DNA from: an uncultured Eggerthellaceae bacterium
Lineage (GTDB): Bacteria > Actinomycetota > Coriobacteriia > Coriobacteriales > Eggerthellaceae
Direction of reading: 5' to 3'
Assembly: GCA_905234785.1 (NCBI GenBank)
Contig: CAJOIP010000012.1
Location: 1 to 64,000 of the forward strand
Length of the DNA stretch: 64,000 nucleotides
Shown: positions 1 to 64,000 of the stretch, piece by piece
How positions within the stretch are numbered: position 1 is the first letter of the stretch
Layout: every line of letters begins with the position of its first letter
Position numbers and translations under genes: made by a program
Notes under the pieces: generated by a model
The model's database searches: none
What the model saw: only the letters and a program-made list of their open reading frames with translations
Told to the model about the DNA's origin: nothing

Positions 1-36
1 CACGAAAGGACCTTTCGGTATTCTTCGATTGGCTAA

Positions 37-1201
37 TTGACGAAGAGAAAGGTCCCACCGATGGATTCTACAACGTTCGCGATGCTGGTTGCCGTGGCAT
101 CCGACTATTTCTACATGGCGCTCAGGGCGACCGAGGACTTCGACTCGTTCCTGAGGACGGTCCGCAACGGCATGCGCGAGGCCGCCGTCGCCGCCGTGGC
201 GGGGTGCGTCGAGCGGTTCGACCGCGAGGTCGCTGCCCAGCTCCCGAGGTCGTGGGAGCTCAAGGACAGGCCATCGAGAACCGTGGCCACGATGTTCGGC
301 AGGGTGACGTACGCGAGGTCGCGCTACCGCGACGAGCACGGCCGCAGCCGCTACCCGGCAGACGAGATACTGGGCATCCCCAAGCGCAAGCGCCTCACTG
401 CCGACGTGTTCCTGTGGCTGGCGGCGCGCGCCGCCCGCGCGTCGTTCCGCCAGACCGCGCGCGACTTCTTCGAGGTCAGCGGCGTGAAGGTCTCGGCGAT
501 GTGCCCGTGGCGGCGGTCCAGCAGGAAGGCCCGCTCATCGCCGCCGACCTGGAGTCGGCGCCCTCGCGCGGCATCAGCCGGGCCGACGTGTTCGCCGAGT
601 GCGACGGCATATTCATCGCGCTGCAGGCCCCCGAAAGGCGCAGGGAGGCGATCGACCGGTTCCTGGCCGACCAGGCGCGGGAGAAGTCGTCGGTCGAGCT
701 CAAGGCGGGGTGCGTATACGCCGGCAAGCGCAAGGCGGGCAAGCGGGGCGTGCGCGGCAACGTCGCGCTGTTCGCCACGGTCGGCACGGCCGAGGAGATG
801 CGCGAGGGCATGCGCGCCACCATCGCCGCCGAATACGACGTCGCCGACATAGAGCGGGTCCACTACGCCTCCGACGGCGGCGGCGGGTCGCTCGGGACGA
901 TGGAGGCCACCAACGCGTACGTCTGGGCCAAGCGCATGAAGTCGTTCGGGTGCTCGTGGTCCAGGCGGGGGCAGCCAACATGGCGCTCGTGCTCTGCCGC
1001 GTCTGCGCCAACCGCCCGCTCGTGGCGCCTCCCAAGGACGCCCTGTTCACAGCCGCGGAGAAGTCGATGGAGGCCGCGTCGGTCGCCAGGCGCGGAGCCG
1101 AGGCTGCCGCCCAAATCACCGTCGGCAGGGGCTGGGAGCCGCCGCAGCGCCCTAAGTCGCCCACGAAGAACGTGGCGATTCCGCTTTACTGCAGGGTCTA
1201 G
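37..1201 (+). pseudogene. UPF0236 (ISLre2-type) transposase remnant
   Basis: Blocks typical of the UPF0236/ISLre2 transposase family are present but scattered over all three forward frames. Frame 1 carries RTVATMFGRVTYARSRY through RQTARDFFEVSGVKV (first ~155 residues). Near 500 the match moves to frame 3 (FAECDGIFIALQ, then GTMEATNAYVWAKR). Near 965 it moves to frame 2 (GAANMALVLCRVCAN) and runs to the stop at 1201. The central part of the family, between an early DGGG and the GTMEATN block, seems to be deleted, so at least two frameshifts and one internal deletion are inferred. No functional transposase can be made. An odd palindrome, GAAAGG-A-CCTTTC, lies at 4-16 just upstream. Family recognition is from remembered motifs, not a search. 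Confidence 0.75.
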
Positions 1202-1604
1202 CGCAGCCTCCCGTCGCGCGCCAGCGCGACATCCACGTAGACGCGCGACATGGCCGCTGCTTCGCAAGCGACCTTGTACGCGCGCGCAAAATCAAAAGGC
1301 ACGCGCGCGAACGCCCCCCGATCAGGCGGGCTTGCCTTCGCGCGGCTAATTGACGGCCCGGCTCCGCCGGGCTCGCCCGCATGCACGCTATTCCGCGAAT
1401 CGCACGCCACGGAGTCCAGGAATCGGCTTCAGGGGGTTTGGTTCTCTGCTATGATTCCGCCAGAAGGACTCCGTTGGGCCGACTTGATCGCTGTTGGACG
1501 ACGGCTCTACCCCAGTTAAAGGTACTCACACATGTACGGCGGGGCGGGCAGGGTAAACCTGGGCGTATGCTACGATTGCGGCAGAAAGGGAAGCGGGCGA
1601 TAGC
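1202..1604. other. Non-coding stretch after the transposase remnant
   Basis: No convincing gene. It holds a GC-rich hairpin (GCCCGGC-tcc-GCCGGGC) near 1353-1369 without a T-run, and two imperfect copies of a 20-21 bp unit of the form GCTAnGATTnCGnCAGAAGG near 1447 and 1566; the second lies just before the next gene and contains a possible -10 (TATGCTACGAT). The string GGCTAATTGACG occurs both at about 32 and at about 1343, bracketing the transposase remnant; whether it marks element ends is unclear. Confidence 0.4.
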
Positions 1605-1934
1605 GTGGAATACGAGGGAAAGTACGCGGAGATGGCCGAGCAGTTCCGCGCCGACGGCTGCGACGAGGCGATGGCCGAGCGTTTCATCCGCGAGGAGATG
1701 GAAACCGACGCGGCCCGCGCCGGCGAGGGCATAACGCAGCTTGCGGCATACCGCGAGTTTCGCGCCCTTCCCGAATGGGAGCAGGAGATCCTGCGCGCGA
1801 GCGCCTATTGTCCGAACTGCGGCATGACCTCCCTCGCCCCGGGTTTCACCGTGCGCAAGGTCTCCGGCCAGCTTCTCCTCGAGGGAAAATGCGAGCAGTG
1901 CGGCCACAGGGCCGCCAGGATGCGCGACGAGTGA
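1605..1934 (+). CDS. Small zinc-ribbon-like protein, unknown function
   Basis: A 109-residue acidic protein starting at GTG. The first ~65 residues are helical and rich in Glu/Ala. The C-terminal third holds a four-cysteine knuckle, CPNC (C69, C72) and CEQC (C96, C99), as in a treble-clef or zinc ribbon. Codon usage matches the high-GC neighbours, which supports a real gene. It stands alone between the transposase remnant and a convergent regulator. No family is recognised; metal binding is inferred only from cysteine spacing. Confidence 0.55.
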   Translation: MEYEGKYAEMAEQFRADGCDEAMAERFIREEMETDAARAGEGITQLAAYREFRALPEWEQEILRASAYCPNCGMTSLAPGFTVRKVSGQLLLEGKCEQCGHRAARMRDE

Positions 1935-2118
1935 TGACGTTTCGGTAGGGAAGGGCGTGCCGGGATCCTATGGCGCTCACGCGTACTGTTCAGTCTGGAT
2001 ATTCGTTATACATCGCAATTGGATGTTGTAGGCGAATCCAGCCTGCATAACACACTTCTGGCACTTCACGGTGTAACCAGGTTTGTGTGGCTGTCTCGGC
2101 TTTCAAGCTTGAGTTGCA

Positions 2119-3366
2119 TCAGGCGGTATAACGTGTTCCCCTCCCGTTGCCCTCGATGCGCGCGTAGCCATCGGCAACCAGTAAACGCAAGAGCTTCTGG
2201 GCTTTGGTCTTGCCGAAGCCCGTCGCTGAAACGATCTCGGAGATTGCCATTCTCTTGCCGGTTATTACCCGTAAAACAAGGGAGGCATCAGGTGAGAGGG
2301 GCAACCTCGCCAGCATCGTGGGCAGCACAACCTTGATAGATTCCTCGAACACCTCGAATTGCGGCTGCCTCTCGCATCCTTTGTAAGCGTCTCTGATTCT
2401 CAGGACTCCCGTCCCGAAACGCTCGATGAGTCTCAACCTGAAGAATAAGCCGCCGATGATGGGGTTTCTCAAAACAGAGACCTGTCCATTTAGGTATTCA
2501 TCCCGCGAGAGGCCGCGTGGTAAACCCCCGGGGGATGTCACTTCGATGCGATCGCCGAACATGCTCACTCGGATATGCGCGGAAACATCCCACTGGCGGT
2601 GTACGAGGGCATTCGCGATGACCTCTCTGAAGGCCGACTCGGGTATGGTCTCGCGGAGCGCTCTCGTTGATCCGGTCACCTCTTCGAACTGGTAATAGGT
2701 GCGGTATGTTTCCAGGGCATCATCGTATTGCGCGAGTAATGATTTGTGGTCAAATGTTCGGCGATCAAGAAATATGCTGATGGATTCTCCGAAACGCGCA
2801 ACATCTATTCCGGGGAACGTGTTGACATCGGCAAGAAGCTCACCGGCAACGTTGAATGTTCCGTCGGGACGCATCAGCTCGAGCGTTCTAAGCAAGTCAC
2901 TCGTTACTTTTCTTACGCCCGCCTTTTCTTTGAGCGCCTTTTCGAGTTGCGAAAACGAAAGTCCCTCCATTTGCGCGTCGGTGTCTTCGAATGACAGGCT
3001 TTGACCCTCCAAGACGAGTCTGGAAAGCTCGAGGCTATCGACTTCGACTGTCGATGTATCTGCTCTTCTATACGCTTTAGACTTGTAGAAATAGGGTTTG
3101 TGCGGGCCTTCTTTCACGGTGAGCGTGATCGTTCTGGCTTTCCCGTTGGCTTCGAGTGTGAATTCCGGTACTGGTGCGACGCTGTCGTTGATCTTGTTCT
3201 CGATGGCGAGGAGCGTGCCGGCAATGTCGCTGACACCAACAGCCTTCCCCTTGTCGTTTACGCCAAACACGATCTGACCGGTTCCATAATTCGCATAGGC
3301 GCTCACTGTCTTGAGGAAGGCGTTCGTGAGCGCTTCCTTGAACTCGAGATCCTTTGATTCGTGCAT
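2119..3366 (-). CDS. AlbA_2/Schlafen-type ATP-binding regulator
   Basis: A 415-residue protein with three parts. Residues ~1-115 form an AlbA_2 (divergent AAA-4/Schlafen-like) domain opening with ESKDLEFKEAL and containing FGVNDKGKAVGV. Residues ~240-345 resemble the GHKL-like ATPase region of this family (FREVIANALVHRQWDV, ITSPGG-like VTSPGGLPRG, RFGTGVLRI). The last ~55 residues look like a winged helix (AISEIVSATGFGKTKAQKLLR). Such proteins are usually annotated as putative transcriptional regulators or RecG-like. Base composition is lower in GC than the neighbours, consistent with acquisition. A nested 44 bp palindrome directly upstream is a good candidate operator, perhaps for autoregulation. 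Biological role unknown. Confidence 0.8.
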   Translation of the reverse strand: MHESKDLEFKEALTNAFLKTVSAYANYGTGQIVFGVNDKGKAVGVSDIAGTLLAIENKINDSVAPVPEFTLEANGKARTITLTVKEGPHKPYFYKSKAYRRADTSTVEVDSLELSRLVLEGQSLSFEDTDAQMEGLSFSQLEKALKEKAGVRKVTSDLLRTLELMRPDGTFNVAGELLADVNTFPGIDVARFGESISIFLDRRTFDHKSLLAQYDDALETYRTYYQFEEVTGSTRALRETIPESAFREVIANALVHRQWDVSAHIRVSMFGDRIEVTSPGGLPRGLSRDEYLNGQVSVLRNPIIGGLFFRLRLIERFGTGVLRIRDAYKGCERQPQFEVFEESIKVVLPTMLARLPLSPDASLVLRVITGKRMAISEIVSATGFGKTKAQKLLRLLVADGYARIEGNGRGTRYTA

Positions 3367-3412
3367 GATTCAGCTCCCTTTAGTCGAACAACAGCACGAT
3401 AGTACCATGAGC

Positions 3413-3456
3413 GTCCGTAAAAGCAACCGTAAATATTTACGGCCGTTATTACGGAC
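3413..3456. promoter_or_regulatory. Nested 44 bp palindrome, candidate operator
   Basis: An inner perfect 16 bp palindrome (CCGTAAATATTTACGG, 3427-3442) sits exactly centred inside outer arms GTCCGTAA (3413-3420) and TTACGGAC (3449-3456). Four CCGTAA half-sites result. It is AT-rich in the middle and lies about 50-90 bp upstream of the AlbA_2 regulator start, where an operator would be expected. It lacks a T-run, so a terminator is less likely. The rest of the 311 bp gap (3367-3677) shows no gene. Confidence 0.55.
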
Positions 3457-3677
3457 TCTCGCAGTTGAGACACACTTTAATTCCCAGCGCCGGATGCATT
3501 TGTCGCTTGTTGCGTATCCAGCTGCTGCGCTTACATGCCATTCTGCCCACCGTCCATCGATCGATCCTTCCACCCAGGCGGATCTTGTCGTTTATTCATT
3601 TTTACGCGAAGAAGATTTCGAAACACAAGTGCATGCAGCGCATGCTGTTTAGGTAAACGAACGACGCGCGGCCTTCG

Positions 3678-4160
3678 CTACGACATCGGCTCCTCGTGGC
3701 GCATACGACGCATGATGTCGAGCTCGGCGCTGACGCGGCTCAGCGCAGATTCCGCCGTATGCTGATTGACAAGGCCTTCTTTCGCATAAGCCGTCATGTG
3801 TATTCCGTCACCTTCAATCGTAACGGAAACCAGGGCCGGGTTCATGTTGGCGAAACCCGCTCCAACCACGGCGGCGAATGTGCCTTGCTCTACCGATTCT
3901 TCCACCACGTCGCCGAACTGCCGCATAACGTCACGCACCTTAGCAGGGGTCAGCCCCTGCATATCGTCGATGGCGCACGAGGCCTCGCGGGTCTTATGAA
4001 GCTTCATGAGGAACCCCACCGAGGCGCCCGTGAACGAACCATTCGAATGGCCTCGTTGCTGTTGCACGCTAGCGCCAATGTCTTTGTGCCTTGCAGCAAG
4101 TATCAAAGCGGCTTCTTCTTTGTTCATCATAACCCCGCTTACAACGAGCAGCCTTGCCAT
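3678..4160 (-). CDS. Hypothetical protein
   Basis: Up to 160 residues; ATGs at 4130/4127 (MMNKEEAALILAARHKDIGA) are equally plausible starts, and neither start has a strong Shine-Dalgarno, so the first ten residues are uncertain. The protein is soluble and shows no recognised domain. A central part, LTPAKVRDVMRQFGDVVEESVEQG, looks helical; the C-terminal half is probably alpha/beta. It sits in an accessory region beside a regulator and a lipoprotein, all on the same strand. No function is proposed. Confidence 0.5.
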   Translation of the reverse strand: MARLLVVSGVMMNKEEAALILAARHKDIGASVQQQRGHSNGSFTGASVGFLMKLHKTREASCAIDDMQGLTPAKVRDVMRQFGDVVEESVEQGTFAAVVGAGFANMNPALVSVTIEGDGIHMTAYAKEGLVNQHTAESALSRVSAELDIMRRMRHEEPMS

Positions 4161-4319
4161 CCCAATCGGTGTTGCTCATGTTTGGATGACCACCTGATTC
4201 TACATGGCCATGCCGAATGGCTCAATTGTGCACTCCGACGTCTTCCGCGTTGCTTCGCGCTTATGACCAGCGACGATGCGAGCGCTTCACAAATTGGGGA
4301 GACTCCCTTTTCTGTCACC

Positions 4320-4358
4320 GTAATGGGTCGCAGGGCACCCCGCCCTGCGACCCATTAC
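4320..4358. terminator. Perfect 17 bp hairpin, probable terminator
   Basis: Arms at 4320-4336 and 4342-4358 (starting GTAATGGGTCGCAGGGC) are perfectly complementary around a 5-base loop. It follows the end of the small minus-strand reading frame at 4368 and precedes the next minus-strand gene. No T-run follows on either strand, so it may act as a transcript-stabilising hairpin instead. Confidence 0.5.
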
Positions 4359-4367
4359 GCACGAAAC

Positions 4368-4493
4368 TTACTTACTCTGCTGAAACAGCCATTCCATGAC
4401 GGCAACGCAGTTGTAAGCGTAGTCGAACGATGCCATATGGTAGGAGGCCCCGTCGCTGTTGACAACTCGTCGCAGCTCCATGAGCCATCCCAT
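4368..4493 (-). CDS. Possible 41-residue peptide or gene remnant
   Basis: Starting at an ATG preceded by GAAGGTGGC, this frame gives MGWLMELRRVVN...YNCVAVMEWLFQQSK. It directly follows the lipoprotein stop on the same strand and ends just before a strong hairpin, which fits the 3' end of a transcription unit. The sequence resembles the end of a longer protein and may be a remnant. No family is recognised and the call is weak. Confidence 0.25.
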   Translation of the reverse strand: MGWLMELRRVVNSDGASYHMASFDYAYNCVAVMEWLFQQSK

Positions 4494-4524
4494 GCCACCT
4501 TCGATGGATGATTTGCAGGCATTT

Positions 4525-5193
4525 TTACGACAGGACAACGACTTCCTTGGCCTGTGGCTCGCCAATGGGGAGGCGAACGTCAGACGGGAACATGATGTCG
4601 CCTGCCTTCGCAGCCAGCGTCACGTGCTGACCGTCGAGGGTCTTGCACAGGCTTAGGTCGCCGTATTCCACGACGAAGCTGCTATAGTCGGTGTGCTCCG
4701 CAATGCCGAGCATCTTGGCGGCCTGGGTGCGCTGGCCCGATCCATCGGCGCTTTCGCCGGTAACCTGCGTTTCCTGGTCGAACGCGAGAACCGCGTAGGT
4801 TCCGCCACCGCCCGCAACGGCCGGGTCGATATCAACACCTTGCAGCTTGACGAGCTCCTCGGCGGTGCATACGTGCACCGTGCCCTTGAACACCTGGTAG
4901 CCCTGGGCAACTGCCGTCTCTTCCGTGAGCACACCGGCGCTAGCGGCAGCCGCGCTGGATTGGCTGGCGGCCGACGATGCTGCCGACGATGCAGTGCTCG
5001 ACGACGTTGCCGCAGACGATGCGCTTGCCGACGCCGCCGACGCGGACGCAGCCGACGCGGACGCCGACGAAGCGCTCGCGGAGCTGCTCGCCGCCGATGA
5101 AGACCCAGCCGATGTGCACCCAACGGCAAAGGCAAGCGCGCACGCGCACGCCGACACGGCTACGACAGATTTCAGAACGTGCTTCTTTTTCAT
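4525..5193 (-). CDS. Secreted lipoprotein with Ser/Ala linker
   Basis: A 222-residue lipoprotein. The signal peptide (MKKKHVLKSVVAV...) ends in a lipobox AVGC with lipidation at C26. A ~65-residue linker of almost only Ser and Ala follows, then a C-terminal domain of ~120 residues (GYQVFKGTVHVCTAEELVKLQG ... LPIGEPQAKEVVVLS) of unknown family. This design, a lipid anchor with a long Ser/Ala spacer and a small globular domain, recurs elsewhere in the window (42.6 and 50 kb). It would sit on the outer face of the membrane. Function unknown. Confidence 0.8.
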   Translation of the reverse strand: MKKKHVLKSVVAVSACACALAFAVGCTSAGSSSAASSSASASSASASAASASAASASASSAATSSSTASSAASSAASQSSAAAASAGVLTEETAVAQGYQVFKGTVHVCTAEELVKLQGVDIDPAVAGGGGTYAVLAFDQETQVTGESADGSGQRTQAAKMLGIAEHTDYSSFVVEYGDLSLCKTLDGQHVTLAAKAGDIMFPSDVRLPIGEPQAKEVVVLS

Positions 5194-5708
5194 GAAAGCC
5201 CCTTCCCTTTCGCGGATAGCGTCATGCTACCACGATAACAACCAGGCCCCTGCTTCGTTGACTGCCTGTCATTGACAAACCCCAGCCGCAAAGGGCCCAA
5301 CGCCGACGCAGTGGCAATTGGGGTATCCCTGAATTGCTAGAAAAGGATACCCTGCGTTCGCGAAACGAGCAGGCGCGCAAAACCACCGCGGAAGCTCGAT
5401 TTCGTTCCACTTTGCGGCTTCCTCCGGACAAGTTCGGGCAGACGGAAAGGTACCGGGCATCTTCGACAGATGGAAGAGGACCGGACAACTTCGGGCAAAT
5501 GGAGAAACGCCGGACTGGAAACAGTTTTATCAGTCATCTGCAAGGGAGGATTTTTAATTAAAAGCAAATGGCCGGAAAGCACACGAGGGCAAAAAGAATT
5601 GCGATCAAACAACCCACGAAAGTAAACACCAACATCGAACATAAAACTCAACTCGTAACAAAAAACGTACCGGAATAAAAGCAACCGAACTAAACCGAAT
5701 TATCTTGG
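5194..5708. other. 515 bp gene-free stretch with short repeats
   Basis: No gene is supported. Visible structure: inverted repeat GGGTATCC/GGATACCC (5321-5328 and 5345-5352), and a 23 bp imperfect direct repeat (CCGGACAAGTTCGGGCAGAC... at 5424-5446 and its copy at 5481-5503, 20 of 23 identical). The 5510-5700 part is AT-rich and unlike the flanks, suggesting junction DNA of acquired material. Confidence 0.5.
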
Positions 5709-5726
5709 TTGCGAGGAAGTGTGCCT

Positions 5727-5951
5727 ATGAAGTCCGAGATGAGAGAAATGGCCATGAATCTCGCAGCGACGCCTGCTGCTGAGGAAATCGCGAATACTCT
5801 TCATTGTGACACGACCAAAGCTTTACGGGAGTTGCTATCATCGGATATTGGCGAGGCGCTTTATGACGACGAGTTGAAGTACTGGTGGGAAAGCCCGTCC
5901 GATATTGCCCATATGTTTCTGGAGGCGAAAGGCGGGCCTAACGGCAAGTAG
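5727..5951 (+). CDS. Small DUF3791-like protein
   Basis: A 74-residue protein starting at ATG 5727, chosen because GAGGAAG lies 8 bases upstream; an earlier in-frame TTG at 5709 lacks such a site. The pattern ALRELLSSDIGEALYDDELK-YWWESPSDIAHMF resembles the DUF3791 type (short partner proteins with ...LY-S-TY--L-D-E--LW--SP motifs), which often accompany ADP-ribosyltransferase-like DUF3990 toxins. No such partner is seen here, so it would be an orphan. The family match is by pattern only. Confidence 0.5.
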   Translation: MKSEMREMAMNLAATPAAEEIANTLHCDTTKALRELLSSDIGEALYDDELKYWWESPSDIAHMFLEAKGGPNGK

Positions 5952-6020
5952 CAACTCTGCATTCTGCTGGGCTCATTTTGGAGTTGCATAGCTATCCGTA
6001 TGCTTTCGCAGTTGAAGTAA

Positions 6021-7199
<1,179 letters not shown>

Positions 7200-7246
7200 C
7201 TGCAAGAAGCGCGGAGCGGGATGCCAAGGCTTCTAATTCCTCGTAG

Positions 7247-7378
7247 CGGGGGAGATCCCTCGCTGCGCTCGGGATGACAGGGGGTTGCTCGGGATGACAG
7301 GGGGTTGTGTGGGATGATAGGGGAGTTGTTCGGGATGACAGGGGGTTGCGTGGGATGACAGGGGAGTTACCCACATGA
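7247..7378. repeat. CATCCCGAGC-type repeat with short tandem copies
   Basis: GAGATCCCTCGCTGCGCTCGG followed by GATGACAGGGGGTTG-type units repeated five times (CGGGATGACAGGGG, with TGGGATGATAGGGG and similar variants), period about 20 bp. The same dispersed family appears near 20.3, 35.7 and 61.1 kb. The 332 bp gap between tgt and secDF otherwise holds only the secDF promoter area (GGCATAATTT near 7465). Confidence 0.75.
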
Positions 7379-7531
7379 CACTGGGCGTTCATTTCGTGCA
7401 GGTATAGATTCTTTGAACGATGCGGTTTCTCGTGGCTAAAAGCCCTGCTCTATTCCCGTTTGTGGCATAATTTCAAAGTTCGACCACTTTGGTGTACTGC
7501 GCGATAGCGCGCTGGAAAGAAGGATTTGCAC

Positions 7532-10303
7532 ATGGCTTCACCGAACGCCGACCGCAAGAAGGCACAGACGGGCAACGACCGCCGCAACATTTGGCTGCTC
7601 GTCATCACGACGCTGCTGGTCATCGGCTCTATAATCCTGTTCATGCCTCCGCAGGAAAAGATCAACCAGGGCCTCGACATCCAAGGCGGCCTGTCGGTCG
7701 TCCTGACGGCGACGTCGACCGATGGCGACGCCATCACCGACGAGGACATGGAAATGTCTCGTTCTATCATCGAGAGCCGCGTGAACGCGCTGGGCGCTTC
7801 GGAAGCCGTCGTGCAGGTTCAGGGCACGAACCAGATTCTCGTGCAGATTCCAGGCTTGTCCGACACGCAGACCGCGCTCGACACGATCGGCAAGACCGGC
7901 AAGCTGGAATTCGCGCGCCTCGACTCGTTCACCGATGAGGACGTGGTCGCGAAGATCCAGTCCGGCAACTACGGCGACAACGTCACGGTGACCGACGCCT
8001 TCGGCAACTCGTTCGACACGGGCAAGGCCGACCCGCTCATCGTCGAAGACGGCACGTACACGCCCATCGTCACGGGCGATAACATCGAGCGCGTCACGGT
8101 CGACCGCGCTTCCGAGGCCTCGATTTACTACGCGGTCGACATCGACCTCGACGCTGCGGGCACCGAGGCGTTCGCGCAGGCATCGCGCGACCTCGTGGCC
8201 GACCATGGCCAAATCGTCATCATCCTCGACAACGAGGTGCAGTCCGCTCCCGCCGTGCAGTCCGAGATTCCCAACGGCCAGGTGCAGATCACGGGCAACT
8301 ACTCGCTGACCGAGGCGCAGGCGCTGCAGACCGTTCTGGAAAGCGGCTCGCTGCCCGTCAGCTTCCAGTACTCGCAGAGCCAGGTCGTCGGCCCGACGCT
8401 CGGCCAGGACGCGCTGTTCGCGGGCGTCATCGCGGCGCTGCTGGGCATCCTGCTCGTCATGATTTACCTGCTGTTCTTCTACAAGGGCCTGGGCACTATC
8501 ACGGCCGGCGCGGTTATCGTGTTCGCCGTCCTGTACCTGGGCATCTTGGCCGGCCTCTCCGCGTTCGGCCTGTTCAGCCTTTCGATGGCCGGCATCGCCG
8601 GCATTGTGCTGACCATCGGCATGGCAGCCGACTCGTCGGTGCTCACGGTCGAGCGCTTCCGCGAGGAAATCCGCATGGGCCGCTCCATCCGCGCCGCGTC
8701 CATCACGGGCGTGCGCCACGCCATTCAAACCTCGATCGACGCCGACCTGGTGTCGCTCGTGTCCGCGCTGTGCTTGTTCTTCCTGGCCTCTGCCTCTGTC
8801 AAGGGCTTCGGCCTCACGCTTGCGCTCGGTATCTTCTGCGACATCGTCATGATGCTGCTGTTCAAGGCGCCGCTCGTTCGCTTGCTCGCGCCGCGCGCCA
8901 TCGAGAGGCACCCCGGCTTCTGGAACGTCAAGGACGGGCAAATCGCTGCCGAGAAGTACTCCGACCTGGGCGCAGTGCTCGGCGTTTCCGCCGGCGAAGC
9001 CGAAACCGGCGAGGCCATGGACAGCGCGCATGTCGAGCGCGAGGCGACCGAGCGTGGCGGCGAAGCCGGCAAGAAGGTCGCCGAGGCCGTGCATGCGCTC
9101 AAGGGCCGCTTCATCAAGCACGACATCAACTTCGTCGGCCACCGCAAGGTGTTCCTGATCATCTCCGCGTGCCTGGTCGTGGCGTCGGTCGCGGTCGTGG
9201 GCATCAAGGGCCTGACGTTCGGCATCGAGTTCGTCGGCGGCACGTCCATCACGTTCCACGAGACGGGCGAGACCACCATCGACGACATGCGCTCCGCGTT
9301 CGCCGACGCCGGCCAGGCCGAGGCCACCATCCAGACGACGACCGAGAACGGCAACGAGGGCTTCCTCATCCGCATGACGGTCACCGATGCGCAAGAGGCC
9401 ACGGCCATCGCCAACCAGGTTGCCGACCAGCTTGGCTTCTCGACGTCGAACTTCGAAGTCACCACCATCGGCCCCGACTGGGGCTCCAGCGTCATCAACC
9501 AGTCGCTTATCGCCTTCTTGGTGTCGCTCGTGCTCATCATCATCTACATCGCCATCCGCTTCGAGTACAAGATGGGCGTGACGGCGGTCATCGTGCTCCT
9601 GCATGACCTCATAATCGTCATCGGCGTGTACGCGCTCGTCGGGCGCGAGTTCACGCCGAACGCCGTGGCCGCGCTGCTCACGATCATCGGCTACTCGCTG
9701 TACGACACGGTGGTCGTGTTCCACCGCATCAACGACAACGCCAAGGACATGAACGTGAAATGCTCGTTCTTCACGATTGCGAACCATTCGCTCAACCAGG
9801 TGTTCATCCGCTCGATCAACACCACGGTCACGTCGCTCATCCCGGTTCTGTTCATGCTGTTCTTCGGCGGCGAGACGCTGAAGGACTTCGCGTTCGCCAT
9901 GACCATCGGCCTGTTCATCGGCTGCTACTCGTCGATTGCGCTCGGCACGCCGCTGTTCTCCATTTGGAAGACCCGCGAGGACAAGTACGCCAAGGCCGAG
10001 AAGAAGTTCGGCTCGGTCATCGGCAACTTCGAGTTCCAGCGTTCGGGCGCCACGCTTGCCGGCACGCTCGGCAAGTCGAAGGCCGCGCGCATCAAGACCG
10101 CCGCGGTTCAAACTGCGAACGCCAACTCCGTGCTCGCCGCAAGCGGCGCCGGCGCGGGAGAAGTCGTGATCGATGCCGACACCGACGTTGAAGCCCTCAT
10201 CGGCGGTGGCGGTTCGAACGCGCTCGGGGAAGACGGCAAGCCGCTGTACCAGCAGCCCGTCCGCAACCCCAAGAAGTCCAAGAAGCCAAAGAAAAAGAAG
10301 TAA
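7532..10303 (+). CDS. secDF: SecD-SecF fusion, Sec translocon accessory
   Basis: A 923-residue fusion of SecD and SecF, the RND-like membrane pair that uses proton-motive force to help pull secreted proteins through SecYEG. ATG 7532 is chosen (AAGAAGGA upstream); a TTG six bases earlier is in frame but less likely. SecD half: TM near 20-40, P1 head with NQGLDIQGGLSVV and ESRVNALGASEAVVQ, then a five-TM block with GMAADSSVLTVERFREEI. A ~80-residue acidic linker leads to SecF: TM near 545, FGIEFVGGTSITF, then GYSLYDTVVVFHRINDN and INTTVTSLIPVLFMLFFGG. The C-terminus is basic (KKSKKPKKKK), likely cytosolic. Followed by a clear terminator. Confidence 0.96.
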   Translation: MASPNADRKKAQTGNDRRNIWLLVITTLLVIGSIILFMPPQEKINQGLDIQGGLSVVLTATSTDGDAITDEDMEMSRSIIESRVNALGASEAVVQVQGTNQILVQIPGLSDTQTALDTIGKTGKLEFARLDSFTDEDVVAKIQSGNYGDNVTVTDAFGNSFDTGKADPLIVEDGTYTPIVTGDNIERVTVDRASEASIYYAVDIDLDAAGTEAFAQASRDLVADHGQIVIILDNEVQSAPAVQSEIPNGQVQITGNYSLTEAQALQTVLESGSLPVSFQYSQSQVVGPTLGQDALFAGVIAALLGILLVMIYLLFFYKGLGTITAGAVIVFAVLYLGILAGLSAFGLFSLSMAGIAGIVLTIGMAADSSVLTVERFREEIRMGRSIRAASITGVRHAIQTSIDADLVSLVSALCLFFLASASVKGFGLTLALGIFCDIVMMLLFKAPLVRLLAPRAIERHPGFWNVKDGQIAAEKYSDLGAVLGVSAGEAETGEAMDSAHVEREATERGGEAGKKVAEAVHALKGRFIKHDINFVGHRKVFLIISACLVVASVAVVGIKGLTFGIEFVGGTSITFHETGETTIDDMRSAFADAGQAEATIQTTTENGNEGFLIRMTVTDAQEATAIANQVADQLGFSTSNFEVTTIGPDWGSSVINQSLIAFLVSLVLIIIYIAIRFEYKMGVTAVIVLLHDLIIVIGVYALVGREFTPNAVAALLTIIGYSLYDTVVVFHRINDNAKDMNVKCSFFTIANHSLNQVFIRSINTTVTSLIPVLFMLFFGGETLKDFAFAMTIGLFIGCYSSIALGTPLFSIWKTREDKYAKAEKKFGSVIGNFEFQRSGATLAGTLGKSKAARIKTAAVQTANANSVLAASGAGAGEVVIDADTDVEALIGGGGSNALGEDGKPLYQQPVRNPKKSKKPKKKK

Positions 10304-10304
10304 T

Positions 10305-10340
10305 GGTTCCGTCCGCCTAACGGCGGCCGGGAACCTTTTC
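10305..10340 (+). terminator. Terminator after secDF
   Basis: Stem GGTTCC..CCGCC / GGCGG..GGAACC with a TAAC loop, followed by CTTTTCC. It begins two bases after the secDF stop codon. Confidence 0.8.
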
Positions 10341-10486
10341 CGCTGCGGCCGCCTGTGGCACCCAATCTCGGCTTTCGAGCCTGCGCTTGCGTAACGAAGT
10401 ACGCGGCGCTTGTCTCTCAAGCCGATCTCGGGCACCACAGACGCCCTCGCTGCCGTGGATGACCCGCAAGTGTAAAGGAGATTCTT

Positions 10487-10807
10487 ATGCGCGAAGGCAG
10501 CGCTCCGAATTTCGCCCCGCCGGTCATGGAAGGCGCGGTATACGAGTTCGAAGACGAGAACGGCGATCTGCTGGAACTGGAGTTCCTGGGCCTCGTGCTG
10601 CACAACGGCCGTCGCTACGGGTTCTTCTTCATGGTGACCGAGGACGAGCCGGCGCTGTCATCGGGCGAGGTCGTCGTGCTGGAAGTCACGGCCGTCGACG
10701 AAGACGACCAGCCCAGCGAATTCGAGCTTGTCGAGGACGAGGCCATTCTCGACGAGGTCTTCGAAGCTTTCAAGGAAGCCGCGAAGGACCTGTACGACTT
10801 CGAATAG
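10487..10807 (+). CDS. DUF1292 family protein
   Basis: A 106-residue very acidic protein matching the DUF1292 (UPF0473) pattern: YEFEDENGDLLELEFLGLVLHNGRRYGFF followed by alternating strands (GEVVVLEVTAVDED) and a C-terminal LDEVFEAFKEAAKDL helix. AGGAGATT precedes the ATG. In Firmicutes these proteins lie in the alaS-ruvX region and have no known reaction. Here it stands alone between secDF and the riboflavin transporter unit. Confidence 0.8.
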   Translation: MREGSAPNFAPPVMEGAVYEFEDENGDLLELEFLGLVLHNGRRYGFFFMVTEDEPALSSGEVVVLEVTAVDEDDQPSEFELVEDEAILDEVFEAFKEAAKDLYDFE

Positions 10808-10810
10808 CTG

Positions 10811-10839
10811 TTGCAACGCCGATGCAATAGGCATACAAT
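10811..10839 (+). promoter_or_regulatory. Sigma-70-type promoter of the riboflavin ECF operon
   Basis: TTGCAA (10811-10816), a 17-base spacer, and TACAAT (10834-10839). Transcription would start a few bases before the FMN riboswitch. Confidence 0.75.
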
Positions 10840-10852
10840 CCCCCACGTAGCT

Positions 10853-11017
10853 GTTTCAGGGCGGGGTGGAATTCCCCACTGGCGGTAATCGGGCTGGCCA
10901 CACGGCGGTCCGAAAGTCCGCGACCCTGCTCGGCGTGCCGCCAGCGCAGGCGCGCGCCGATCAGGCTGACTCCGGTGCAAGTCCGGGACCAACGGTTAAA
11001 GTCCGGATGAAAGAGAC
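10853..11017 (+). ncRNA. FMN riboswitch (RFN element)
   Basis: The conserved RFN blocks are all readable in order: TTCAGGGCGGGGTGGAATTC, CCCACTGGCGGTA, AAAGTCCGCGACC, TGACTCCGGTGCAAGTCCGG, and GTCCGGATGAAAGAGA. It binds FMN and turns off riboflavin genes when FMN is plentiful. The ribU Shine-Dalgarno AGGAGG follows directly after the last block, with no obvious intrinsic terminator between them, so control of translation initiation is more likely than attenuation (inference). Confidence 0.95.
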
Positions 11018-11030
11018 AGGAGGACTGCTT

Positions 11031-11633
11031 ATGTCTACCTATGCGCAGAACCGGCCGAATGGCCAACCGTCCCCGACGAACACGAACCGCTGGTCAACTA
11101 AGCAATTGGTGACCATGGCGCTCATGTGCGCCATCGCCATCTTGCTGAGTTTCATCGAGTTCCCGATTTTGCCCTCGGCGTCGTTCCTGAAGCTCGATGT
11201 GGCGCTCGTCCCGTCGGCTGTCGTGGGCTTCGCGTACGGCGCCGGTCCCGGCGTGCTCGTGGGCATCGTCAGCGCCGTGGCGCATGGCGCCATCACGGGC
11301 AACTGGGTCGGCTGCCTGATGAACATCATCGCAACGCTCGCGTTCATCATCCCCGCGAGCGCCATCTACACGCGCAACCGCACGTTCAAAGGAGCGGTCA
11401 TCGGGCTTGTAGTCTCCACGGTGTGCTTCGTCGTCGTCGAGATACTGGCGAACCTCGTCATAGACCCGACGCTGTACGGCATGCCCTTCGATGCCGTTGC
11501 CGCCCTCGTCGTGCCGGCTATCCTGCCGTTCAACATCATCAAGGGCGTGGTGGTCAGCATCCTGACGGCGCTCGTGTACAAGAGCATCTCGAATCTCATC
11601 ACCCCCGCCAAAGACCAGGTGAAGGGCCGCTAA
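11031..11633 (+). CDS. ribU: Riboflavin ECF transporter S component RibU
   Basis: A 200-residue integral membrane protein. The start at ATG 11031 is fixed by AGGAGG and by the riboswitch ending just before it; an upstream in-frame start would lie inside the riboswitch. It has a cytosolic N-terminus of ~25 residues, then about six hydrophobic segments, with the S-component signature LSFIEFPILPSASFLKLD and AYGAGPGVLVGIVSAVAHG. It captures riboflavin and passes it through the ECF module encoded by the next two genes. The FMN riboswitch makes the substrate assignment firm. Confidence 0.95.
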   Translation: MSTYAQNRPNGQPSPTNTNRWSTKQLVTMALMCAIAILLSFIEFPILPSASFLKLDVALVPSAVVGFAYGAGPGVLVGIVSAVAHGAITGNWVGCLMNIIATLAFIIPASAIYTRNRTFKGAVIGLVVSTVCFVVVEILANLVIDPTLYGMPFDAVAALVVPAILPFNIIKGVVVSILTALVYKSISNLITPAKDQVKGR

Positions 11634-11637
11634 GCGC

Positions 11638-13386
11638 ATGGCCATCATAGAGTTCAACGACGTCAGGTTCACCTACGACGGGCAGCGATACGCGCTCGAC
11701 GGGGTGAACCTGCGCATCGAGCGGGGGTCGTTCACCTGCGTGCTCGGCGGCAACGGCAGCGGGAAATCGACGCTCGCGAAGCATGTGAACGCGCTGCTCA
11801 CGCCCGATGAGGGAACGGTGCGCGTGCTCGATGCGGACACCTCCGATCCCGAAAGCCTGTACTTCATCCGCAGCAACGCGGGCATGGTGTTCCAAAACCC
11901 CGACGACCAGATCGTGTCGAGCGTCATCGAGGACGACGTGGCATTCGGACTCGAGAACCTGGGCGTTCCCACCGAGGAACTGCAAGGGCGGGTTTCGCGC
12001 GCGCTTGCGCAGGTCGGCTTGCAGGGGTTCGAGAAGAAGGAAACCGCCGCGCTTTCGGGCGGGCAGAAGCAGCGCGTCGCCATAGCGGGCGTGCTGGCGA
12101 TGGAGCCGCAGATCCTCGTGTTGGACGAGGCGAGCGCCATGCTCGACCCGCGTGGGCGCAAGGGGCTTGCCCGCGTATGCCGCGAGCTGAACGAAGCCGG
12201 CCTGACCATCGTGCTGATCACGCACTTCATGGAAGAGGCCGCGCAGGCCGACCGCGTGGTCGTGCTTGAAGCTGGACGCGTGGTGCTCGACGGCGCGCCA
12301 ACCGAGGTGCTCACCCAAGCCGAGCGGCTGCGCGATTTGAACCTGGATGTTCCGTTCGCCACGAGCATGAGCATGGAGCTGCGGGAAGGCGGCATAGGCG
12401 TTCCCGTGTGCCTGACGACCGACGAGCTGGCAGCTGGCTTGCGCGAGATTGCGCCCCATGAAACAGGACGTCTGGCGGAAGAGCTGCGCACGCGAGCCTT
12501 CAAGCCGACATCGTGCGCATCGGGCACCGAGCCCATCTTGGAATTCAAGGACGTTTCCTTCACCTACCAACCGACGCCCAAGCGCAAGAAGCGCCGCAAC
12601 GCGGTGCAGACCGACGCCACGCCTGCCGACTGGGGTAACGACCCTTCGGAATACTGGGCGCTGCAGAACGTATCGCTCGAGTTGCGGCGCGGCGAGTTCT
12701 TCGGCATCGCGGGGCATACGGGTTCGGGCAAGTCGACGCTCATCCAGTTGGCCAACGGGTTGCTGCAGCCGACGGCCGGCACGGTGCTGGCACATGGGCG
12801 CGACCTTGCCGACAAGCGCGCCGCCGCAGAAGCGCGCCGCGATGTGGGCGTCGTCTTCCAATACCCCGAACACCAGCTCTTCGCGGCGACGGTTTACGAC
12901 GATGTGGCGTTCGGACCGCGCAACCTGGGCCTTTCAAGCGACGAAGTCGAAGAACGCGTGCGCACGGCGATGAGCCTCGTGCACCTGAGCGTCGACGAGC
13001 TGCGCGACGCAAGCCCCTTTGCGCTGTCGGGTGGCCAGCAGCGCCGTGTGGCATTCGCGGGCGTGCTCGCTATGCAGCCGACGACGCTCATTCTAGACGA
13101 GCCGATTGCGGGCCTCGACCCGCAAAACCGCCATGCGTTTTTGCGGCTCATAACCGAGCTGCATGACGAGCAGGGCATGACCATCGTCCTCGTCTCGCAT
13201 GACATGAACGACCTCGCGCGCCTGTGCGACCGCGTGCTCGTGCTGAACCAGGGCAAGGAGTTCGCGAACGGAGCGCCAGCTGAGGTGTTCGCCGACGAGG
13301 CGCGCCTGCGCAGCGTCGGCCTGGGCGTTCCCGACCTGGTGCACCTGGCCAACTTGATTCGAATCAATTTCCTCGGAGGAAATTGA
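11638..13386 (+). CDS. ecfA: Fused ECF ATPase EcfA-EcfA'
   Basis: A 582-residue protein with two complete ABC ATPase domains, which in most bacteria are two genes. Domain 1 (~1-240): Walker A GGNGSGKST (37-45), Q-loop NPDDQ, signature LSGGQKQRVAIAG, Walker B ILVLDEA. Domain 2 (~300-582): Walker A GHTGSGKST, YPEHQLF Q-loop, LSGGQQRRVAFAG, LILDEP. The Q-loop PxDQ/PExQ pair is typical of EcfA1/EcfA2. It starts four bases after ribU. The last codons (FLGGN, stop) lie in a palindromic repeat that also holds the Shine-Dalgarno of ecfT. Confidence 0.95.
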   Translation: MAIIEFNDVRFTYDGQRYALDGVNLRIERGSFTCVLGGNGSGKSTLAKHVNALLTPDEGTVRVLDADTSDPESLYFIRSNAGMVFQNPDDQIVSSVIEDDVAFGLENLGVPTEELQGRVSRALAQVGLQGFEKKETAALSGGQKQRVAIAGVLAMEPQILVLDEASAMLDPRGRKGLARVCRELNEAGLTIVLITHFMEEAAQADRVVVLEAGRVVLDGAPTEVLTQAERLRDLNLDVPFATSMSMELREGGIGVPVCLTTDELAAGLREIAPHETGRLAEELRTRAFKPTSCASGTEPILEFKDVSFTYQPTPKRKKRRNAVQTDATPADWGNDPSEYWALQNVSLELRRGEFFGIAGHTGSGKSTLIQLANGLLQPTAGTVLAHGRDLADKRAAAEARRDVGVVFQYPEHQLFAATVYDDVAFGPRNLGLSSDEVEERVRTAMSLVHLSVDELRDASPFALSGGQQRRVAFAGVLAMQPTTLILDEPIAGLDPQNRHAFLRLITELHDEQGMTIVLVSHDMNDLARLCDRVLVLNQGKEFANGAPAEVFADEARLRSVGLGVPDLVHLANLIRINFLGGN

Positions 13387-13389
13387 TTC
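13361..13389. repeat. Junction palindrome copy 1 (ecfA/ecfT)
   Basis: A perfect 29 bp palindrome around a single centre base: arms GAATCAATTTCCTC and GAGGAAATTGATTC. It encodes the last residues and stop of ecfA and carries GGAGG 10 bases before the ecfT ATG. Bases 13355-13368 (TTGATTCGAATCAA) form an overlapping palindrome that looks like the join between two tandem copies. Same family as at 17.5 and 36.8 kb. Confidence 0.85.
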
Positions 13390-14193
13390 ATGGGAAACGA
13401 CGCGCTATTCGGACGTTATTGGGCCGCCGACAGCATCGTGCATCGGCTCGACCCCCGCACGAAGCTCGTGGGGACGATCGCGCTTGTCGTCATCATGTTC
13501 TGCGCTGCCAACTTCTGGGCGCTCGGCTTCGTGGCGCTCGTCGTCGTCGCGCTGTTCGCGCTGGCGCGCATTCCCTTCACCCAGGCGCTGCGGTCGATTC
13601 TGCCGCTGTCGTTCATCGTCGTGCTGACGGCGTTGTTCAACCTGCTCTTCGTGCAAGGTGGTAAGGTGTATGTCGACTGGGGCTGGCTCGTCATCAGCCA
13701 GGAGGGCGTGGCGCTTGCGCTGTTCACGGCCGTTCGACTGACATTGCTGCTGCTTTCGGGAAGCCTGCTGACGCTCACCACGACGACGCTCGACATCACC
13801 GAGGCGTTCGAGAAGCTGCTCGGGCCCTTGCGCCGGATCGGGGTGCCAGCGCATGAGTTCGCGCTCGTCATGGGCATTGCGTTGCGGTTCCTTCCGCAGT
13901 TCGTCGACGAGTTCCGCACCATCCGCGCGGCACAGCTTTCACGCGGGGCGAAGCTGGCGTCGAGCCCCACGAAAAGCGGCCTTTCCAGCCTGACGAGCCT
14001 GCTCGTGCCGCTATTCGCGAGCGCCTTCCGCCATGCCGACACGCTCTCGGCCGCCATGGATGCCCGCTGCTACCACGGAGCCGATGGCCGCACCCGCCTG
14101 CATCCGCTCGCCTTCTCCAAACGCGACGCGAGCGCAGCAGCCTTCCTCGTTGTCACGCTCGCGTTGACTTTGGCGTTTTCGGTGCTTTTCTGA
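13390..14193 (+). CDS. ecfT: ECF transporter transmembrane component EcfT
   Basis: A 267-residue membrane protein with four to five hydrophobic segments and the cytosolic coupling region of EcfT (RAAQLSRGAKL, LTSLLVPLFASAFRHADTLS, AMDARCYHG), whose Ala-Arg motifs dock on the two ATPase domains. It completes the RibU-EcfAA'-EcfT riboflavin importer. Its Shine-Dalgarno lies inside the palindromic repeat at the ecfA junction, so pairing of that repeat in mRNA could hide it (inference). The gene is followed by palindromic repeats and a convergent gene. Confidence 0.93.
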   Translation: MGNDALFGRYWAADSIVHRLDPRTKLVGTIALVVIMFCAANFWALGFVALVVVALFALARIPFTQALRSILPLSFIVVLTALFNLLFVQGGKVYVDWGWLVISQEGVALALFTAVRLTLLLLSGSLLTLTTTTLDITEAFEKLLGPLRRIGVPAHEFALVMGIALRFLPQFVDEFRTIRAAQLSRGAKLASSPTKSGLSSLTSLLVPLFASAFRHADTLSAAMDARCYHGADGRTRLHPLAFSKRDASAAAFLVVTLALTLAFSVLF

Positions 14194-14297
14194 TAACGAG
14201 GCGAATGACGAAGGCCAGCCTGCGAAAGCGGGGAAGGCCGATGAAGCCCATGGCTTGCTTCGATGCGGGGCGCAAGATTCCGATTCTTGTGCACGCC

Positions 14298-14510
14298 GGG
14301 GTGCAAAACCCCCAATCTTGCGCACGCAGGGTGCAAAACCGCGAATCTCGTGCACCCGATGCACCAGATTGCGGGTTCTGCACCCGAAAACGGGCCTTCA
14401 AGCTCTTCACGATTGACGTTTTCCCAGGTCGCCTGGTTTCGATAGCGAACGCACGGGTGCAAGACCCCAAATCTCGTGCATCGAGTGCTCCGGATTGCGG
14501 GTCTTGCACC
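14298..14510. repeat. Cluster of GGGTGCAAnACC palindromic repeats
   Basis: Between the convergent ecfT and 14558 genes (364 bp without a gene) lie two fold-back units, 14329-14385 and 14455-14510, each starting GGGTGCAA(A/G)ACC, running through (C/A)GAATCTCGTGC or a variant, then returning as the inverted GCGGGT(T/C)(C/T)TGCACC. A half unit, 14299-14327, precedes them. Arms are 25-27 bp with a few mismatches. Their place between convergent genes fits bidirectional termination, but no T-runs are seen. Confidence 0.75.
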
Positions 14511-14557
14511 TCGGTATGGAGCAAATAGCGAGTTGTGCGCGGGTTCTGCTCAGGACG

Positions 14558-16018
14558 CTACATCTCCGTAGCCAAGCGCACGACGCGGTAGGCGCCGTCG
14601 TAGGTGCCGAGCGCATCGGCCGTCTCGATGTTGTCGCACATCTCGATGATGACGGAAGGCTCGTGCTGCACGAGGTCGATCCACGCGCAGGTCTCGGCAA
14701 TCGATTCCAGCTCGTAGGTGCCGTCGCCGATTTCGGCTGCGCGGATGGCACCCCACGCCTCGTGGCCGCCGACGCGCTTTATCATCAGCTTCGGCATGGG
14801 GTAGAAGGCCAGTTCGCTCGGCTTGGTCACGAGCAGGTCGCACGCGCGCATGAGCACGTTGGTCGTGTACACGGCCGCGAAGATGTCGGCATCGCCGAAT
14901 GCGTGGACGCCCGACGCCGGGCCGTCGAGCGCGGCTTCCGCAAACGCGGCCGTCTCGTCGAAATTCCCGAAATGGCAGGTCGCGTTCGCAAGTTCGGGAA
15001 CCGCCGCGCGCAGGGCCTCCCACACGTCCAGGTGGTCGCCCACGTTCACGAACAGGGCGGCCTCGTCGCGGGCGACGTAGGGCAGCAGGTGCTCGATGAT
15101 GGCGCGGAACAGGTCTTGCTGTGCGCCGGCGCCGCCCACGGTCAGCAGGTAGCGGATGGGCCCCGCGCCCTCGGCGCGCTCCGTGCGGCGAGCGCAGTCG
15201 AACGGGATGTTCAACACGAGCTCGTGGTCGATGTAGTGGCCGGTGTAGTACAGCGAGCCGTCGGGCATGGGCTTAAGCTGGCGGCGCTTGTCCATGCCGC
15301 GCAGCGCCTTGTACCCGAAGTACGCCGACGGGGTCTGGACAGCGTGCGTCGCGCCCTCGGCCAGGTGAAGCGCCATGGGCCAGTTGTCGGGAATGGCGTT
15401 CACGACGTTGGTGAGCCCCGCATGAATCGCGGCTTGCGCCGGCCACGCGTGCGTGCCGATGAACGGGATGTCGCGCGGCAGGTCGCGGTAGGGCGCCACC
15501 ATGAGCTCGGCCGATTTCTGGTCGGCGGCGTTGTAGGTGAGCTTGCGGAAGCCCTCGGAGTTCATCGGCTCCCACACCAGCTTGTTGAACAGCCAGACCT
15601 TCTGGGACAGGCGCGACCCGAGCGAGTACAGGTCGTTCTGCTGCGAGATGAGCTTGGTCGCGGCCGTATCGGGAAAGCCCATGAGGTCGAACCACAGCGG
15701 CGTGTACCCCATGGCGGCTGCGGCCGAGGCCATGGCCATGGCGATGCGGTAGTGGCCGAAGCCCATGCGGATGTTGCCCACGACCACTGGGTTCTCGATT
15801 GCCGAGAAGTCGGCGGCCCCGGCGTCCGCCGCTGCGGGGCGCAGCCACTTGCCGCCAAAGCGCTCTCCCACGACGGGCAGATCGGCAATTTGCAGGTGGC
15901 ACGTCTCGCTGCCGTCGCAGCCGAACTTGCGGGCGCTTCTCGCCTTCGACCTGCACGCCTTCTCGTACGTGCGTGCATCGATTTCGTTTCCGAAGATGAC
16001 GGCGGCGCGGTCTGGCAT
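14558..16018 (-). CDS. Glycosyltransferase-like protein (GT-B fold suspected)
   Basis: A 486-residue soluble protein with GGGAGG upstream of its ATG. The segment VVVGNIRMGFGHYRIAMAMASAA resembles the N-terminal nucleotide-sugar loop of GT-B enzymes such as MGDG synthase/MurG (G-x-GH-R/F), and RYLLTVGGAGAQQDLF with TKPSELAFYPMPKLMIKRVGGHEAWGA resembles the C-terminal donor-binding half. A cysteine pair, FGCDGSETC, lies near the N-terminus. It is divergently transcribed from a GPH-type transporter, so a role in glycolipid or sugar metabolism is possible. The exact reaction is unknown and the family assignment tentative. Confidence 0.55.
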   Translation of the reverse strand: MPDRAAVIFGNEIDARTYEKACRSKARSARKFGCDGSETCHLQIADLPVVGERFGGKWLRPAAADAGAADFSAIENPVVVGNIRMGFGHYRIAMAMASAAAAMGYTPLWFDLMGFPDTAATKLISQQNDLYSLGSRLSQKVWLFNKLVWEPMNSEGFRKLTYNAADQKSAELMVAPYRDLPRDIPFIGTHAWPAQAAIHAGLTNVVNAIPDNWPMALHLAEGATHAVQTPSAYFGYKALRGMDKRRQLKPMPDGSLYYTGHYIDHELVLNIPFDCARRTERAEGAGPIRYLLTVGGAGAQQDLFRAIIEHLLPYVARDEAALFVNVGDHLDVWEALRAAVPELANATCHFGNFDETAAFAEAALDGPASGVHAFGDADIFAAVYTTNVLMRACDLLVTKPSELAFYPMPKLMIKRVGGHEAWGAIRAAEIGDGTYELESIAETCAWIDLVQHEPSVIIEMCDNIETADALGTYDGAYRVVRLATEM

Positions 16019-16088
16019 AAGAACCTCCCATTTATCAGGCGTTACTTGCTATAATCCTTGCATCATTATATTCGTGAAAGGGTCGTGT

Positions 16089-17474
16089 ATGGAAAAGAAG
16101 CTTGCGACTAACGGAGTTCTCTGGAAGTTCGCCATCGGCCAGCTCGGTTGGGCTGCGTTGGCGGGCGTCATCTCGAACTGCCTGGTGTACTACTACATGC
16201 CCGAAGAGGACTTGCTGGCTCAAGGCCACACGCTGTTCATCACGCAGACGGCCGTGTTCTTCGGCATGCTCACGGTCATCGGCGGCATCACGGCGCTCGG
16301 CCGCCTGTTCGACGCCGTCACCGACCCGTGGATCGCATCGCTTTCCGACCGCTGCAAGCACCGCCTCGGCCGCCGCATTCCGTTCCTCCGCTATGCGGCC
16401 ATCCCGTTCGGCGTCGTCACCGTGCTCGTGTTCGTGTCGCCCGTGCCCGAGCAAAGCCCCGTCAACAGCATCTTCCTCGGCGTCATGATGCTTCTGTTCT
16501 ACCTGTGCATGACCTGCTACTGCACGCCGTACAACGCGCTCATCCCCGAGCTCGGCCGCACGCAGAAGCTGCGCATCAACGTGTCGACCTACATCTCCGC
16601 GACGTACTTCATCGGCACGGCGCTCGCCTACACGGTGCCCACCATCGCCAGCATGCTGTTCCCGACGTTCGGCGTGCCAGGAGCGTACCGCATTGCCGTG
16701 GCGGGGCTGGCCGTCGTGGCCGTCATCTGCATGCTCGTGCCGGCGTTCGGCATCGACGAGCATACGTACGCCGACACCACGCCGTCCGAGTCGCCCGCGT
16801 TCTCGAGCCTCGTGAAGACGTTCAAGAACAAGGAATTCCAGACGTTCGTGTGCTCCGACATCCTGTACTGGGTCGCGTTCACGATGTTCCAGACGGGCCT
16901 TCTGTTCTACGTCACGCAGCTCATGGGCCTCGACGTGGCGTGGTCGACCATCCTGCTGGTGCTGATGATGGTCGTGGCGTTCATCCTGTACATTCCCGTG
17001 AACTTCCTAGCCAAGCGCATCGGCAAGAAGAAGCTCATCGTGTTCGCGTTCTCGTTCTTCGCGGTGACGTTCGGCATCACGGCGCTTTCGGGCCTGACGG
17101 GCCTACCGAACGAGGCGTGGGGCATCCTCATCGCCATTCTGGCATCGGTTCCGCTGGCCATCCTGGGCGTGCTGCCGCAGGCGGTCGTCGCCGACATCGC
17201 CGACGTCGACGCGTACGACACCGGCGAGGCGCGCCAGGGCATGTTCTACGCCGCCCGCACCTTCGCCATGAAGCTCGGCCAGGCAGTCTCGATGCTCGTG
17301 TTCACCGGCATCATCGCCATGGACATCGGCGACATGAAGTACCGCATCACCGCCGTCGTGGCCTGCGTCTTCTGCCTGCTCGGCGCGCTCGTGTTCGCGC
17401 GCTACCACGAGAAGAAGGTCCTCGCCCGCATCGAGGAAGAGGCCGTCGCCATCGGCATCGCCGCCGCCGAATAA
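16089..17474 (+). CDS. GPH-type MFS transporter (sugar:cation symporter family)
   Basis: A 461-residue protein with about twelve hydrophobic segments. ATG 16089 is chosen (GAAAGGGTC upstream); the frame is open further upstream but overlaps the divergent gene. Motifs fit the glycoside-pentoside-hexuronide (MFS_2) family: GRLFDAVTDPWIASLSDR between TM2 and TM3, RRIPFLRY, YCTPYNALIPEL, and ADIADVDAYDTGEARQGMFY in the second half. Substrate not determinable. TATAAT at 16051 is a candidate -10. The stop codon TAA lies at the edge of a junction palindrome. Confidence 0.85.
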   Translation: MEKKLATNGVLWKFAIGQLGWAALAGVISNCLVYYYMPEEDLLAQGHTLFITQTAVFFGMLTVIGGITALGRLFDAVTDPWIASLSDRCKHRLGRRIPFLRYAAIPFGVVTVLVFVSPVPEQSPVNSIFLGVMMLLFYLCMTCYCTPYNALIPELGRTQKLRINVSTYISATYFIGTALAYTVPTIASMLFPTFGVPGAYRIAVAGLAVVAVICMLVPAFGIDEHTYADTTPSESPAFSSLVKTFKNKEFQTFVCSDILYWVAFTMFQTGLLFYVTQLMGLDVAWSTILLVLMMVVAFILYIPVNFLAKRIGKKKLIVFAFSFFAVTFGITALSGLTGLPNEAWGILIAILASVPLAILGVLPQAVVADIADVDAYDTGEARQGMFYAARTFAMKLGQAVSMLVFTGIIAMDIGDMKYRITAVVACVFCLLGALVFARYHEKKVLARIEEEAVAIGIAAAE

Positions 17475-17500
17475 TCAATTTCCTCCGAGGTAATTGATTC
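17469..17500. repeat. Junction palindrome copy 2
   Basis: GAATAATCAATTTCCTCCGAG followed by GTAATTGATTC: the same palindrome as at 13361, with one mismatch in the arms. It starts on the last sense codon of the transporter and includes its TAA stop, and places GAGG 15 bases before the next ATG. Confidence 0.85.
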
Positions 17501-17505
17501 AAGCC

Positions 17506-17793
17506 ATGGCAAGCAAGAAGCCTTCAGCTAACGCGAAGAGGATAGCCGCCTTCAAGGCGAGCGCCGACGATTTCAGCGACCTGTTCGCGCGCGAGACGGA
17601 ACGCCTCGAGGAAATGGCCGACGAGCGCGAGGCTGCCCGGCGCGACAAAGCCTGCGAATCGAAGAACCGTTACTCATCGCATGCCGAGGCCGAGCAAGCC
17701 GTCGCCTGGTGCGCCGACCATGGCAAACGCGGCCTGCGCATCTACCGCTGCAAGTACTGCAACGGCTGGCACCTGACCTCGCGCCCTGAATAG
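17506..17793 (+). CDS. Small cysteine-containing protein, unknown
   Basis: A 95-residue protein from ATG 17506; a TTG at 17494 inside the repeat is an alternative. The N-terminal half is charged and helical (FARETERLEEMADEREAARR). The C-terminal half, SKNRYSSHAEAEQAVAWCADHGKRGLRIYRCKYCNGWHLTS, has Cys and His residues spaced like a small zinc-binding unit seen in short phage and chromosome-encoded proteins. No known function. It probably shares a transcript with the next gene. Confidence 0.65.
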   Translation: MASKKPSANAKRIAAFKASADDFSDLFARETERLEEMADEREAARRDKACESKNRYSSHAEAEQAVAWCADHGKRGLRIYRCKYCNGWHLTSRPE

Positions 17794-17814
17794 CGCGCAA
17801 AACGGGGAGGCGGC

Positions 17815-18555
17815 ATGGCGATAGCGCTGGCAATCATAGGAGTCGCGTGCGCGCTGTACGGCGTGGCCATTATGGCGGTCGGGTCGGGGACGTGGTTCTT
17901 CGCGTTCTGGTACGTGCTTGCCGCAGTGTTCCTCGTGGCTGCGTGGGCGGTTCACGCCGGCTGGTGGGAAAGCCTGCCCGTGGCGGCGAAACGCACGGTC
18001 GAAGCCGTGATCGGCGTGCTGTTGGTCGCGAACGCGGTCACGCTGGGGCTGCAGCTGAAGGACTTCAACGACGAGGGCGAGCCGAACCTCGATTACCTCG
18101 TCGTGCTGGGCGCGCAAGTCCGCGACGACGGCCCGAGCATGGTGCTGCGCTTCCGCTTGGACACGGCGTACGACTACCTCGTCGCCAACGAGGGCACGGT
18201 TTGCATCGTGTCGGGCGGCCAGGGCTTCAACGAGCCGGCGCCCGAAGCCGAGGTCATGGCGGCTTACCTCGTCGACCGCGGCATCGACCCTTCGCGCATC
18301 ATATGCGAAAGCGAATCGGAATCGACCGAGCAGAACATCGCCAACAGCATGGCGTTCTTCAACCCGGAAACCGCCCGCGTGGGCATCGTGACCAACGACT
18401 TCCACGTCTTCCGCGGAACGACGCTCGCCCGCAACGCCGGCATCGCGCATGCTTGCGGCATCGCCGCGCCGTCTTCGCCGTTCTACCTGCCGAACAACAT
18501 GACGCGCGAATCCCTCGGCATCGCGAAAGGCTTCCTCACCGGCGCGTTGCGATGA
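17815..18555 (+). CDS. DUF218 (SanA/YdcF-like) membrane protein
   Basis: A 246-residue protein with three N-terminal hydrophobic segments (~1-80) and a DUF218 domain from ~95: DYLVVLGAQVRDDGPSMVLRFRLD, VSGGQGFNEPAPEAEVMAAYL, ESESESTEQNIANS and VTNDFHVFRGTTLARNAG. The pattern (GAxV, SGGQG, E-x-S-TxxN, T-x-FH--R) is that of SanA/YdcF proteins, implicated in envelope integrity in other bacteria; the biochemical activity is not settled. The gene ends beside a small hairpin repeat. Confidence 0.88.
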   Translation: MAIALAIIGVACALYGVAIMAVGSGTWFFAFWYVLAAVFLVAAWAVHAGWWESLPVAAKRTVEAVIGVLLVANAVTLGLQLKDFNDEGEPNLDYLVVLGAQVRDDGPSMVLRFRLDTAYDYLVANEGTVCIVSGGQGFNEPAPEAEVMAAYLVDRGIDPSRIICESESESTEQNIANSMAFFNPETARVGIVTNDFHVFRGTTLARNAGIAHACGIAAPSSPFYLPNNMTRESLGIAKGFLTGALR

Positions 18556-18560
18556 GCTCA

Positions 18561-18588
18561 CCCAAACGGCCTAAGGCTGTTTGGATGA
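18561..18588 (+). terminator. CCAAACGGCC hairpin after the DUF218 gene
   Basis: Stem CCAAACGGCC / GGCTGTTTGG with a TAA loop, six bases after the stop codon region. A near copy (CATCCAAACGGCC...GCTGTTTGGATG) occurs at 58404-58432. No T-run follows, so it is a weak terminator or a small repeat. Confidence 0.5.
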
Positions 18589-18627
18589 CTGTCTGGTCGG
18601 CTTATCGCGGATACCTGTTGGATTCGG

Positions 18628-18645
18628 TATTATGAACAGTGTTCA
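18628..18645 (+). promoter_or_regulatory. -10 and operator-like palindrome of the galactose operon
   Basis: TATTAT (18628-18633) is immediately followed by the palindrome TGAAC-AGT-GTTCA (18633-18645). A repressor bound here would cover the transcription start of the alpha-galactosidase-galK-galT unit. No local regulator gene is seen. Confidence 0.45.
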
Positions 18646-18683
18646 CAACCCTTTTCGATTCGCGATTGTGGAGGGCGGTTTTC

Positions 18684-20501
18684 ATGGCTGACGCATTGTA
18701 CGGGGCCCGTGCTTCGATGGAGCCCGCGGGCTGGGAATTGGTCGTGCGGACCGCTGCGCGGGGAATCCAGCATCCTGTGAAGGCGGACTCGTTCTCGTCA
18801 TTAGAAGATGACGTCGTGTCCGTCGACGTGTCGTTCGATGGCGAGGTCGCGGAACTGGCAATCACGCCCGCCGTGCCCCTGACCGTCGAGTTCAGCCAGG
18901 TGAGGCTGCGCCATGCGTTCGCAAGCGACGAGGCGGTTCTCCTGAACGGCTACCAGTCGTGGACCGACACGACCGAGCAGCCGGCTTGGGGTCGCATGCG
19001 GGGCTTGCGCGGCGTGCCGAAGAAGGTCGTCGAGAACTGGACGCTCGACGGCGGCGGCGACTATGCGGCGGTCGAATACACGGCGCGCCGCGGCGAGCAG
19101 CACGGGTTCACGTACGCCACGTTCCGCCGCGGTGAAGGCATGGTGCTCGTGGGCTCGCTCGACGAATCGAAGGGCTTCACGCTCATTCGCGCGAACGCGC
19201 GCACAGGCGTAGTGCTGCTGGAAACCGAGCCGCCCCTGCGCGAGCTGCAAGCAGGCGAGCGCGTCGTGCTGGGCCGGTATGCCATCACGCGCGGCGCCGA
19301 GGCGCAGTGCTACGACCGGTACTTCGAGCTTTCGGCCTGGCAGGCGCGGCCAGTGAGGCCGCTCGTGGGCTATACCAGCTGGTACCGCCATTATGGCGAA
19401 ATCGACGAGAAGAAACTGGCGAGCGACCTGGCGGGCATGGAATCGTGCCGTTGCGACCGCGAGGGCGTAACCGAGCTCTTCCAAATAGACGATGGCTATT
19501 GCAAAGTGGGCGATTGGCTCGATGTCGACAAAGCCAAGTTCCCGCAGGGTTTGGCGCCCCTTGCCGAGCGCATCCGCGAAGACGGCTTCCTGCCGGGCCT
19601 TTGGGTGGCGCCGTTCGTGTGCGAGAAGGACTCGCGCCTGTTCGTCGAGCACGACGACTGGCTGCTGCGCGACGAGGCGGGCAACCCCGTGCCGACGGGT
19701 TGCCAATGGTCGACGGGCTACGCGCTCGACACGCTGAACGTCGAGGTGCGCAGCTACGTGCTCGAAGTGCTGCAGACCATGACGCAAGAATGGGGTTTCG
19801 GCCTGCTGAAAGCCGACTTCCTGTATGCGGCGTGCATGTTCCCGCATGGCGGCATGAACCGCGGCGAGCTCATGGCCGACGCCATGCAGCTGCTGCGCAC
19901 GGGAACCGAAGACGCAGGCGCGTTAATCTTGGGATGCGGCGTGCCGCTCGGCAGCGCGTTCGGCGTGGTCGACTACTGCCGCATCGGCTGCGACGTGGGC
20001 CTCGATTGGGACGACCTGCCCCACATGCGCCTGCTGCACCGCGAGCGCGTGTCCACGAAGAACTCGCTCGGCAACACGTACGGCCGCGCCCCACTCGACG
20101 GGCGCGCGTTCGGCAACGACCCCGACGTGTTCTTCCTGCGCTCCGACGTGAAGCTGACCGATGCGCAGCGCGACGAGCTGCTGTTCGCCGACGCCGATTC
20201 GGGAAGCGTGTTTTTGACGAGCGACGACATGGGCCAATGGACGCCCGCCATGCGCGCGCGGTACGACCAGGCGCTGGGCATCTTCTGCGAGCGCCACGGC
20301 TGCGCCCCCTGCCATCCCGAGCGGAGCGCGGAGCGTTCCCCCTTGCGCCATCCCGAGCGGAGCGCGGAGCGTTCCCCCTTGCGCCATCCCGAGCGGAGCG
20401 CGGAGCGTTCCCCCCATTGTCATCCTGAGCGGAGCGCGGAGCGCGAAGTCGAAGGATCTCCGCGAAGCGGCGGGAAAGACGAGAGCGGGGGATGGGAGTG
20501 A
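18684..20501 (+). CDS. GH36 alpha-galactosidase with repeat-encoded tail
   Basis: A 605-residue glycoside hydrolase from ATG 18684, with GGAGGG upstream. Residues ~1-220 form the N-terminal beta-sandwich (LLNGYQSWTDT). The TIM barrel follows: YTSWYRHYGEI, FQIDDGYCKVGDW, GLLKADFLYAA with nucleophile D378, and RIGCDVGLDW with acid/base D437. It would release galactose from alpha-galactosides for the GalK/GalT pair downstream. No signal peptide is seen, so it is cytosolic. The last ~60 residues are odd: four 12-residue units HPERSAERSPLR encoded by a 36 bp tandem of the dispersed CATCCCGAGC repeat, overlapping the galK start. Without that tail the length (~545) matches short GH36 enzymes. Confidence 0.92.
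   Translation: MADALYGARASMEPAGWELVVRTAARGIQHPVKADSFSSLEDDVVSVDVSFDGEVAELAITPAVPLTVEFSQVRLRHAFASDEAVLLNGYQSWTDTTEQPAWGRMRGLRGVPKKVVENWTLDGGGDYAAVEYTARRGEQHGFTYATFRRGEGMVLVGSLDESKGFTLIRANARTGVVLLETEPPLRELQAGERVVLGRYAITRGAEAQCYDRYFELSAWQARPVRPLVGYTSWYRHYGEIDEKKLASDLAGMESCRCDREGVTELFQIDDGYCKVGDWLDVDKAKFPQGLAPLAERIREDGFLPGLWVAPFVCEKDSRLFVEHDDWLLRDEAGNPVPTGCQWSTGYALDTLNVEVRSYVLEVLQTMTQEWGFGLLKADFLYAACMFPHGGMNRGELMADAMQLLRTGTEDAGALILGCGVPLGSAFGVVDYCRIGCDVGLDWDDLPHMRLLHRERVSTKNSLGNTYGRAPLDGRAFGNDPDVFFLRSDVKLTDAQRDELLFADADSGSVFLTSDDMGQWTPAMRARYDQALGIFCERHGCAPCHPERSAERSPLRHPERSAERSPLRHPERSAERSPHCHPERSAEREVEGSPRSGGKDESGGWE
20312..20470. repeat. Tandem 36 bp CATCCCGAGC-type repeats inside a gene end
   Basis: CCATCCCGAGCGGAGCGCGG begins units at 20312, 20348 and 20384, with a diverged fourth unit at about 20420, an exact period of 36 bp that keeps the alpha-galactosidase frame open. 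A GAAGGATCTCCGCGAAGCGG end follows. This is the in-gene copy of the family also seen at 7.25, 35.7 and 61.1 kb. Confidence 0.9.
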
Positions 20502-21646
20502 AGTCCGTCCGCGCGTTTGCCCCCGGCCGCACCGAGCTTGCGGGCAACCATACCGACCACCAGGGCGGACGCGTCATCGCCGCCGCCGTGTCGTGCGGTG
20601 TGGACATGGAATTGCGGGACAACCTGTCGGACGCCGTGTCCCTGGCGAGCGCCGGGTTTGCGCCGGTCGAATTCGCGCTTGACGACCTGGCACCGGTCGA
20701 GGCTGAGCGCAACACGACGGCCGCGCTCGTGCGCGGTGTCGTGGCGGGCCTTCGCGAAGCCGGCGTGCCGGTGACGGGGTTCGACGCCTGGGCGTCGAGC
20801 GACGTTCCCGCTGGCGGCGGCCTCTCTTCGTCAGCGGCGTTCGAGCTGGCGCTTGCGAGCGGGCTCGTCGCCCTGTTCGGCGATGCGTCGATGTGGCCTG
20901 GCCGCTCTGACGCGCTGCCGATCGAATTGGCGAAGATCGGGCAGCGTGCCGAAAGCGAGTACTTCGGCAAGCCATGCGGGCTTATGGACCAAGCAGCCGT
21001 TGCGTGCGGCGGCATAAACCTCTTCGATTTCGCGCAGAGCCCGCCTGCCATCGAGCGCATAAGCTTCGACTTCTCATCAAGCGGGTACGCGCTCTGCCTT
21101 ATCGACGCGCATTGCGACCACAGCCGCTACACCGAAGAGTACGCGCAGGTCGCACGCGACATGAAGGCGGTCGCCGAATTCATGGGCGCGCCCATGCTCT
21201 CGCAGGTGCCGCGCGAGGCCTTCCTCGATCGCTTCGAGGACGTGCGCGCGTCGCTCGGCGATCTGCCGGCGCTGCGGGGCCTTCACTACTACAACGAAAT
21301 GCGCCTGGTCGACGCGCGTGCGGAAGCGCTGCGCGCAGGCGACTTCCAGGCGTTCCTCAGCGCCACGCGCCAATCGGGCGCGTCGTCGGCGCAGTATTTG
21401 CAGAACGTCTCGACGTTCGACCGCGCGAGCCAGCCCGCCATGGTGGCGCTCGCGCTCGCTGATGCGCTGCTCGAAGGGGAAGGGGCCGTGCGCATCCACG
21501 GCGGCGGCTTCGGCGGCACCGTGCAGGCGTTCGTGCCGGCAGACCGGTTGGAATCGTTCTCGCGCGCCATCGACGCCCGTTTGGGTGCAGGTTCGTGCAA
21601 GGCTTACGACATCGTTCAAGAGGGGGCACACGCCACATGCCAATGA
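20492..21646 (+). CDS. galK: Galactokinase
   Basis: A 384-residue GHMP kinase that phosphorylates galactose at C1. Motifs: APGRTELAGNHTDHQGG near residues 10-27 (the signature, normally GRVNLIGEHTDYNGG), the phosphate loop PAGGGLSSSAA, and GAVRIHGGGFGGTVQAF near the C-terminus. Substitution of Asn for Glu in the EHTD motif (here GNHTDH) is unusual but occurs in some lineages. The start overlaps the tail of the alpha-galactosidase by 10 bases, and the end overlaps galT, so the three genes are translationally linked. Confidence 0.95.
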   Translation: MGVKSVRAFAPGRTELAGNHTDHQGGRVIAAAVSCGVDMELRDNLSDAVSLASAGFAPVEFALDDLAPVEAERNTTAALVRGVVAGLREAGVPVTGFDAWASSDVPAGGGLSSSAAFELALASGLVALFGDASMWPGRSDALPIELAKIGQRAESEYFGKPCGLMDQAAVACGGINLFDFAQSPPAIERISFDFSSSGYALCLIDAHCDHSRYTEEYAQVARDMKAVAEFMGAPMLSQVPREAFLDRFEDVRASLGDLPALRGLHYYNEMRLVDARAEALRAGDFQAFLSATRQSGASSAQYLQNVSTFDRASQPAMVALALADALLEGEGAVRIHGGGFGGTVQAFVPADRLESFSRAIDARLGAGSCKAYDIVQEGAHATCQ

Positions 21647-22704
21647 TCGACACCGATGCTTTCTACCAGGCCAGCCGCGAGGCGAATTACGTGAAGGTGG
21701 CCGACATCGCGCGCAACATCGCGTGGACGACGCCGACCGAATGGGGCGATTTGCAGATCACCATTAACCTGTCGAAGCCGGAAAAGGACCCGCGCGCCAT
21801 CGCCGCAGCCGCCAAGGAAGGGCCGTCCGAAAAGCCCGACTACGTCGACCCGGCCACCGGCCGCACCCGCCCGTGTCCGCTGTGCGTGACCGAGGAAGAC
21901 GTCGAATGCGGGTACGCCAAGCGGCTCGACCTGGCGGGCGATCCGTGGGCGCTGTGGTACAGCCCGTACGCCTATTACAACGAGCACTGCATCGCCATGA
22001 GCTGGCAGCACCGCCCCATGCACATCGACCGGGCCGCATTCGAGTCGCTCTTCGACGTGGTCGACGCGCTGCCCCAGTACTTCTTCGGCAGCAACGCCGA
22101 TTTGCCCATCGTGGGCGGCTCCATCCTCAGCCACGACCACTACCAGGGCGGCCGCCACACCTTCCCGATGGAGGTGGCGCCGATTTCCGAAGAATTCAGC
22201 TTGCCCGCGTTTCCCGACGTGAAAGCCGGCATCGTGAAGTGGCCCTTGAGCGTCATCCGGCTGCGGGGCGACGACCGGGCTGAGCTAGTCAACGCCGCTT
22301 GCGCCACCCTCGATGCTTGGCTTGAGTACGACGACCCACAGGTGGGCATCGTGTCACACACGGGCGAGACGCGCCATAACACCATCACGCCCATTGTGCG
22401 CATGAAGGACGGCCAATACGAAATGGATTTGGCGCTGCGCTGCAACATCACGAGCGACGAGCATCCGCTCGGCGTCTTCCATCCGCACGAGGAACTGCAT
22501 CACATCAAGAAAGAAAACATCGGGCTCATCGAAGTCATGGGCCTGGCTATCCTGCCGCCGCGCGTACAGCAGGTCATGGCCGAGCGCGGCATGTCGCGCG
22601 ACGACGTGGGCCGCGCTTTCGCCCAGGTCCTCGAACACGCCGGCGTCTTCAAGTGGAATGCGCAGGGCCGCGCCGCCTTCCGCCGCTTTATCGGCGTGCT
22701 ATAA
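21637..22704 (+). CDS. galT: Galactose-1-phosphate uridylyltransferase, class II, short form
   Basis: A 355-residue protein of the Gram-positive class II GalT type, exchanging UMP between UDP-glucose and galactose-1-phosphate. ATG 21637 has AGAGGGGG ten bases upstream and overlaps the galK end. Landmarks: TPTEWGDLQITINLSKPEKD, CPLC, YSPYAYYNEHCIAM, GSNADLPIVGGSILSHDHYQ and NIGLIEVMGLAILP. Class II enzymes usually have about 130-140 more residues at the N-terminus; here the protein begins at the QASREANYV block. The core catalytic region, including the SHDHYQGG histidines, is intact. No galE is in the window. Confidence 0.92.
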   Translation: MPMIDTDAFYQASREANYVKVADIARNIAWTTPTEWGDLQITINLSKPEKDPRAIAAAAKEGPSEKPDYVDPATGRTRPCPLCVTEEDVECGYAKRLDLAGDPWALWYSPYAYYNEHCIAMSWQHRPMHIDRAAFESLFDVVDALPQYFFGSNADLPIVGGSILSHDHYQGGRHTFPMEVAPISEEFSLPAFPDVKAGIVKWPLSVIRLRGDDRAELVNAACATLDAWLEYDDPQVGIVSHTGETRHNTITPIVRMKDGQYEMDLALRCNITSDEHPLGVFHPHEELHHIKKENIGLIEVMGLAILPPRVQQVMAERGMSRDDVGRAFAQVLEHAGVFKWNAQGRAAFRRFIGVL

Positions 22705-22792
22705 GGGAATTGCACGCCCAAGCTGGGTGAACAGTTGCGTCGATGCGCATCGCGTGCTTGCTCAATCGCGCCGGGTGGATGCGTATAACGGT

Positions 22793-23928
22793 TTAAGAAC
22801 GGTTTTGCGGTTCCAAATCGTGGCTCACAAGGAGATCGTGGCAGGCTTCTTGGATGTCGCCGGCAATGCGCCTCGAAGCGTTGGCGGGCAAGCCAATCTC
22901 TTTGGCAAGGGCCAGCACATCAGCCATTGTCGGCTTTCCCACGCCTATGACCGACGTCATGTGGCCGCGGTGGAAACCCGCGCTGTACGTGAGGTCGTAT
23001 GCGGGCGCGAGCCGCCACGCGCCCCCCTCGCAAAGCCACGAGAAATTGCTAGCATGGTCATCGTAATTGTGGGCGAACACGTTGAAACACATGAGCCTGA
23101 ATAGTTGCTCGGCTTCGCCCCGGCTGTGCGTGAGGAAGAACGACAGCTGGAAAAGGCCCTGGTAATCGAGCGAAGGGACGCGATGTGAAACTTCGACGAT
23201 GCCCGATGCAGACAGCATGTGCACCCGCTGGCCATGATGGACATCGAACCGTTTCGTTCCGAAGAAGCCCGAGCATGTCTTCGAGGGAAACAGTTTGAAT
23301 GCGGGTACGTTTATGCCGCACGAGGCCGCGCATTGCATGTAATCGTATTCGAGCAGGCCGGAATCTGGGGGGTCGATGCGAGACGGAAACTTGACCAGCC
23401 ATGATCCGTCGTCTTCCACATACGCCTTTGGGCGCGCGCCGCCCGATGAACCTCCTGCCGCATAGACAGCATCGAGGTCGTCCACGGGCTTTTCGTCGAG
23501 GATGGAACTACACAGTGCTGCCAACTGGTCGAGGTCATGCGGCCATGTGCCGGCTGCAAATCCCGATTCGGGAACGTAGCGCAGAGCTCCGCGTCCGCGC
23601 GATCCAACAATGGAAAGCCGCTGGAGGGGGCTGACGTCAGCCGGGTCGAGGCCCTTCTCGGCGAGCATGCGATCGAGTAACAATGCGCCCCATCCATCGG
23701 GCAGCTGTCGTTGAACGCGCCGAACAACCCCTCGAACGGCTGCCATTCAGGAACAAAAACCCTGTCGGACAATGGCAGGCTATAATGGTTGATGGAAAAG
23801 CCGCTGCGTAGCCATTCGTCATCGTATTGGAACGCGACGAGGCCCTTGGGAGTTTCGGCGAGCGTGCCGACGTGGCGATCGCCGAAAAACACCGCCAAGC
23901 CGTTATCGAGCTCTGCGAGCATCGGCAA
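22793..23928 (-). pseudogene. hipA: HipA-type kinase toxin, frameshifted
   Basis: A HipA-like Ser/Thr kinase (toxin of HipBA modules) split by one base. The N-terminal part from 23928 (NGLAVFFGDRHVGTLAETPKGLVAFQYDDEWL ... LFGAFNDS) moves out of frame near 23700, and the match continues in another frame as LPDGWGALLLDRMLAEKG to the stop at 22793. The junction reads AACGACAGCTGCCC; one more C (AGC CTG CCC) would restore NDSLPDGWG. The C-terminal half keeps VKFPSRID (ATP lysine region) and FNVFAHNYDDHASNF, the catalytic N-x-D-x-H-x2-N type loop. It may be a true pseudogene, a phase-variable state or a sequence error. The start overlaps hipB. Confidence 0.85.
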
Positions 23929-24124
23929 TCACTTCCTCGATGGTGGCATAGGCTGGTCTGGCGAATAACCCGTCGAGTTCGGATTCGCAGCCGAGCGCAT
24001 ACGAAAGCGCGACGAGCGAGTCGAACGAGATGTGTCCGGTCTGCTCGAAACGGCGCAACGACCCCAGGCTGACGCCTGCCTTTTCCGCTAGTTGGCTTTG
24101 CGTGAGGCGTTGTGCCTTTCGCAT
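23903..24124 (-). CDS. hipB: HipB-like XRE-family antitoxin
   Basis: A 73-residue helix-turn-helix protein of the XRE/Cro type: MRKAQRLTQSQLAEKAG, VSLGSLRRFEQTGHISFDSL, VALSYALGCESELDGLF. It would bind the operon promoter and neutralise HipA. Sequence similarity continues for ~8 codons upstream (GNRAREKA) but no usable start codon exists there, so translation probably begins at this ATG. It overlaps the start of hipA by 26 bases, usual for hipBA. Upstream lies an AT-rich promoter region with a TCATATATGA palindrome at 24195-24204. Confidence 0.85.
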   Translation of the reverse strand: MRKAQRLTQSQLAEKAGVSLGSLRRFEQTGHISFDSLVALSYALGCESELDGLFARPAYATIEEVIADARRAR

Positions 24125-24354
24125 TGCTTTCTCGCGGGCGCGATTTCCCGCATGGCTTGCCCGGGCAAACGTTCACTCTTGAAAAGATTACTATTCATAT
24201 ATGAGTAAATACCTTCTTATAATTTATAAAATACGAATATTTTAGCATATTGAAATTGCAATTAATCCGCTCTCTTCAAGCTGTTCCCTATTGGACATAA
24301 CTGTCAATGTGGACGGCCATCGACGAGCAGGGCGTAACGCTGCGTGTGCGGAAC

Positions 24355-24858
24355 CTACGATGCCTCTATCCAGCGAAGGGCGTCGGCGGCGGTCATGATG
24401 GGCAGGGGGCAGTGCCTCACGAACGCGAGGTCGTCGGTCACGATGAGGTCGGCCCGCATGCGCCTCGCGGCAGCTATGATCAAGTCGTCTTCGAAGTCGT
24501 CGTGGGCCGACTTGTGCAATGCGGCAATACGCGCATCGGACCCGTCGGCGCCGATCACCTCTGCGTATTCCATGATGTTGTTCACGACGCCCCAAGCCAC
24601 TTCCTTGGCGGCTGCGGCCGATTCGTCTGCGGGATTTGAGCCGAGTTGCGCGCCCATTCGCTTGAGCGTCCGATGCACGATGTAGAACACGCTTGCGAGG
24701 GAATGCGGTGCGATGCCCAGCCGTGCCCCGCGCTTGCGGGCTGCGACGATGAGTTTGCGGGCTTCTTCATGGCCCCGGTTGGCTCCCAGTTGGCTGTTCA
24801 CCCAAATGCAGGTGTCGAGCAAAAGAATGCGAGGGGATAGCGCCGAAACTTCGCTCAT
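24355..24858 (-). CDS. PIN-domain ribonuclease toxin (VapC-like)
   Basis: A 167-residue PIN-fold protein from ATG 24858 (MSEVSALSPRILLLDTCIW), which overlaps the antitoxin stop as ATGA. Acidic residues expected in the metal site are visible: LLLDTCIWVNSQ (first Asp), the Glu/Asp region VVNNIMEYAE, and DDFEDDLIIAAARRMRADLIVTDDLAF (D-x-x-D and TxD). Such toxins cut specific RNAs. A start at 24879 would add seven residues but lacks the coupling. Target unknown. Confidence 0.82.
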   Translation of the reverse strand: MSEVSALSPRILLLDTCIWVNSQLGANRGHEEARKLIVAARKRGARLGIAPHSLASVFYIVHRTLKRMGAQLGSNPADESAAAAKEVAWGVVNNIMEYAEVIGADGSDARIAALHKSAHDDFEDDLIIAAARRMRADLIVTDDLAFVRHCPLPIMTAADALRWIEAS

Positions 24859-25229
24859 AGACCCAGCGCCCCCTCCCATTCGTCGGCGAACGCGGCTTCC
24901 TTCACCTCGTCATACGTGGTGGCGGGAATCGCCGACGGCTCGATCCCGAGTCCTGAAAGGTATCCGCTTACCAAAAGGGGCCCGCGCATGACCTGCTCTT
25001 CGATGGCGTCGTGTGATCCGAGCTCGGCAGCCAGCGGCGCTCCTTCGTCCTCGTCTGCGAGGAAGGCGAGCAAATCGCGCATGGCCTGGGGCTTGTGGCG
25101 GTTGCGCGCGGCATAGCCCCACACGGCGTGCACGATCTTTGTCGGCGTGGACCCGCTTTCCCTGATAGAAAGGTCGCCGGCCGCCTTCAAATGCGAATCG
25201 ATGCGCATGTTCATCTGCGTCGCAGTCAT
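24855..25229 (-). CDS. Antitoxin partner of the PIN toxin
   Basis: A 124-residue protein from ATG 25229, preceded by GGAAGGAGACGC. The N-terminus (MTATQMNMRIDSHLKAAGDL-SIRESGSTPTKIVHAVW) has the strand-helix-helix look of RelB/DinJ or ribbon-helix-helix antitoxins; the remaining ~80 acidic residues would wrap the toxin. It ends with the four-base overlap with the PIN gene, the standard coupling of a toxin-antitoxin pair. It is longer than typical RelB proteins. Confidence 0.7.
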   Translation of the reverse strand: MTATQMNMRIDSHLKAAGDLSIRESGSTPTKIVHAVWGYAARNRHKPQAMRDLLAFLADEDEGAPLAAELGSHDAIEEQVMRGPLLVSGYLSGLGIEPSAIPATTYDEVKEAAFADEWEGALGL

Positions 25230-25353
25230 GCGTCTCCTTCCCTCGATCGCTTTCTTCCCGCATGATTGTAACGCAGTAATAGCTATACGTATATACAAAG
25301 AAGGGAAAACATGACAGAACTGAGCGGCGCGAATTGGCGTAGAATGCGAACTG

Positions 25354-25465
25354 CCACACCATAAAGGTTCGAATTGGGCCTTCCATATCGGTTTGCAGGA
25401 GAAAAACCAGGCAGAAGAGCATCTGCTGTTTGGGTTTTTCTTCTGAGGCCCTCTTTATGGTGTGG
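25354..25465. repeat. 112 bp fold-back element with CCACACCATAAAG ends
   Basis: Ends CCACACCATAAAG and CTTTATGGTGTGG are perfect inverted repeats. Inside, GGGCCT/AGGCCC and AGAAAAACC/GGTTTTTCT pair at matching distances, with an inner GCAGA..TCTGC loop, so the whole element can fold into one long hairpin. It looks like a miniature inverted-repeat element or an attenuator ahead of the zinc-ribbon gene at 25659. One end plus GGTT recurs alone at 29525. The 25230-25649 gap holds no gene. Confidence 0.7.
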
Positions 25466-25570
25466 TAACCATTGCGGATGCTCTTCTTCTTCGCTCAGGT
25501 TGCCATCTGTTGCAATCGCGGAAATCAAGGTCATCCCATCCGACACACGCGTCGCGCGCCATGCGCCCAT

Positions 25571-25587
25571 GCGATGTTGCGCAACAT
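25571..25587. promoter_or_regulatory. ATGTTGCGCAACAT palindrome upstream of a zinc-ribbon gene
   Basis: GCGATGTTGCGCAACAT contains a perfect 14 bp palindrome. A near copy, GCGATGTTGCGCAACAC, is at 29594-29610, the same distance (63 bases) before the first ATG of another zinc-ribbon gene. Candidate shared operator. Confidence 0.4.
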
Positions 25588-25658
25588 TGCCGCGCGTGAG
25601 GTCCTTAGGCTGTGCGTATCGGAAGTTCTAAGAGCGATATTAGGAGAGGATGGCGATC

Positions 25659-26432
25659 ATGAAGATTGGCGGTTTTGGGTTAGTAGAAATTATAGTTCTC
25701 GTCGTTGTTATCGGCGCTGTGGTTGCGGCTGTGGTGTTGCGGCGGAACGGGAAGGCGGGCATAGGCGCAGCGCCGGCGGCTCAGACACGGTTCTGCCCGA
25801 AGTGCGGCGCCGAGCTTCCGGGGGCGGCGACGTTCTGCGCGAAATGCGGCAACCAGTTGCCGGCAAGCGCGGTGCAGCAAGCCGCAGCCTCTCAGGCTGT
25901 ATCATCGAACCCGTTCAATCCGGTCTCGATAGTGGGGCGTGTGTGTGCGGTCATAACGGTCGTCGCCATGTTCATGCCGTGGCTCGAGGTGCCCGCCATG
26001 AAATCCCTCGGAAGCTATGCCTCCATGATCGGCGTTAACATGTCGGGCGATTATGCCTATCCCATGTACAACATGGGCGACGTCACGAAGACGCTCGACA
26101 TGATTTCGAACTCCAATGCTTTCACGGGTATCCAGATGGCGTTCCTGGCGTTTTGGGCCATTGCCCTCGTGCTCGTCTTGGTCGGCCTGGTCCGTTCCTT
26201 CGTGGGGCGGAAGTCAAGCGGCTCGTTACTCGTCGGCGGTATCGTCGCCGCGCTCGTGGCAATTCTGTGGTTCGCGGCGATCATGTACCTCGATGGGGAA
26301 TTCTCGCGTCAGGTTGCCCAGCTCATCGGCAGCCGCGTTCAGTTCTTCGCGATACCCGCAGCCGTATGGGTGACGTTGGTGGCGGGCCTCGCATCTGGCA
26401 TTTTGGGTGCGATCGGCAAGAACAAAGCGTAA
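25659..26432 (+). CDS. Zinc-ribbon membrane protein
   Basis: A 257-residue protein. ATG 25659 (MKIGGFGLVEIIVLVVVIG) is preferred because AGGAGAGG lies ~12 bases upstream; ATG 25650 is only three bases from it. One TM at the N-terminus, a zinc ribbon FCPKCGAELPGAATFCAKCG at ~45-65, then three more hydrophobic segments and an extracytoplasmic loop (PWLEVPAMKSLGSYASMIG). It opens a block of zinc-ribbon genes running to the kinase. The fold-back element and palindrome upstream may regulate it. Function unknown. Confidence 0.78.
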   Translation: MKIGGFGLVEIIVLVVVIGAVVAAVVLRRNGKAGIGAAPAAQTRFCPKCGAELPGAATFCAKCGNQLPASAVQQAAASQAVSSNPFNPVSIVGRVCAVITVVAMFMPWLEVPAMKSLGSYASMIGVNMSGDYAYPMYNMGDVTKTLDMISNSNAFTGIQMAFLAFWAIALVLVLVGLVRSFVGRKSSGSLLVGGIVAALVAILWFAAIMYLDGEFSRQVAQLIGSRVQFFAIPAAVWVTLVAGLASGILGAIGKNKA

Positions 26433-26483
26433 AGCGAATCGAAATCGGCAATCGGAATCTCGTCTTAAGGAAAGGGGACGGAA

Positions 26484-27035
26484 ATGGGATTCTTCGATAA
26501 CGTCAGCGCAGCGGTGAACAGGGGCACGTCGTCGGTGCAGCGCACGGGACGTACTGCACAGCTGAAAATGCAGATGAACGACCTGATGAAGCAGCGCCGC
26601 GATTTGGCTGCCCAGCTTGGCGCCAGTCTGTATGACACCGTGAAGGACATGCCCGAGATGCGCATCGGTCGCGAGCCCATTTTCAAGGGCATCGAGGACA
26701 TCGACAAGCAGCGCGCCAACATCGAAGCCGAAATCGCTCAGATTGAAGCAGCGGCTGCCGAACAGCAGGAGGCGGCTACGACGTACAAGTGCCCGAAGTG
26801 CGGTTCGGGTGTGGCGGCCACTGACCTGTTCTGCAGCGGTTGTGGCACGCCGATTAGCGATGTGAAGGCGTCGGCTGCCCAGCCCGAATCCGAAGCTGCA
26901 AGCGGTTCGAAATGCACGTCCTGTGGCGCCCCGCTCAACGAAGGCGACGTTTTCTGCATGGCGTGCGGCACAAGGCAGGAAGTGGCTCCAGCGCCCGAGC
27001 CCGGCGCTACGGCAGGCGCGGAGCCTGAGAACTAG
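26484..27035 (+). CDS. Coiled-coil protein with two zinc ribbons
   Basis: A 183-residue cytosolic protein. Residues ~25-95 form a helical coiled-coil-like stretch (LKMQMNDLMKQRRDLAAQLG ... IEAEIAQIEAAAAEQQE). Two zinc ribbons follow: YKCPKCGSGVAATDLFCSGCG and SKCTSCGAPLNEGDVFCMACG, each with two CxxC pairs. The tail is Ala/Pro/Glu-rich. AAGGAAAGGGG precedes the ATG. Such proteins are common in gut Actinobacteria and Firmicutes without an assigned role; here it belongs to the envelope-sensing block. Confidence 0.78.
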   Translation: MGFFDNVSAAVNRGTSSVQRTGRTAQLKMQMNDLMKQRRDLAAQLGASLYDTVKDMPEMRIGREPIFKGIEDIDKQRANIEAEIAQIEAAAAEQQEAATTYKCPKCGSGVAATDLFCSGCGTPISDVKASAAQPESEAASGSKCTSCGAPLNEGDVFCMACGTRQEVAPAPEPGATAGAEPEN

Positions 27036-27060
27036 AGTATCCGAAAGGAAAGGGGAAACC

Positions 27061-27966
27061 ATGAAGACTGTCGTAAAGATGACGGCCATAGCCTGCATTT
27101 TCGCACTTGGGTTATTTGGCCTGGTCGCCTGCGGGAGTTCGCAAGCGGCTTCGAGTTCCGCATCAGCTGGGGGCGAATCCGAAAGCGCCGCCTCTGCAGG
27201 AGAGTCATCCGAAAGCGTTGCCTCAACCGTTTCCGCAGGAGTTGCAGTCAAGTCGTCGCTTGATGACTACACGTGGGAAGAGTTGTCGAAAATTTCTGCG
27301 GAAATAGGCGCTTCGTCAGACCGAGATGCGGTTGCGAAAAAATACAACCTGCTCAACTCGAAGGGTCAGCTCGATGGCACCCAGATCAAGAAACTCGAAA
27401 ATGAAGACTATGGCTGGGAAGTTGCCCTCATGGGCTATGACGAGAACGGGCTCGCTTTCATAGCAACGACGTCGTGGGCGGAATGGGATTTTGGTGTATA
27501 TGGCTACTACGGCGATTCTAACGGGTACAGCAAGTCGGAGATTCGTAAGTGCCTGAATGATGAATTGCTTCCCCTGTTGCCGAAAGATCTGAGCTCTGTA
27601 ATCAAAAGTGTGAGCAAGCAGAATTTCAGCGGCACGTCGTGCACTGACAAGTTGTGGATTCCTTCAATGGCCGAGCTTGGCGTTAACGTTGACTACGAAA
27701 ACGGCAAAAACGAAGGGCCTGCTTACAAGCTGTTTGAAGATGCGGCATCGAGGGGCGATTCCTCTGTTTTGCTGCGAACGTCCGATGGCGAAAAGGCCAC
27801 TTCATGGTGGACTCGCAGCATGAAGTCGAAATCAAAGGTACCGCTTAAGAACTCTAATGACTATCAAGTGAAAATCGGCTTCGTGTCTTCAAGTGGAGAA
27901 ATCTACGATGACTTTGCGAACGCAGGACATGAAATGTACGGAGTGGTTCCCTGCTTCTATGTGTAG
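27061..27966 (+). CDS. DUF6273-type lipoprotein
   Basis: A 301-residue lipoprotein starting at ATG 27061, with GAAAGGGGAAACC upstream. Lipobox LVAC (C22), a Ser/Ala/Glu linker of ~40 residues, then a domain with KCLNDELLPLLPKDL, DKLWIPSMAELG, SWWTRSMKSKS and a final GVVPCFYV, the pattern of DUF6273 domains (W-x-RS and x-PxF- endings), which are frequent in gut-bacterial surface proteins and probably bind a ligand. It is likely co-transcribed with the two zinc-ribbon genes before it. Confidence 0.75.
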   Translation: MKTVVKMTAIACIFALGLFGLVACGSSQAASSSASAGGESESAASAGESSESVASTVSAGVAVKSSLDDYTWEELSKISAEIGASSDRDAVAKKYNLLNSKGQLDGTQIKKLENEDYGWEVALMGYDENGLAFIATTSWAEWDFGVYGYYGDSNGYSKSEIRKCLNDELLPLLPKDLSSVIKSVSKQNFSGTSCTDKLWIPSMAELGVNVDYENGKNEGPAYKLFEDAASRGDSSVLLRTSDGEKATSWWTRSMKSKSKVPLKNSNDYQVKIGFVSSSGEIYDDFANAGHEMYGVVPCFYV

Positions 27967-28080
27967 CAATTGAGGGGGATGAGGCTTCTGTCCGTTATGT
28001 GCCTGGGAAACGGGAAACGGGACGTTCAAAAGAAACCAATTTGGTTACTGTATTGCTGGTTTTATTGATTGGGGGCATTC

Positions 28081-28665
28081 ATGTTCTGTCCAAAATGCGG
28101 AAACGAATTGCCGGATACCGCTGCGTTCTGCAACGCATGCGGGGCCACCATCGAGAAGAAGGCGCCTTCGGACGAACCGACGGCCAAGTCGACAGCCAAC
28201 TTGACTGTCAAAAAAACGGGGCTGGGTGTCAATCCGATTGTGATCGGGGGCATCGCGGTTGTCGTCGTGCTCATCGTTGTGTTCGTCGTAGCGATCAGAT
28301 CGTGCTCGTCTAGCAGCGATGGCGGCGAAGTGGCCGCGTCTAGTCCCAGCGCATCCGCTACGAGCAGCGCCACGACGGGCAGTTCGTCCAGTGGCAGCAC
28401 CACTGGCGCGACGTCTATCAACGCGACGAGCAAGTTCACGGGCACCTGGCGCGATCCCGATTACGGTGACACCATGGAGATTGGCGCGAACGGCAATTGC
28501 GTCATCAACCAGAAGGGCGTCGGCACCACGTACTGGACATGGGAGGAAGTCTCCGATGGCATCCGCATTAAGAACAGCGCCAACACGTACGTTCTCAGCT
28601 ACGGTTACGCGAACGGCAGGGAGACCCTGTACAACAACTCGAAAGGTCTGAAGTTCCAACGGTAG
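28081..28665 (+). CDS. Zinc-ribbon single-pass membrane protein
   Basis: A 194-residue protein from ATG 28081 (GGGGGC upstream). Zinc ribbon at the very N-terminus (MFCPKCGNELPDTAAFCNACG), a TM segment near 55-75 (PIVIGGIAVVVVLIVVFVVAI), a Ser/Thr/Ala linker, and an extracellular C-terminal domain FTGTWRDPDYGDTMEIGANG... of lipocalin-like small-barrel type. The same plan (ribbon inside, sensor-like domain outside) repeats in the genes at 29673, 30749 and 31899. Followed by a terminator. Confidence 0.8.
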   Translation: MFCPKCGNELPDTAAFCNACGATIEKKAPSDEPTAKSTANLTVKKTGLGVNPIVIGGIAVVVVLIVVFVVAIRSCSSSSDGGEVAASSPSASATSSATTGSSSSGSTTGATSINATSKFTGTWRDPDYGDTMEIGANGNCVINQKGVGTTYWTWEEVSDGIRIKNSANTYVLSYGYANGRETLYNNSKGLKFQR

Positions 28666-28688
28666 GCGAAGCCCGCAAATGACGAAGC

Positions 28689-28732
28689 CGGCCCCGCAGG
28701 GAAGCTCCTCTCCCCGCGGGGCCGTGTTGTTT
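28689..28732 (+). terminator. Terminator after the 28081 gene
   Basis: GGCCCCGC (28690-28697) pairs with GCGGGGCC (28716-28723), followed by GTGTTGTTT. Confidence 0.8.
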
Positions 28733-28745
28733 AGGGAATGGCGAT

Positions 28746-29153
28746 TTAACGCCCCGGCCTATTTCCACTTTGGGAAGTCGGTTCCTTGTCGTCTGATTGC
28801 TGGGCTGATTCGAGAACCGCTATCAGGCTTGGCAATTCGCCGACGATAATGTCCCATACCAATCGTCTGTCGATTTGGCTATAACCGTGCGCAATGAAAT
28901 TCCGGAAGCCAACGATTTTATCCCAGGGGAAATCGGGCGATGCATCTGTGACCGAGCTGGAGAGGTGCGCGACGTCTTCGACGATGCGGCAAAGCGGGTT
29001 CATCACGGCATCGTAGGCATATTCTCCTTCGAAGCTGTGGTCGTTGCAAAACTTGTCTTCGTCCATCGAGCTATACTCAAGTCGCTTGGTAAACGTTTCA
29101 TAGTCTTCCAAGATGCGCTCGATGAGTATGCTGTCACGTTCAGACGGCGGCAT
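28746..29153 (-). CDS. hepT: HepT-type HEPN ribonuclease toxin
   Basis: A 135-residue HEPN protein with the hallmark R-x4-H-x-Y (RNFIAHGY, R84 to Y91). In MntA-HepT modules the toxin is an RNase whose Tyr is AMPylated by the partner nucleotidyltransferase. The sequence is all-helical as expected (ERILEDYETFTKRLEY, PLCRIVEDVAHL). It overlaps mntA by 14 bases. The pair runs opposite to the surrounding zinc-ribbon genes and splits that block. Confidence 0.88.
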   Translation of the reverse strand: MPPSERDSILIERILEDYETFTKRLEYSSMDEDKFCNDHSFEGEYAYDAVMNPLCRIVEDVAHLSSSVTDASPDFPWDKIVGFRNFIAHGYSQIDRRLVWDIIVGELPSLIAVLESAQQSDDKEPTSQSGNRPGR

Positions 29154-29439
29154 AAAGCATCACCTCGTCCTGCTTTATCCGATCGTAAAATGACCGGCGC
29201 ATCTGGTCGGGGGGCGCTGTAGCTATATCGACTGGCGTGCCCAAAGCCGACTCCAGCTGTTTTTGGATATCACTCAATTGGCCGAAATCAATGTTGCGCC
29301 CGCAAAGGAACCTCAGGTCAATGTCGCTGCTCGCCGATTGGTCACCCCGGGCATACGAGCCGTACAAATATGCTTCGCGCACGTCGTAGGGCTCGACAAC
29401 CGAGCTCACCGCCTGCTTGATTGTGGCGATATCTGTCAT
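29140..29439 (-). CDS. mntA: MntA-type nucleotidyltransferase antitoxin
   Basis: A 99-residue minimal nucleotidyltransferase with YGSYARGDQSASSDIDL: the Gly-Ser motif (27-28) and the D-x-D pair (D39, D41). It would modify the HEPN toxin encoded immediately downstream. Size, order and overlap match the known MntA-HepT arrangement. Confidence 0.88.
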   Translation of the reverse strand: MTDIATIKQAVSSVVEPYDVREAYLYGSYARGDQSASSDIDLRFLCGRNIDFGQLSDIQKQLESALGTPVDIATAPPDQMRRSFYDRIKQDEVMLYAAV

Positions 29440-29524
29440 CTGATTTGCGCCTTTCCGTTGCGGCCATTACAGCGGATGCGGTGTGCGAAGGTCGCATCGT
29501 GTCTTGGCGTATAATCCCAACTAC

Positions 29525-29610
29525 CACACCATAAAGGTTTCCCCGGGGCCCATCCCCTCGAAATCTTGCAACAGCGCACCCCGCAGCGCGGGCGCGATGT
29601 TGCGCAACAC
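29525..29610. promoter_or_regulatory. Shared upstream sequences of the 29673 gene
   Basis: CCACACCATAAAGG (29525-29538) copies the end of the fold-back at 25354, and GCGATGTTGCGCAACAC (29594-29610) copies the 25571 motif. Both lie upstream of a zinc-ribbon gene, at matching distance for the second motif. The far arm of the fold-back is missing here. Confidence 0.4.
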
Positions 29611-29672
29611 CGCGTCAGCCGCATGGGCGATGCTGTTCCCGTGGTGATTAGTGCGATTGAAAGGGGCAATTT

Positions 29673-30707
29673 ATGTTCTGCGTGAAATGCGGTAACGAGA
29701 TTCCCGATGAAAGCGCCTTCTGCCCGAAATGCGGAGCGGAGGTCAAAAAGCCGAAGGTGACCGATGCAGCAGACCGGCAAGGTGAGCTTCCAAACAAGGA
29801 AGAAAGCGGCCAGCTTTCTGGCGCGGCGGAGCCAAGCGAGCAGGAGGGCTCGACAGCCGATGCGAAACCGAAACGCAAGAAGAAGGGCATTGCAATAGCT
29901 GCAGCTTGCCTGGTCGTCATCGCGGCCATAGGCGTGGGCGTCTGGTGGCACTTCGCGCATGCGGAGCACCTGGTCACCGTTGCGGTCGACGCGTCGGGAA
30001 CAGGCGAGGGTTCCACGCCCATTCCCGTTAAAGTGAGCGGGACGGACGCATGTGGCGGCACGGTGGACGAGTACCGGTTCGTCGAGCCGGGCGCCATGGA
30101 CATTATGGTGCTTCCGGGCTCGTACGACTTCTCGTTCGATATTGGGTACGTGACGAGCGACGTGCATGCGGCTTTCCCCCCTGCGACGACGATCCATGTC
30201 GAAGTCGGGCTGTTCGACGATGCGCAGAAAGAGCTCGGCGAAACGGTTCCCTATTATGTCCGGGAAGACGATGAGGTCACAGAGGCACAAATGGAGAAAA
30301 TCTACGAGGCTGCTGCGCAAAATCCCAACGACGGCGGCAAGGCCCAGGTTTTGTGCAGCCAGGTTCTGAGCCATGGCACCTTCATGAAGGCGGCCAAGAC
30401 AAATGCGAAAGGGTTCTTGATGAGCGTCTTTGACACGAAGAACAACGCCGCAAAGAACAGGAGCGTGGGGCAATTTGTCACCAAGGGCAAGTACATTCAG
30501 ACGGGAAGCGGCCTGAGCACAGTTACCGAGCTCAAAGTGACTATGGAATCCGACAGCAAGGTGAGCTACAGCTTGCACTATACGTACGAGGGGCCCTACG
30601 GGACCGCTGGTGCCGCGGACGCAAAAGGCTATCTCGGAATAGCATCAGATGGCAAAGTCGACTCCTGGTACGCCGAGGGTTCCACGCGGAATTCGCTGTA
30701 CGGCTAG
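29673..30707 (+). CDS. Zinc-ribbon membrane protein with large extracellular part
   Basis: A 344-residue protein. N-terminal ribbon MFCVKCGNEIPDESAFCPKCG, a charged linker ending KPKRKKKG, one TM near 72-92, then ~250 extracellular residues with beta-rich segments (LVTVAVDASGTGEGSTPIPVK, GTDACGGTVDEYRFVEPG) and a later part with ASDGKVDSWYAEGSTRN. The basic residues before the TM put the zinc ribbon in the cytoplasm. AAAGGGGC precedes the ATG. Ligand unknown. Confidence 0.78.
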   Translation: MFCVKCGNEIPDESAFCPKCGAEVKKPKVTDAADRQGELPNKEESGQLSGAAEPSEQEGSTADAKPKRKKKGIAIAAACLVVIAAIGVGVWWHFAHAEHLVTVAVDASGTGEGSTPIPVKVSGTDACGGTVDEYRFVEPGAMDIMVLPGSYDFSFDIGYVTSDVHAAFPPATTIHVEVGLFDDAQKELGETVPYYVREDDEVTEAQMEKIYEAAAQNPNDGGKAQVLCSQVLSHGTFMKAAKTNAKGFLMSVFDTKNNAAKNRSVGQFVTKGKYIQTGSGLSTVTELKVTMESDSKVSYSLHYTYEGPYGTAGAADAKGYLGIASDGKVDSWYAEGSTRNSLYG

Positions 30708-30748
30708 GCGCCTGCTTTTCCAAGGTATCGACACGATAGGAGTGAGCC

Positions 30749-31873
30749 ATGTTCTGTCCTAAATGTGGAAACGAATTGCCGGAAGCCGCCGCGTTCTGCA
30801 ACGCATGCGGTGCCAGCATCGAAAAAGCACCCGAAGTCAAGCCGGCTGCGATGTCGACGGCGTATGCCTCGAAGCGGTCGGGCCCGAACCCGAAGTTAAT
30901 TGCCGCCATTGTCGCTCTTGCGGTCGTGGTAATTGTCCTTGTGGTTGCTGTCGGATCCTGCTCTTCGAACGGCAGCGGTTCTGCGGCGTCGTCGCAGGTG
31001 TATTCAGGCAAGCTTGGGAAGCTCGTGGCGCTGTCCAACGACGAGCTTGCCCGCACGCTCGAATCTGACGGGTTCACCAAATCCGGCGACACGTACACGA
31101 AGGGTGAAATCGAAGTCGATCTCGACGATGCCAAGGGTTATCGAATCATTACGGTGAGCGAACCGACCTTGGCGTATCAGCTGCTTAGCAAAGAGGGCCC
31201 CGGGTTCGATCAGTTGGGCGCGTACTTCGAATCGGTTACCGATTCCGAGTTCAGCGTGGGCGTTTGCGATGTCGCTGGGGGCAAAGGCGTCGTCGTGGGC
31301 GCCGGCGGCACATCAGGCTGTCTTGTCATGGTGTTCGAGCCCGGACACTTTGAAAATATGAAAGAGGTTGCCGCGAACGTTTCGTTCTCGAATGCGATGA
31401 GCGCCGATGAAGCAGCGGCGGCATTTGCCGAGGGACTCAAAGGCAAGGGATACGCGCATGTTGATGGCGATGATATTGGCAAGGCAAGCGCGTCCACGAG
31501 CACGTCAACATCCACGACTGCGTCTTCGGGTGCCGCATCGAGCACGTCTGGATCGGTTGCGACTCACGACACGCTTACCGGGACGGTGCTCTGCTCCGGC
31601 GGAAAGGCGCCCGATGCAGTGAACAAGGTTTTGATAAGCGACGATGAAATCATCATCGTGGGTAAGCTCAACTGGAAAGACGGGGGAACGCTCGGCTCGA
31701 AAACCTGGTCGTTCGGGCTTGACGAGGACACGGTTTACGGTGGGGTCTCGGGACAGGGTTTCAAGGAACAGCCTCTCTCCGAGGTTGCCGGCAATTGGGA
31801 GTCGTGCAATTTCCCCACACTGGTGCTCGAGCTGGAAGACGGCATGGTGAAACGGGCGTACCAGCAATCCTAG
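30749..31873 (+). CDS. Zinc-ribbon membrane protein
   Basis: A 374-residue protein. Ribbon MFCPKCGNELPEAAAFCNACG almost identical to that of the 28081 gene, TM near 51-71 (LIAAIVALAVVVIVLVVAV), then an extracellular DUF-like domain (LARTLESDGFTKSGDTYTKG ... FEPGHFENMKEVAANVSFS), a Ser/Thr linker, and a second small domain beginning TLTGTVLCSGGKAPDAVNKV. GATAGGAG precedes the ATG. It lies 41 bases after the previous gene, in the same likely transcript. Confidence 0.78.
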   Translation: MFCPKCGNELPEAAAFCNACGASIEKAPEVKPAAMSTAYASKRSGPNPKLIAAIVALAVVVIVLVVAVGSCSSNGSGSAASSQVYSGKLGKLVALSNDELARTLESDGFTKSGDTYTKGEIEVDLDDAKGYRIITVSEPTLAYQLLSKEGPGFDQLGAYFESVTDSEFSVGVCDVAGGKGVVVGAGGTSGCLVMVFEPGHFENMKEVAANVSFSNAMSADEAAAAFAEGLKGKGYAHVDGDDIGKASASTSTSTSTTASSGAASSTSGSVATHDTLTGTVLCSGGKAPDAVNKVLISDDEIIIVGKLNWKDGGTLGSKTWSFGLDEDTVYGGVSGQGFKEQPLSEVAGNWESCNFPTLVLELEDGMVKRAYQQS

Positions 31874-31898
31874 CGTGCACCTAGCGAGAGGGGGCGTC

Positions 31899-32981
31899 AT
31901 GTTTTGCTCACAGTGCAGTGCGAACGTGCCCGAAGGCAAGCGGTTTTGCACGGTTTGCGGCTATCCGGTCGGCCAAATCACGAATGCCGTGGAGGCGGGG
32001 CAGGATGTCGGCGGCGCAGATGATGCCAGGCAAAACGAGCGGCTGGCCCAATTGCAGCGTGAGCAGGCCGATGCGTTGCAGGCCGAACGCGAACGCGTGC
32101 TCGAATCGTACGAGGCGTCGCGCAATGTGGAAACGACACCGGTGGCGCAGGTGCTCGATCACGGGCGCGTGGCGTACAGTCCGTTGTCCTGCGCAAGCGA
32201 GCAAGCATCTGAGAAGGACGCGAAAGTCGAGTTGAAGGAGGCCAAGGCCGCTTACAAGAGCGTACGGAAAGCGGCTGGCAAGTCCGCGGCGCCGAAGGCG
32301 ATCGCCGTCATTATGGCGATTGTCGTGGCTGCCGGCGTCGGCGCGGGAGCCATGTGGTGGTTCTCGGGACAGCAATCGGGCCCAGCGCCCGCGCAAAGTG
32401 CGGTGAGCTCCTCGGTTTCGGACGGCTCCGCATCGGCGGAAGCGCTTTCTGAGGGCACCTCATCCGAAAGCGTCTCTTCCAATGCCTCTTCGTCGTCTTC
32501 GGCGAGCGCGGTCGCCTTATCGGGCGACTTGTCATCGGCCAACGCGCAGGGCGGAATCGAATCCTATGTCGGCATCTGGAAAGGCGATATGGTCGAGCCC
32601 ACGCATTATGCGTTCGTCGCCTGTTGTTACGGGGCCGAGAGGCATCCGCTCGTCTTGGACATCAAGAAGGTTAGCGCAACGGGCAGGATTACGGCGGATG
32701 CGCGCGTGCTCTTCCACGAGCATGAAGACTTGCAGGGCGCAGACGCTGCATCGGCGGAAGGTGACACGTACCTCGAGCTCCGCAATCTTGTCGGAACGCT
32801 TTCGGATGACGGGTCGTTCAGCTTCCATGACGAACTAGCCGAGCGTGGCGAGTACGAAGGGGTGACGATTAACGTCAAGACGGTCGACGCTCCTGATGGG
32901 ACGCGCTCACTCGAGGTTACGGTCGATTCGGAGGTGCTCGGCGGCCATGCGACCGATTTCTACGTGCTTGAGAAGCAATAA
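31899..32981 (+). CDS. Zinc-ribbon membrane protein sharing the kinase's sensor domain
   Basis: A 360-residue protein from ATG 31899 (GAGAGGGGGC upstream; an upstream GTG is less likely). Ribbon MFCSQCSANVPEGKRFCTVCG, a ~75-residue helical cytosolic stretch rich in Glu/Gln/Arg, TM near 137-157 (AIAVIMAIVVAAGVGAGAMWW), Ser/Ala linker, then an extracellular domain YVGIWKGDMV, CCYGAERHPLVLDI, ADARVLFHEHEDLQG, FYVLEK. The kinase encoded next has the same pattern in its extracellular part, so the two proteins probably sense the same kind of signal (inference). Confidence 0.8.
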   Translation: MFCSQCSANVPEGKRFCTVCGYPVGQITNAVEAGQDVGGADDARQNERLAQLQREQADALQAERERVLESYEASRNVETTPVAQVLDHGRVAYSPLSCASEQASEKDAKVELKEAKAAYKSVRKAAGKSAAPKAIAVIMAIVVAAGVGAGAMWWFSGQQSGPAPAQSAVSSSVSDGSASAEALSEGTSSESVSSNASSSSSASAVALSGDLSSANAQGGIESYVGIWKGDMVEPTHYAFVACCYGAERHPLVLDIKKVSATGRITADARVLFHEHEDLQGADAASAEGDTYLELRNLVGTLSDDGSFSFHDELAERGEYEGVTINVKTVDAPDGTRSLEVTVDSEVLGGHATDFYVLEKQ

Positions 32982-32993
32982 GGGATTTCGGGA

Positions 32994-34748
32994 GTGGCCG
33001 AGGCGATTTGGCATATCGATGATATAACGTTCGCGTTCGGTGAGGCGACCATCGAGCGTATTGGGGCATGCTCCACTCTGTTTGTCGACTCTGATTCGTT
33101 TTCGCGTGGCGGCTTGGGCGAGACGCGGCGCGTTCGGACGGCGGCGGGCGATGCGCTCGCGTGCAAGGTCATGTTGCTGCCCGACCGTGCGCTGTTCTCG
33201 TCGGTCGACGCCTATGACGAGGAGGTCGCGCATCGGATGCGGGCCTTCCGTGAGGAATATGACGCGCTTTGCCGGCTTTCGAGCTTCAAGGGGTTTGTCA
33301 AGGCGCATGCGTATGGACGGGTGGGCGACGCCCCCGCTATCCTGATGGAGTGGGTCGAGGGAGTGTCGCTTGCCGATGTCCTGATGGATCGTGGCGCGTT
33401 GCCGGCCCTTACAGTCGCACAGATTGGCCGCGACCTGTTCCATTTGCTCGCACGCTTGGAATGGCAGGCCGAGCTGTTTGTGCACCGCGACATCTCGCCG
33501 GCCAACGTTATGGTTCGAACACATGAAATGCCGTTCGACGCCCAATGTGCAGCGGGCACCTTCGACATCTGCCTCATCGATTTCGGCTCCGCCACGACGC
33601 TGCGCGAGGGAGATGGCGCGTTCACGGTCAGCACCCAAATACTGCGCGGCGCGACGCCTGCTTACGCCGCCCCCGAAATGCTCTCGATCGATTTACCGCG
33701 CCTTGCCAAGTTGAGGCGTTCTCCGAAAATTGACGTGTATGCGGCGTGCTCGGTCCTGTATGCGCTGCTTTGCGGCCATCCACCATTTGAACTAGGCTCT
33801 GCAAACCAGATGGGTTCCGATTACGTGTTGAAGATGACACGCGACCCGCTGCCTACGGGGTTTGCCGCCGAAACGCTCGAAGCGTTGCTCGCGGACATCG
33901 CCTGTAGCGGCATCCGTCCCTCGCAGGACGAACGGCCCAGCTCGTATGCCCTGTTCAAGGCGCTTGAGCATTATTGTGTCTACTATCCTGAAAACGTGCG
34001 GCGACTTCAAGCGGGGGAGGGCCCCGTTGTCCTCGATGTGCGCGTTATCGACCATCCCCGTCCTGGTGTCGACCAGGTTGCGTTGTCAAACCCGCTTGCC
34101 CACAAGCAGTCGCCTTCAAGTGGGATTCCGGTTCACAGTCGGCAGCCGCAGCGCGAAGGGACGGTGGGAGAAAAGCGCGTGCGGAGGATTCCCAAAGCGC
34201 TCGGCGTGCTTTTCGCTGTCGTGGTGGCGCTGGCGGTGGGTTTCGTCGCCCTTTCCGCAAGCGGAATCTTACGTGTGCCGCACGCCGATTCCCCCGAAAC
34301 GACCAGCGAGCTTGCGGTTTCGGGCGCTTCTCAAGAGGACGATTCGCCCCTTGTAGGAGCTTGGACGGGTACGCTCGTTTCGACCAGCGAGGGCCCGGCT
34401 TGCTACGGCGGCCGCCAAAGCCCGGTACGTTTGACGATTGCGCAGGCGGATGGCAACGACCTTACCTTCGACGCGGTCGTCGTGTATCACGGGCACAACC
34501 GGCAGACGCAAACAGCCGATGCGTCATCGAGCACGGGGGATGCCGTTCAGGAACATGAGGGCCTTTCGGCGACGCTTGTGAACGGCGCGTTTTCGGTGTC
34601 GGTAGACGAATCGGCGCTCATGGGACGCGATTCATCGCTCACGTTGAATTGCAACCTTGGCGAAGACGGGGCGACGATGACGGTCGAAGCCGTGAGCCGC
34701 TTCAAAGGGGCCGAGACGGTTGACGTGTACGAGCTCGAACGGGGGTAG
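32994..34748 (+). CDS. Transmembrane Ser/Thr protein kinase (Hanks type)
   Basis: A 584-residue kinase starting at GTG (CGGGAGTG context). Kinase domain ~25-320: GGLGETRRV in place of a normal Gly-rich loop, ACKVM with the ATP lysine K58, catalytic loop HRDISPANVM (D166), DFGSA (D196), and TPAYAAPEML. The P+1/activation part is typical for bacterial kinases. A TM at ~403-423 follows, then an extracellular domain LVGAWTGTLV, ACYGGRQSPVRLTI, FDAVVVYHGHNRQ, VYELE, matching that of the preceding zinc-ribbon protein. No PASTA domains. An FHA protein is encoded six bases downstream. Confidence 0.92.
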   Translation: MAEAIWHIDDITFAFGEATIERIGACSTLFVDSDSFSRGGLGETRRVRTAAGDALACKVMLLPDRALFSSVDAYDEEVAHRMRAFREEYDALCRLSSFKGFVKAHAYGRVGDAPAILMEWVEGVSLADVLMDRGALPALTVAQIGRDLFHLLARLEWQAELFVHRDISPANVMVRTHEMPFDAQCAAGTFDICLIDFGSATTLREGDGAFTVSTQILRGATPAYAAPEMLSIDLPRLAKLRRSPKIDVYAACSVLYALLCGHPPFELGSANQMGSDYVLKMTRDPLPTGFAAETLEALLADIACSGIRPSQDERPSSYALFKALEHYCVYYPENVRRLQAGEGPVVLDVRVIDHPRPGVDQVALSNPLAHKQSPSSGIPVHSRQPQREGTVGEKRVRRIPKALGVLFAVVVALAVGFVALSASGILRVPHADSPETTSELAVSGASQEDDSPLVGAWTGTLVSTSEGPACYGGRQSPVRLTIAQADGNDLTFDAVVVYHGHNRQTQTADASSSTGDAVQEHEGLSATLVNGAFSVSVDESALMGRDSSLTLNCNLGEDGATMTVEAVSRFKGAETVDVYELERG

Positions 34749-34753
34749 CGCTA

Positions 34754-35692
34754 ATGGAAACGCCGCGTGAAGTGCTGTTCCGCACGATGCAGGAAAACTG
34801 GGCCATCAGCAACAAGGACCTGGCGCGCGCCATCTTGATGGAGGGGTCCGTGACGAGCGGCAAGTCGCCACAGGAGCTCATCGAAGTTCGCAGCTCGCTT
34901 TCGCGATTCGTCGTGCACGTGCAGCCAGGGGAGTACACGTACGGTTGGCTCGCGCCTTACGAACAGGCTGTTCCCAGGGTGATGGTGTTGATAAAGCGGT
35001 CGAAGCGGCCGCATTCGAGCCGCGACATCGTGTCGGCGCTTTCCGATGCCGCCACTGACATGAAGGCGTCGTTTGAGGCGCACAAGCTGGACGGTGCATT
35101 GTACGCGAATGTGTCAGAGCGCTTCTCGCGGGAGGGGGTGGTGAGTGCTGCCGATGCGTCCGAGCTGATGGTGGCCCTGTTCGTCGTGGCCGGTTGCTCG
35201 GGAAGTTCAACGTCGGCAGTCGAGTACGCCATCGGGCTTGCGAACAAGTTGTCTGCTGCATCCGCATTGAAGACGTCCTTTCCCGCCGAAACGGATATGG
35301 AGAGGGAGAAGGGCCCTGTGGCGTTTGGCATGTACCGTTGCGAGGGCGGCGTTTTGCTCAGCGACGTGTATCGCCTGGCTACAGATGAGCGGGGAACCGA
35401 GGTGGGTGCGCTGTCCCTCACGGAGCATTCCGTTAACGACGTCGGCTATGGTGTGTCGCGTCGACATCTGCGCATTTGGTGCGAGGGCGATGGCACGTGG
35501 TGGGTCGAGGGGTTGGGCTCTACGAATGGCACCGTGCATATCAGCGGCGTCGACGGTGCCGAGACCGTTGTGGAGCCTCCGCGGGCGCAGCGGGGCGAGC
35601 GCGCAGCGCAACCAGTGCGCTTGCTTTCCGGCGATCGGCTGCTATTGGCTGGCACCACGGAATTCGTGATCGTCACCCTTCCCGAGAGCTGA
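34754..35692 (+). CDS. FHA-domain protein
   Basis: A 312-residue cytosolic protein. Residues ~1-190 are mostly helical with no recognised family. The C-terminal ~90 residues form a forkhead-associated phosphothreonine-binding domain: YGVSRRHLRIWCEGDGTWW followed by GLGSTNGTVHISG and RLLSGDRLLLAGTTEF, i.e. the conserved SRRH and STNGT blocks. Encoded six bases after the kinase, it is the obvious reader of kinase phosphorylation. The N-terminal helical part may be the output or scaffold region. Confidence 0.92.
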   Translation: METPREVLFRTMQENWAISNKDLARAILMEGSVTSGKSPQELIEVRSSLSRFVVHVQPGEYTYGWLAPYEQAVPRVMVLIKRSKRPHSSRDIVSALSDAATDMKASFEAHKLDGALYANVSERFSREGVVSAADASELMVALFVVAGCSGSSTSAVEYAIGLANKLSAASALKTSFPAETDMEREKGPVAFGMYRCEGGVLLSDVYRLATDERGTEVGALSLTEHSVNDVGYGVSRRHLRIWCEGDGTWWVEGLGSTNGTVHISGVDGAETVVEPPRAQRGERAAQPVRLLSGDRLLLAGTTEFVIVTLPES

Positions 35693-35717
35693 GCCTCCCT
35701 TCGACGTATCGCTGTGC

Positions 35718-35752
35718 TGCGGAGATTCCCCGCTGCGCTCGGAATGACGCGT
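35718..35752. repeat. CATCCCGAGC-type repeat, single copy
   Basis: GCGGAGATTCCCCGCTGCGC then TCGGAATGACGCG: a diverged single copy of the dispersed repeat, between the FHA gene and the cobalamin operon. Confidence 0.65.
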
Positions 35753-35773
35753 TCGCGTTTGTTCCACTAAGCG

Positions 35774-35785
35774 TACAATGGCGGC
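35774..35785 (+). promoter_or_regulatory. -10 element at the cobalamin operon start
   Basis: TACAAT (35774-35779) is six bases before the cbiB ATG with no Shine-Dalgarno between, suggesting a leaderless transcript. No cobalamin riboswitch was recognised upstream. Confidence 0.4.
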
Positions 35786-36799
35786 ATGGTGAATCGCAGC
35801 GTCATAGCGATGGGAGCGGGCTTCGCGCTCGACTCCGTGCTCGGCGACCCGATGGGGTGGCCGCATCCCGTGCGCCTCATCGGCAAGCAGATCGAGCTCG
35901 AAGAGGGACTCGTGCGCAAGCACGTGCTCGGCGAGCTCGACAACGCGGGCGACGCTTGGCCGCTGAACCGCGAGCAGACCGAGCGCTTGTGCGGTGCGGC
36001 GATTGCGGCCGACGTCATGCTGGCTGCGCCCATCGCCACGTGGGCGTTGCTGAGGATATGCGAGCGGTTCAGCCCGTGGCTGGCCTTGGGCGTCGAAAGC
36101 GTGCTGTGCTACCAGCTCGTGGCCGCGCGGTCGTTGCGCGACGAGAGCATGAAAGTGCACGACGCGCTCGCAGCGGGCGACATTCCCGCCGCGCGTCAGG
36201 CGTGCGGCATGATCGTCGGGCGCGACACCGATTGCCTCGACGAGGAAGAGCTCGCGCAGGCGGCTGTGGAAACCGTGGCCGAGAACACGTCCGACGGCGT
36301 GGTGGCCCCGCTTCTGTTCATGGGGCTGGGCGGTGCGCCGGCGGCCATGCTGTACAAGGCAGTGAACACGCTCGACTCCATGATCGGCTACAAGAACGAC
36401 CTGTATAAGAACCTCGGCATGGCGGCGGCGAAGGTCGACGACGCGTTCAACTTCGTGCCGGCGCGCGTGTCGGGTGCGCTCATGTGCGCGGCAGCGGGCC
36501 TGACCGGCTTCGATGCCTCTCGCGCGTGGAAAATCTTCAAGCGCGACCGCTTGAACCACACGTCGCCGAACTCGGCGCATACCGAGGCGGCCTGTGCGGG
36601 CGCGCTCGGCGTGCAGCTGGGCGGCGGTCATACGTACTTCGGCGCGTATGTCGACAAGCCCACCATCGGCGATGCGACGCGTCCCATCGAAACCGCCGAT
36701 GTCGTGCGCGCCAACCAGCTGATGTACGCCACGGCTGCGCTGGGGCTGGGCGTCGCGGCGCTCATCGGGCTGGTGCGAAATCAATTTCCTCCGAGGTGA
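35786..36799 (+). CDS. cbiB: Adenosylcobinamide-phosphate synthase
   Basis: A 337-residue membrane enzyme that attaches aminopropanol phosphate to adenosylcobyric acid. Motifs: LDSVLGDPMGWPHPVRLIG at the N-terminus, GRDTDCLDEEELAQAAVETVAENTSDGVVAPL, MIGYKNDLYKNLGMAAAKVDD, and AACAGALGVQLGGGHTYFG. Four to five hydrophobic segments. It starts the cobalamin operon. The last six residues and stop codon are supplied by junction palindrome copy 3, suggesting that the repeat replaced the original C-terminus. Confidence 0.95.
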   Translation: MVNRSVIAMGAGFALDSVLGDPMGWPHPVRLIGKQIELEEGLVRKHVLGELDNAGDAWPLNREQTERLCGAAIAADVMLAAPIATWALLRICERFSPWLALGVESVLCYQLVAARSLRDESMKVHDALAAGDIPAARQACGMIVGRDTDCLDEEELAQAAVETVAENTSDGVVAPLLFMGLGGAPAAMLYKAVNTLDSMIGYKNDLYKNLGMAAAKVDDAFNFVPARVSGALMCAAAGLTGFDASRAWKIFKRDRLNHTSPNSAHTEAACAGALGVQLGGGHTYFGAYVDKPTIGDATRPIETADVVRANQLMYATAALGLGVAALIGLVRNQFPPR

Positions 36800-36839
36800 T
36801 TGATTATCGAATAATCAATTTCCTCCGAGGAAATTGATT
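36779..36839. repeat. Junction palindrome copies 3 and 4 in tandem
   Basis: AATCAATTTCCTCCGAGG occurs at 36779 and again at 36813, each followed by its inverted half (GTGATTGATT in copy 3, AAATTGATT in copy 4). The copies are joined by ATCGAAT. Copy 3 contains the cbiB stop codon; copy 4 places GAGG 12 bases before the cobD ATG. Confidence 0.9.
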
Positions 36840-36842
36840 CTT

Positions 36843-37898
36843 ATGGAACGGAGAGCTTACGCAATGGAACGTTTCGAGCATGGAGGCGACACCTACGGGC
36901 TCGGCGACGTGGTCGACTACTCGGCGAGCTTGAACCCGCTGGGCATGCCCGTGCAAATCGTGCGCGCGCTGAAGCTCGCGACGGGCGACTTCACGGCGTA
37001 TCCCGACCCGAAGTGCCGCGACCTCACGGCCGCGCTTGCGGCACACGAGGAAGTTCCCGAGAGCCAAATCGTCGTCACGGCGGGCGCAACCGACGCCTTC
37101 ATCCGCATCGCCGCAACGCTGGCGCCGCACAAGGCGCTCGTCTGCACGCCGTGCTACTCGGGTTACGAGCAGGCGCTCGGCCAAACGCATACGCGCGTCG
37201 TGCATCATAGCCTCGTCGCGCGCGAGGACTTCGATGTCACCGAGCGCATCGTCGACTACATCGAACCCGACATCGACGCGGTGTTCCTGTGCTCGCCCAA
37301 CAACCCGACCGGCCGCGTCATTTCGCGCGAGCTGCTGTGCAAGATCCTGCGCGCAGCAGACCGGTGGGGCACGTGGGTGGTGCTCGACGAGTGCTACCTC
37401 GACTTCACGTCGGAGCATTCCGCCGTGTCGCTGCTCGACCGTTATCCGCAGCTCGTCGTCGTGAAGTCGTTCACGAAGACGTACGCCATGGCCGGCATCC
37501 GCGTCGGCTGGTGCGTGTGCGGCCTGCCCGACGTGGCGAAGAAGCTGCGCGATGCCGGCATGCCCTGGGCCGTGTCGACGCCGGCTCAGGTGGCGGGTCT
37601 CGCGGCGCTTGACGTGCCCGGTTACATCGACCTGACCCGCGAATACGTCGAAGCCGAGCGCGAGAAGCTGGAAACGGCGCTTCGCGACATGGGCATGTTC
37701 GTCATCCCCTCGCACGCGAACTACATACTGTTCCAAAGCCCGAAGCCGCTGTACGAGCCCCTGCTCGAGCGCGGGTTCGTCATCCGCCGCTGCGAGAACT
37801 TCCGCGGCCTCGACAACACGTGGTTCCGCATCGCCGTGCGTACGGCCGAAGAGAACAAGCGGCTCATCGCCGCGTGCAAAGGGGTGCTGGCATCGTGA
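36843..37898 (+). CDS. cobD: L-threonine-O-3-phosphate decarboxylase
   Basis: A 351-residue PLP enzyme of the HisC-like aminotransferase fold that makes aminopropanol phosphate for the CbiB step. Motifs: FEHGGDTYGLGDVVDYSASL-NPLG, CSPNNPTGR, LDECYLDF, and KSFTKTYAMAGIRVGW with the Schiff-base lysine K212. Context separates it from hisC. ATG 36843 is used; ATG 36864 (MERFEHGG) is an equally good alternative and gives the usual short lead before HGG. Its stop overlaps the next start as GTGA. Confidence 0.9.
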   Translation: MERRAYAMERFEHGGDTYGLGDVVDYSASLNPLGMPVQIVRALKLATGDFTAYPDPKCRDLTAALAAHEEVPESQIVVTAGATDAFIRIAATLAPHKALVCTPCYSGYEQALGQTHTRVVHHSLVAREDFDVTERIVDYIEPDIDAVFLCSPNNPTGRVISRELLCKILRAADRWGTWVVLDECYLDFTSEHSAVSLLDRYPQLVVVKSFTKTYAMAGIRVGWCVCGLPDVAKKLRDAGMPWAVSTPAQVAGLAALDVPGYIDLTREYVEAEREKLETALRDMGMFVIPSHANYILFQSPKPLYEPLLERGFVIRRCENFRGLDNTWFRIAVRTAEENKRLIAACKGVLAS

Positions 37899-38164
37899 AA
37901 GCCTCGTCCTCGTTCTTCCAGAACCGCGATTGCGAGCACTTCCCGTGTCACGCCGGGGTCGATCCCGAAACGTTCAACTGCCTGTTCTGCTACTGCCCGC
38001 TGTACGCGTTGGGCGATGCGTGCGGCGGCGATTTCCGCTACTCGAAGTCAGGTGCGAAGGACTGCACGCCGTGCACGGTCATGCACGTGGGCGATGCGGG
38101 CGCGCGTATCGTGAAAGAGAAGTTCCCCCTGTTGAAAGAGATGGCAAGGCAAAAGGATGAGTGA
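37895..38164 (+). CDS. Cysteine-rich small-domain protein of cobalamin operons
   Basis: An 89-residue protein from GTG 37895, coupled to cobD. It shows the cysteine-rich small domain (PF04071 type): CEHFPCHAGVDPETFNCLFC-YCPLYALGDACGG, then AKDCTPCTVMH. Eight cysteines and two histidines suggest zinc or an Fe-S cluster. This domain is found in cobalamin gene clusters of anaerobes, but its job is not established. It overlaps cobT by eight bases. Confidence 0.85.
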   Translation: MKASSSFFQNRDCEHFPCHAGVDPETFNCLFCYCPLYALGDACGGDFRYSKSGAKDCTPCTVMHVGDAGARIVKEKFPLLKEMARQKDE

Positions 38165-39314
38165 TTACGTTAACGGGCTGCGCGCGGGCATCGCCCCCCT
38201 CGACAAGGAGGCGCAGCGCCGGTCATACGACAAGTGGAACGCGGTTGCCAAGCCCATCGGGTCGCTTGGCGTGCTCGAGGACGTCGTCATGCAGATGGCG
38301 GGCGTCATGGGCACCGAGGACGTCGAAATCGGCAAGCGCGCGCTCGTGGTGATGTGCGCCGACAACGGCGTGGTCGACCAGGGCGTTTCCCAGTGCGGGC
38401 GCGACGTCACGCGCGCGGTCGCCACGGCGCTCGGCGCGGGCGTGTCGTCGGCGTGCGTCATGGCGCGCACGGCCAACATCGACGTGGTGCCAGTCGACAT
38501 CGGCATGATCGATCCGGGCCTTCTGCCCACGCCCGAAAACCAGATGCTGCACGACGCGGGCATGCCGCTCATGCCCGATCCGCAGCCCATTCCCGGCGTG
38601 CTCGACCGCGTGGTGGGGCGCTGCACCGGCGACATCTTCTACGGCCCCGCCATGACGCGCGAACAGGCCGAACGTGCCTTGCAGGTTGGCGTCGACCTGG
38701 TCGGCGAGCTGAAGGAGCAGGGCTATGCGCTGATCGCCACCGGCGAGATGAGCATCGGGAACACCACGACGGCCTCGGCTATCGTGTCGTGTCTGTTCGA
38801 CAAGCCGGCCAAGGACGTGGTCGGGCGCGGCGCGGGCCTGTCCGATGCCGGTCTTGCCGCCAAGGTGAAGGTCGTGGAACGCGCGGTCGCCGTGAACGCA
38901 TGCGACCCGTCCGATCCGCTCGGCGTGCTGGCATCGCTCGGCGGGTTCGATATTGCGGGCATGACCGGCCTGTTCATCGGTGGCGCGGTGCATCGCGTGC
39001 CGATTGTCGTCGACGGGTTCATCTCGCTCGTGGCCGCGTACCTTGCCACGCTGCTGTGTCCGGAATGCGCGTTTGCCATCATCGGCTCGCACGTTTCGTC
39101 CGAGCCTGCGGTGCGGCTGGTCATCGACGCCCTTTCCGAGCGCTGCGAGGAAGCCGGCGTCGCATTCCAGCCGATCATAAACGCGGGCATGCGCCTGGGC
39201 GAGGGCACGGGCGCGGTGTGCCTCGTGCCGCTGCTCGACGCGGCGCTCGCGCTGTACAACGGAACGACGTTCGACGACGAGGGCATCGAGGCCTACGAGG
39301 TCGACCTGAAGTGA
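38157..39314 (+). CDS. cobT: Nicotinate-nucleotide:dimethylbenzimidazole phosphoribosyltransferase
   Basis: A 385-residue CobT, which activates the lower-ligand base as an alpha-ribotide. Motifs: KPIGSLGVLEDVVMQMAG, VMCADNGVVDQGVS near residues 60-75, GEMSIGNTTTASAI, VGRGAGLSDAGL, and the C-terminal NAGMRLGEGTGAVCLVPLL with the catalytic Glu. Slightly longer than the usual ~350 residues. Stop codon overlaps cobU as GTGA. Confidence 0.95.
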   Translation: MSDYVNGLRAGIAPLDKEAQRRSYDKWNAVAKPIGSLGVLEDVVMQMAGVMGTEDVEIGKRALVVMCADNGVVDQGVSQCGRDVTRAVATALGAGVSSACVMARTANIDVVPVDIGMIDPGLLPTPENQMLHDAGMPLMPDPQPIPGVLDRVVGRCTGDIFYGPAMTREQAERALQVGVDLVGELKEQGYALIATGEMSIGNTTTASAIVSCLFDKPAKDVVGRGAGLSDAGLAAKVKVVERAVAVNACDPSDPLGVLASLGGFDIAGMTGLFIGGAVHRVPIVVDGFISLVAAYLATLLCPECAFAIIGSHVSSEPAVRLVIDALSERCEEAGVAFQPIINAGMRLGEGTGAVCLVPLLDAALALYNGTTFDDEGIEAYEVDLK

Positions 39315-39907
39315 TCGCGCTCGTCACAGGCGGCGCGGCATCGGGCAAGAGCGCCTATGCCGAGAGCTTGGCTAAGGCCTTGCCGGGTCCGCATGCGTAC
39401 GTGGCCACGATGCGCCACGGCGATGCGGAAACCGAAGCCCGCATCGCCCGTCATCGCGAAATGCGCGCGGGCAAAGGGTTCGTGACGGTCGAGCTTGCTC
39501 CCGCAATCGACCTGTCCGATCTCGGTGGGGGTGAAGGCGCCATGCTCAAACAGTCCTGCTATGTCGAACAGCCCACCGGGCTGTTCGAGTCGTGCGGAAC
39601 TGCGCGTGGCACCTTCACCCCCACCGAGATCTATGCTGAATGTCAAACCGCATTGCTCGAAGACCTGGGCAATTTGGTGGCGAACGGGCTTCAGGAAAAG
39701 ATGGAAGACGTGCTCGCGTTCGACAATGTGGTCATCGTCGCGAACGAGGTTGGCTGCGATGGCATACAATACGACCCGTTCACGATGGACTACATCGAGA
39801 CGCTTGGCGCGCTGGCGTGCCAGCTGGGCGCCCGTGCCGACGTGGTCGTCGAGGTCGTCGCCGGAATTCCGAACGTGGTGAAGGGGGAGGTGCCTGAAGG
39901 TTGCTGA
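39311..39907 (+). CDS. cobU: Adenosylcobinamide kinase/guanylyltransferase with inserted repeat
   Basis: A 198-residue CobU from GTG 39311. The P-loop GGAASGKS is near the N-terminus, then YVATMRHGDAETEARIARHR, then LLEDLGNLVANGL (the LxxCLTxxxxN region), and ANEVGCDGI...ADVVVEVVAGIPNVVKG. Between PAID and ECQTALLED lies an insert of ~40 residues (LGGGEGAMLKQSCYVEQPTG, then LFESCGTARGTFTPTEIY) encoded by a long palindrome; removing bases 39511-39636 leaves a normal-looking CobU. The later NEVG motif is also less canonical than in the paralogue at 40665. Activity of this protein is therefore uncertain. Confidence 0.88.
   Translation: MIALVTGGAASGKSAYAESLAKALPGPHAYVATMRHGDAETEARIARHREMRAGKGFVTVELAPAIDLSDLGGGEGAMLKQSCYVEQPTGLFESCGTARGTFTPTEIYAECQTALLEDLGNLVANGLQEKMEDVLAFDNVVIVANEVGCDGIQYDPFTMDYIETLGALACQLGARADVVVEVVAGIPNVVKGEVPEGC
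39511..39636. repeat. Variable-arm fold-back element A, inside cobU
   Basis: Outer arms 39518-39541 and 39608-39631 (GATCTCGGTGGGGGTGAAGG...) are complementary over 24 bp with one mismatch. An inner hairpin GAACAGCCC-acc-GGGCTGTTC sits mid-element, and conserved core words GCTCAAACAGTCC and TGCGGAACTGCGC flank it. Flanks CCTGTCCG (left) and ATCTATGC (right) match those of copies B and C read in reverse. 126 bp including flanks, i.e. 42 codons with no stop. Confidence 0.85.
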
Positions 39908-40668
39908 AGTCGCTCATCATGGCATTCTCCTGCTTCTCGCACCTGCCGATGCCGCAGGTGGAATGGGAGTCGGACAACATGCGGTTCATCTTGGCATGGC
40001 TGCCGGCCGTGGGCGTGGCGTGCGGCCTGCTCGTCGGGGCATGGTGCCTCATCTGCGATGCCGTGGGGTTCGGCGCCGTGCTGAAGGCGGGGGGCATCGC
40101 CCTCATTCCCCTGGCGGTCACGGGCGGGTTTCACCTCGACGGGTTCGCGGACGTCATCGACGCGCAGGCGAGCCATGCCGAGCCGACGCGCAAGCGCGAG
40201 ATACTGAAGGACTCCCACATCGGCGCGTTCGCCGCGATCGGCGTGGCGGCGTACGTGGTGGCGTATTTCGCGTTGGCGACCGAGCTTCCCGCAGGCTGGC
40301 GCGTGGCGGTGCTGCTGCTGTGCCTGCACGTCTTGTCGCGGTGCGGGTCGGGGTTCGCGTCGTCGATGTTCTGGGGCAACGGCACCGGGGGCATGCTCAC
40401 GTCGTTCCGCGACAGCGCCGATGTTCGCCTGACTGTCGTCATCGTCATCTGCTTCTTCTTGGCGGCGGGCATCGCCGCCGTGGTCATCGCCCCGCTTTGC
40501 GGGCTTCTCATGGTCGCAGCGGAAATCGTGCTGCTCGTGTGGCTGAACTGGTTCGCGCAGCGCAATTTCGGCGGCATGAGCGGCGACGTCGCCGGGTTCT
40601 TCCTGCAGGTCTGCGAAATCGTGCTGCTGGCGTGCATCGTCATCGGGGCGAAGGCGGTGGGCCTGTGA
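39901..40668 (+). CDS. cobS: Cobalamin-5'-phosphate synthase
   Basis: A 255-residue membrane enzyme joining activated cobinamide to the alpha-ribotide. TTG 39901 is favoured because GGGGAGG lies eight bases upstream; ATG 39919 is the alternative. Motifs: FSCFSHLPMP at the N-terminus, GGFHLDGFADVIDA, RKREILKDSHIGAFAAIGV with the conserved D-x-x-IG-x-FG-like region, and SRCGSGFA. Six to seven hydrophobic segments. It overlaps cobU and the mini-cobU. Confidence 0.95.
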   Translation: MLKSLIMAFSCFSHLPMPQVEWESDNMRFILAWLPAVGVACGLLVGAWCLICDAVGFGAVLKAGGIALIPLAVTGGFHLDGFADVIDAQASHAEPTRKREILKDSHIGAFAAIGVAAYVVAYFALATELPAGWRVAVLLLCLHVLSRCGSGFASSMFWGNGTGGMLTSFRDSADVRLTVVIVICFFLAAGIAAVVIAPLCGLLMVAAEIVLLVWLNWFAQRNFGGMSGDVAGFFLQVCEIVLLACIVIGAKAVGL

Positions 40669-40988
40669 TACTCGTGGTGGGCGGTTTGGCGTCGGGCAAG
40701 CGCACGTTTGCGGAAAGCCTCGGGTTTCCCGAGGAAGACATGGCGTTCGACGCGCACGAGCTGGTGCGCGATACGGAAAGCGCCGATGCGGCCATCGCCG
40801 CGTTGTCGCAGAAAGCGGTTGTCACGTGCGCGGAAGTCGGCAACGGCATCGTGCCGCTCGACCCCGACGAGCGCGCGTACCGCGAACGGGTCGGGCGCAT
40901 GTGCGGCGTGCTGGCAGAGCGCGCCGACGCGGTCGTGCGCACGGTATGCGGCATTCCCGTGGTGCTGAAGGGCGACCCATGGAACTGA
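40665..40988 (+). CDS. Short CobU paralogue
   Basis: A 107-residue protein from GTG 40665 (GTGA overlap with cobS). It keeps a P-loop-like GGLASGKRTFAESLGF and the typical CobU C-terminal block, CAEVGNGIVPLDPDERAYRE followed by RVGRMCGVLAERADAVVRTV and GIPVVLKG, but lacks the middle ~60 residues of full-length CobU. It may complement the repeat-interrupted cobU, act as a kinase-like subunit, or be a decayed duplicate. Intact frame and tight coupling argue for function. Confidence 0.8.
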   Translation: MILVVGGLASGKRTFAESLGFPEEDMAFDAHELVRDTESADAAIAALSQKAVVTCAEVGNGIVPLDPDERAYRERVGRMCGVLAERADAVVRTVCGIPVVLKGDPWN

Positions 40989-41563
40989 TCCTCATCCGCC
41001 ACGGCCAGACGCCCGGCAACGGCGAGAAGCGCTACGTCGGCATCGTCGACCAGCCGCTGAGCGAGGCCGGCCGCGAGCAGGCCCGTGCGGCGGGCGTTCA
41101 CGGGGACGTGTCGCGCGTGTACGTTTCGACCCTGCGGCGCACGCACGAGACCGCCTCCATCATGTTCCCGAACGCAGAGCAGATCGTCGTCGAGGGAATC
41201 CAGGAGATGGATTTCGGCGTGTTCTCGGGCCGTACTCCCGATGAGATGGCCGACGACCCGCAATATCGCGCGTGGGTCGACGGCATGTGCGTGGATCCTT
41301 GCCCCGGCGGCGAATCGCAAGCCGAGCTGACCGACCGCGTGTGCGCCGCGATGGAACAGTTGCTGCGCGAAGCGTCGAAGCGCGGGGAGGATCGCCTGGT
41401 CGTGGTCGCGCACGGCGGCACGATTATGGGCTTCCTCGACCGTTTCGGCAACGACCCTTCCAAACTGTACTGGGAATGGCTCGTCGGCAACTGCGAAGGC
41501 TACCGCATCGACGTGACCTGCGATGAGGCAGGCTTGGTCATTAACTCTGTTGAGCGATACTAG
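40979..41563 (+). CDS. cobC: Histidine phosphatase, probable alpha-ribazole phosphatase
   Basis: A 194-residue phosphoglycerate-mutase-fold phosphatase: LILIRHGQTPGNGEKRYVG with the RHG catalytic histidine, STLRRTHETA, and VVVAHGGTIMGFL with the second histidine. Placed at the end of the cobalamin operon and overlapping the previous gene by ten bases, it is most likely CobC, which removes the phosphate from alpha-ribazole-phosphate or cobalamin-phosphate. By sequence alone it could be another GpmB-type phosphatase. Confidence 0.88.
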   Translation: MELILIRHGQTPGNGEKRYVGIVDQPLSEAGREQARAAGVHGDVSRVYVSTLRRTHETASIMFPNAEQIVVEGIQEMDFGVFSGRTPDEMADDPQYRAWVDGMCVDPCPGGESQAELTDRVCAAMEQLLREASKRGEDRLVVVAHGGTIMGFLDRFGNDPSKLYWEWLVGNCEGYRIDVTCDEAGLVINSVERY

Positions 41564-41613
41564 CAATTTTTGCCATATTGGGGTTCAGAACGCGAGTATT
41601 GCGCCAACTCGTT

Positions 41614-41756
41614 CTTTTCGGGGTAAGTTTTGGACGTGCAGCAAAAAAATCATGGCAACTTTAAGCCATTCAGAATTCTCCGAATCTGTTTCCCCAGGTC
41701 AGTTATTAGCTAAGAATTCAAAACCAGAGCAGTTCGCGATAAACTTACCGCGAAAG
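41614..41756. repeat. AT-rich inverted repeat after the cobalamin operon
   Basis: CTTTTCGGGGTAAGTTT (41614-41630) pairs with AAACTTACCGCGAAAG (41741-41756) at all but one or two bases, across ~110 AT-rich bases. It lies between the convergent cobC and response-regulator genes. No credible gene in this 227 bp gap. Confidence 0.45.
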
Positions 41757-41790
41757 CAGCTGGCAGGTAAAAAACGGCTGTATTGAATAG

Positions 41791-42405
41791 CTATTTCAGC
41801 TTCGGCACGATGTAGCCGTCGGAAACGGCGTGCACGGCGAGCTTCATGATGGAATCGTAGCCCGTCTTCGCCAAGATGCCGGAGATGCGGCGCTTCACGG
41901 TGCCTTCGCTCAGGAACAGCTCGTTGGCGATTTCGCGGCGCGACTTGTTCTCGCAGACGAGGCGCAGGATCTGGATCTCCTCCTCGTCGAGCTCTTCCAA
42001 GGCGGCGTCGCCGAGCTGGGCGGCGGGAAACGTCGAGTAGCCTTCCATCGTGGAGCGGATGATCGAAAGCAGCTCGACGGTGCTGACGTTCTTGTACACG
42101 AAGCTGTCGGCGCGCGCGGCACGAGCTTGCTCTATGAACGTGATTTCGGGGATGCCGGTCATGACCACGACGCGGATGTCGGGCAGCTCGCGCTTGATCT
42201 GGGCTGCAGCCGCGATGCCGGATGCGTCGTCTTCGGTGCAGACGTCCATCAGCATGAGGTCCGGCTTGTTCGCCTTGGCTGCGTCGAAGGCCTCAGCGGC
42301 GCTGGCGAGCTGGCCGATGATTTCCATGTCGTCCTGCGCGTCGATGGCGAGCGCAAGCGATTCGCGCAGCATTGCCTGGTCTTCAACGAGGATGATGCCG
42401 ATCAT
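41791..42405 (-). CDS. LuxR-type response regulator, orphan
   Basis: A 204-residue NarL/LuxR-family regulator from ATG 42405, preceded by AAAGGAGATGGG. Receiver domain ~1-120: acidic pair E8-D9, phospho-acceptor D54 in LMLMDVCTEDD, conserved T in VVMTG, and K in FVYKN. Output HTH ~140-200: VCENKSRREIANELFLSEGT-VKRRISGIL. No histidine kinase is adjacent, so its partner is elsewhere or it answers to another signal. Target genes unknown; the upstream lipoprotein is divergent. Confidence 0.9.
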   Translation of the reverse strand: MIGIILVEDQAMLRESLALAIDAQDDMEIIGQLASAAEAFDAAKANKPDLMLMDVCTEDDASGIAAAAQIKRELPDIRVVVMTGIPEITFIEQARAARADSFVYKNVSTVELLSIIRSTMEGYSTFPAAQLGDAALEELDEEEIQILRLVCENKSRREIANELFLSEGTVKRRISGILAKTGYDSIMKLAVHAVSDGYIVPKLK

Positions 42406-42639
42406 CCCATCTCCTTTCAGCGGATGGTGACATGATATCAAATACGCCCGCGATGCCCCTCAACGTTGCCCAAAGTGATTCAAAGCGCCTGGGAAAAGAT
42501 TTTTCCAGTTGAAATTAGTCAGAAACGCTGGTTGCCTGCAAATCGAACTCGAATACCGTTTTGGGACGAAGGGTCAAGCCCGTTCATAGTATGATGGGCA
42601 CGTAGTCCCGCCAATATTGGCGCGAGAGAAAGGGAAAAC

Positions 42640-43128
42640 ATGAAGAAGGGTATTATTGCGCTGCTTGCGTGCGTGTTCGCGCTGAGCCTGTCGCTCGTCG
42701 GCTGCGGCGGTGGCGGCGGTAACTCGGGCGATGCGAAGGCCGCTTTCGTCGGCACGTGGGATCTCGTCGAGATGGAAGAGAACGGCGAAGTCACCGGCTC
42801 CGACGACCTCGACATGCTGAAGGCCCTGGGCCTCGATGTCTACCTCGAGCTGAACGAGGACGGCACCGGCGCGCTCATGCTGTTCGGCGAGGCCATGGAA
42901 GGCACCTGGGAGGCCAAGAGCGCCACGGACGGCACCTTCACGATCGAGGGCGAGGCTGTCGACATGAAGATCGCCAGCGACCAGCTGACCATGGAGCAGA
43001 GCGGCTCGAAGCTGACGTTCGCGAAGGGCGAGCCGCGTTCTGCCTCGGCTGAGGCCGCTTCGTCTGAAGCCGCTTCGTCGGAGGCCGCTTCGGACGACGC
43101 CTCTTCGTCTGCGAGCTCGGCCAGCTGA
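42640..43128 (+). CDS. Lipoprotein, N-terminal part (stop in linker)
   Basis: A 162-residue lipoprotein with lipobox LVGC (C22), then a small barrel-like domain FVGTWDLVEMEENGEVTGSD ... MEGTWEAKSATDGTFTIEGE of the lipocalin-like type seen in many gut-bacterial lipoproteins, and a Ser/Ala/Glu linker that ends at TGA (43126-43128). The same frame stays open beyond the stop and encodes a further domain, so this is probably the first half of an interrupted gene. GAGAAAGGGAAAAC precedes the ATG. TAGTATGAT near 42585 is a candidate -10. Confidence 0.82.
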   Translation: MKKGIIALLACVFALSLSLVGCGGGGGNSGDAKAAFVGTWDLVEMEENGEVTGSDDLDMLKALGLDVYLELNEDGTGALMLFGEAMEGTWEAKSATDGTFTIEGEAVDMKIASDQLTMEQSGSKLTFAKGEPRSASAEAASSEAASSEAASDDASSSASSAS

Positions 43129-43512
43129 AGCACTGCCTCTGAAAGCGCGGCGAAGGTCGCTGAGATCGAGCCCGTCGCAATCGTCGACGACGACAACATG
43201 GCGATTACCGTCACGGCGTTGAAAATCGACGAGGACGGCGATGCGGGTTACGTGCTCAGCGTTCAGAACAAGACCGACGCCATGGCGTACGTGTTCAGCG
43301 AAGAGGGCTGGACGCTCGGCGATGCCAAGGTTGCCGACCCCGTTTTCCAGATGGAAGTGGGGGCGGGCGACAGCGTCGAGGGCTTCTTGTGGTTCGACCG
43401 CGAGGAGCTGAGCGTTGATTCGTTCGACGAGCTGACCAAGGTCTCAGGTGCCCTTGTCGCCGAAGACCACGACACGCTCAAGCGCATAGGAAGGTACCCG
43501 TTCAAGCTGTAG
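43129..43512 (+). pseudogene. C-terminal part of the interrupted lipoprotein
   Basis: In the same frame as the previous gene, directly after its TGA: STASESAAKVAEIEPVAIVDD, then DNMAITVTALKIDEDGDAGY and VFSEEGWTLGDAKVADPVF. It is a beta-rich domain like those found behind linkers in other lipoproteins. An ATG at 43198 lies inside the domain without a Shine-Dalgarno, so independent translation is unlikely. TGA differs from TCA (Ser) by one base, the likely origin of the stop. Readthrough cannot be excluded. Confidence 0.6.
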
Positions 43513-43533
43513 CCTTCCAAAACAGCGTGAAGG

Positions 43534-43566
43534 AAGGACCGCGTCGATACGGCGCGGTCCTTTTGG
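43534..43566 (+). terminator. Terminator after the interrupted lipoprotein
   Basis: AAGGACCGCG pairs with CGCGGTCCTT around GTCGATACGG, followed by TTTTGG. Confidence 0.85.
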
Positions 43567-43585
43567 TTTACAGCACGATGGGGAC

Positions 43586-43631
43586 GGGGCTGATTGACCC
43601 GATTCCGCGGAATCGGGTCAATCATCGCCCC
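43586..43631. repeat. Perfect 34 bp palindrome between lipoprotein and sulfatase genes
   Basis: TGATTGACCCGATTCCG and its exact reverse complement abut at 43591-43624, with outer GGGGC/GCCCC. It follows a proper terminator by ~20 bases and precedes the sulfatase promoter (TATATAGT near 43640). No other copy was noticed in the window. Confidence 0.75.
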
Positions 43632-43703
43632 GCTCTTGGTATATAGTGCAGTAGGCGAGAACGTGGGGTTTTCGCACGGGATCGTCAGGGGGAACGAAGC
43701 GCA

Positions 43704-45875
43704 GTGGCCAAACGGATCGTCTTTGCGGTATACGACGCGATGGCTGCGCTGGCGTGTGCGCTCATCTTGGCGCTCGCCCCCGCGTCCCAGGCGCATGCCT
43801 ACATCGACCCGTCGGTGATGACCTACACCATCCAGGCGGTCGCCGGCGTGGCGGTGGCGCTGTCGGCGGTCGCCGGCGTGGCGCTGCGGCGCGGGCGCAA
43901 GGTGCTCATGCGCATCCTCGACATCGACGAGAATTCCAAGAAGCGCATCGAAGCCGACGTCCACCGCACAGACGGAAGCGTTGCCGCCGGTTGGCGTTTG
44001 GGCTCGGCAGCGGGCGCGGGTGCGTACACCTGGGCTGCCGCCGATGCTGGGCCGAACGCCGATTCCGGGCGGGCGGCCTTGGACGACTCTTCTGCCGGGC
44101 CTGCGAAGAACCGCAAGAAGGGCCATAAGCCGTTGTGGAAAGAGCGTCTCGTGTACGGCCTCATCGCGGCGTTCTTCTTCACGTTCACCATCTACTTCGT
44201 GGCTCCGCTTGAAATCGTGGCAGGCGCGTCGCAGGACCTCGTGTACTCGATGGGCGACGTGTGGTGGACGCTGCTGCTGCCCGATTTGGGCATCATCGCG
44301 GGCATCACGCTCGTGTTGACGCTGCTGCGCGGCAAGGCGTTCAACATCGGGCTCGTGCTCGTGTTCGCGGTGGGGCTCAGCGCGTACGTTCAGGCGCTGT
44401 TCCTGAACACCGGCCTTCCGGCGGCAAACGGCGATACCATCGTGTGGGCCGATCACATGCCCATGCAGGTCGTCTCGACCATCGTGTGGCTGGTCATCAT
44501 CGCCGCAGCGCTCGTGTTCGGCATCTTGCGCAGCCGCCGCTCGCAAGGCGTCGTGGCCATCGTGGCGGTGTGCCTGGTCATCGTGCAGGGCGTGGGCCTC
44601 GTCAGCCTGGCGTTCACGCCGTCGGCAAGCGGCGTGTCCGAGGCGTCCGATGCGAAGGTGGTCATGACCGAGGACCAGATGTACACGGTCAACCCCAACC
44701 ACAACGTGGTCGTGTTCATCCTCGACACGTACGACACGGCATACCTGAAACGCATCCTGCGCGATTTCAACCCCGATTTGCTCGACGGGTTCGACGGCTT
44801 CACGAACTACGAGAACGCCACGTCGGCCATGATCCCCACGCGTTTCGCCATCCCCGAAATGCTGACGGGCCAGATGCCGAGCTTCGACGAGACGTACGAA
44901 ACGTATGCGGCCGAGCGCTACGAGCGCAGCGATTTCCTGCAGAGCATCTACGATGCGAACTATTCCATCGGCCTGTACACCGACTCGATGCGCATCAGCG
45001 CGCTGCCGGCCGACGAGCAACGCGCCATCACGAGCAAGACGGTGAACATCCACTCGTTGCCCGACAGCATGATGGATTACTGGGGCTGCGTGTACTCGTT
45101 GTTCCAGATGGGCCAGTACCGCGACGTGCTGTGGCCGTTCAAATGGGCGTTCTGGTACTACACCGACCAAATCAACCGCGCCATGGTGGCGAGCGACGAG
45201 GACACCGCGCCCGACGAGACCGTCTACGTCATGGACGACGTGCGCTACTACAACCGCCTGAGCGAGTTCGGATTAACGCTCGAAGACGGCGACTACGACG
45301 GCGCCTTCAGGTTCATCCACCTGCTGGGCTCGCACTACCCGTTCAGCTATGACGAGGAAGCGAACTTCATCGGCGACGACGAGTCGAACGTGTTCCGCCA
45401 GTCGCAGGGCGCGCTGCACATCATGAAGACCTACATCGCCAAGCTGAAAGAGGTCGGCGTGTACGAGAACACGACGATTATCATCACGGCCGACCACGGT
45501 TACTGGACGATCACGCTCGACCCCCTCGAGGAGACGAGCACGCCCATCATGTTCGTGAAGCCCGAGCAATCGGCCGAGCTCGACGCGCTGCCCATGGCAA
45601 CCGACGAGAAGCCCGTGAGCCACCTCGACCTGCAGGCGACGATCCTCGACGCCATGGGCCTCGACTACAGCGAGTATACGCAGCGCGACGAATGGGCGGG
45701 TTACTCGATGTTCGGCTACATCGACCCCGACCGCGTGCGCTACTACCTGACGACCGACAGCCTGGAAGACCTCACCGCGGTGCAGTTCCGCGAGTACGAA
45801 ATCGACGGCAATGCGCTCGATTGGGAGAATTGGCACGAAACCGGCCGCTTCATCGAGCCCATCGAGCAGGAATAA
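43704..45875 (+). CDS. Membrane sulfatase/phosphatase-fold protein (LtaS/OpgB-like)
   Basis: A 723-residue protein from GTG 43704. A signal-like segment (~10-30), a TM near 38-58, a charged cytosolic stretch, then four TMs (~150-310), and a C-terminal alkaline-phosphatase-superfamily catalytic domain outside the membrane. Metal and nucleophile blocks are visible: VVVFILDTYDTAYL, YENATSAMIPTRFAIP (candidate Thr nucleophile), FRFIHLLGSHYPFSY, and IIITADHGYW. Such proteins transfer or cleave phospho- or sulfo-groups on envelope polymers such as lipoteichoic acid. Substrate unknown. Convergent with purL. Confidence 0.85.
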   Translation: MAKRIVFAVYDAMAALACALILALAPASQAHAYIDPSVMTYTIQAVAGVAVALSAVAGVALRRGRKVLMRILDIDENSKKRIEADVHRTDGSVAAGWRLGSAAGAGAYTWAAADAGPNADSGRAALDDSSAGPAKNRKKGHKPLWKERLVYGLIAAFFFTFTIYFVAPLEIVAGASQDLVYSMGDVWWTLLLPDLGIIAGITLVLTLLRGKAFNIGLVLVFAVGLSAYVQALFLNTGLPAANGDTIVWADHMPMQVVSTIVWLVIIAAALVFGILRSRRSQGVVAIVAVCLVIVQGVGLVSLAFTPSASGVSEASDAKVVMTEDQMYTVNPNHNVVVFILDTYDTAYLKRILRDFNPDLLDGFDGFTNYENATSAMIPTRFAIPEMLTGQMPSFDETYETYAAERYERSDFLQSIYDANYSIGLYTDSMRISALPADEQRAITSKTVNIHSLPDSMMDYWGCVYSLFQMGQYRDVLWPFKWAFWYYTDQINRAMVASDEDTAPDETVYVMDDVRYYNRLSEFGLTLEDGDYDGAFRFIHLLGSHYPFSYDEEANFIGDDESNVFRQSQGALHIMKTYIAKLKEVGVYENTTIIITADHGYWTITLDPLEETSTPIMFVKPEQSAELDALPMATDEKPVSHLDLQATILDAMGLDYSEYTQRDEWAGYSMFGYIDPDRVRYYLTTDSLEDLTAVQFREYEIDGNALDWENWHETGRFIEPIEQE

Positions 45876-45884
45876 AGCGGGATT

Positions 45885-46003
45885 CGTTCGCTCTCAGCGG
45901 TTGGAAGGGGCTCGGGCTTGTCCTCGCTCACATGGCTATCCTGCTTGACGCCATATCCGGCTGCGGAATCGCCCTCGCCCCCTTCCAACCGCTGAGAGCT
46001 GCA
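45885..46003. repeat. Variable-arm fold-back element D
   Basis: Perfect 21 bp arms, GCTCTCAGCGGTTGGAAGGG(G) at 45890-45910 and its complement at 45979-45999. Read on the minus strand the core is GCGATTCCGCAGC, 30 bases with an ATGGC/GCCAT inner stem, then GAGCGAGGAC, aligning base for base in length with element B. Flank GCAGCT is shared with element C. Lies between convergent genes. Confidence 0.8.
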
Positions 46004-46009
46004 TTCTTT

Positions 46010-49000
46010 CTACGAGAAGTACCTCACGCCGGCTTCGAAGATGGGTTGGTAGTTGGCGTCGGGGACGTTTTGGTACAGGCCGGCGCCGCTGCGCTCGGAA
46101 TGGCCCATTTTCCCGAAGACGCGCCCGTCGGGGCTCGTGATGCCCTCGATGGCCAGCACCGACCCGTTCGGGTTCACGTCCCAGTCCATGCTCGGCGTGC
46201 CCTCGGCGTCGACGTACTGCGTGGCGATTTGCCCCGCGGCCTTCATGGCGCTCAGCATGTCCTCGCTCGCCACGAAGCGGCCCTCGCCATGGCTGATGGC
46301 TACGGTGTGGATGTCGCCGACTTCGCATGTGGAAAGCCACGGCGATAGGTTCGAGGCCACGCGCGTGCGCACGAGGCGGCTCTGGTGGCGGCCGATGGTG
46401 TTGAACGTCAGGGTGGGGCACGCATCGTCCATCGGGCGGATGTCGCCGAACGGCACGAGGCCGAGCTTCACGAGCGCTTGGAAGCCGTTGCAGATGCCCA
46501 GCATCAGGCCGTCGCGCTGCTGCAGCAGGCGGCGGACCGCTTCGGTCACGGCAGGCGCGCGGAAGAACGCCGTGATGAACTTGGCCGACCCGTCAGGCTC
46601 GTCGCCGCCGGAGAAACCGCCGGGGATGAACACGATGTGCGCGCCGTCGATGGCGCGCACGAGCGCCTCGGTGCTGTCGGCGACGGCCTGCGGCGACAGG
46701 TTGTTCACGATGAACGTGCTCGTGGAGGCGCCGGCGCGGCGGAACGCCCGCGCCGAGTCGAATTCGCAGTTGTTGCCGGGGAAGACCGGGATGACGACCT
46801 TCGGCTTGGCCGTGAGCAGCGCAGGGGCTTCGGCCTTCACGCCGCCGTCGTACGTGACGGTTTCGACCGTTTCGCCTTTCTGGCGGTAGGGGAAGACGCT
46901 TTCCAGCTTGCTTTCCCATGCTTCCTGCAGGTCGGCGAGGTCGATGGCCTCGCCGTTCGCGGCAAGCGCATAGACTTCGGTGGTGGTGCCGATGAGCTTC
47001 ACGCACACGTTGTCGGTGCCGGCGGGAACCTCGGCGTCGTCGGCAAGCTCGATGGCAAACGAGCCGTATGCGGGCACGAACCAAGTGGAAACGTCCATGG
47101 CGTCGTCGACAGCGAGGCCCAGGCGGTTGCCGACGCACATCTTGAACAGCATCTCGGCATCGCAGCCATAGCCAGGCGTGGCGGCTGCGAGCACCTTGCC
47201 GTCTGCGATGAGGCCCTGCACCAGGTCGAACGTTTCGATGAGGCCTGCCGCCTCGGGCAGCAGGCCGTCCTGCTCGTAGTAGGGGTGAATGCACAGCACG
47301 CGATGGCCGGCGCCCTTGAACTCGGGCGACACCACGTTGTTCACGTGGCCGACGCCCACCGCGAAGCTGACGAGCGTGGGCGGTACGTCCAGGTCCTCGA
47401 AGCTGCCCGACATGGAGTCTTTGCCGCCGATGGCGCCGACGCCCAAGTCGACCTGCGCCTGCAGCGCGCCGAGCACGGCGGCGGCGGGCTTGCCCCAGCG
47501 TTCGGGACTCGTGCGCAGCTTCTCGAAGTACTCCTGCAGCGTCAGGTACATCGTCTCGCGCGCAAATCCGGTGGCGATGAGCTTGGCAACCGACTCGACG
47601 ACCGACAGGTACGCGCCGCGGAACTGGTCGCGCTGCATGATGGACGGGTTGAAGCCCCAGCTCATGCCCGTGACCGTGGTGGTCTCGTTGTTCACGGGAA
47701 GCTTGGCGACCATCGCAAGCGACGGCGTGAGCTGGCGCGTGCCGCCGAACGGCATGAGCACGGTCGCGCCGCCGATGGTGCTGTCGAAACGTTCGGAAAG
47801 GCCCTTGTTGGAGGCGACGTTCAGGTCGGTGAGCACCGCGCGCATGCGCTCGGCCAGCGTGCCGGCTTCGCCTGCCCACGGGGTGGCGTACGGCTCGGCC
47901 GAGACGATGTGCACGTCTTGGTACTTCGGCGCGCCGTTGCTGGCCAAGAAGTCGCGGCTGACGTCGACGATGGTATCGCCGTTCCACGTCATGCGCACGC
48001 GCGGCTCCTCGGTGACTACGGCCACGGGGGTGGCTTCGAGGTTCTCCTCGTAGGCCAGCTGCAAGAAGCGCTCGACGTCTTCGGGCGCCAAATCGACCGC
48101 CATGCGCTCCTGCGACTCGGAGATGGCGAGCTCCGTGCCGTCCAGTCCGTCGTATTTCTTGGGAACCTTGTTCAGATCGATTTGCAGGCCATCGGCAAGC
48201 TCGCCGATGGCGACCGACACGCCGCCTGCGCCGAAGTCGTTGCAGCGCTTGATCATCTGGCAGGCTTCGGTGTTGCGGAACAGGCGCTGAATCTTGCGCT
48301 CGACCGGCGGATTGCCCTTCTGCACCTCGGCGCCGCACGTCTCGAGCGATTCCAGCTTGTGGGCCTTCGACGAGCCGGTGGCGCCGCCGATGCCGTCTCG
48401 GCCGGTGCGGCCGCCCAACAGCACCACGACGTCGCCCGGCGCGGGCGTCTCGCGGCGGACGTGATGGGCCGGCGTGGCGCCGAGCACCGCACCGATTTCC
48501 ATGCGCTTGGCCACGTAGCCGGGATGGTACAGCTCGTTCACCTGACCGGTTGCCAGGCCGATCTGGTTGCCGTAGCTGGAATAGCCGGCTGCGGCGGTGG
48601 TCACGAGCTTGCGCTGCGGAAGCTTGCCGGGGATGGTGTCGGCAACCGGCACGAGCGGGTCGCCTGCGCCGGTCACGCGCATGGCCTGGTACACGTAGGC
48701 GCGCCCGGAAAGCGGGTCGCGGATGGCGCCGCCTACGCAGGTGGCCGCACCGCCGAACGGCTCGATTTCGGTGGGGTGGTTGTGCGTCTCGTTCTTGAAC
48801 AGGAACAGCCAATCCTGTTCCTGCCCGTCGACTTCGGCCTTGATCTTCACCGTGCAGGCGTTGATCTCCTCGGACTCGTCGAGGTTCTTCAAAACGCCGC
48901 GGCTCTTCAGGATCTTCGCGCCGATGGTGCCCATGTCCATGAGGCACACCGGCTTCTCGTCGCGGCCGAGCTCGTGGCGCATTTCCAGGTAACGGTCGAA

Positions 49001-49738
49001 GGCGGCTTGCACGACGGCGTCGTCGATCTGCACGTGTTCCAGAACGGTGCCGAACGTGGTGTGGCGGCAGTGGTCCGACCAGTAGGTGTCGATCATCTTG
49101 ATTTCGGTGATGGTGGGGTCGCGTTGCTCCTCGTCGGCGAAGTACTTCTGGCAGAAGGCAATGTCGGCGAGGTCCATGGCCAGGCCGCGGTCGGCGATGA
49201 AGGCGGCAAGCCCCGCTTCGTCGAGGGTGCAAAACCCGTCGATGACCTCGACGGGGTCGGGCTCGGGGAAGTCCTGCGCCAGCGTTTCCACGGGCATGAG
49301 CGATGCTTCGCGCGCTTCGACGGGGTTGATGACGTATTTCTTCGCGGCGGCCACGTCGTCGGCGGAAAGCTCGCCTTCGAGGATGTACACCTTGGCGTTG
49401 CGCACTTCGGGGCGCTCGCCTTGGCTGATCAGCTGTATGCACTGGCTCGCCGAGTCGGCGCGCTGGTCGAACTGGCCGGGCAGGGCCTCGACGGCAAACG
49501 TGGTGGCGCCAGGCGCGTCGGGCAGCTCGCGGTACACGTCGTCGGTCTGCGGTTCGCTGAACACGGTGGGCACGCATTGCTCGAACAGCTCGCCGGAAAT
49601 GCCTTCCACATCGTAGCGGTTGATCAGGTGCAGGTTCGAAAGCCCCGCGATGCCCAGAATCTCGCGCAACTCGTGCTCGAGCGCCTTCGCCTCGACGTCG
49701 AAACCGGCCTTTTTCTCCACGTAAACCCGCGAAACCAT
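46010..49738 (-). CDS. purL: Phosphoribosylformylglycinamidine synthase, single-chain
   Basis: A 1242-residue FGAM synthase combining PurS-like, synthetase and glutaminase parts, the long form found in many anaerobes. GGGAAGG precedes the ATG and TATAAT lies ~45 bases upstream. Visible blocks: DTYWSDHCRHTTFGTVLEHV, FKNETHNHPTEIEPFGGAAT, GGRTGRDGIGGATGSS, AIGGKDSMSG, and the C-terminal class-I glutaminase: FPGNNCEFDS, LMLGICNGFQALVKLG with the nucleophilic Cys, and ISHGEGRF. It catalyses the fourth step of purine synthesis. No other pur gene is in the window. Confidence 0.96.
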   Translation of the reverse strand: MVSRVYVEKKAGFDVEAKALEHELREILGIAGLSNLHLINRYDVEGISGELFEQCVPTVFSEPQTDDVYRELPDAPGATTFAVEALPGQFDQRADSASQCIQLISQGERPEVRNAKVYILEGELSADDVAAAKKYVINPVEAREASLMPVETLAQDFPEPDPVEVIDGFCTLDEAGLAAFIADRGLAMDLADIAFCQKYFADEEQRDPTITEIKMIDTYWSDHCRHTTFGTVLEHVQIDDAVVQAAFDRYLEMRHELGRDEKPVCLMDMGTIGAKILKSRGVLKNLDESEEINACTVKIKAEVDGQEQDWLFLFKNETHNHPTEIEPFGGAATCVGGAIRDPLSGRAYVYQAMRVTGAGDPLVPVADTIPGKLPQRKLVTTAAAGYSSYGNQIGLATGQVNELYHPGYVAKRMEIGAVLGATPAHHVRRETPAPGDVVVLLGGRTGRDGIGGATGSSKAHKLESLETCGAEVQKGNPPVERKIQRLFRNTEACQMIKRCNDFGAGGVSVAIGELADGLQIDLNKVPKKYDGLDGTELAISESQERMAVDLAPEDVERFLQLAYEENLEATPVAVVTEEPRVRMTWNGDTIVDVSRDFLASNGAPKYQDVHIVSAEPYATPWAGEAGTLAERMRAVLTDLNVASNKGLSERFDSTIGGATVLMPFGGTRQLTPSLAMVAKLPVNNETTTVTGMSWGFNPSIMQRDQFRGAYLSVVESVAKLIATGFARETMYLTLQEYFEKLRTSPERWGKPAAAVLGALQAQVDLGVGAIGGKDSMSGSFEDLDVPPTLVSFAVGVGHVNNVVSPEFKGAGHRVLCIHPYYEQDGLLPEAAGLIETFDLVQGLIADGKVLAAATPGYGCDAEMLFKMCVGNRLGLAVDDAMDVSTWFVPAYGSFAIELADDAEVPAGTDNVCVKLIGTTTEVYALAANGEAIDLADLQEAWESKLESVFPYRQKGETVETVTYDGGVKAEAPALLTAKPKVVIPVFPGNNCEFDSARAFRRAGASTSTFIVNNLSPQAVADSTEALVRAIDGAHIVFIPGGFSGGDEPDGSAKFITAFFRAPAVTEAVRRLLQQRDGLMLGICNGFQALVKLGLVPFGDIRPMDDACPTLTFNTIGRHQSRLVRTRVASNLSPWLSTCEVGDIHTVAISHGEGRFVASEDMLSAMKAAGQIATQYVDAEGTPSMDWDVNPNGSVLAIEGITSPDGRVFGKMGHSERSGAGLYQNVPDANYQPIFEAGVRYFS

Positions 49739-49872
49739 GAACGCACCTTCCCCGCGATGTGAATGATGCTCACATTATAAAGGGAAGAACCTGCGCATGG
49801 CAGGCTCTTCCGCGATTGGAACGGTGGGCAGCGCGTCAAATTGGCCAGGCCGCCCTGACGCGTTGCGAAGGC

Positions 49873-50652
49873 TTAATGGCCGTACGAATCCTGGCCGGTG
49901 AAGGTCTTCCAGACGTCCTTGAACGATCCGCCGATCTGGCCTCCGTACACCTTGTCGAGCATGCCCGAACCCACGGCTTCCTTGCTGTACACGTCGAGCT
50001 CGGCGGTGCTTTCGGAGTTTTGCTGCGCGATGACGAGGTATTCAACCATCGAAGGCCCGTACACGATGGCGATGGCGGAGCCGTCGGAGGGGTCGACGTA
50101 CATGTCCTCGACGACGCAGTGCGCGTTGCCCGACAGGGCCGCCTCGGCGTCCTTGAAGCCGCCGACGACGTTGCAGGTGATGACGCTGGCAACGCCGCCC
50201 TTGTCGGTTTTGGCGCTGTAGTCGGCCTGGGCGTACTGCCCGTTGTCGGTGACGGCGTACATCTGGGCGCCGTCGACCTGGCGGAACCAACCGCCCTTGG
50301 CGTCATCCCACACGTAGCCCTGGCTGTCGAGCAGGTCGACGAGCTCGGGGCCGGTGAGCTCGAACAGCGCGTACAGCGTGATGTTCATGTGCTCGTCGAG
50401 GAGGTCGGACGAAGACGCGGCGGCGGAGCTGGCCGATACCGAGGCGCTCGAGGAGGCCGCGCTTGCCGACGAGCTAGCCGAAGACGCGCTCGCGCTGCTG
50501 CTGGAAGCGCTCTCCGAAGCGGCGCTCGAGGACGTTGAGCTCGAAGCCGCAGACGAGCTCGACGAGCCGCCGCATCCCGCGAGCGCGAAGCACAACGCCA
50601 CGGCGAAAGCGGCCACGAACAGAGCCTTCGCTTTTCCAAGGTTTGTTGTCAT
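49873..50652 (-). CDS. Secreted lipoprotein with Ser/Ala linker
   Basis: A 259-residue lipoprotein; ATG 50652 is chosen because GGAAGGG lies ~9 bases upstream (GTG/ATG six to nine bases earlier are too close). Lipobox LAGC, then ~55 Ser/Ala/Glu residues, then a globular domain: MNITLYALFELTGPELVDLL, GYVWDDAKGGWFRQVDGAQM, GSGMLDKVYGGQIGGSFKDV. The LLDSQGYVWDD pattern suggests a small alpha/beta ligand-binding module. No family name can be given. A large palindrome lies upstream. Confidence 0.8.
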   Translation of the reverse strand: MTTNLGKAKALFVAAFAVALCFALAGCGGSSSSSAASSSTSSSAASESASSSSASASSASSSASAASSSASVSASSAAASSSDLLDEHMNITLYALFELTGPELVDLLDSQGYVWDDAKGGWFRQVDGAQMYAVTDNGQYAQADYSAKTDKGGVASVITCNVVGGFKDAEAALSGNAHCVVEDMYVDPSDGSAIAIVYGPSMVEYLVIAQQNSESTAELDVYSKEAVGSGMLDKVYGGQIGGSFKDVWKTFTGQDSYGH

Positions 50653-50755
50653 TCCCATCACCCTTCCTGATTACGTTATGGCAGGCAGTACAATTATCCA
50701 GACAACGAAACGCGCGGGCAAGCGATGGCGCGCCGCATTGCCGAATTGGCACGAA

Positions 50756-50857
50756 GCGATGCGCGGGAGGGGGCTCCTGCATCATGTTGCGGTGGGGGCA
50801 TGGATATTCGGGAACCACCCTGCAAAATGATGCAGGAGCCCCCCTCCCGCGCATCGC
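50756..50857. repeat. Large palindrome E (30 bp arms)
   Basis: Arms 50756-50785 (GCGATGCGCGGGAGGGGGCT...) and 50827-50857 are complementary except for one extra C. The 41-base loop contains GGTGG/CCACC. It begins right after the stop of the minus-strand gene at 50862. Core words of the A-D family are not present, so it is treated separately. It may serve as a terminator without a T-run. Confidence 0.75.
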
Positions 50858-50861
50858 CCTG

Positions 50862-52235
50862 TTATAGGTTGTGGAACCAGTCGGCGATGATGGCTTGCAG
50901 TTCGGCGGCGCGCTCTTCGTCCGATGCGGCGTCGGCGCCGTTCGTGCCGAACGCGGTGGAGGTGCCGTATTCCTCGTCGAAGGCCGTGCGGTCGATGGTC
51001 GCGCTCTGCAGCTTGTTCACATCGGTCGTCTTCACCGTGGTCGTGAACTCGCCTCTCACGCTCACCTCGACGTCCGAAGCCCCGTCGACGAGCTTGTTGC
51101 CGTCGGCGTCGACGATGGTCACGGCCTTGCCGCCGGCGTCAACCAGCGCGCCGCCCTTCTCGATGTTCAACGTGGTGATGGTCGAATTCTCGGTGACGAC
51201 CCAGGTCGAACCCGCGGCAATGTTCACGATGATGTTGCTGGCCAAATCGGTGCCCGCCGCGTTGGCCGTGATGCCCGACGAGCCTTCCCAGGTGCTGCCG
51301 TCGAGCAGGAACAGCTCGAGCAAGCTGATGGAGTCGACTTCGATCTTGCCGTTCAGCTGCTGGCCGATGGCCGTGAACGTGACCGAAGCGCCGTTTTTGC
51401 CCGCTGTGCCCCAGCCTTGGTCGCTGCCGGCGGCGACGAGCAGCTTCACGGTATCGGAATCGAAGTTCAAGTCGGCGTTGCTCAGCACGATGGAAGAGGA
51501 CGTGTTCGTCAGGTAGAAGAACGCGCCCGATTCCAGATCGCTGGTGAAGCTGGTGTCCCTTGCCTGGAACAGCGCCGTGTCGACACGGCCGGTGGAAGCG
51601 TCGGTCGTGTCGGTGCGGTACAGGCTGATGCAGCCCGGCGCCTCGTCGGAAACCGTGTTGGCGAGCGTGCTCGTGATGGGGTTAGACGTCGCGTCGCCCT
51701 CGTACGTCGACGTCAGCGACGAACTCGCGATCAGCAGGCGGCCCGAATCGACGACGGTTGCGACGCCCGATGCGGACGAGCTGCCCGAGACGTTGTCGGC
51801 TTCGACCGTTCCCGCGGAACGCAGCAGGGGAGAGCCGGAACCCGTCGTCGTGACGTGCGAGTTCGCAACCGAGACGCGTCCGCCCTGGTCGCTGGTCGCA
51901 ATGCCGGCGCAGTTGTCGCCGCGCGTGCGCACGTTCAGGCTGTTCGCGATGATGGTCGCGCCCTTTTCCGCATACAGCCCGCATGCGTTCACGGCGGTCG
52001 TCAGGATGTCTTGCCCGTCGGAAAGCACCGTGTCGGCCGACGCGTACAGCCCGTGCATCACCGCCGGCGATGCGGCGGATGCGCTTGAGCTGGCAGCGCT
52101 TGTTGAAGCGGCATCGTCCGCCTCGGCGAAGGCGAGGGCGGGTGCGCCCGCAAGTGAAAGCGCAAGCGCGCCCGCCATGGCCAGATGCGCCATGCGCGCG
52201 CCCGTTCGGTTGGTTGCTGAATCAGCGTGTCTCAT
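50862..52235 (-). CDS. Secreted beta-helix-like protein
   Basis: A 457-residue exported protein with a signal peptide (TGARMAHLAMAGALALSLAG, cleavage after AFA) and a Ser/Ala spacer, followed by ~350 residues of short repeated strands of the right-handed beta-helix kind (ATIIANSLNVRTRGDNCAGI, GRVSVANSHVTTTGSGSPLL, SGRLLIASSSLTSTYEGDAT, GSTWVVTENSTITTLNIEKGG). No catalytic motif or cell-wall sorting signal is seen. Proteins of this type in gut Actinobacteria are thought to be adhesin-like. An ATG inside the first 15 residues is also possible as start. Confidence 0.75.
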   Translation of the reverse strand: MRHADSATNRTGARMAHLAMAGALALSLAGAPALAFAEADDAASTSAASSSASAASPAVMHGLYASADTVLSDGQDILTTAVNACGLYAEKGATIIANSLNVRTRGDNCAGIATSDQGGRVSVANSHVTTTGSGSPLLRSAGTVEADNVSGSSSASGVATVVDSGRLLIASSSLTSTYEGDATSNPITSTLANTVSDEAPGCISLYRTDTTDASTGRVDTALFQARDTSFTSDLESGAFFYLTNTSSSIVLSNADLNFDSDTVKLLVAAGSDQGWGTAGKNGASVTFTAIGQQLNGKIEVDSISLLELFLLDGSTWEGSSGITANAAGTDLASNIIVNIAAGSTWVVTENSTITTLNIEKGGALVDAGGKAVTIVDADGNKLVDGASDVEVSVRGEFTTTVKTTDVNKLQSATIDRTAFDEEYGTSTAFGTNGADAASDEERAAELQAIIADWFHNL

Positions 52236-52353
52236 ACTTCAATAATAATGATGAGCATTTGCGAAACGAGCCTTACAATTCTCAATGACGATAGAAAAAG
52301 AACAGGTCTGTTGACGGAATGCAAACCCGGTTTGCGTTCCAACGCGAGGACGG

Positions 52354-53478
52354 ATGAGTGTGGCAAAGCTGTTCGAGGAAATGACGATCGGGAACATGAC
52401 GGCCCGCAACCGCGTCGTCCGCGCGGCGACGACCGAGTCGCTCGCCACGCCCGATGGCGACCTCACGCCCGAAATGCTCGGCTTGTACGGAGAGCTGGCA
52501 TGGGGCGGCGTGGGCACCATCATCACGGGCTATGCCTTCGTGACCGAAGACGGGAAGCCGTCTGAGGGGGCGCTGGGAATACAAGACGATTCCCACATAT
52601 TCCGCTTCCGCTCCTTGGTGGATGTCGCGCACCAAAACGGCGCCCGCATCATCATGCAGCTCGTGTACGGCGGGTCGAAGAGCAAGCTGGCGCCCGACGA
52701 TCCGCGCTGGGACAACGGGGGCGGGCCCCGGTGTTCCACGAACGTGTTCATACTCGGCGCGAGCGCCGTCGAGCATCCATCGACGCACGTGGTGCCGAGG
52801 GAGGCGACGGCCGATGAGCTGGCGGTGCTGGCCGATGCGTTCGGCGGTGCGGCCGCTCGTGCGAAAGCCTGCGGGTTCGACGGCGTCGAGATTCACGCGG
52901 CTCATGGCTATCTGCTCTCGCAATGCCTGAGCCGCCGGTTCAACAAGCGGCAAGACGTGTACGGCGGCCCTTTGCAGAACAGGGCGCGGCTGGCACGCGA
53001 ATGCGTCGAGGCGGCGCGTGCGGCGGTCGGCTCGGATTACCCGGTTATGGTGAAGTTGAACGCCTGGGACGAATTCGACGACCCTGCAGGCAAGAACGGC
53101 GGCCTGAGCGCGGACGAGAGCGCGGAAGTCGCCGCCTGGCTGGTCGAGGTGGGCGCGAACGCCATCGACGTGAGCGGCGATTGGCATGCGGCCACCGCGC
53201 AGCTTGAAGCGGGAGAGCCGTTCTTCGCTCAATTCGGCGCGCGCCTTGCCGCCGAGCTGCCCGTTCCCATTATCGTCACCGGCGGCTGGCGCAGCCCTGC
53301 GCAAATAGAGGAGCATCTCGAGCGCGACGGCATTGCGGGCGTGGGCTTGGGCAGGCCGCTCATTTGCGAGCCCGATCTCGTTGCCCGGTGGCAAGCGGGC
53401 GATGCGCGCGAAAGCGCCTGCACCGCGTGCGGGTTCTGTCAAAAACACGTTGGCATTCCGTGCTCGCTTCGACAATGA
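52354..53478 (+). CDS. Old-yellow-enzyme family NADH:flavin oxidoreductase
   Basis: A 374-residue FMN TIM-barrel reductase: LFEEMTIGNMTARNRVVRAA, GARIIMQLVYGG, FDGVEIHAAHGYLLSQCLSR, and RFNKRQDVYGG. The C-terminus has a cysteine cluster, CTACGFCQKHVGIPC, resembling the [4Fe-4S] site of 2,4-dienoyl-CoA-reductase-like members, but the extra FAD/NADPH domain of those enzymes is absent, so electrons must come from a separate partner. Such stand-alone OYEs are frequent in Eggerthellaceae, where they reduce enones or xenobiotics. Substrate unknown. Confidence 0.92.
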   Translation: MSVAKLFEEMTIGNMTARNRVVRAATTESLATPDGDLTPEMLGLYGELAWGGVGTIITGYAFVTEDGKPSEGALGIQDDSHIFRFRSLVDVAHQNGARIIMQLVYGGSKSKLAPDDPRWDNGGGPRCSTNVFILGASAVEHPSTHVVPREATADELAVLADAFGGAAARAKACGFDGVEIHAAHGYLLSQCLSRRFNKRQDVYGGPLQNRARLARECVEAARAAVGSDYPVMVKLNAWDEFDDPAGKNGGLSADESAEVAAWLVEVGANAIDVSGDWHAATAQLEAGEPFFAQFGARLAAELPVPIIVTGGWRSPAQIEEHLERDGIAGVGLGRPLICEPDLVARWQAGDARESACTACGFCQKHVGIPCSLRQ

Positions 53479-53529
53479 GGCGTGGCATAATGCAACCGTA
53501 GTTCGCACGTGCCGAGAAAGGGGCGCCCG

Positions 53530-54177
53530 ATGGCTGATTTCGAAGAGATCAAAGAGGATGTTCAGGAAGCCGAGCTGAAGGCCGAAGCCGAGATCGATGC
53601 GGCGGCTGAAGTCGTCGAGGAGAAGACGGCCGAAGCGGAAGGCGCGGTGAAGAACGCGTTCGACGGCATCGCATCCGCCGTTTCCACGAAGGCCGAAGAG
53701 GTTGCCGGTGCCGCCAAGCCGGTTGTGGACAACGTCACGTCGACCGTGGCCGCGAAGGCCAGCGAAGTGGCCGAGGCCGCCAAGCCCCTCATCGACAACG
53801 TCGCCGCCAAGGCAGGCGAGGTCGCGGAAGCCGCCAAGCCCAAGGTGGAAGGCGCCGTCGCGGCCGTCACCGAGAAGGCGGGCGCCGCTTACGAGGCAGC
53901 CAAACCCAAGGTGGAAGGCGCCGTTGCCGTCGTGGCCGAGAAAGCCAGCGCGGCTTATGACGCTGCCAAGCCCGCAGTCGAAGGCACCGTCGCCGCTGTC
54001 TCCGAGAAGGCCGGGGCTGCGTTCGAGACCGCCAAGCCCGCGGTCGAGGGCGCGGCCAACACCGTGAAGAACAAGGCCGAAGAGCTGCTGAAGCGCGACC
54101 TCGACGGCGATGGCAAGATCGGCGACATCGAAGTCGCCGACGTCGAAGAAGTAACTGAGGAAGAGCCTGCTGAATAA
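53530..54177 (+). CDS. Amphipathic repeat protein with EF-hand-like end
   Basis: A 215-residue protein from ATG 53530 (GAAAGGGGCG upstream). After an acidic N-terminus it has five or more 22-residue repeats of the type AAKPKVEGAVAAVTEKAGAA, forming long amphipathic helices like those of apolipoprotein-like or LEA-like proteins. The end reads LLKRDLDGDGKIGDIEVADV, matching the Ca-binding loop D-x-D-x-D-G of an EF hand. No signal peptide. It may coat a surface (membrane, granule or DNA) or act as a stress protein; function unknown. Confidence 0.78.
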   Translation: MADFEEIKEDVQEAELKAEAEIDAAAEVVEEKTAEAEGAVKNAFDGIASAVSTKAEEVAGAAKPVVDNVTSTVAAKASEVAEAAKPLIDNVAAKAGEVAEAAKPKVEGAVAAVTEKAGAAYEAAKPKVEGAVAVVAEKASAAYDAAKPAVEGTVAAVSEKAGAAFETAKPAVEGAANTVKNKAEELLKRDLDGDGKIGDIEVADVEEVTEEEPAE

Positions 54178-54187
54178 GTCGAATTTG

Positions 54188-54256
54188 CCCGTCCCGTCCC
54201 CGGCCAGGGCGGGACGGGGGCTGTTGAAGCAGCCGGGGTTATTCCTCGGCTGCTTC
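54188..54256 (+). terminator. Two hairpins after the repeat-protein gene
   Basis: CCCGTCCCG/CGGGACGGG (54188-54218) then GAAGCAGCCG/CGGCTGCTTC (54226-54256), the second followed by TTCGTTT and overlapping the 3' end of the convergent gene. Confidence 0.6.
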
Positions 54257-54781
54257 TTCGTTTGGGGGAGGGGCGAGGCGCTGCTGGGCGATTTCGGCGA
54301 TGCGGCGGTCGCATTCTGCGCGGAACGTTTGGAAGCGGTCGGTCAGGCCCTCGGCCTCTGCGAGCTGCTCGACTTCGCACATGAGCTCTTCCACACGGTA
54401 GATCTTGCCCTCGTCGATGAGCGACAGGATGGCCTCTTGCAGGAAGCGCAGGCGCACCTCGTTGTCGTGCGGCCCCTGCTTCCACACCTTGTACTGCTCG
54501 ATGAGCGCGTCGTCGTTGTGGTCGTCGTCGAACCGGTCGAGGATGGGCTGGTACGTGTCGTCGTCGGCATACTTGTTCTCTTGTTCGGCCTGCTGCTCAT
54601 AGGCTGCCTTGATCTGCGGGCTGATGCGCCAGAAATAGAACACGGCGAACAGGATGACGCCGCCCAGCAGGAACAGCGGCTGGTGCAGCATGTTGGCCGC
54701 CGTTGCCGAGATGGCGGCGACGAACAGGGCAAGCGCGATGGCCTCGCGAACCGGTTGCGGCGTGTTGTCGAGTTTGCTCAT
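54239..54781 (-). CDS. Membrane protein with acidic cytosolic domain
   Basis: A 180-residue protein with two close TM segments at ~14-50 (AIALALFVAAISATAANML, LFLLGGVILFAVFYFW), then a helical, acidic C-terminal domain (EQQAEQENKYADDDTYQPIL, RFLQEAILSLIDEGKIYRVE, LMCEVEQLAEAEGL). No family recognised. It is encoded upstream of nothing on its strand except the convergent region, and follows the spermidine-synthase-like gene by 40 bases without clear coupling. Confidence 0.7.
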   Translation of the reverse strand: MSKLDNTPQPVREAIALALFVAAISATAANMLHQPLFLLGGVILFAVFYFWRISPQIKAAYEQQAEQENKYADDDTYQPILDRFDDDHNDDALIEQYKVWKQGPHDNEVRLRFLQEAILSLIDEGKIYRVEELMCEVEQLAEAEGLTDRFQTFRAECDRRIAEIAQQRLAPPPNEEAAEE

Positions 54782-54821
54782 GCGAACACCTTACCATATT
54801 CGGCCCGTTCGCCATGTAAGC

Positions 54822-55607
54822 TTATTTCGCTTCGCAGACAACGATGACGTTGTCCGGCTCGGTGAGGGCATCTTGCGCGCAGGGCAGCGCGCGCACGTTC
54901 CCGAATTCAGCTTCCAACAGGGCCATCTGCTCGCGCAGGAAGGCAGAGCGCGGCCCTTCGAGCGCCGACACGACGTTGGTCAAGTACATCCCGCCCGGGT
55001 TCAGGTGCTCGTGCACGGCGCGCGCGAATTCGGGGGTCGTCAGGTGCGCGGGCGGCGTGCCGGAATCGAACGTGTCGTTCACGATGGCGTCGTAGCGCTG
55101 GTCGCTCGCCAGAAGGAACGCGAGCGCGTCATCGCGTATCAGGTTCAAGCGCCCCGTTCGCTCGGTTTCGAATTCCTCGATGACGCGGTCGAGGAAGAAG
55201 TATTGCCGTGCGATGGCCGTGATGGCCGGGTCGATTTCCACGGCGTCGACCACGATTTCGGGGTGGTGCGCAATCAAGTGCTCGGGGTAATCGTACCCGC
55301 CGCACCCCAGCACGAGCACGCGCCGCACCGGACGTGCGCCCTCGAACATGACGTCGTAGCGCTTCAGGTACTCGAACACCAGCTCGGTGTAGCGATCGTC
55401 GTCGAGATACGTTCCCGACTGCACGATGCCGCCGACTTCGAGCAACCGCACCGGCGACCCATCGTCGTCGAGCACCTGGTACACCCGCGCACGCCCGAAC
55501 ATGGTGTCGAACCGCAGATACGTTCCCGGCCCATACCGCCGCCAAAGCCACGCCCCCGCCACTCCAAACGCGACCGCACCAACGACTATTCCAACCAGTT
55601 TCCTCAT
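54822..55607 (-). CDS. Spermidine-synthase-like methyltransferase-fold protein
   Basis: A 261-residue protein with an N-terminal membrane anchor (MRKLVGIVVGAVAFGVAGAW). The fold is that of spermidine synthases: VRRVLVLGCGGYDYPEHLIA (SAM-type motif I), VVDAVEIDPAITAIAR with the acidic motif II, LIRDDALAFLLASDQRYDAI, and NDTFDSGTPPAHLTTPEFA. Stand-alone members like this often lack polyamine activity, so the product is uncertain. ATG 55607 is chosen; TACAAT nine bases upstream and no Shine-Dalgarno suggest a leaderless transcript. Fold-back element B lies directly upstream. Confidence 0.8.
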   Translation of the reverse strand: MRKLVGIVVGAVAFGVAGAWLWRRYGPGTYLRFDTMFGRARVYQVLDDDGSPVRLLEVGGIVQSGTYLDDDRYTELVFEYLKRYDVMFEGARPVRRVLVLGCGGYDYPEHLIAHHPEIVVDAVEIDPAITAIARQYFFLDRVIEEFETERTGRLNLIRDDALAFLLASDQRYDAIVNDTFDSGTPPAHLTTPEFARAVHEHLNPGGMYLTNVVSALEGPRSAFLREQMALLEAEFGNVRALPCAQDALTEPDNVIVVCEAK

Positions 55608-55635
55608 ATAGGTTGAATTGTACCCAAGAAGAACC

Positions 55636-55762
55636 GCGTAGCTTTGCGGGAGGGAGGGGGTAACGCGCGCAGTTCCGCAGCGAAGAAAACAGCCCAGTGG
55701 GCTGTTTTCCAGAGCGAGGACTGTTTGAGCACGTACCCCCTCCCTCCCGCAAAGCGGACAGG
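55636..55762. repeat. Variable-arm fold-back element B
   Basis: Perfect 22 bp arms at 55641-55662 and 55734-55755 (GCTTTGCGGGAGGGAGGGGG + TA). The core reads CGCGCAGTTCCGCAGC, an inner hairpin GAAAACAGCCC-agt-GGGCTGTTTTC, then GAGCGAGGACTGTTTGAGC. Flanks GCGTAG and CGGACAGG match element A in reverse. It lies between divergent genes, about 14 bp from the -10 of one of them. Confidence 0.88.
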
Positions 55763-55885
55763 AGGGCGGCAGCGTGCGATTTCGTCGATAACGTGCCATC
55801 GATTTGGCGGCGCACTGTTACAGCGTTGCGTTCGGTACAATGAATAACCGACTAAAGACACATGCATACTCGCAAAGGGACGACC

Positions 55886-57898
55886 ATGGAAAAAACCGCG
55901 TTCAACGTTCTGAACCGCAAGCACCTCATCGAATTGTTCGAAGGCGGCGACAAGCGCGCCCGCTCGCTCGGCTTCGAGCTCGAGCACGTGCTGCTGCACA
56001 AGGGCACGCATGGCCCGGTGTCGTATGACGAGCCGGGCGGCGTGCACGACATCCTCGAGCGCTTGGCGCCGTTCTACGACGAGCGCCACTACGAAGGCGA
56101 AAACCTCATCGGCCTGTCGCGCGAAGGGGCGGCAGTCACCATCGAGCCGGCGGCGCAGTTGGAATTGTCGGCCGGCCCGTTCCAATCGGTCTTCGAAATC
56201 GAGGCGGCGTACCTGCGCTTCCGCGACGAGCTCGATCCCATCCTCGACGAGTTCGGGCTGGAAACGCCCATGATGGGCTACAACCCCTCGGCTCGCGCAA
56301 AGGACCTGAAGCTCGTTCCCAAGTTCCGCTATGACTGCATGACGAAGTTCCTCGGCGCCGAGGCATACGAGGGAATTTGCATGATGCGCGGCACGGCAAG
56401 CTTGCAGATTTCCATCGACTATCGCGATGAGGCCGATGCGCTGCGCAAGCTCCGCATAGCCGAGGCCATCTCGCCGATCTTGGCGCTCATCTGCGATAAT
56501 GCGCCCATATTCGAGGGCGAGGAGCGCACGGCGAACATGGTGCGCACCGCCATTTGGGCCGGCATGAACCAAGACCGCGTGGGCACGGTGCCCGGCTCGA
56601 TGGCCGCCGACTTCACGTTCGAGGACTATGCCGACTACATCATGACGCGCGGCGCCATCCTCGTACCCGACGAGCAGGCCGAGGGCGGTTGGCGCTACGT
56701 GGCCGGTCAGACGTTCGACGAGGTGTACGCCGACCGCGAGATGACGCGCGCCGAGCTGGAACACGCCCTTTCCATGGTGTGGCCCGACGCGCGCCTGAAG
56801 AACTTCGTGGAGATCCGCCCGGCGGATGCCATGCCGCTGGAATACTGCCTGGCCTACGCCGTGCTCATTAGCGCGTTGTTTTACAGCGACCGCAATCTCG
56901 GCGTGTTGGACGCCATGCTGTCGCAAGTTTGCGAAGACGACGTGCGCGAAGCGAAGGCCCAGCTCATGGAAAAGGGCTACGGCGCCACGATATACGGCCG
57001 CCCAGTCGATTTCTGGGCCGATTTGCTCGTCGTGCTGGCGTACGGCTCGCTCGAGCCGGGGGAGTGGCCCTACCTCGAGCCGCTCGCGTCGATGGTGAAG
57101 TACCGCTTCACGCTGGCCGAGATCTGGCCGCGCCTGATGGAAAAGCGCAACGAGATGCCGGCGGGGTCTCCCATGGCCCCGGTCATCGGCGTGGTTCCGC
57201 GTTACGACTTCGAATGGACGGGCCTGGCCATTTCCGACGGGTACCTTTCGGGGCTGTTGGAAACGGGCGCGGTGCCCATCGTGCTGCCGTGCACGAACGA
57301 CCCCGAGCACATCGCGCGTCTCGTGAAGGCGTGCGACGGGTTCCTCATTCCCGGCGGCCAGGACATCGATCCCGCCCGTTACGGCGCAAGGCGCAAGCCG
57401 CACACGCACCGCTCGGCCACGGCACGCGACGCCATGGAGCAGGCGCTCGTGCGCGCGGCAGTTGCAGCCGACAAGCCGATTCTGGGAATCTGCCGCGGCA
57501 TGCAGTCGATGAACGTGGCGCTCGGCGGCACGTTGCACCAAGACATTCACGCCGAACATGGCGGCGTGGCGCTGCAGCATGTGCAGGGGCGTCCGTTCGA
57601 CATGCCCGCGCACATGGTGGAACTTGTCGAGGACAGCAAGCTCGCCCAGTTCGTGGGCGCAACGCGCCTGGGCGTGAACACGATTCACCACCAGAGCATC
57701 GCCGAGCTGGGCGAGGGCTTGGTGGTGAGCGCGGTGTCGCCCGACGACGGCGTCATCGAGGGCATCGAAATCCCGGACGCGCGCTTCGTCATCGGCGTGC
57801 AATGGCACCCCGAGCACATGTGGCGCATTCGCCCGCATTCCAAGCGCCTGTTCAAGGCCCTGGTCGATGCCGCCATCGCCGCCCGCGAAGAAGGCTAA
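55886..57898 (+). CDS. Glutamate-cysteine ligase fused to class-I amidotransferase (C26)
   Basis: A 670-residue fusion from ATG 55886. Residues ~1-425 resemble glutamate-cysteine ligase of the plant/proteobacterial type: RSLGFELEHVLLHKG, TIEPAAQLELSAGPFQSV, MMGYNPSARAKDLKLVPKFR and MRGTASLQISIDYRDEADA. From ~433 on it is a peptidase C26/PuuD-like gamma-glutamyl hydrolase: IGVVPRYDFEWTGLAISDGY, FLIPGGQDIDPARYG, GICRGMQSMN with nucleophile C536, and VQWHPEH with H641 and E643. Both active sites look complete. One half makes a gamma-glutamyl bond and the other would cleave one, so the fusion may remodel a gamma-glutamyl compound. A TACAAT -10 lies at 55836. Confidence 0.88.
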   Translation: MEKTAFNVLNRKHLIELFEGGDKRARSLGFELEHVLLHKGTHGPVSYDEPGGVHDILERLAPFYDERHYEGENLIGLSREGAAVTIEPAAQLELSAGPFQSVFEIEAAYLRFRDELDPILDEFGLETPMMGYNPSARAKDLKLVPKFRYDCMTKFLGAEAYEGICMMRGTASLQISIDYRDEADALRKLRIAEAISPILALICDNAPIFEGEERTANMVRTAIWAGMNQDRVGTVPGSMAADFTFEDYADYIMTRGAILVPDEQAEGGWRYVAGQTFDEVYADREMTRAELEHALSMVWPDARLKNFVEIRPADAMPLEYCLAYAVLISALFYSDRNLGVLDAMLSQVCEDDVREAKAQLMEKGYGATIYGRPVDFWADLLVVLAYGSLEPGEWPYLEPLASMVKYRFTLAEIWPRLMEKRNEMPAGSPMAPVIGVVPRYDFEWTGLAISDGYLSGLLETGAVPIVLPCTNDPEHIARLVKACDGFLIPGGQDIDPARYGARRKPHTHRSATARDAMEQALVRAAVAADKPILGICRGMQSMNVALGGTLHQDIHAEHGGVALQHVQGRPFDMPAHMVELVEDSKLAQFVGATRLGVNTIHHQSIAELGEGLVVSAVSPDDGVIEGIEIPDARFVIGVQWHPEHMWRIRPHSKRLFKALVDAAIAAREEG

Positions 57899-57945
57899 CG
57901 GAGCAGGTGCCAGGCGCCTGTTCCATTATGCGAGTTGCACAAGAG

Positions 57946-58341
57946 CTAGTCGACGTAGATTTCCTTTTCCACGACGAGCTCGTTCTTGATCTTGCCGACG
58001 AGGTTCTGCAGCGCGTCGATGCAGCGCGGGCGGATGTCCGCGCCGATGAGCACGTACATGATCGACTCGCCGACGTTCAGCGCGCCTTCGTTCAGCCACA
58101 CCTTCACGTAGTACACGCCATCCCACGTCAGCGCCTCGGCAACGGCGGCTTCCACGCCGGCGGCGTCGTATGAGAATTCCACCTGCGCGACGGCGGGCTT
58201 GTCTTCGCCCTGGCGCACCTGCGCCTTTGCGGTCGAGCGCACGATGCCGTTGTGCGTGAGGAACATCCCGCACTTGTCGGCGTTTTCAGAGGCCTTGGCT
58301 TCGGCGAGCCATTGGTCCATGGACGGTTCAGGTTTAGACAT
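57946..58341 (-). CDS. moaE: MoaE-like molybdopterin synthase large subunit
   Basis: A 131-residue protein from ATG 58341 (GAAGGGATCGC upstream). The C-terminal half follows the MoaE pattern: VKVWLNEGALNVGESIMYVL, then IGADIRPRCIDALQNLVGKI-KNELVVEKEIY, corresponding to HR-G-L-GE--V-V---HR-A---A----D-LK---PIWK-E. The conserved C-terminal PIWK is altered (VVEKE), and the usual HR motif is VN/IR here, so activity is uncertain. No other moa gene is near. Alternative: a MoaE-derived protein of other function. Confidence 0.7.
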   Translation of the reverse strand: MSKPEPSMDQWLAEAKASENADKCGMFLTHNGIVRSTAKAQVRQGEDKPAVAQVEFSYDAAGVEAAVAEALTWDGVYYVKVWLNEGALNVGESIMYVLIGADIRPRCIDALQNLVGKIKNELVVEKEIYVD

Positions 58342-58403
58342 GATGCGATCCCTTCTTCTCGAAACAGGAGAATTGTACGATAAAGCGGAGCGCTTCGCGA
58401 ACT

Positions 58404-58432
58404 CATCCAAACGGCCTCGTGCTGTTTGGATG
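58404..58432. repeat. CATCCAAACGGCC hairpin, second copy
   Basis: CATCCAAACGGC...GCTGTTTGGATG, near copy of the hairpin at 18561. Here it lies between the divergent moaE-like gene and the methyltransferase gene, so a terminator role is unlikely at this site. Confidence 0.5.
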
Positions 58433-58599
58433 CCCCTGCATTATGGTGAAAGTGCACTATCTCGAATTCGGACAATTGGGCATTTAGCATAATGACGGCT
58501 CTTGGTGTTCAGATAAAAATACTCTACGATGCGAGAAGAGCCGACGAGCGTTGTTCTCGCTGGTTCGAAAAGTCGAAGCGCAAGTCTAAGGAGGCCACA

Positions 58600-59409
58600 G
58601 TGATTATCATCGGCGAGAAGATTAACGGTTCCATCCCCAAGTGCGGCGCTGCCATCGCGGCTCGTGACGAGGAGTACATCCGCGAGATGGCTCGCATTCA
58701 GGACCATTACGGCGCTACCTACATCGACTGCTGCGCCTCGGTCAACGAGAACGAGCTCGAGACGATGGAGTGGATGATCAAGCTGATCATGGAAGAGACC
58801 GACCTTCCCATCGCCATCGACTCTCCCGACCCCCAGGTGTGCGTCGACGCCATGAAGTTCTGCGGCGACCGCGTGGGCATCATCAACTCCGTTTCCGGCG
58901 AGGGCGACAAGATCGACATCGTCTTCCCGGTCATCGCCGACACCAAGTGGGGCTGCGTCGCGCTGCTCTCCGACGACTCCGGCATTCCGGCCACCGTCGA
59001 GGGCCGCATGAAGGTCTTCCATGACATCATGGACCGCGCGAAGGAATTCGGCATTTCCCCCGACCGCCTGTACATCGACCCGCTGGTCGAGACGCTCGGC
59101 GCCAACCCCGATACCCTCGAGATGTGCTGCGACCTGATCAAGCAGATCAAGGCCGAGTACCCGACGATCCACGTCGCCGGCGCCCTTTCGAACGTCTCGT
59201 TCGGCCTGCCGGGCCGCAAGTTCATCAACATCCCGTTCATGACGCTGGTCATGGCCGCCGGCATGGACGGCGCCATCATGGACCCGACGAGCCGCGACAT
59301 GAACGGCGTCATGCACGCCACCGAGGCGCTGCTGGGCGAGGACGAGTACTGCCTCGAGTACATCGACGCCTACCGCGAGAACCTCTTCGGCCCGCTGAAC
59401 CGCGACTAA
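58600..59409 (+). CDS. Methyltetrahydrofolate:corrinoid methyltransferase
   Basis: A 269-residue pterin-binding TIM-barrel protein of the AcsE/MtvB/MtgA type. GTG 58600 is preceded by AAGGAGG at ideal spacing, which decides the start. Motifs: IIIGEKINGSIPK, YGATYIDCCASVNENEL, LPIAIDSPDPQVC with the conserved Asp-Ser for pterin, GRVGIINSVSG-like DRVGIINSVSGEG, and AGALSNVSFGLPGRKFIN. It moves methyl groups between a corrinoid protein and tetrahydrofolate. No corrinoid protein is encoded here, so the partner is elsewhere. A strong terminator follows. Confidence 0.93.
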   Translation: MIIIGEKINGSIPKCGAAIAARDEEYIREMARIQDHYGATYIDCCASVNENELETMEWMIKLIMEETDLPIAIDSPDPQVCVDAMKFCGDRVGIINSVSGEGDKIDIVFPVIADTKWGCVALLSDDSGIPATVEGRMKVFHDIMDRAKEFGISPDRLYIDPLVETLGANPDTLEMCCDLIKQIKAEYPTIHVAGALSNVSFGLPGRKFINIPFMTLVMAAGMDGAIMDPTSRDMNGVMHATEALLGEDEYCLEYIDAYRENLFGPLNRD

Positions 59410-59428
59410 CGAGAATCGACCTCCTTTT

Positions 59429-59460
59429 GGGCGGCGGGCTCTGTGCTCGCCGCCTTTTTT
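59429..59460 (+). terminator. Terminator after the methyltransferase gene
   Basis: GGCGGCG pairs with CGCCGCC around GGCTCTGTGCT, followed directly by six T. Confidence 0.92.
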
Positions 59461-59544
59461 CTGGTCAAATATGTCATGATTACGGCAATGCGAAAATGAG
59501 CCAGGGAAGCGTCTTCCCGCGCATCCCGTCAAAGGCGGTGGACG

Positions 59545-61050
59545 ATGCGAATAACCATTGACGACGCTGGCAAGCGACTGGAAGTCGACGTCGCCGAGCC
59601 GTGCTCGGTGCTCGACGTCCTGCAGGCCCAGCGCATCGACATTCAGGCAACGTGCGGCGGCGTGGGGAAGTGCGGGCGCTGCCAGGTGCTCGTGCGCGAC
59701 GACGAGGGCCTCAGCTACCGCCTCGCCTGCATGACGCCGGTCAGCGATGGCATGGAAGTCGTCGTGGAGCATGCGGGCGCCATGGACGTCGTGCAAAGCG
59801 GCACGACGGCCACCTTCCCGCCCGACGGGGATGCCACCGGTTACGGCTTGGCCATCGACATCGGCACGACCACCGTGGTCGCGCACCTGCACGACCTGGC
59901 CACGGGAAAGCGCCTCGCCACGGTTGGCCGCGCGAACCCGCAGATCGCCTTCGGCAGCGATGTGATCAGCCGCATCTCCGCGAGCATCGACGGGAAGCTC
60001 GACCTTATGTGCGGCATCATCCAAGACGCCCTGCGCGAGATGAAGGCGAAGCTGTGCGCCACGGCAGGCGTCGACCCGGCGCAGGTCGTGCGCTGCGCCG
60101 TCGCCGGGAACACGGTCATGCAGCACATCGCCGTGGGCCTGCCGCCCGACACCATCGGCTACAACCCGTTCATCCCGCAGTCGCTGTTCGGCGACGTGCA
60201 CGACATCGAGGGGCTGGGGCCGTGCTATTTCGCGCGGTGCATTGCCGGCTACGTCGGGGGCGACATCACGGCGGGCATGCTGGCGTGCGAGCTCGACGAG
60301 GGCGGCACGCGGCTGTTCCTCGACCTGGGCACGAACGGCGAGATGGCGTTGGCTGCAAACGGGCGCATCTGGTGCTGCGCCACGGCGGCCGGTCCCGTGT
60401 TCGAGGGCGCCAACATCCATTTCGGCATGCCGGCATCGCCGGGCGCCATCTCGAAGGTGACGTTCGAGGACGGCGAGGTGAAAATCGGCGTCGTGGGCGA
60501 TGTCGCGCCCATCGGCATCTGCGGCACGGGCATCGTCGACGCGGTGGCGTTGATGGTGCGCCTCGGCGTCGTCGACGACACGGGGTATCTGCTCGGCGCC
60601 GACGAGCTGGAAGAGCCGCTCGCGTCGTTTGCCGGCCGCGAGAACGACCGCAACGTGTTCTACCTCGTGCCCGACCGTTCCATTTACATCACGCAAAACG
60701 ACGTGCGCAGCCTGCAGCTGGCCAAGGCGGCCGTGTGCGCGGGCATCCTGACCATGGTCGAGGCTGCGGGCATTCAGGTGTCCGACATTGGAAAGCTGGA
60801 AATCGCCGGCGGGTTCGGCGCGTACCTGAACCTGGAATCGGCGGCGGGCATCGGGCTGTTTCCTAAGGAGCTGCTGGGCTGCGCGTCGAGCGTGGGCAAC
60901 ACGTCGGGCGAGGGTGCGACGGCGCTGCTGGTTTCAAGCGCCGCCCGTGCGCGCGAGGATGCGATCGTGGAGGCGTGCGACTACCTCGAGCTTTCCACGT
61001 CATCGGAATTCAACGACTTCTACGTCGAGATGATGGAGTTCGAATCGTGA
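59545..61050 (+). CDS. RACE-type reductive activator of corrinoid protein
   Basis: A 501-residue ATP-dependent activator that returns inactive Co(II) corrinoid to Co(I). The N-terminal [2Fe-2S] ferredoxin domain has C37, C43, C46 and C62 (ATCGGVGKCGRCQV, RLACM). From ~105 the DUF4445/ASKHA ATPase follows: GLAIDIGTTTVVAHL, FGSDVISRISA, AVAGNTVMQHIAVGL, FLDLGTNGEMAL, and EIAGGFGAYLN near the end. Its position after the methyltransferase fits a corrinoid demethylase system; the terminator between them implies separate transcription. Confidence 0.93.
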   Translation: MRITIDDAGKRLEVDVAEPCSVLDVLQAQRIDIQATCGGVGKCGRCQVLVRDDEGLSYRLACMTPVSDGMEVVVEHAGAMDVVQSGTTATFPPDGDATGYGLAIDIGTTTVVAHLHDLATGKRLATVGRANPQIAFGSDVISRISASIDGKLDLMCGIIQDALREMKAKLCATAGVDPAQVVRCAVAGNTVMQHIAVGLPPDTIGYNPFIPQSLFGDVHDIEGLGPCYFARCIAGYVGGDITAGMLACELDEGGTRLFLDLGTNGEMALAANGRIWCCATAAGPVFEGANIHFGMPASPGAISKVTFEDGEVKIGVVGDVAPIGICGTGIVDAVALMVRLGVVDDTGYLLGADELEEPLASFAGRENDRNVFYLVPDRSIYITQNDVRSLQLAKAAVCAGILTMVEAAGIQVSDIGKLEIAGGFGAYLNLESAAGIGLFPKELLGCASSVGNTSGEGATALLVSSAARAREDAIVEACDYLELSTSSEFNDFYVEMMEFES

Positions 61051-61065
61051 TAAGAATGTCATCCC

Positions 61066-61219
61066 GAGCGCTAGCGAGGGATCTCCCCCGTTGGGGCGTT
61101 GGAGATCCTTCGACTCCGCGGCTTCGCCGCTCCGCTCAGGATGACATAGTGGTGACGGCTTCGCCGCTCCGCTCAGGATGACATGGTGGTGACGGCTTCG
61201 CCGCTCCGCTTGGGATGAC
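61066..61219. repeat. CATCCCGAGC-type repeats, clustered copies
   Basis: GTCATCCCGAGCGCTAGCGA is followed by GGATCTCC, a GGAGATCCTTCGACTC segment, and then three GGCTTCGCCGCTCCGCT(C/T)(A/G)GGATGACA units. The same dispersed family as at 7.25, 20.3 and 35.7 kb. It fills the gap before the DUF2284 gene. Confidence 0.85.
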
Positions 61220-61241
61220 AAACGGGGAGAAGGGGGAGAGC

Positions 61242-61778
61242 ATGAACAAGATAGAGCAACTGGCGAACGAGATCGGCTTCGACTGCATGGGGACGTGCAG
61301 CGCGAAGGACCTCGTGGCACGTCCCGAAGTGCGCTCGATGTGCGCGGCGGGGAAGTGCCAGGTGTACGACCATAGCTGGGCATGCCCGCCGGCCTGCGGT
61401 GAGCTCGAGGACTTCCAGCGGCAGATGAACGCCTTCGAGCATTGCCTTGTCGTGCAGACGGTCGGCGAAATGGAAGACGACTTCGACTTCGAGACGATGG
61501 AAGAGGCGGGCAACCTGCAGAAGCAGCGCGTGCTCGACTTGGTCGAGGCGCTTGACGGGGCGGGCCTTTCCGCCGACACCATGACGCTTTCGGCCGGCAC
61601 GTGCACGCTGTGCGCGAAATGCACGTACCCCGACGAGCCGTGCCGCTTTCCCGACAAGCGCCTGGTGTCGATGGAAGCCGCGGGCCTGGTCGTGTCGGAA
61701 GTCTGCGAGCTGGCGAACATCCCCTACAACCACGGCCCGCTGACCATCGCCTATTCCGGCTGCGTGCTGTATAACTAA
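61242..61778 (+). CDS. DUF2284 metal-binding protein
   Basis: A 178-residue cysteine-rich protein of the DUF2284 family: MCAAGKCQVYDHSWACPPAC and TCTLCAKCTYPDEPCRFPDK, with ten or more cysteines that probably bind an Fe-S cluster. ATG 61242 (GGGGGAGAGC upstream) is preferred over an ATG 27 bases earlier inside the repeat. DUF2284 genes are often found beside corrinoid methyltransferases in anaerobes; the role is unproven. Element C begins two bases after the stop codon. Confidence 0.9.
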   Translation: MNKIEQLANEIGFDCMGTCSAKDLVARPEVRSMCAAGKCQVYDHSWACPPACGELEDFQRQMNAFEHCLVVQTVGEMEDDFDFETMEEAGNLQKQRVLDLVEALDGAGLSADTMTLSAGTCTLCAKCTYPDEPCRFPDKRLVSMEAAGLVVSEVCELANIPYNHGPLTIAYSGCVLYN

Positions 61779-61779
61779 T

Positions 61780-61954
61780 GCAGCTCGCTGGGGAGGGCCT
61801 TCGCAATCCCTCTGAAGCTGTGAGGAGTGAAGGCGGCGCGGGAGCGAGGACTGTTTGAGCGAGCGCAGCGAGCGAGTTCCGCAGCTGCGACGCCAAAACG
61901 ACGAACGGTTAGCTTCAGCGGGATTGCGAAGGCCCTCCCCAGCGAGCGGACAAG
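61780..61954. repeat. Variable-arm fold-back element C
   Basis: The longest copy. Arms 61783-61819 and 61911-61947 (GCTCGCTGGGGAGGGCCTTC...) are complementary over 37 bp with one mismatch. The core holds GAGCGAGGACTGTTTGAGCG then GCAGCGAGCGAGTTCCGCAG, i.e. the two core words of elements A, B and D in the opposite order. Flanks GCAGCT and CGGACAAG match the family. It occupies nearly the whole gap between two co-directional genes and ends 10 bases before the next ATG. Confidence 0.88.
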
Positions 61955-61964
61955 AAAGGCAAGC

Positions 61965-63974
61965 ATGATTCGCTTGGGTATTGACACAGGCGGCACGTTC
62001 ACCGACGCGGTCGTCGTCGACACGGACGACATGAGCGTGCTGGCGCACGTGAAGTCGCTCACGACGAAGGGCGACCTGACGCGCTGCATCACCAAGGTCC
62101 TCGACGGCCTGCCGCGCGACGTGCTCGTGCGCGCCGAGCAGGCGGCGCTTTCCACGACGCTGGCGACGAACGCGTGCGTCGAGGGGAAGGGCGGCCGCGC
62201 GAAGCTCATCATCGTGGGCACGACCGACGAGGTGCTGCACCGGGTCGACGCGCAGGGCAAGTTCGGCATCCCCTATTCCGACGTGCTGGCGGTCGATTTC
62301 AAGGGCTCGTACGACGGCAGCGACGTGGTCATTCCCGACTGGGAAGAGCTCTACCGGCAGCGGCCGGCGTTCTTCGAGGAAGCCGACTCGTTCGGCATCG
62401 CCAGCTTGTACGCGCTGAACAACGGCGCCATTGTCGAGAAGAGCGGCGCCGAGTTCTTGCGCAACACGTTCGGCAAGCTCGTGGTGGAGGCCACGACGGT
62501 CGCCGCCGAGCCCAACGTCATCGGTCGCGGCGCAACGGCCCTGCTGAACGCGCGGCTCGTGCCGGTCATCGAGGAGTTCCTCGACGCCATCGACGCCGTG
62601 TTCGCCGAGCGCGGCCTGAGCATTCCCGTGTCCATCGTGCGCAGCGACGGCACGCTCATGTCCGAAGAGCTCGCGCGCATCCGCCCCGTCGAGACGATCC
62701 TGTCGGGGCCGGCGGCTTCGACCACCGGCGCCCAGGCGCTCGCCAACTGCCCGGAAAGCCTGATCGTCGACATCGGCGGCACGACATCCGACATCGCCAT
62801 CGTGCACAGCGGCCGCCCGAACCGCACCGACGGCATCACCATCGGCGGTTGGAAGACGCAGGTCGCCGGCGTGAGCATTGACACCATAGCGCTCGGCGGC
62901 GATACGGTCGTGCGCTTCACGAAGAGCAGCGCGCTGGAGCTGGGCACGCGCCGCGTCACGCCGCTGTGCATCGCGGCTGACCGCTGGCCCGAGGTCGTTC
63001 CGGCGCTCGAGGGCTATTACCGCAAGGTCATCAAGGACTTCCACTCGAAATACGAGCTGCTGTACCTGCTGCGCAACCCGGGCGATCTGGGGCGCTACTC
63101 GCGGCCCGAGCAGGAGCTTCTCGCCGTGTTGCGCGACGGCCCGGTTTCGCTGTCGGACAAACGCGTGGAAGAGATCCTGGGCCTGAAGACCGAGCGATTG
63201 GAAGACGAGGGTATCGTCATGCGCTGCGGCATGACGCCGACCGACGCCATGCACCTGCGGGGCGATTTCAACACGTTCTGCACCGAGGCGTCGCGGCTCG
63301 GCGCGATGTGCGTACTGAAGTCGTACCGCGGCGAGGAGGCGTCGGAAAGCGAAGAGGCCATCATGGCGTTCGCCGACGAGATTTACGAGCTGGCGCAGTT
63401 CAGGCTGTTCAGTCAGGTAGTGGGCGCGTTTTCGCAGGACCGTTACTGGCCTGGCAAGCCGACGCACCTCGACCCCCAGATGAAGGCCGTAGCGAAGCAG
63501 GCGTGGAACGGCCGCCGCGATGGCGCGAAACCGCCCTTCGGCATCGTCTTCAAAAGCGACGCGACGCTCGTGGGCGTCGGCGCACCCACCCATGTGTTCC
63601 TGGGCGAGGTCGCGCACGTGCTGGATGCGCCTTGCGTCGTTCCCGAGCATGCAGACGTTGCCAACGCGGTGGGCGCTGCGGTGTCGCGCGTGTCGGTCGA
63701 GCAGCAGGTGCGCATCAGCCCCAACCGCGGCGCCGACGGCATCGTGCGCGGGTTTCTGGTGCGCGGGCTCGACAGGGTCGACTCGTACGACGATGTCGAA
63801 GCCGCGCTGGAAGGCGCCCGGCAGATGGCCCGCAGCCAGGCCGAGGCCGAGGCGCGCCGCCGCGGGCTGACCGGCGAGCTCGCATGCGAAATCGAGGAGG
63901 ACCGCAGCGAGTACAGCACGGCAGGCGTAGTCGAGATTTTCCGCGAGTGGTCCGTCACGGCCCGCATCGAATAG
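61965..63974 (+). CDS. Hydantoinase/oxoprolinase-family ATPase (HyuA-like)
   Basis: A 669-residue protein from ATG 61965 (AGAAAGGCAAGC upstream). It follows the HyuA/oxoprolinase ASKHA plan: RLGIDTGGTFTDAVVVDTDD, ALSTTLATNACVEGKGG, ETILSGPAASTTGAQAL, ESLIVDIGGTTSDIAIV and IDTIALGGDTVVRF, then GVGAPTHVFLGEVAHVLDAP. No HyuB partner follows in the window. In corrinoid gene clusters of anaerobes such proteins accompany DUF2284 and RACE proteins and may act as ATP-dependent activators rather than hydantoinases (inference). The gene ends 26 bases before the window end. Confidence 0.9.
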   Translation: MIRLGIDTGGTFTDAVVVDTDDMSVLAHVKSLTTKGDLTRCITKVLDGLPRDVLVRAEQAALSTTLATNACVEGKGGRAKLIIVGTTDEVLHRVDAQGKFGIPYSDVLAVDFKGSYDGSDVVIPDWEELYRQRPAFFEEADSFGIASLYALNNGAIVEKSGAEFLRNTFGKLVVEATTVAAEPNVIGRGATALLNARLVPVIEEFLDAIDAVFAERGLSIPVSIVRSDGTLMSEELARIRPVETILSGPAASTTGAQALANCPESLIVDIGGTTSDIAIVHSGRPNRTDGITIGGWKTQVAGVSIDTIALGGDTVVRFTKSSALELGTRRVTPLCIAADRWPEVVPALEGYYRKVIKDFHSKYELLYLLRNPGDLGRYSRPEQELLAVLRDGPVSLSDKRVEEILGLKTERLEDEGIVMRCGMTPTDAMHLRGDFNTFCTEASRLGAMCVLKSYRGEEASESEEAIMAFADEIYELAQFRLFSQVVGAFSQDRYWPGKPTHLDPQMKAVAKQAWNGRRDGAKPPFGIVFKSDATLVGVGAPTHVFLGEVAHVLDAPCVVPEHADVANAVGAAVSRVSVEQQVRISPNRGADGIVRGFLVRGLDRVDSYDDVEAALEGARQMARSQAEAEARRRGLTGELACEIEEDRSEYSTAGVVEIFREWSVTARIE

Positions 63975-64000
63975 AATAGGGAACCGTCGAAAGGCGATCG

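Follow-up and report, generated by a model that had tools for sequence, protein, structure and literature searches.

A kinase–FHA gene module with exchanged ectodomains and zinc-ribbon neighbors in Coriobacteriales

The window analyzed here, a stretch of 64,000 nucleotides from an uncultured Eggerthellaceae bacterium, contains adjacent genes for a zinc-ribbon protein, a protein of the kinase superfamily and an FHA protein. Our favored reading, to which we assign a probability of roughly 0.55, is that the window holds one copy of an order-wide kinase–FHA module, in which a receptor kinase would carry exchangeable sensors and zinc-ribbon accessory proteins would draw on the same pool of ectodomains. 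The kinase and FHA genes form a conserved genetic core, and the sensor domain of the kinase has been exchanged several times while the FHA partner was kept.

In the mechanism that we propose, the kinase would act as a receptor, with its catalytic domain in the cytosol, one transmembrane (TM) helix, and a calycin-like barrel outside the cell that would bind a ligand. Inside the cell, the kinase would work with the FHA protein, which may be its substrate or a scaffold. The zinc-ribbon proteins would be membrane-anchored accessories displaying ectodomains of the same pool, as co-sensors or as competitors at the envelope. In the window's genus, a barrel that zinc-ribbon proteins also use appears to have taken the place of the C-terminus that is usual for this kinase. 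We found no description of such a module in the open-access literature, in keeping with an earlier note on this DNA, which knew of none.

The window and the conserved kinase–FHA core

The relevant features are, in order of position:

25650..26432, + strand: zinc-ribbon protein with several TM helices; a similar type, alike in architecture rather than by direct comparison, occurs in clusters L111, L112, L113, L114 and L118
26484..27035, + strand: coiled-coil-like protein with two zinc ribbons; look-alikes, recognized by the shared motif MGFxDNVS...QLGASLYD, occur in kinase loci L047, L110, L113, L114, L120 and L175
27061..27966, + strand: lipoprotein-like DUF6273 protein (PF19789, E 1.4e-11)
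28069..28665, 29673..30707 and 30749..31873, + strand: three more zinc-ribbon, single-TM proteins with other ectodomains
31899..32981, + strand: zinc-ribbon, single-TM, ectodomain protein of 360 aa; ATG start, open reading frame with Zn_Ribbon_1 match
31899..31970, + strand: N-terminal zinc ribbon of that protein, CSQC-x10-CTVC (PF13240, E 4.6e-6)
32298..32354, + strand: its predicted TM helix (hydropathy scan)
32550..32978, + strand: its GxW-CYG-HxH ectodomain (alignments A1 and A4; profile matches)
32994..34748, + strand: transmembrane protein kinase of 584 aa; GTG start, one predicted TM helix, PF00069 E 1.9e-18, family alignment A2
33069..34001, + strand: kinase catalytic domain with K, E, HRD..N, DFG and APE present and the catalytic-loop Lys changed to Ser (A2 columns)
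34197..34253, + strand: TM helix predicted for the kinase; it lacks the twin-arginine motif seen in other members
34335..34745, + strand: kinase ectodomain, same family as 32550..32978 (AlphaFold2 beta-barrel, pLDDT 83.5, pTM 0.79)
34754..35692, + strand: FHA protein of 312 aa, an N-terminal helical domain followed by a C-terminal FHA domain (PF00498, E 4.4e-7)

The gap between the zinc-ribbon gene at 31899 and the kinase gene is 12 bp, as the earlier note had reported. The note placed the FHA gene six bases after the kinase gene; the adjacency holds, but the gap is 5 bp, six being the offset of the start codon. Upstream of 31899, and starting at 25650, lie five more zinc-ribbon genes and the DUF6273 gene, whose product is a homolog of the ectodomains found on 19 other kinases of the family (BLAST E 5e-16). 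In the 31899 protein itself, a Pfam scan gave no family match for the segment between ribbon and TM helix. A same-genus genome, G120, encodes a counterpart of this protein (L043_47) and a kinase that ends at the contig edge, its ectodomain visible in part only.

The linkage of kinase and FHA genes extends well beyond this genus. An FHA gene lies within 500 bp of the kinase gene for 65 of the 76 kinases examined, on the same strand in 64, and either downstream (39) or upstream (26). Among 398 sampled genomes of the class, 88 encode a member of the kinase family and 96 encode the FHA protein (22–24%). Carriers of the module are found in Collinsella, Olsenella, Slackia, Adlercreutzia, Enorma, Senegalimassilia and Thermophilibacter; it is present in such common gut bacteria as the first three of these, and may bear on which signals they sense. 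A sample of 396 genomes from the phylum, taken as a sample and not exhaustively, gave zero matches to the FHA protein outside the order, which rules out a wider spread within that sample.

The catalytic domain retains most of what defines a Hanks-type kinase. Invariant columns of alignment A2 include K34 (VAIK Lys), E64 (alphaC Glu), H140-R141-D142, N147, D172, G174 and P203-E204; among the K, E, HRD, N and DFG residues, only the phenylalanine of DFG varies. By these motifs, the 32994 product belongs to the kinase superfamily. The catalytic-loop lysine typical of Ser/Thr kinases (HRDLKxxN) is replaced throughout A2 by an invariant serine (HRD[ILV]S), and this replacement puts kinase activity in question; Ser/Thr kinase activity of the family is therefore putative. 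The protein has no PASTA repeats in a Pfam scan, and it scores far below the cut-offs of the NCBIfam models PknB_PASTA_kin (62 bits, cut-off 450) and MADS6 (60 bits, cut-off 460). PADLOC matches to anti-phage defense kinases (PD-T4-6, MADS6, PglW) are confined to the kinase domain, and PADLOC found no match for the zinc-ribbon or FHA proteins; a reading as a defense system has only these kinase-domain matches in its favor.

The FHA protein was modeled by AlphaFold2 with a pLDDT of 90.7, its N-terminal helical domain spanning residues 4–175. Structure matches confirm the FHA fold, and the SxxH and NG motifs are present. In two partly overlapping alignments (A3 and A5), the Ser, His, Asn and Gly of the FHA signature are retained in all or nearly all rows. 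The arginine of the GR signature, which contacts phosphate, never appears (0/23 in A3, 0/31 in A5), its position being taken by Ala, Ser, Thr or another residue. Because this arginine is missing from every row, canonical phosphothreonine binding by the protein is in doubt. The FHA output proposed in the earlier note therefore calls for caution.

An ectodomain shared by the kinase and a zinc-ribbon protein

The C-terminal ectodomains of the 31899 and 32994 proteins are homologous. They align end to end, as the earlier note had claimed, with a Smith-Waterman score of 135; 5000 shuffles of the pair gave a mean of 31.5 (SD 5.8) and a maximum of 61. A search of the same genome with the kinase recovers the zinc-ribbon ectodomain at E 9.9e-10 and 35% identity. 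The shuffles, together with the profile matches, rule out chance similarity. Identity between the two is about 29–36%, varying with the alignment; their branches are long, and tree-based AU tests of a local duplication gave p values of 0.25 and 0.38.

Across the nine sequences of alignment A1, the residues G8, W10, C23, G25, H52, H54, D69, G97 and D130 are invariant, and the cysteine and the HxH pair invite attention as candidate metal-binding residues. The domain, of ~140 aa, does not belong to a known Pfam ectodomain family: none of seven members scores above a Pfam cut-off. A sequence search of solved structures with the ectodomain profile returned nothing significant.

The AlphaFold2 model, for eight sequences, is a barrel of beta strands only, accompanied by two short helices (confidence as listed above). 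With E values from 2e-4 to 7e-3, Foldseek matches it to bile- and fatty-acid-binding proteins, lipocalins and designed barrels. Matches in VIA-align include avidins (Z 8–9) and the PknI sensor domain (5xlm; Z 8.0, rmsd 3.3 over 106 residues, 9% identity), and the tool's own note places a Z of about 8 near background for beta-barrels. Calycins have in common a GxW on their first strand, and the model has one there; TM-scores are about 0.45–0.55 and Z about 8–9, with no sequence match. Since a Z of about 8 is frequent among barrels, the model makes a calycin-like fold probable, not certain.

Exchange of ectodomains, export and zinc-ribbon neighbors

The barrel is one of several ectodomains carried by this kinase family. 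DUF6273 is the ectodomain of 19 of the 32 single-TM kinases that have a C-terminal stretch; 9 others bear WG repeats, 2 bear the barrel, and the last 2 have only short tails. Pfam confirmed these assignments on example kinases. The remaining kinases are multi-TM (33) or apparently soluble (11). On a quick kinase tree, six architecture labels require 13 state changes, compared with 38 in shuffles. The window and G120 kinases form one clade (100), nested in a clade (96) that is otherwise nearly all multi-TM. An exchanged sensor next to a constant FHA partner offers a natural series for studying how a bacterial kinase is controlled by the domain that it displays outside. DUF6273, which published models liken to C-type lectin domains (PMC10743442), and the barrel also occur on zinc-ribbon/TM proteins and on lipoproteins.

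Exchange of the ectodomain may be accompanied by a change in a putative export signal. The motif [ST]RRx[FLVIA] directly precedes a Gly/Ala-rich TM helix in 27 of 28 WG and DUF6273 kinases; it occurs in 2 of 33 multi-TM kinases, in neither of the two barrel kinases (window and G120) and in none of 67 non-kinase barrel proteins. TatC was present in all 24 genomes tested. To judge from this count of motifs, which is not proof, the twin-arginine motif of the WG and DUF6273 kinases looks like an internal Tat signal. Ectodomain and export route may travel together: the motif is typical of WG and DUF6273 kinases and absent from barrel kinases. A more far-reaching proposal can be advanced only tentatively: the order would possess a set of receptors consisting of the kinase–FHA core, a swappable barrel, C-type-lectin-like DUF6273, WG or multi-TM part, membrane zinc-ribbon proteins that show domains from that same pool as co-sensors, and an export route coupled to the ectodomain.

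Our favored reading gives the zinc-ribbon proteins a part in the module. It is possible, if rather improbable, that only the kinase and the FHA protein make up a phosphorylation module, the zinc-ribbon genes being neighbors merely for regulatory or historical reasons. This would fit a clade of 22 loci, mostly with multi-TM kinases, where a single-TM Gly/Ser-rich protein adjoins the kinase in place of the zinc-ribbon protein. However, related zinc-ribbon/TM neighbors recur in 14 loci that span both main kinase clades.

The earlier note had read the kinase and the zinc-ribbon protein as co-receptors, a heterodimer for the same ligand in which the ribbon would pass on or modulate the signal. We consider this unlikely. 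Several of its elements stand: the shared domain, the kinase–FHA unit, adjacent genes with the same domain in both the window and G120, ribbon carriers near kinases in three families, and locus L175, where DUF6273 is present on a kinase and also, about 11 kb away, on a zinc-ribbon/TM protein. As a rule, however, it fails. Among the 32 single-TM kinases, a same-locus neighbor with the kinase's own ectodomain was found by BLAST only in the window and L175, and by profile also in G120, which rules out a shared ectodomain throughout the module. Just two kinases carry the barrel, so that the same ligand domain is not generally present on both partners, and kinases beside zinc-ribbon carriers usually have WG repeats, DUF6273 or no ectodomain. 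The low identity and long branches of the two window ectodomains also count against such a pair.

The earlier note had called for a profile search with the shared domain. The ectodomain profile matches 77 of the 398 genomes of the class, and the loci read contain 70 carriers: the two kinases and 68 other proteins, many of which combine a zinc ribbon with a single TM helix. The note would have given up its reading if the domain occurred mostly without kinases; for fusions this is the case, only 2 of 70 being kinases, yet 12 of the 68 others still lie less than 5 kb from a family kinase. These 12 come from three bacterial families, and 10 have a recognizable zinc ribbon; by our estimate, the chance of a carrier falling within 5 kb of a kinase is roughly 0.5% each in genomes of ~2.3 Mb. 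We doubt that the barrel is a generic wall- or ligand-binding unit without common function on the kinase and its neighbor, as might be suggested by its presence on a lipoprotein (G034), on a repeat protein of wall-binding-like type (G031) and on some 56 carriers with no family kinase nearby, because the 12 linked loci speak against it.

Relation to known systems

The closest parallels to the proposed module are the mycobacterial PknB/FhaA/FhaB(FipA) and PknH/EmbR systems, which likewise join a TM kinase with an extracellular sensor to an FHA partner. Indeed, the best match of the window kinase among sequences of solved structure is PknB (E 1e-10), and the FHA profile matches FhaA (TB39.8; E 9e-5). 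In contrast to these systems, the module has zinc-ribbon neighbors, sensors exchanged between its members and no PASTA repeats, and its FHA protein lacks the GR arginine and has an N-terminal helical domain.

Other likenesses concern single components. TcaA-type proteins of Firmicutes have an N-terminal zinc ribbon, one TM helix and an extracellular C-terminus, the same layout as that predicted for the window zinc-ribbon protein; the likeness is one of architecture. The sensor domain of M. tuberculosis PknI, whose structure is solved (5xlm), matches the barrel model, at 9% identity and with a Z that many barrels reach. M. tuberculosis PknD is a kinase with a beta-propeller sensor (PMC6213207). 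This repeat-type sensor is comparable in idea to the WG-repeat members of the family, whereas the window kinase has a barrel.

Finally, the actinobacterial GAP1-N2 GTPase systems bring a kinase, a zinc ribbon and a beta-rich domain or TM helix into one neighborhood; there, the ribbon is fused to the kinase, and PP2C and vWA genes are linked (PMC7159879). Neither PP2C nor vWA was recognized among the genes read beside the window kinase. Downstream of the FHA gene lie what appear, from a reading of the sequence only, to be cobalamin-type genes.

A twin-arginine-like motif before the membrane segment

In the motif count, a twin-arginine-like motif, [ST]RRx[FLVIA], lies immediately N-terminal of the transmembrane segment in 27 of 28 kinases with WG or DUF6273 ectodomains, at loci in relatives' genomes that include, among others, L110, L111, L112, L117, L124 and L175. 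It also occurs, as TRRAF, in L175_95, a zinc-ribbon/TM/DUF6273 protein. The same count found it in 2 of 33 multi-TM kinases and, ahead of the transmembrane segment, in none of the 67 proteins other than kinases that carry the barrel, the predicted calycin-like ectodomain common to the window's zinc-ribbon protein and kinase. TatC was present in all 24 genomes examined.

Signature residues of the kinase and FHA domains

Ser invariably stands for the catalytic-loop Lys (HRD[ILV]S) across 19 aligned kinases, comprising 33069-34001 and its relatives. In the FHA domains of 34754-35692 and its relatives, no row of either of two alignments has Arg at its place in the GR signature; SxxH and NG are retained in all or nearly all rows. 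Two FHA-family open frames have a long additional N-terminal part:

L117:10205-12241, L117_46, 678 aa
L111:12284-14383, L111_48, 699 aa

No Pfam family was found for this part in either frame, and the extra length may in part be spurious frame extension.

Neighboring genes and a locus with several kinase matches

Just upstream of the module, 25650-31873 holds a series of zinc-ribbon genes and one DUF6273 lipoprotein-like gene; similar zinc-ribbon types were found again at other kinase loci. One relative's locus, L072 (G131:C5:76000-95000), holds six open frames with kinase matches within 19 kb, their transmembrane segments lying C-terminal to the kinase part. Elsewhere in the window, ORF 18639-20501 ends in repeats of 'RHPERSAERSPL', which are probably read-through of a DNA repeat.
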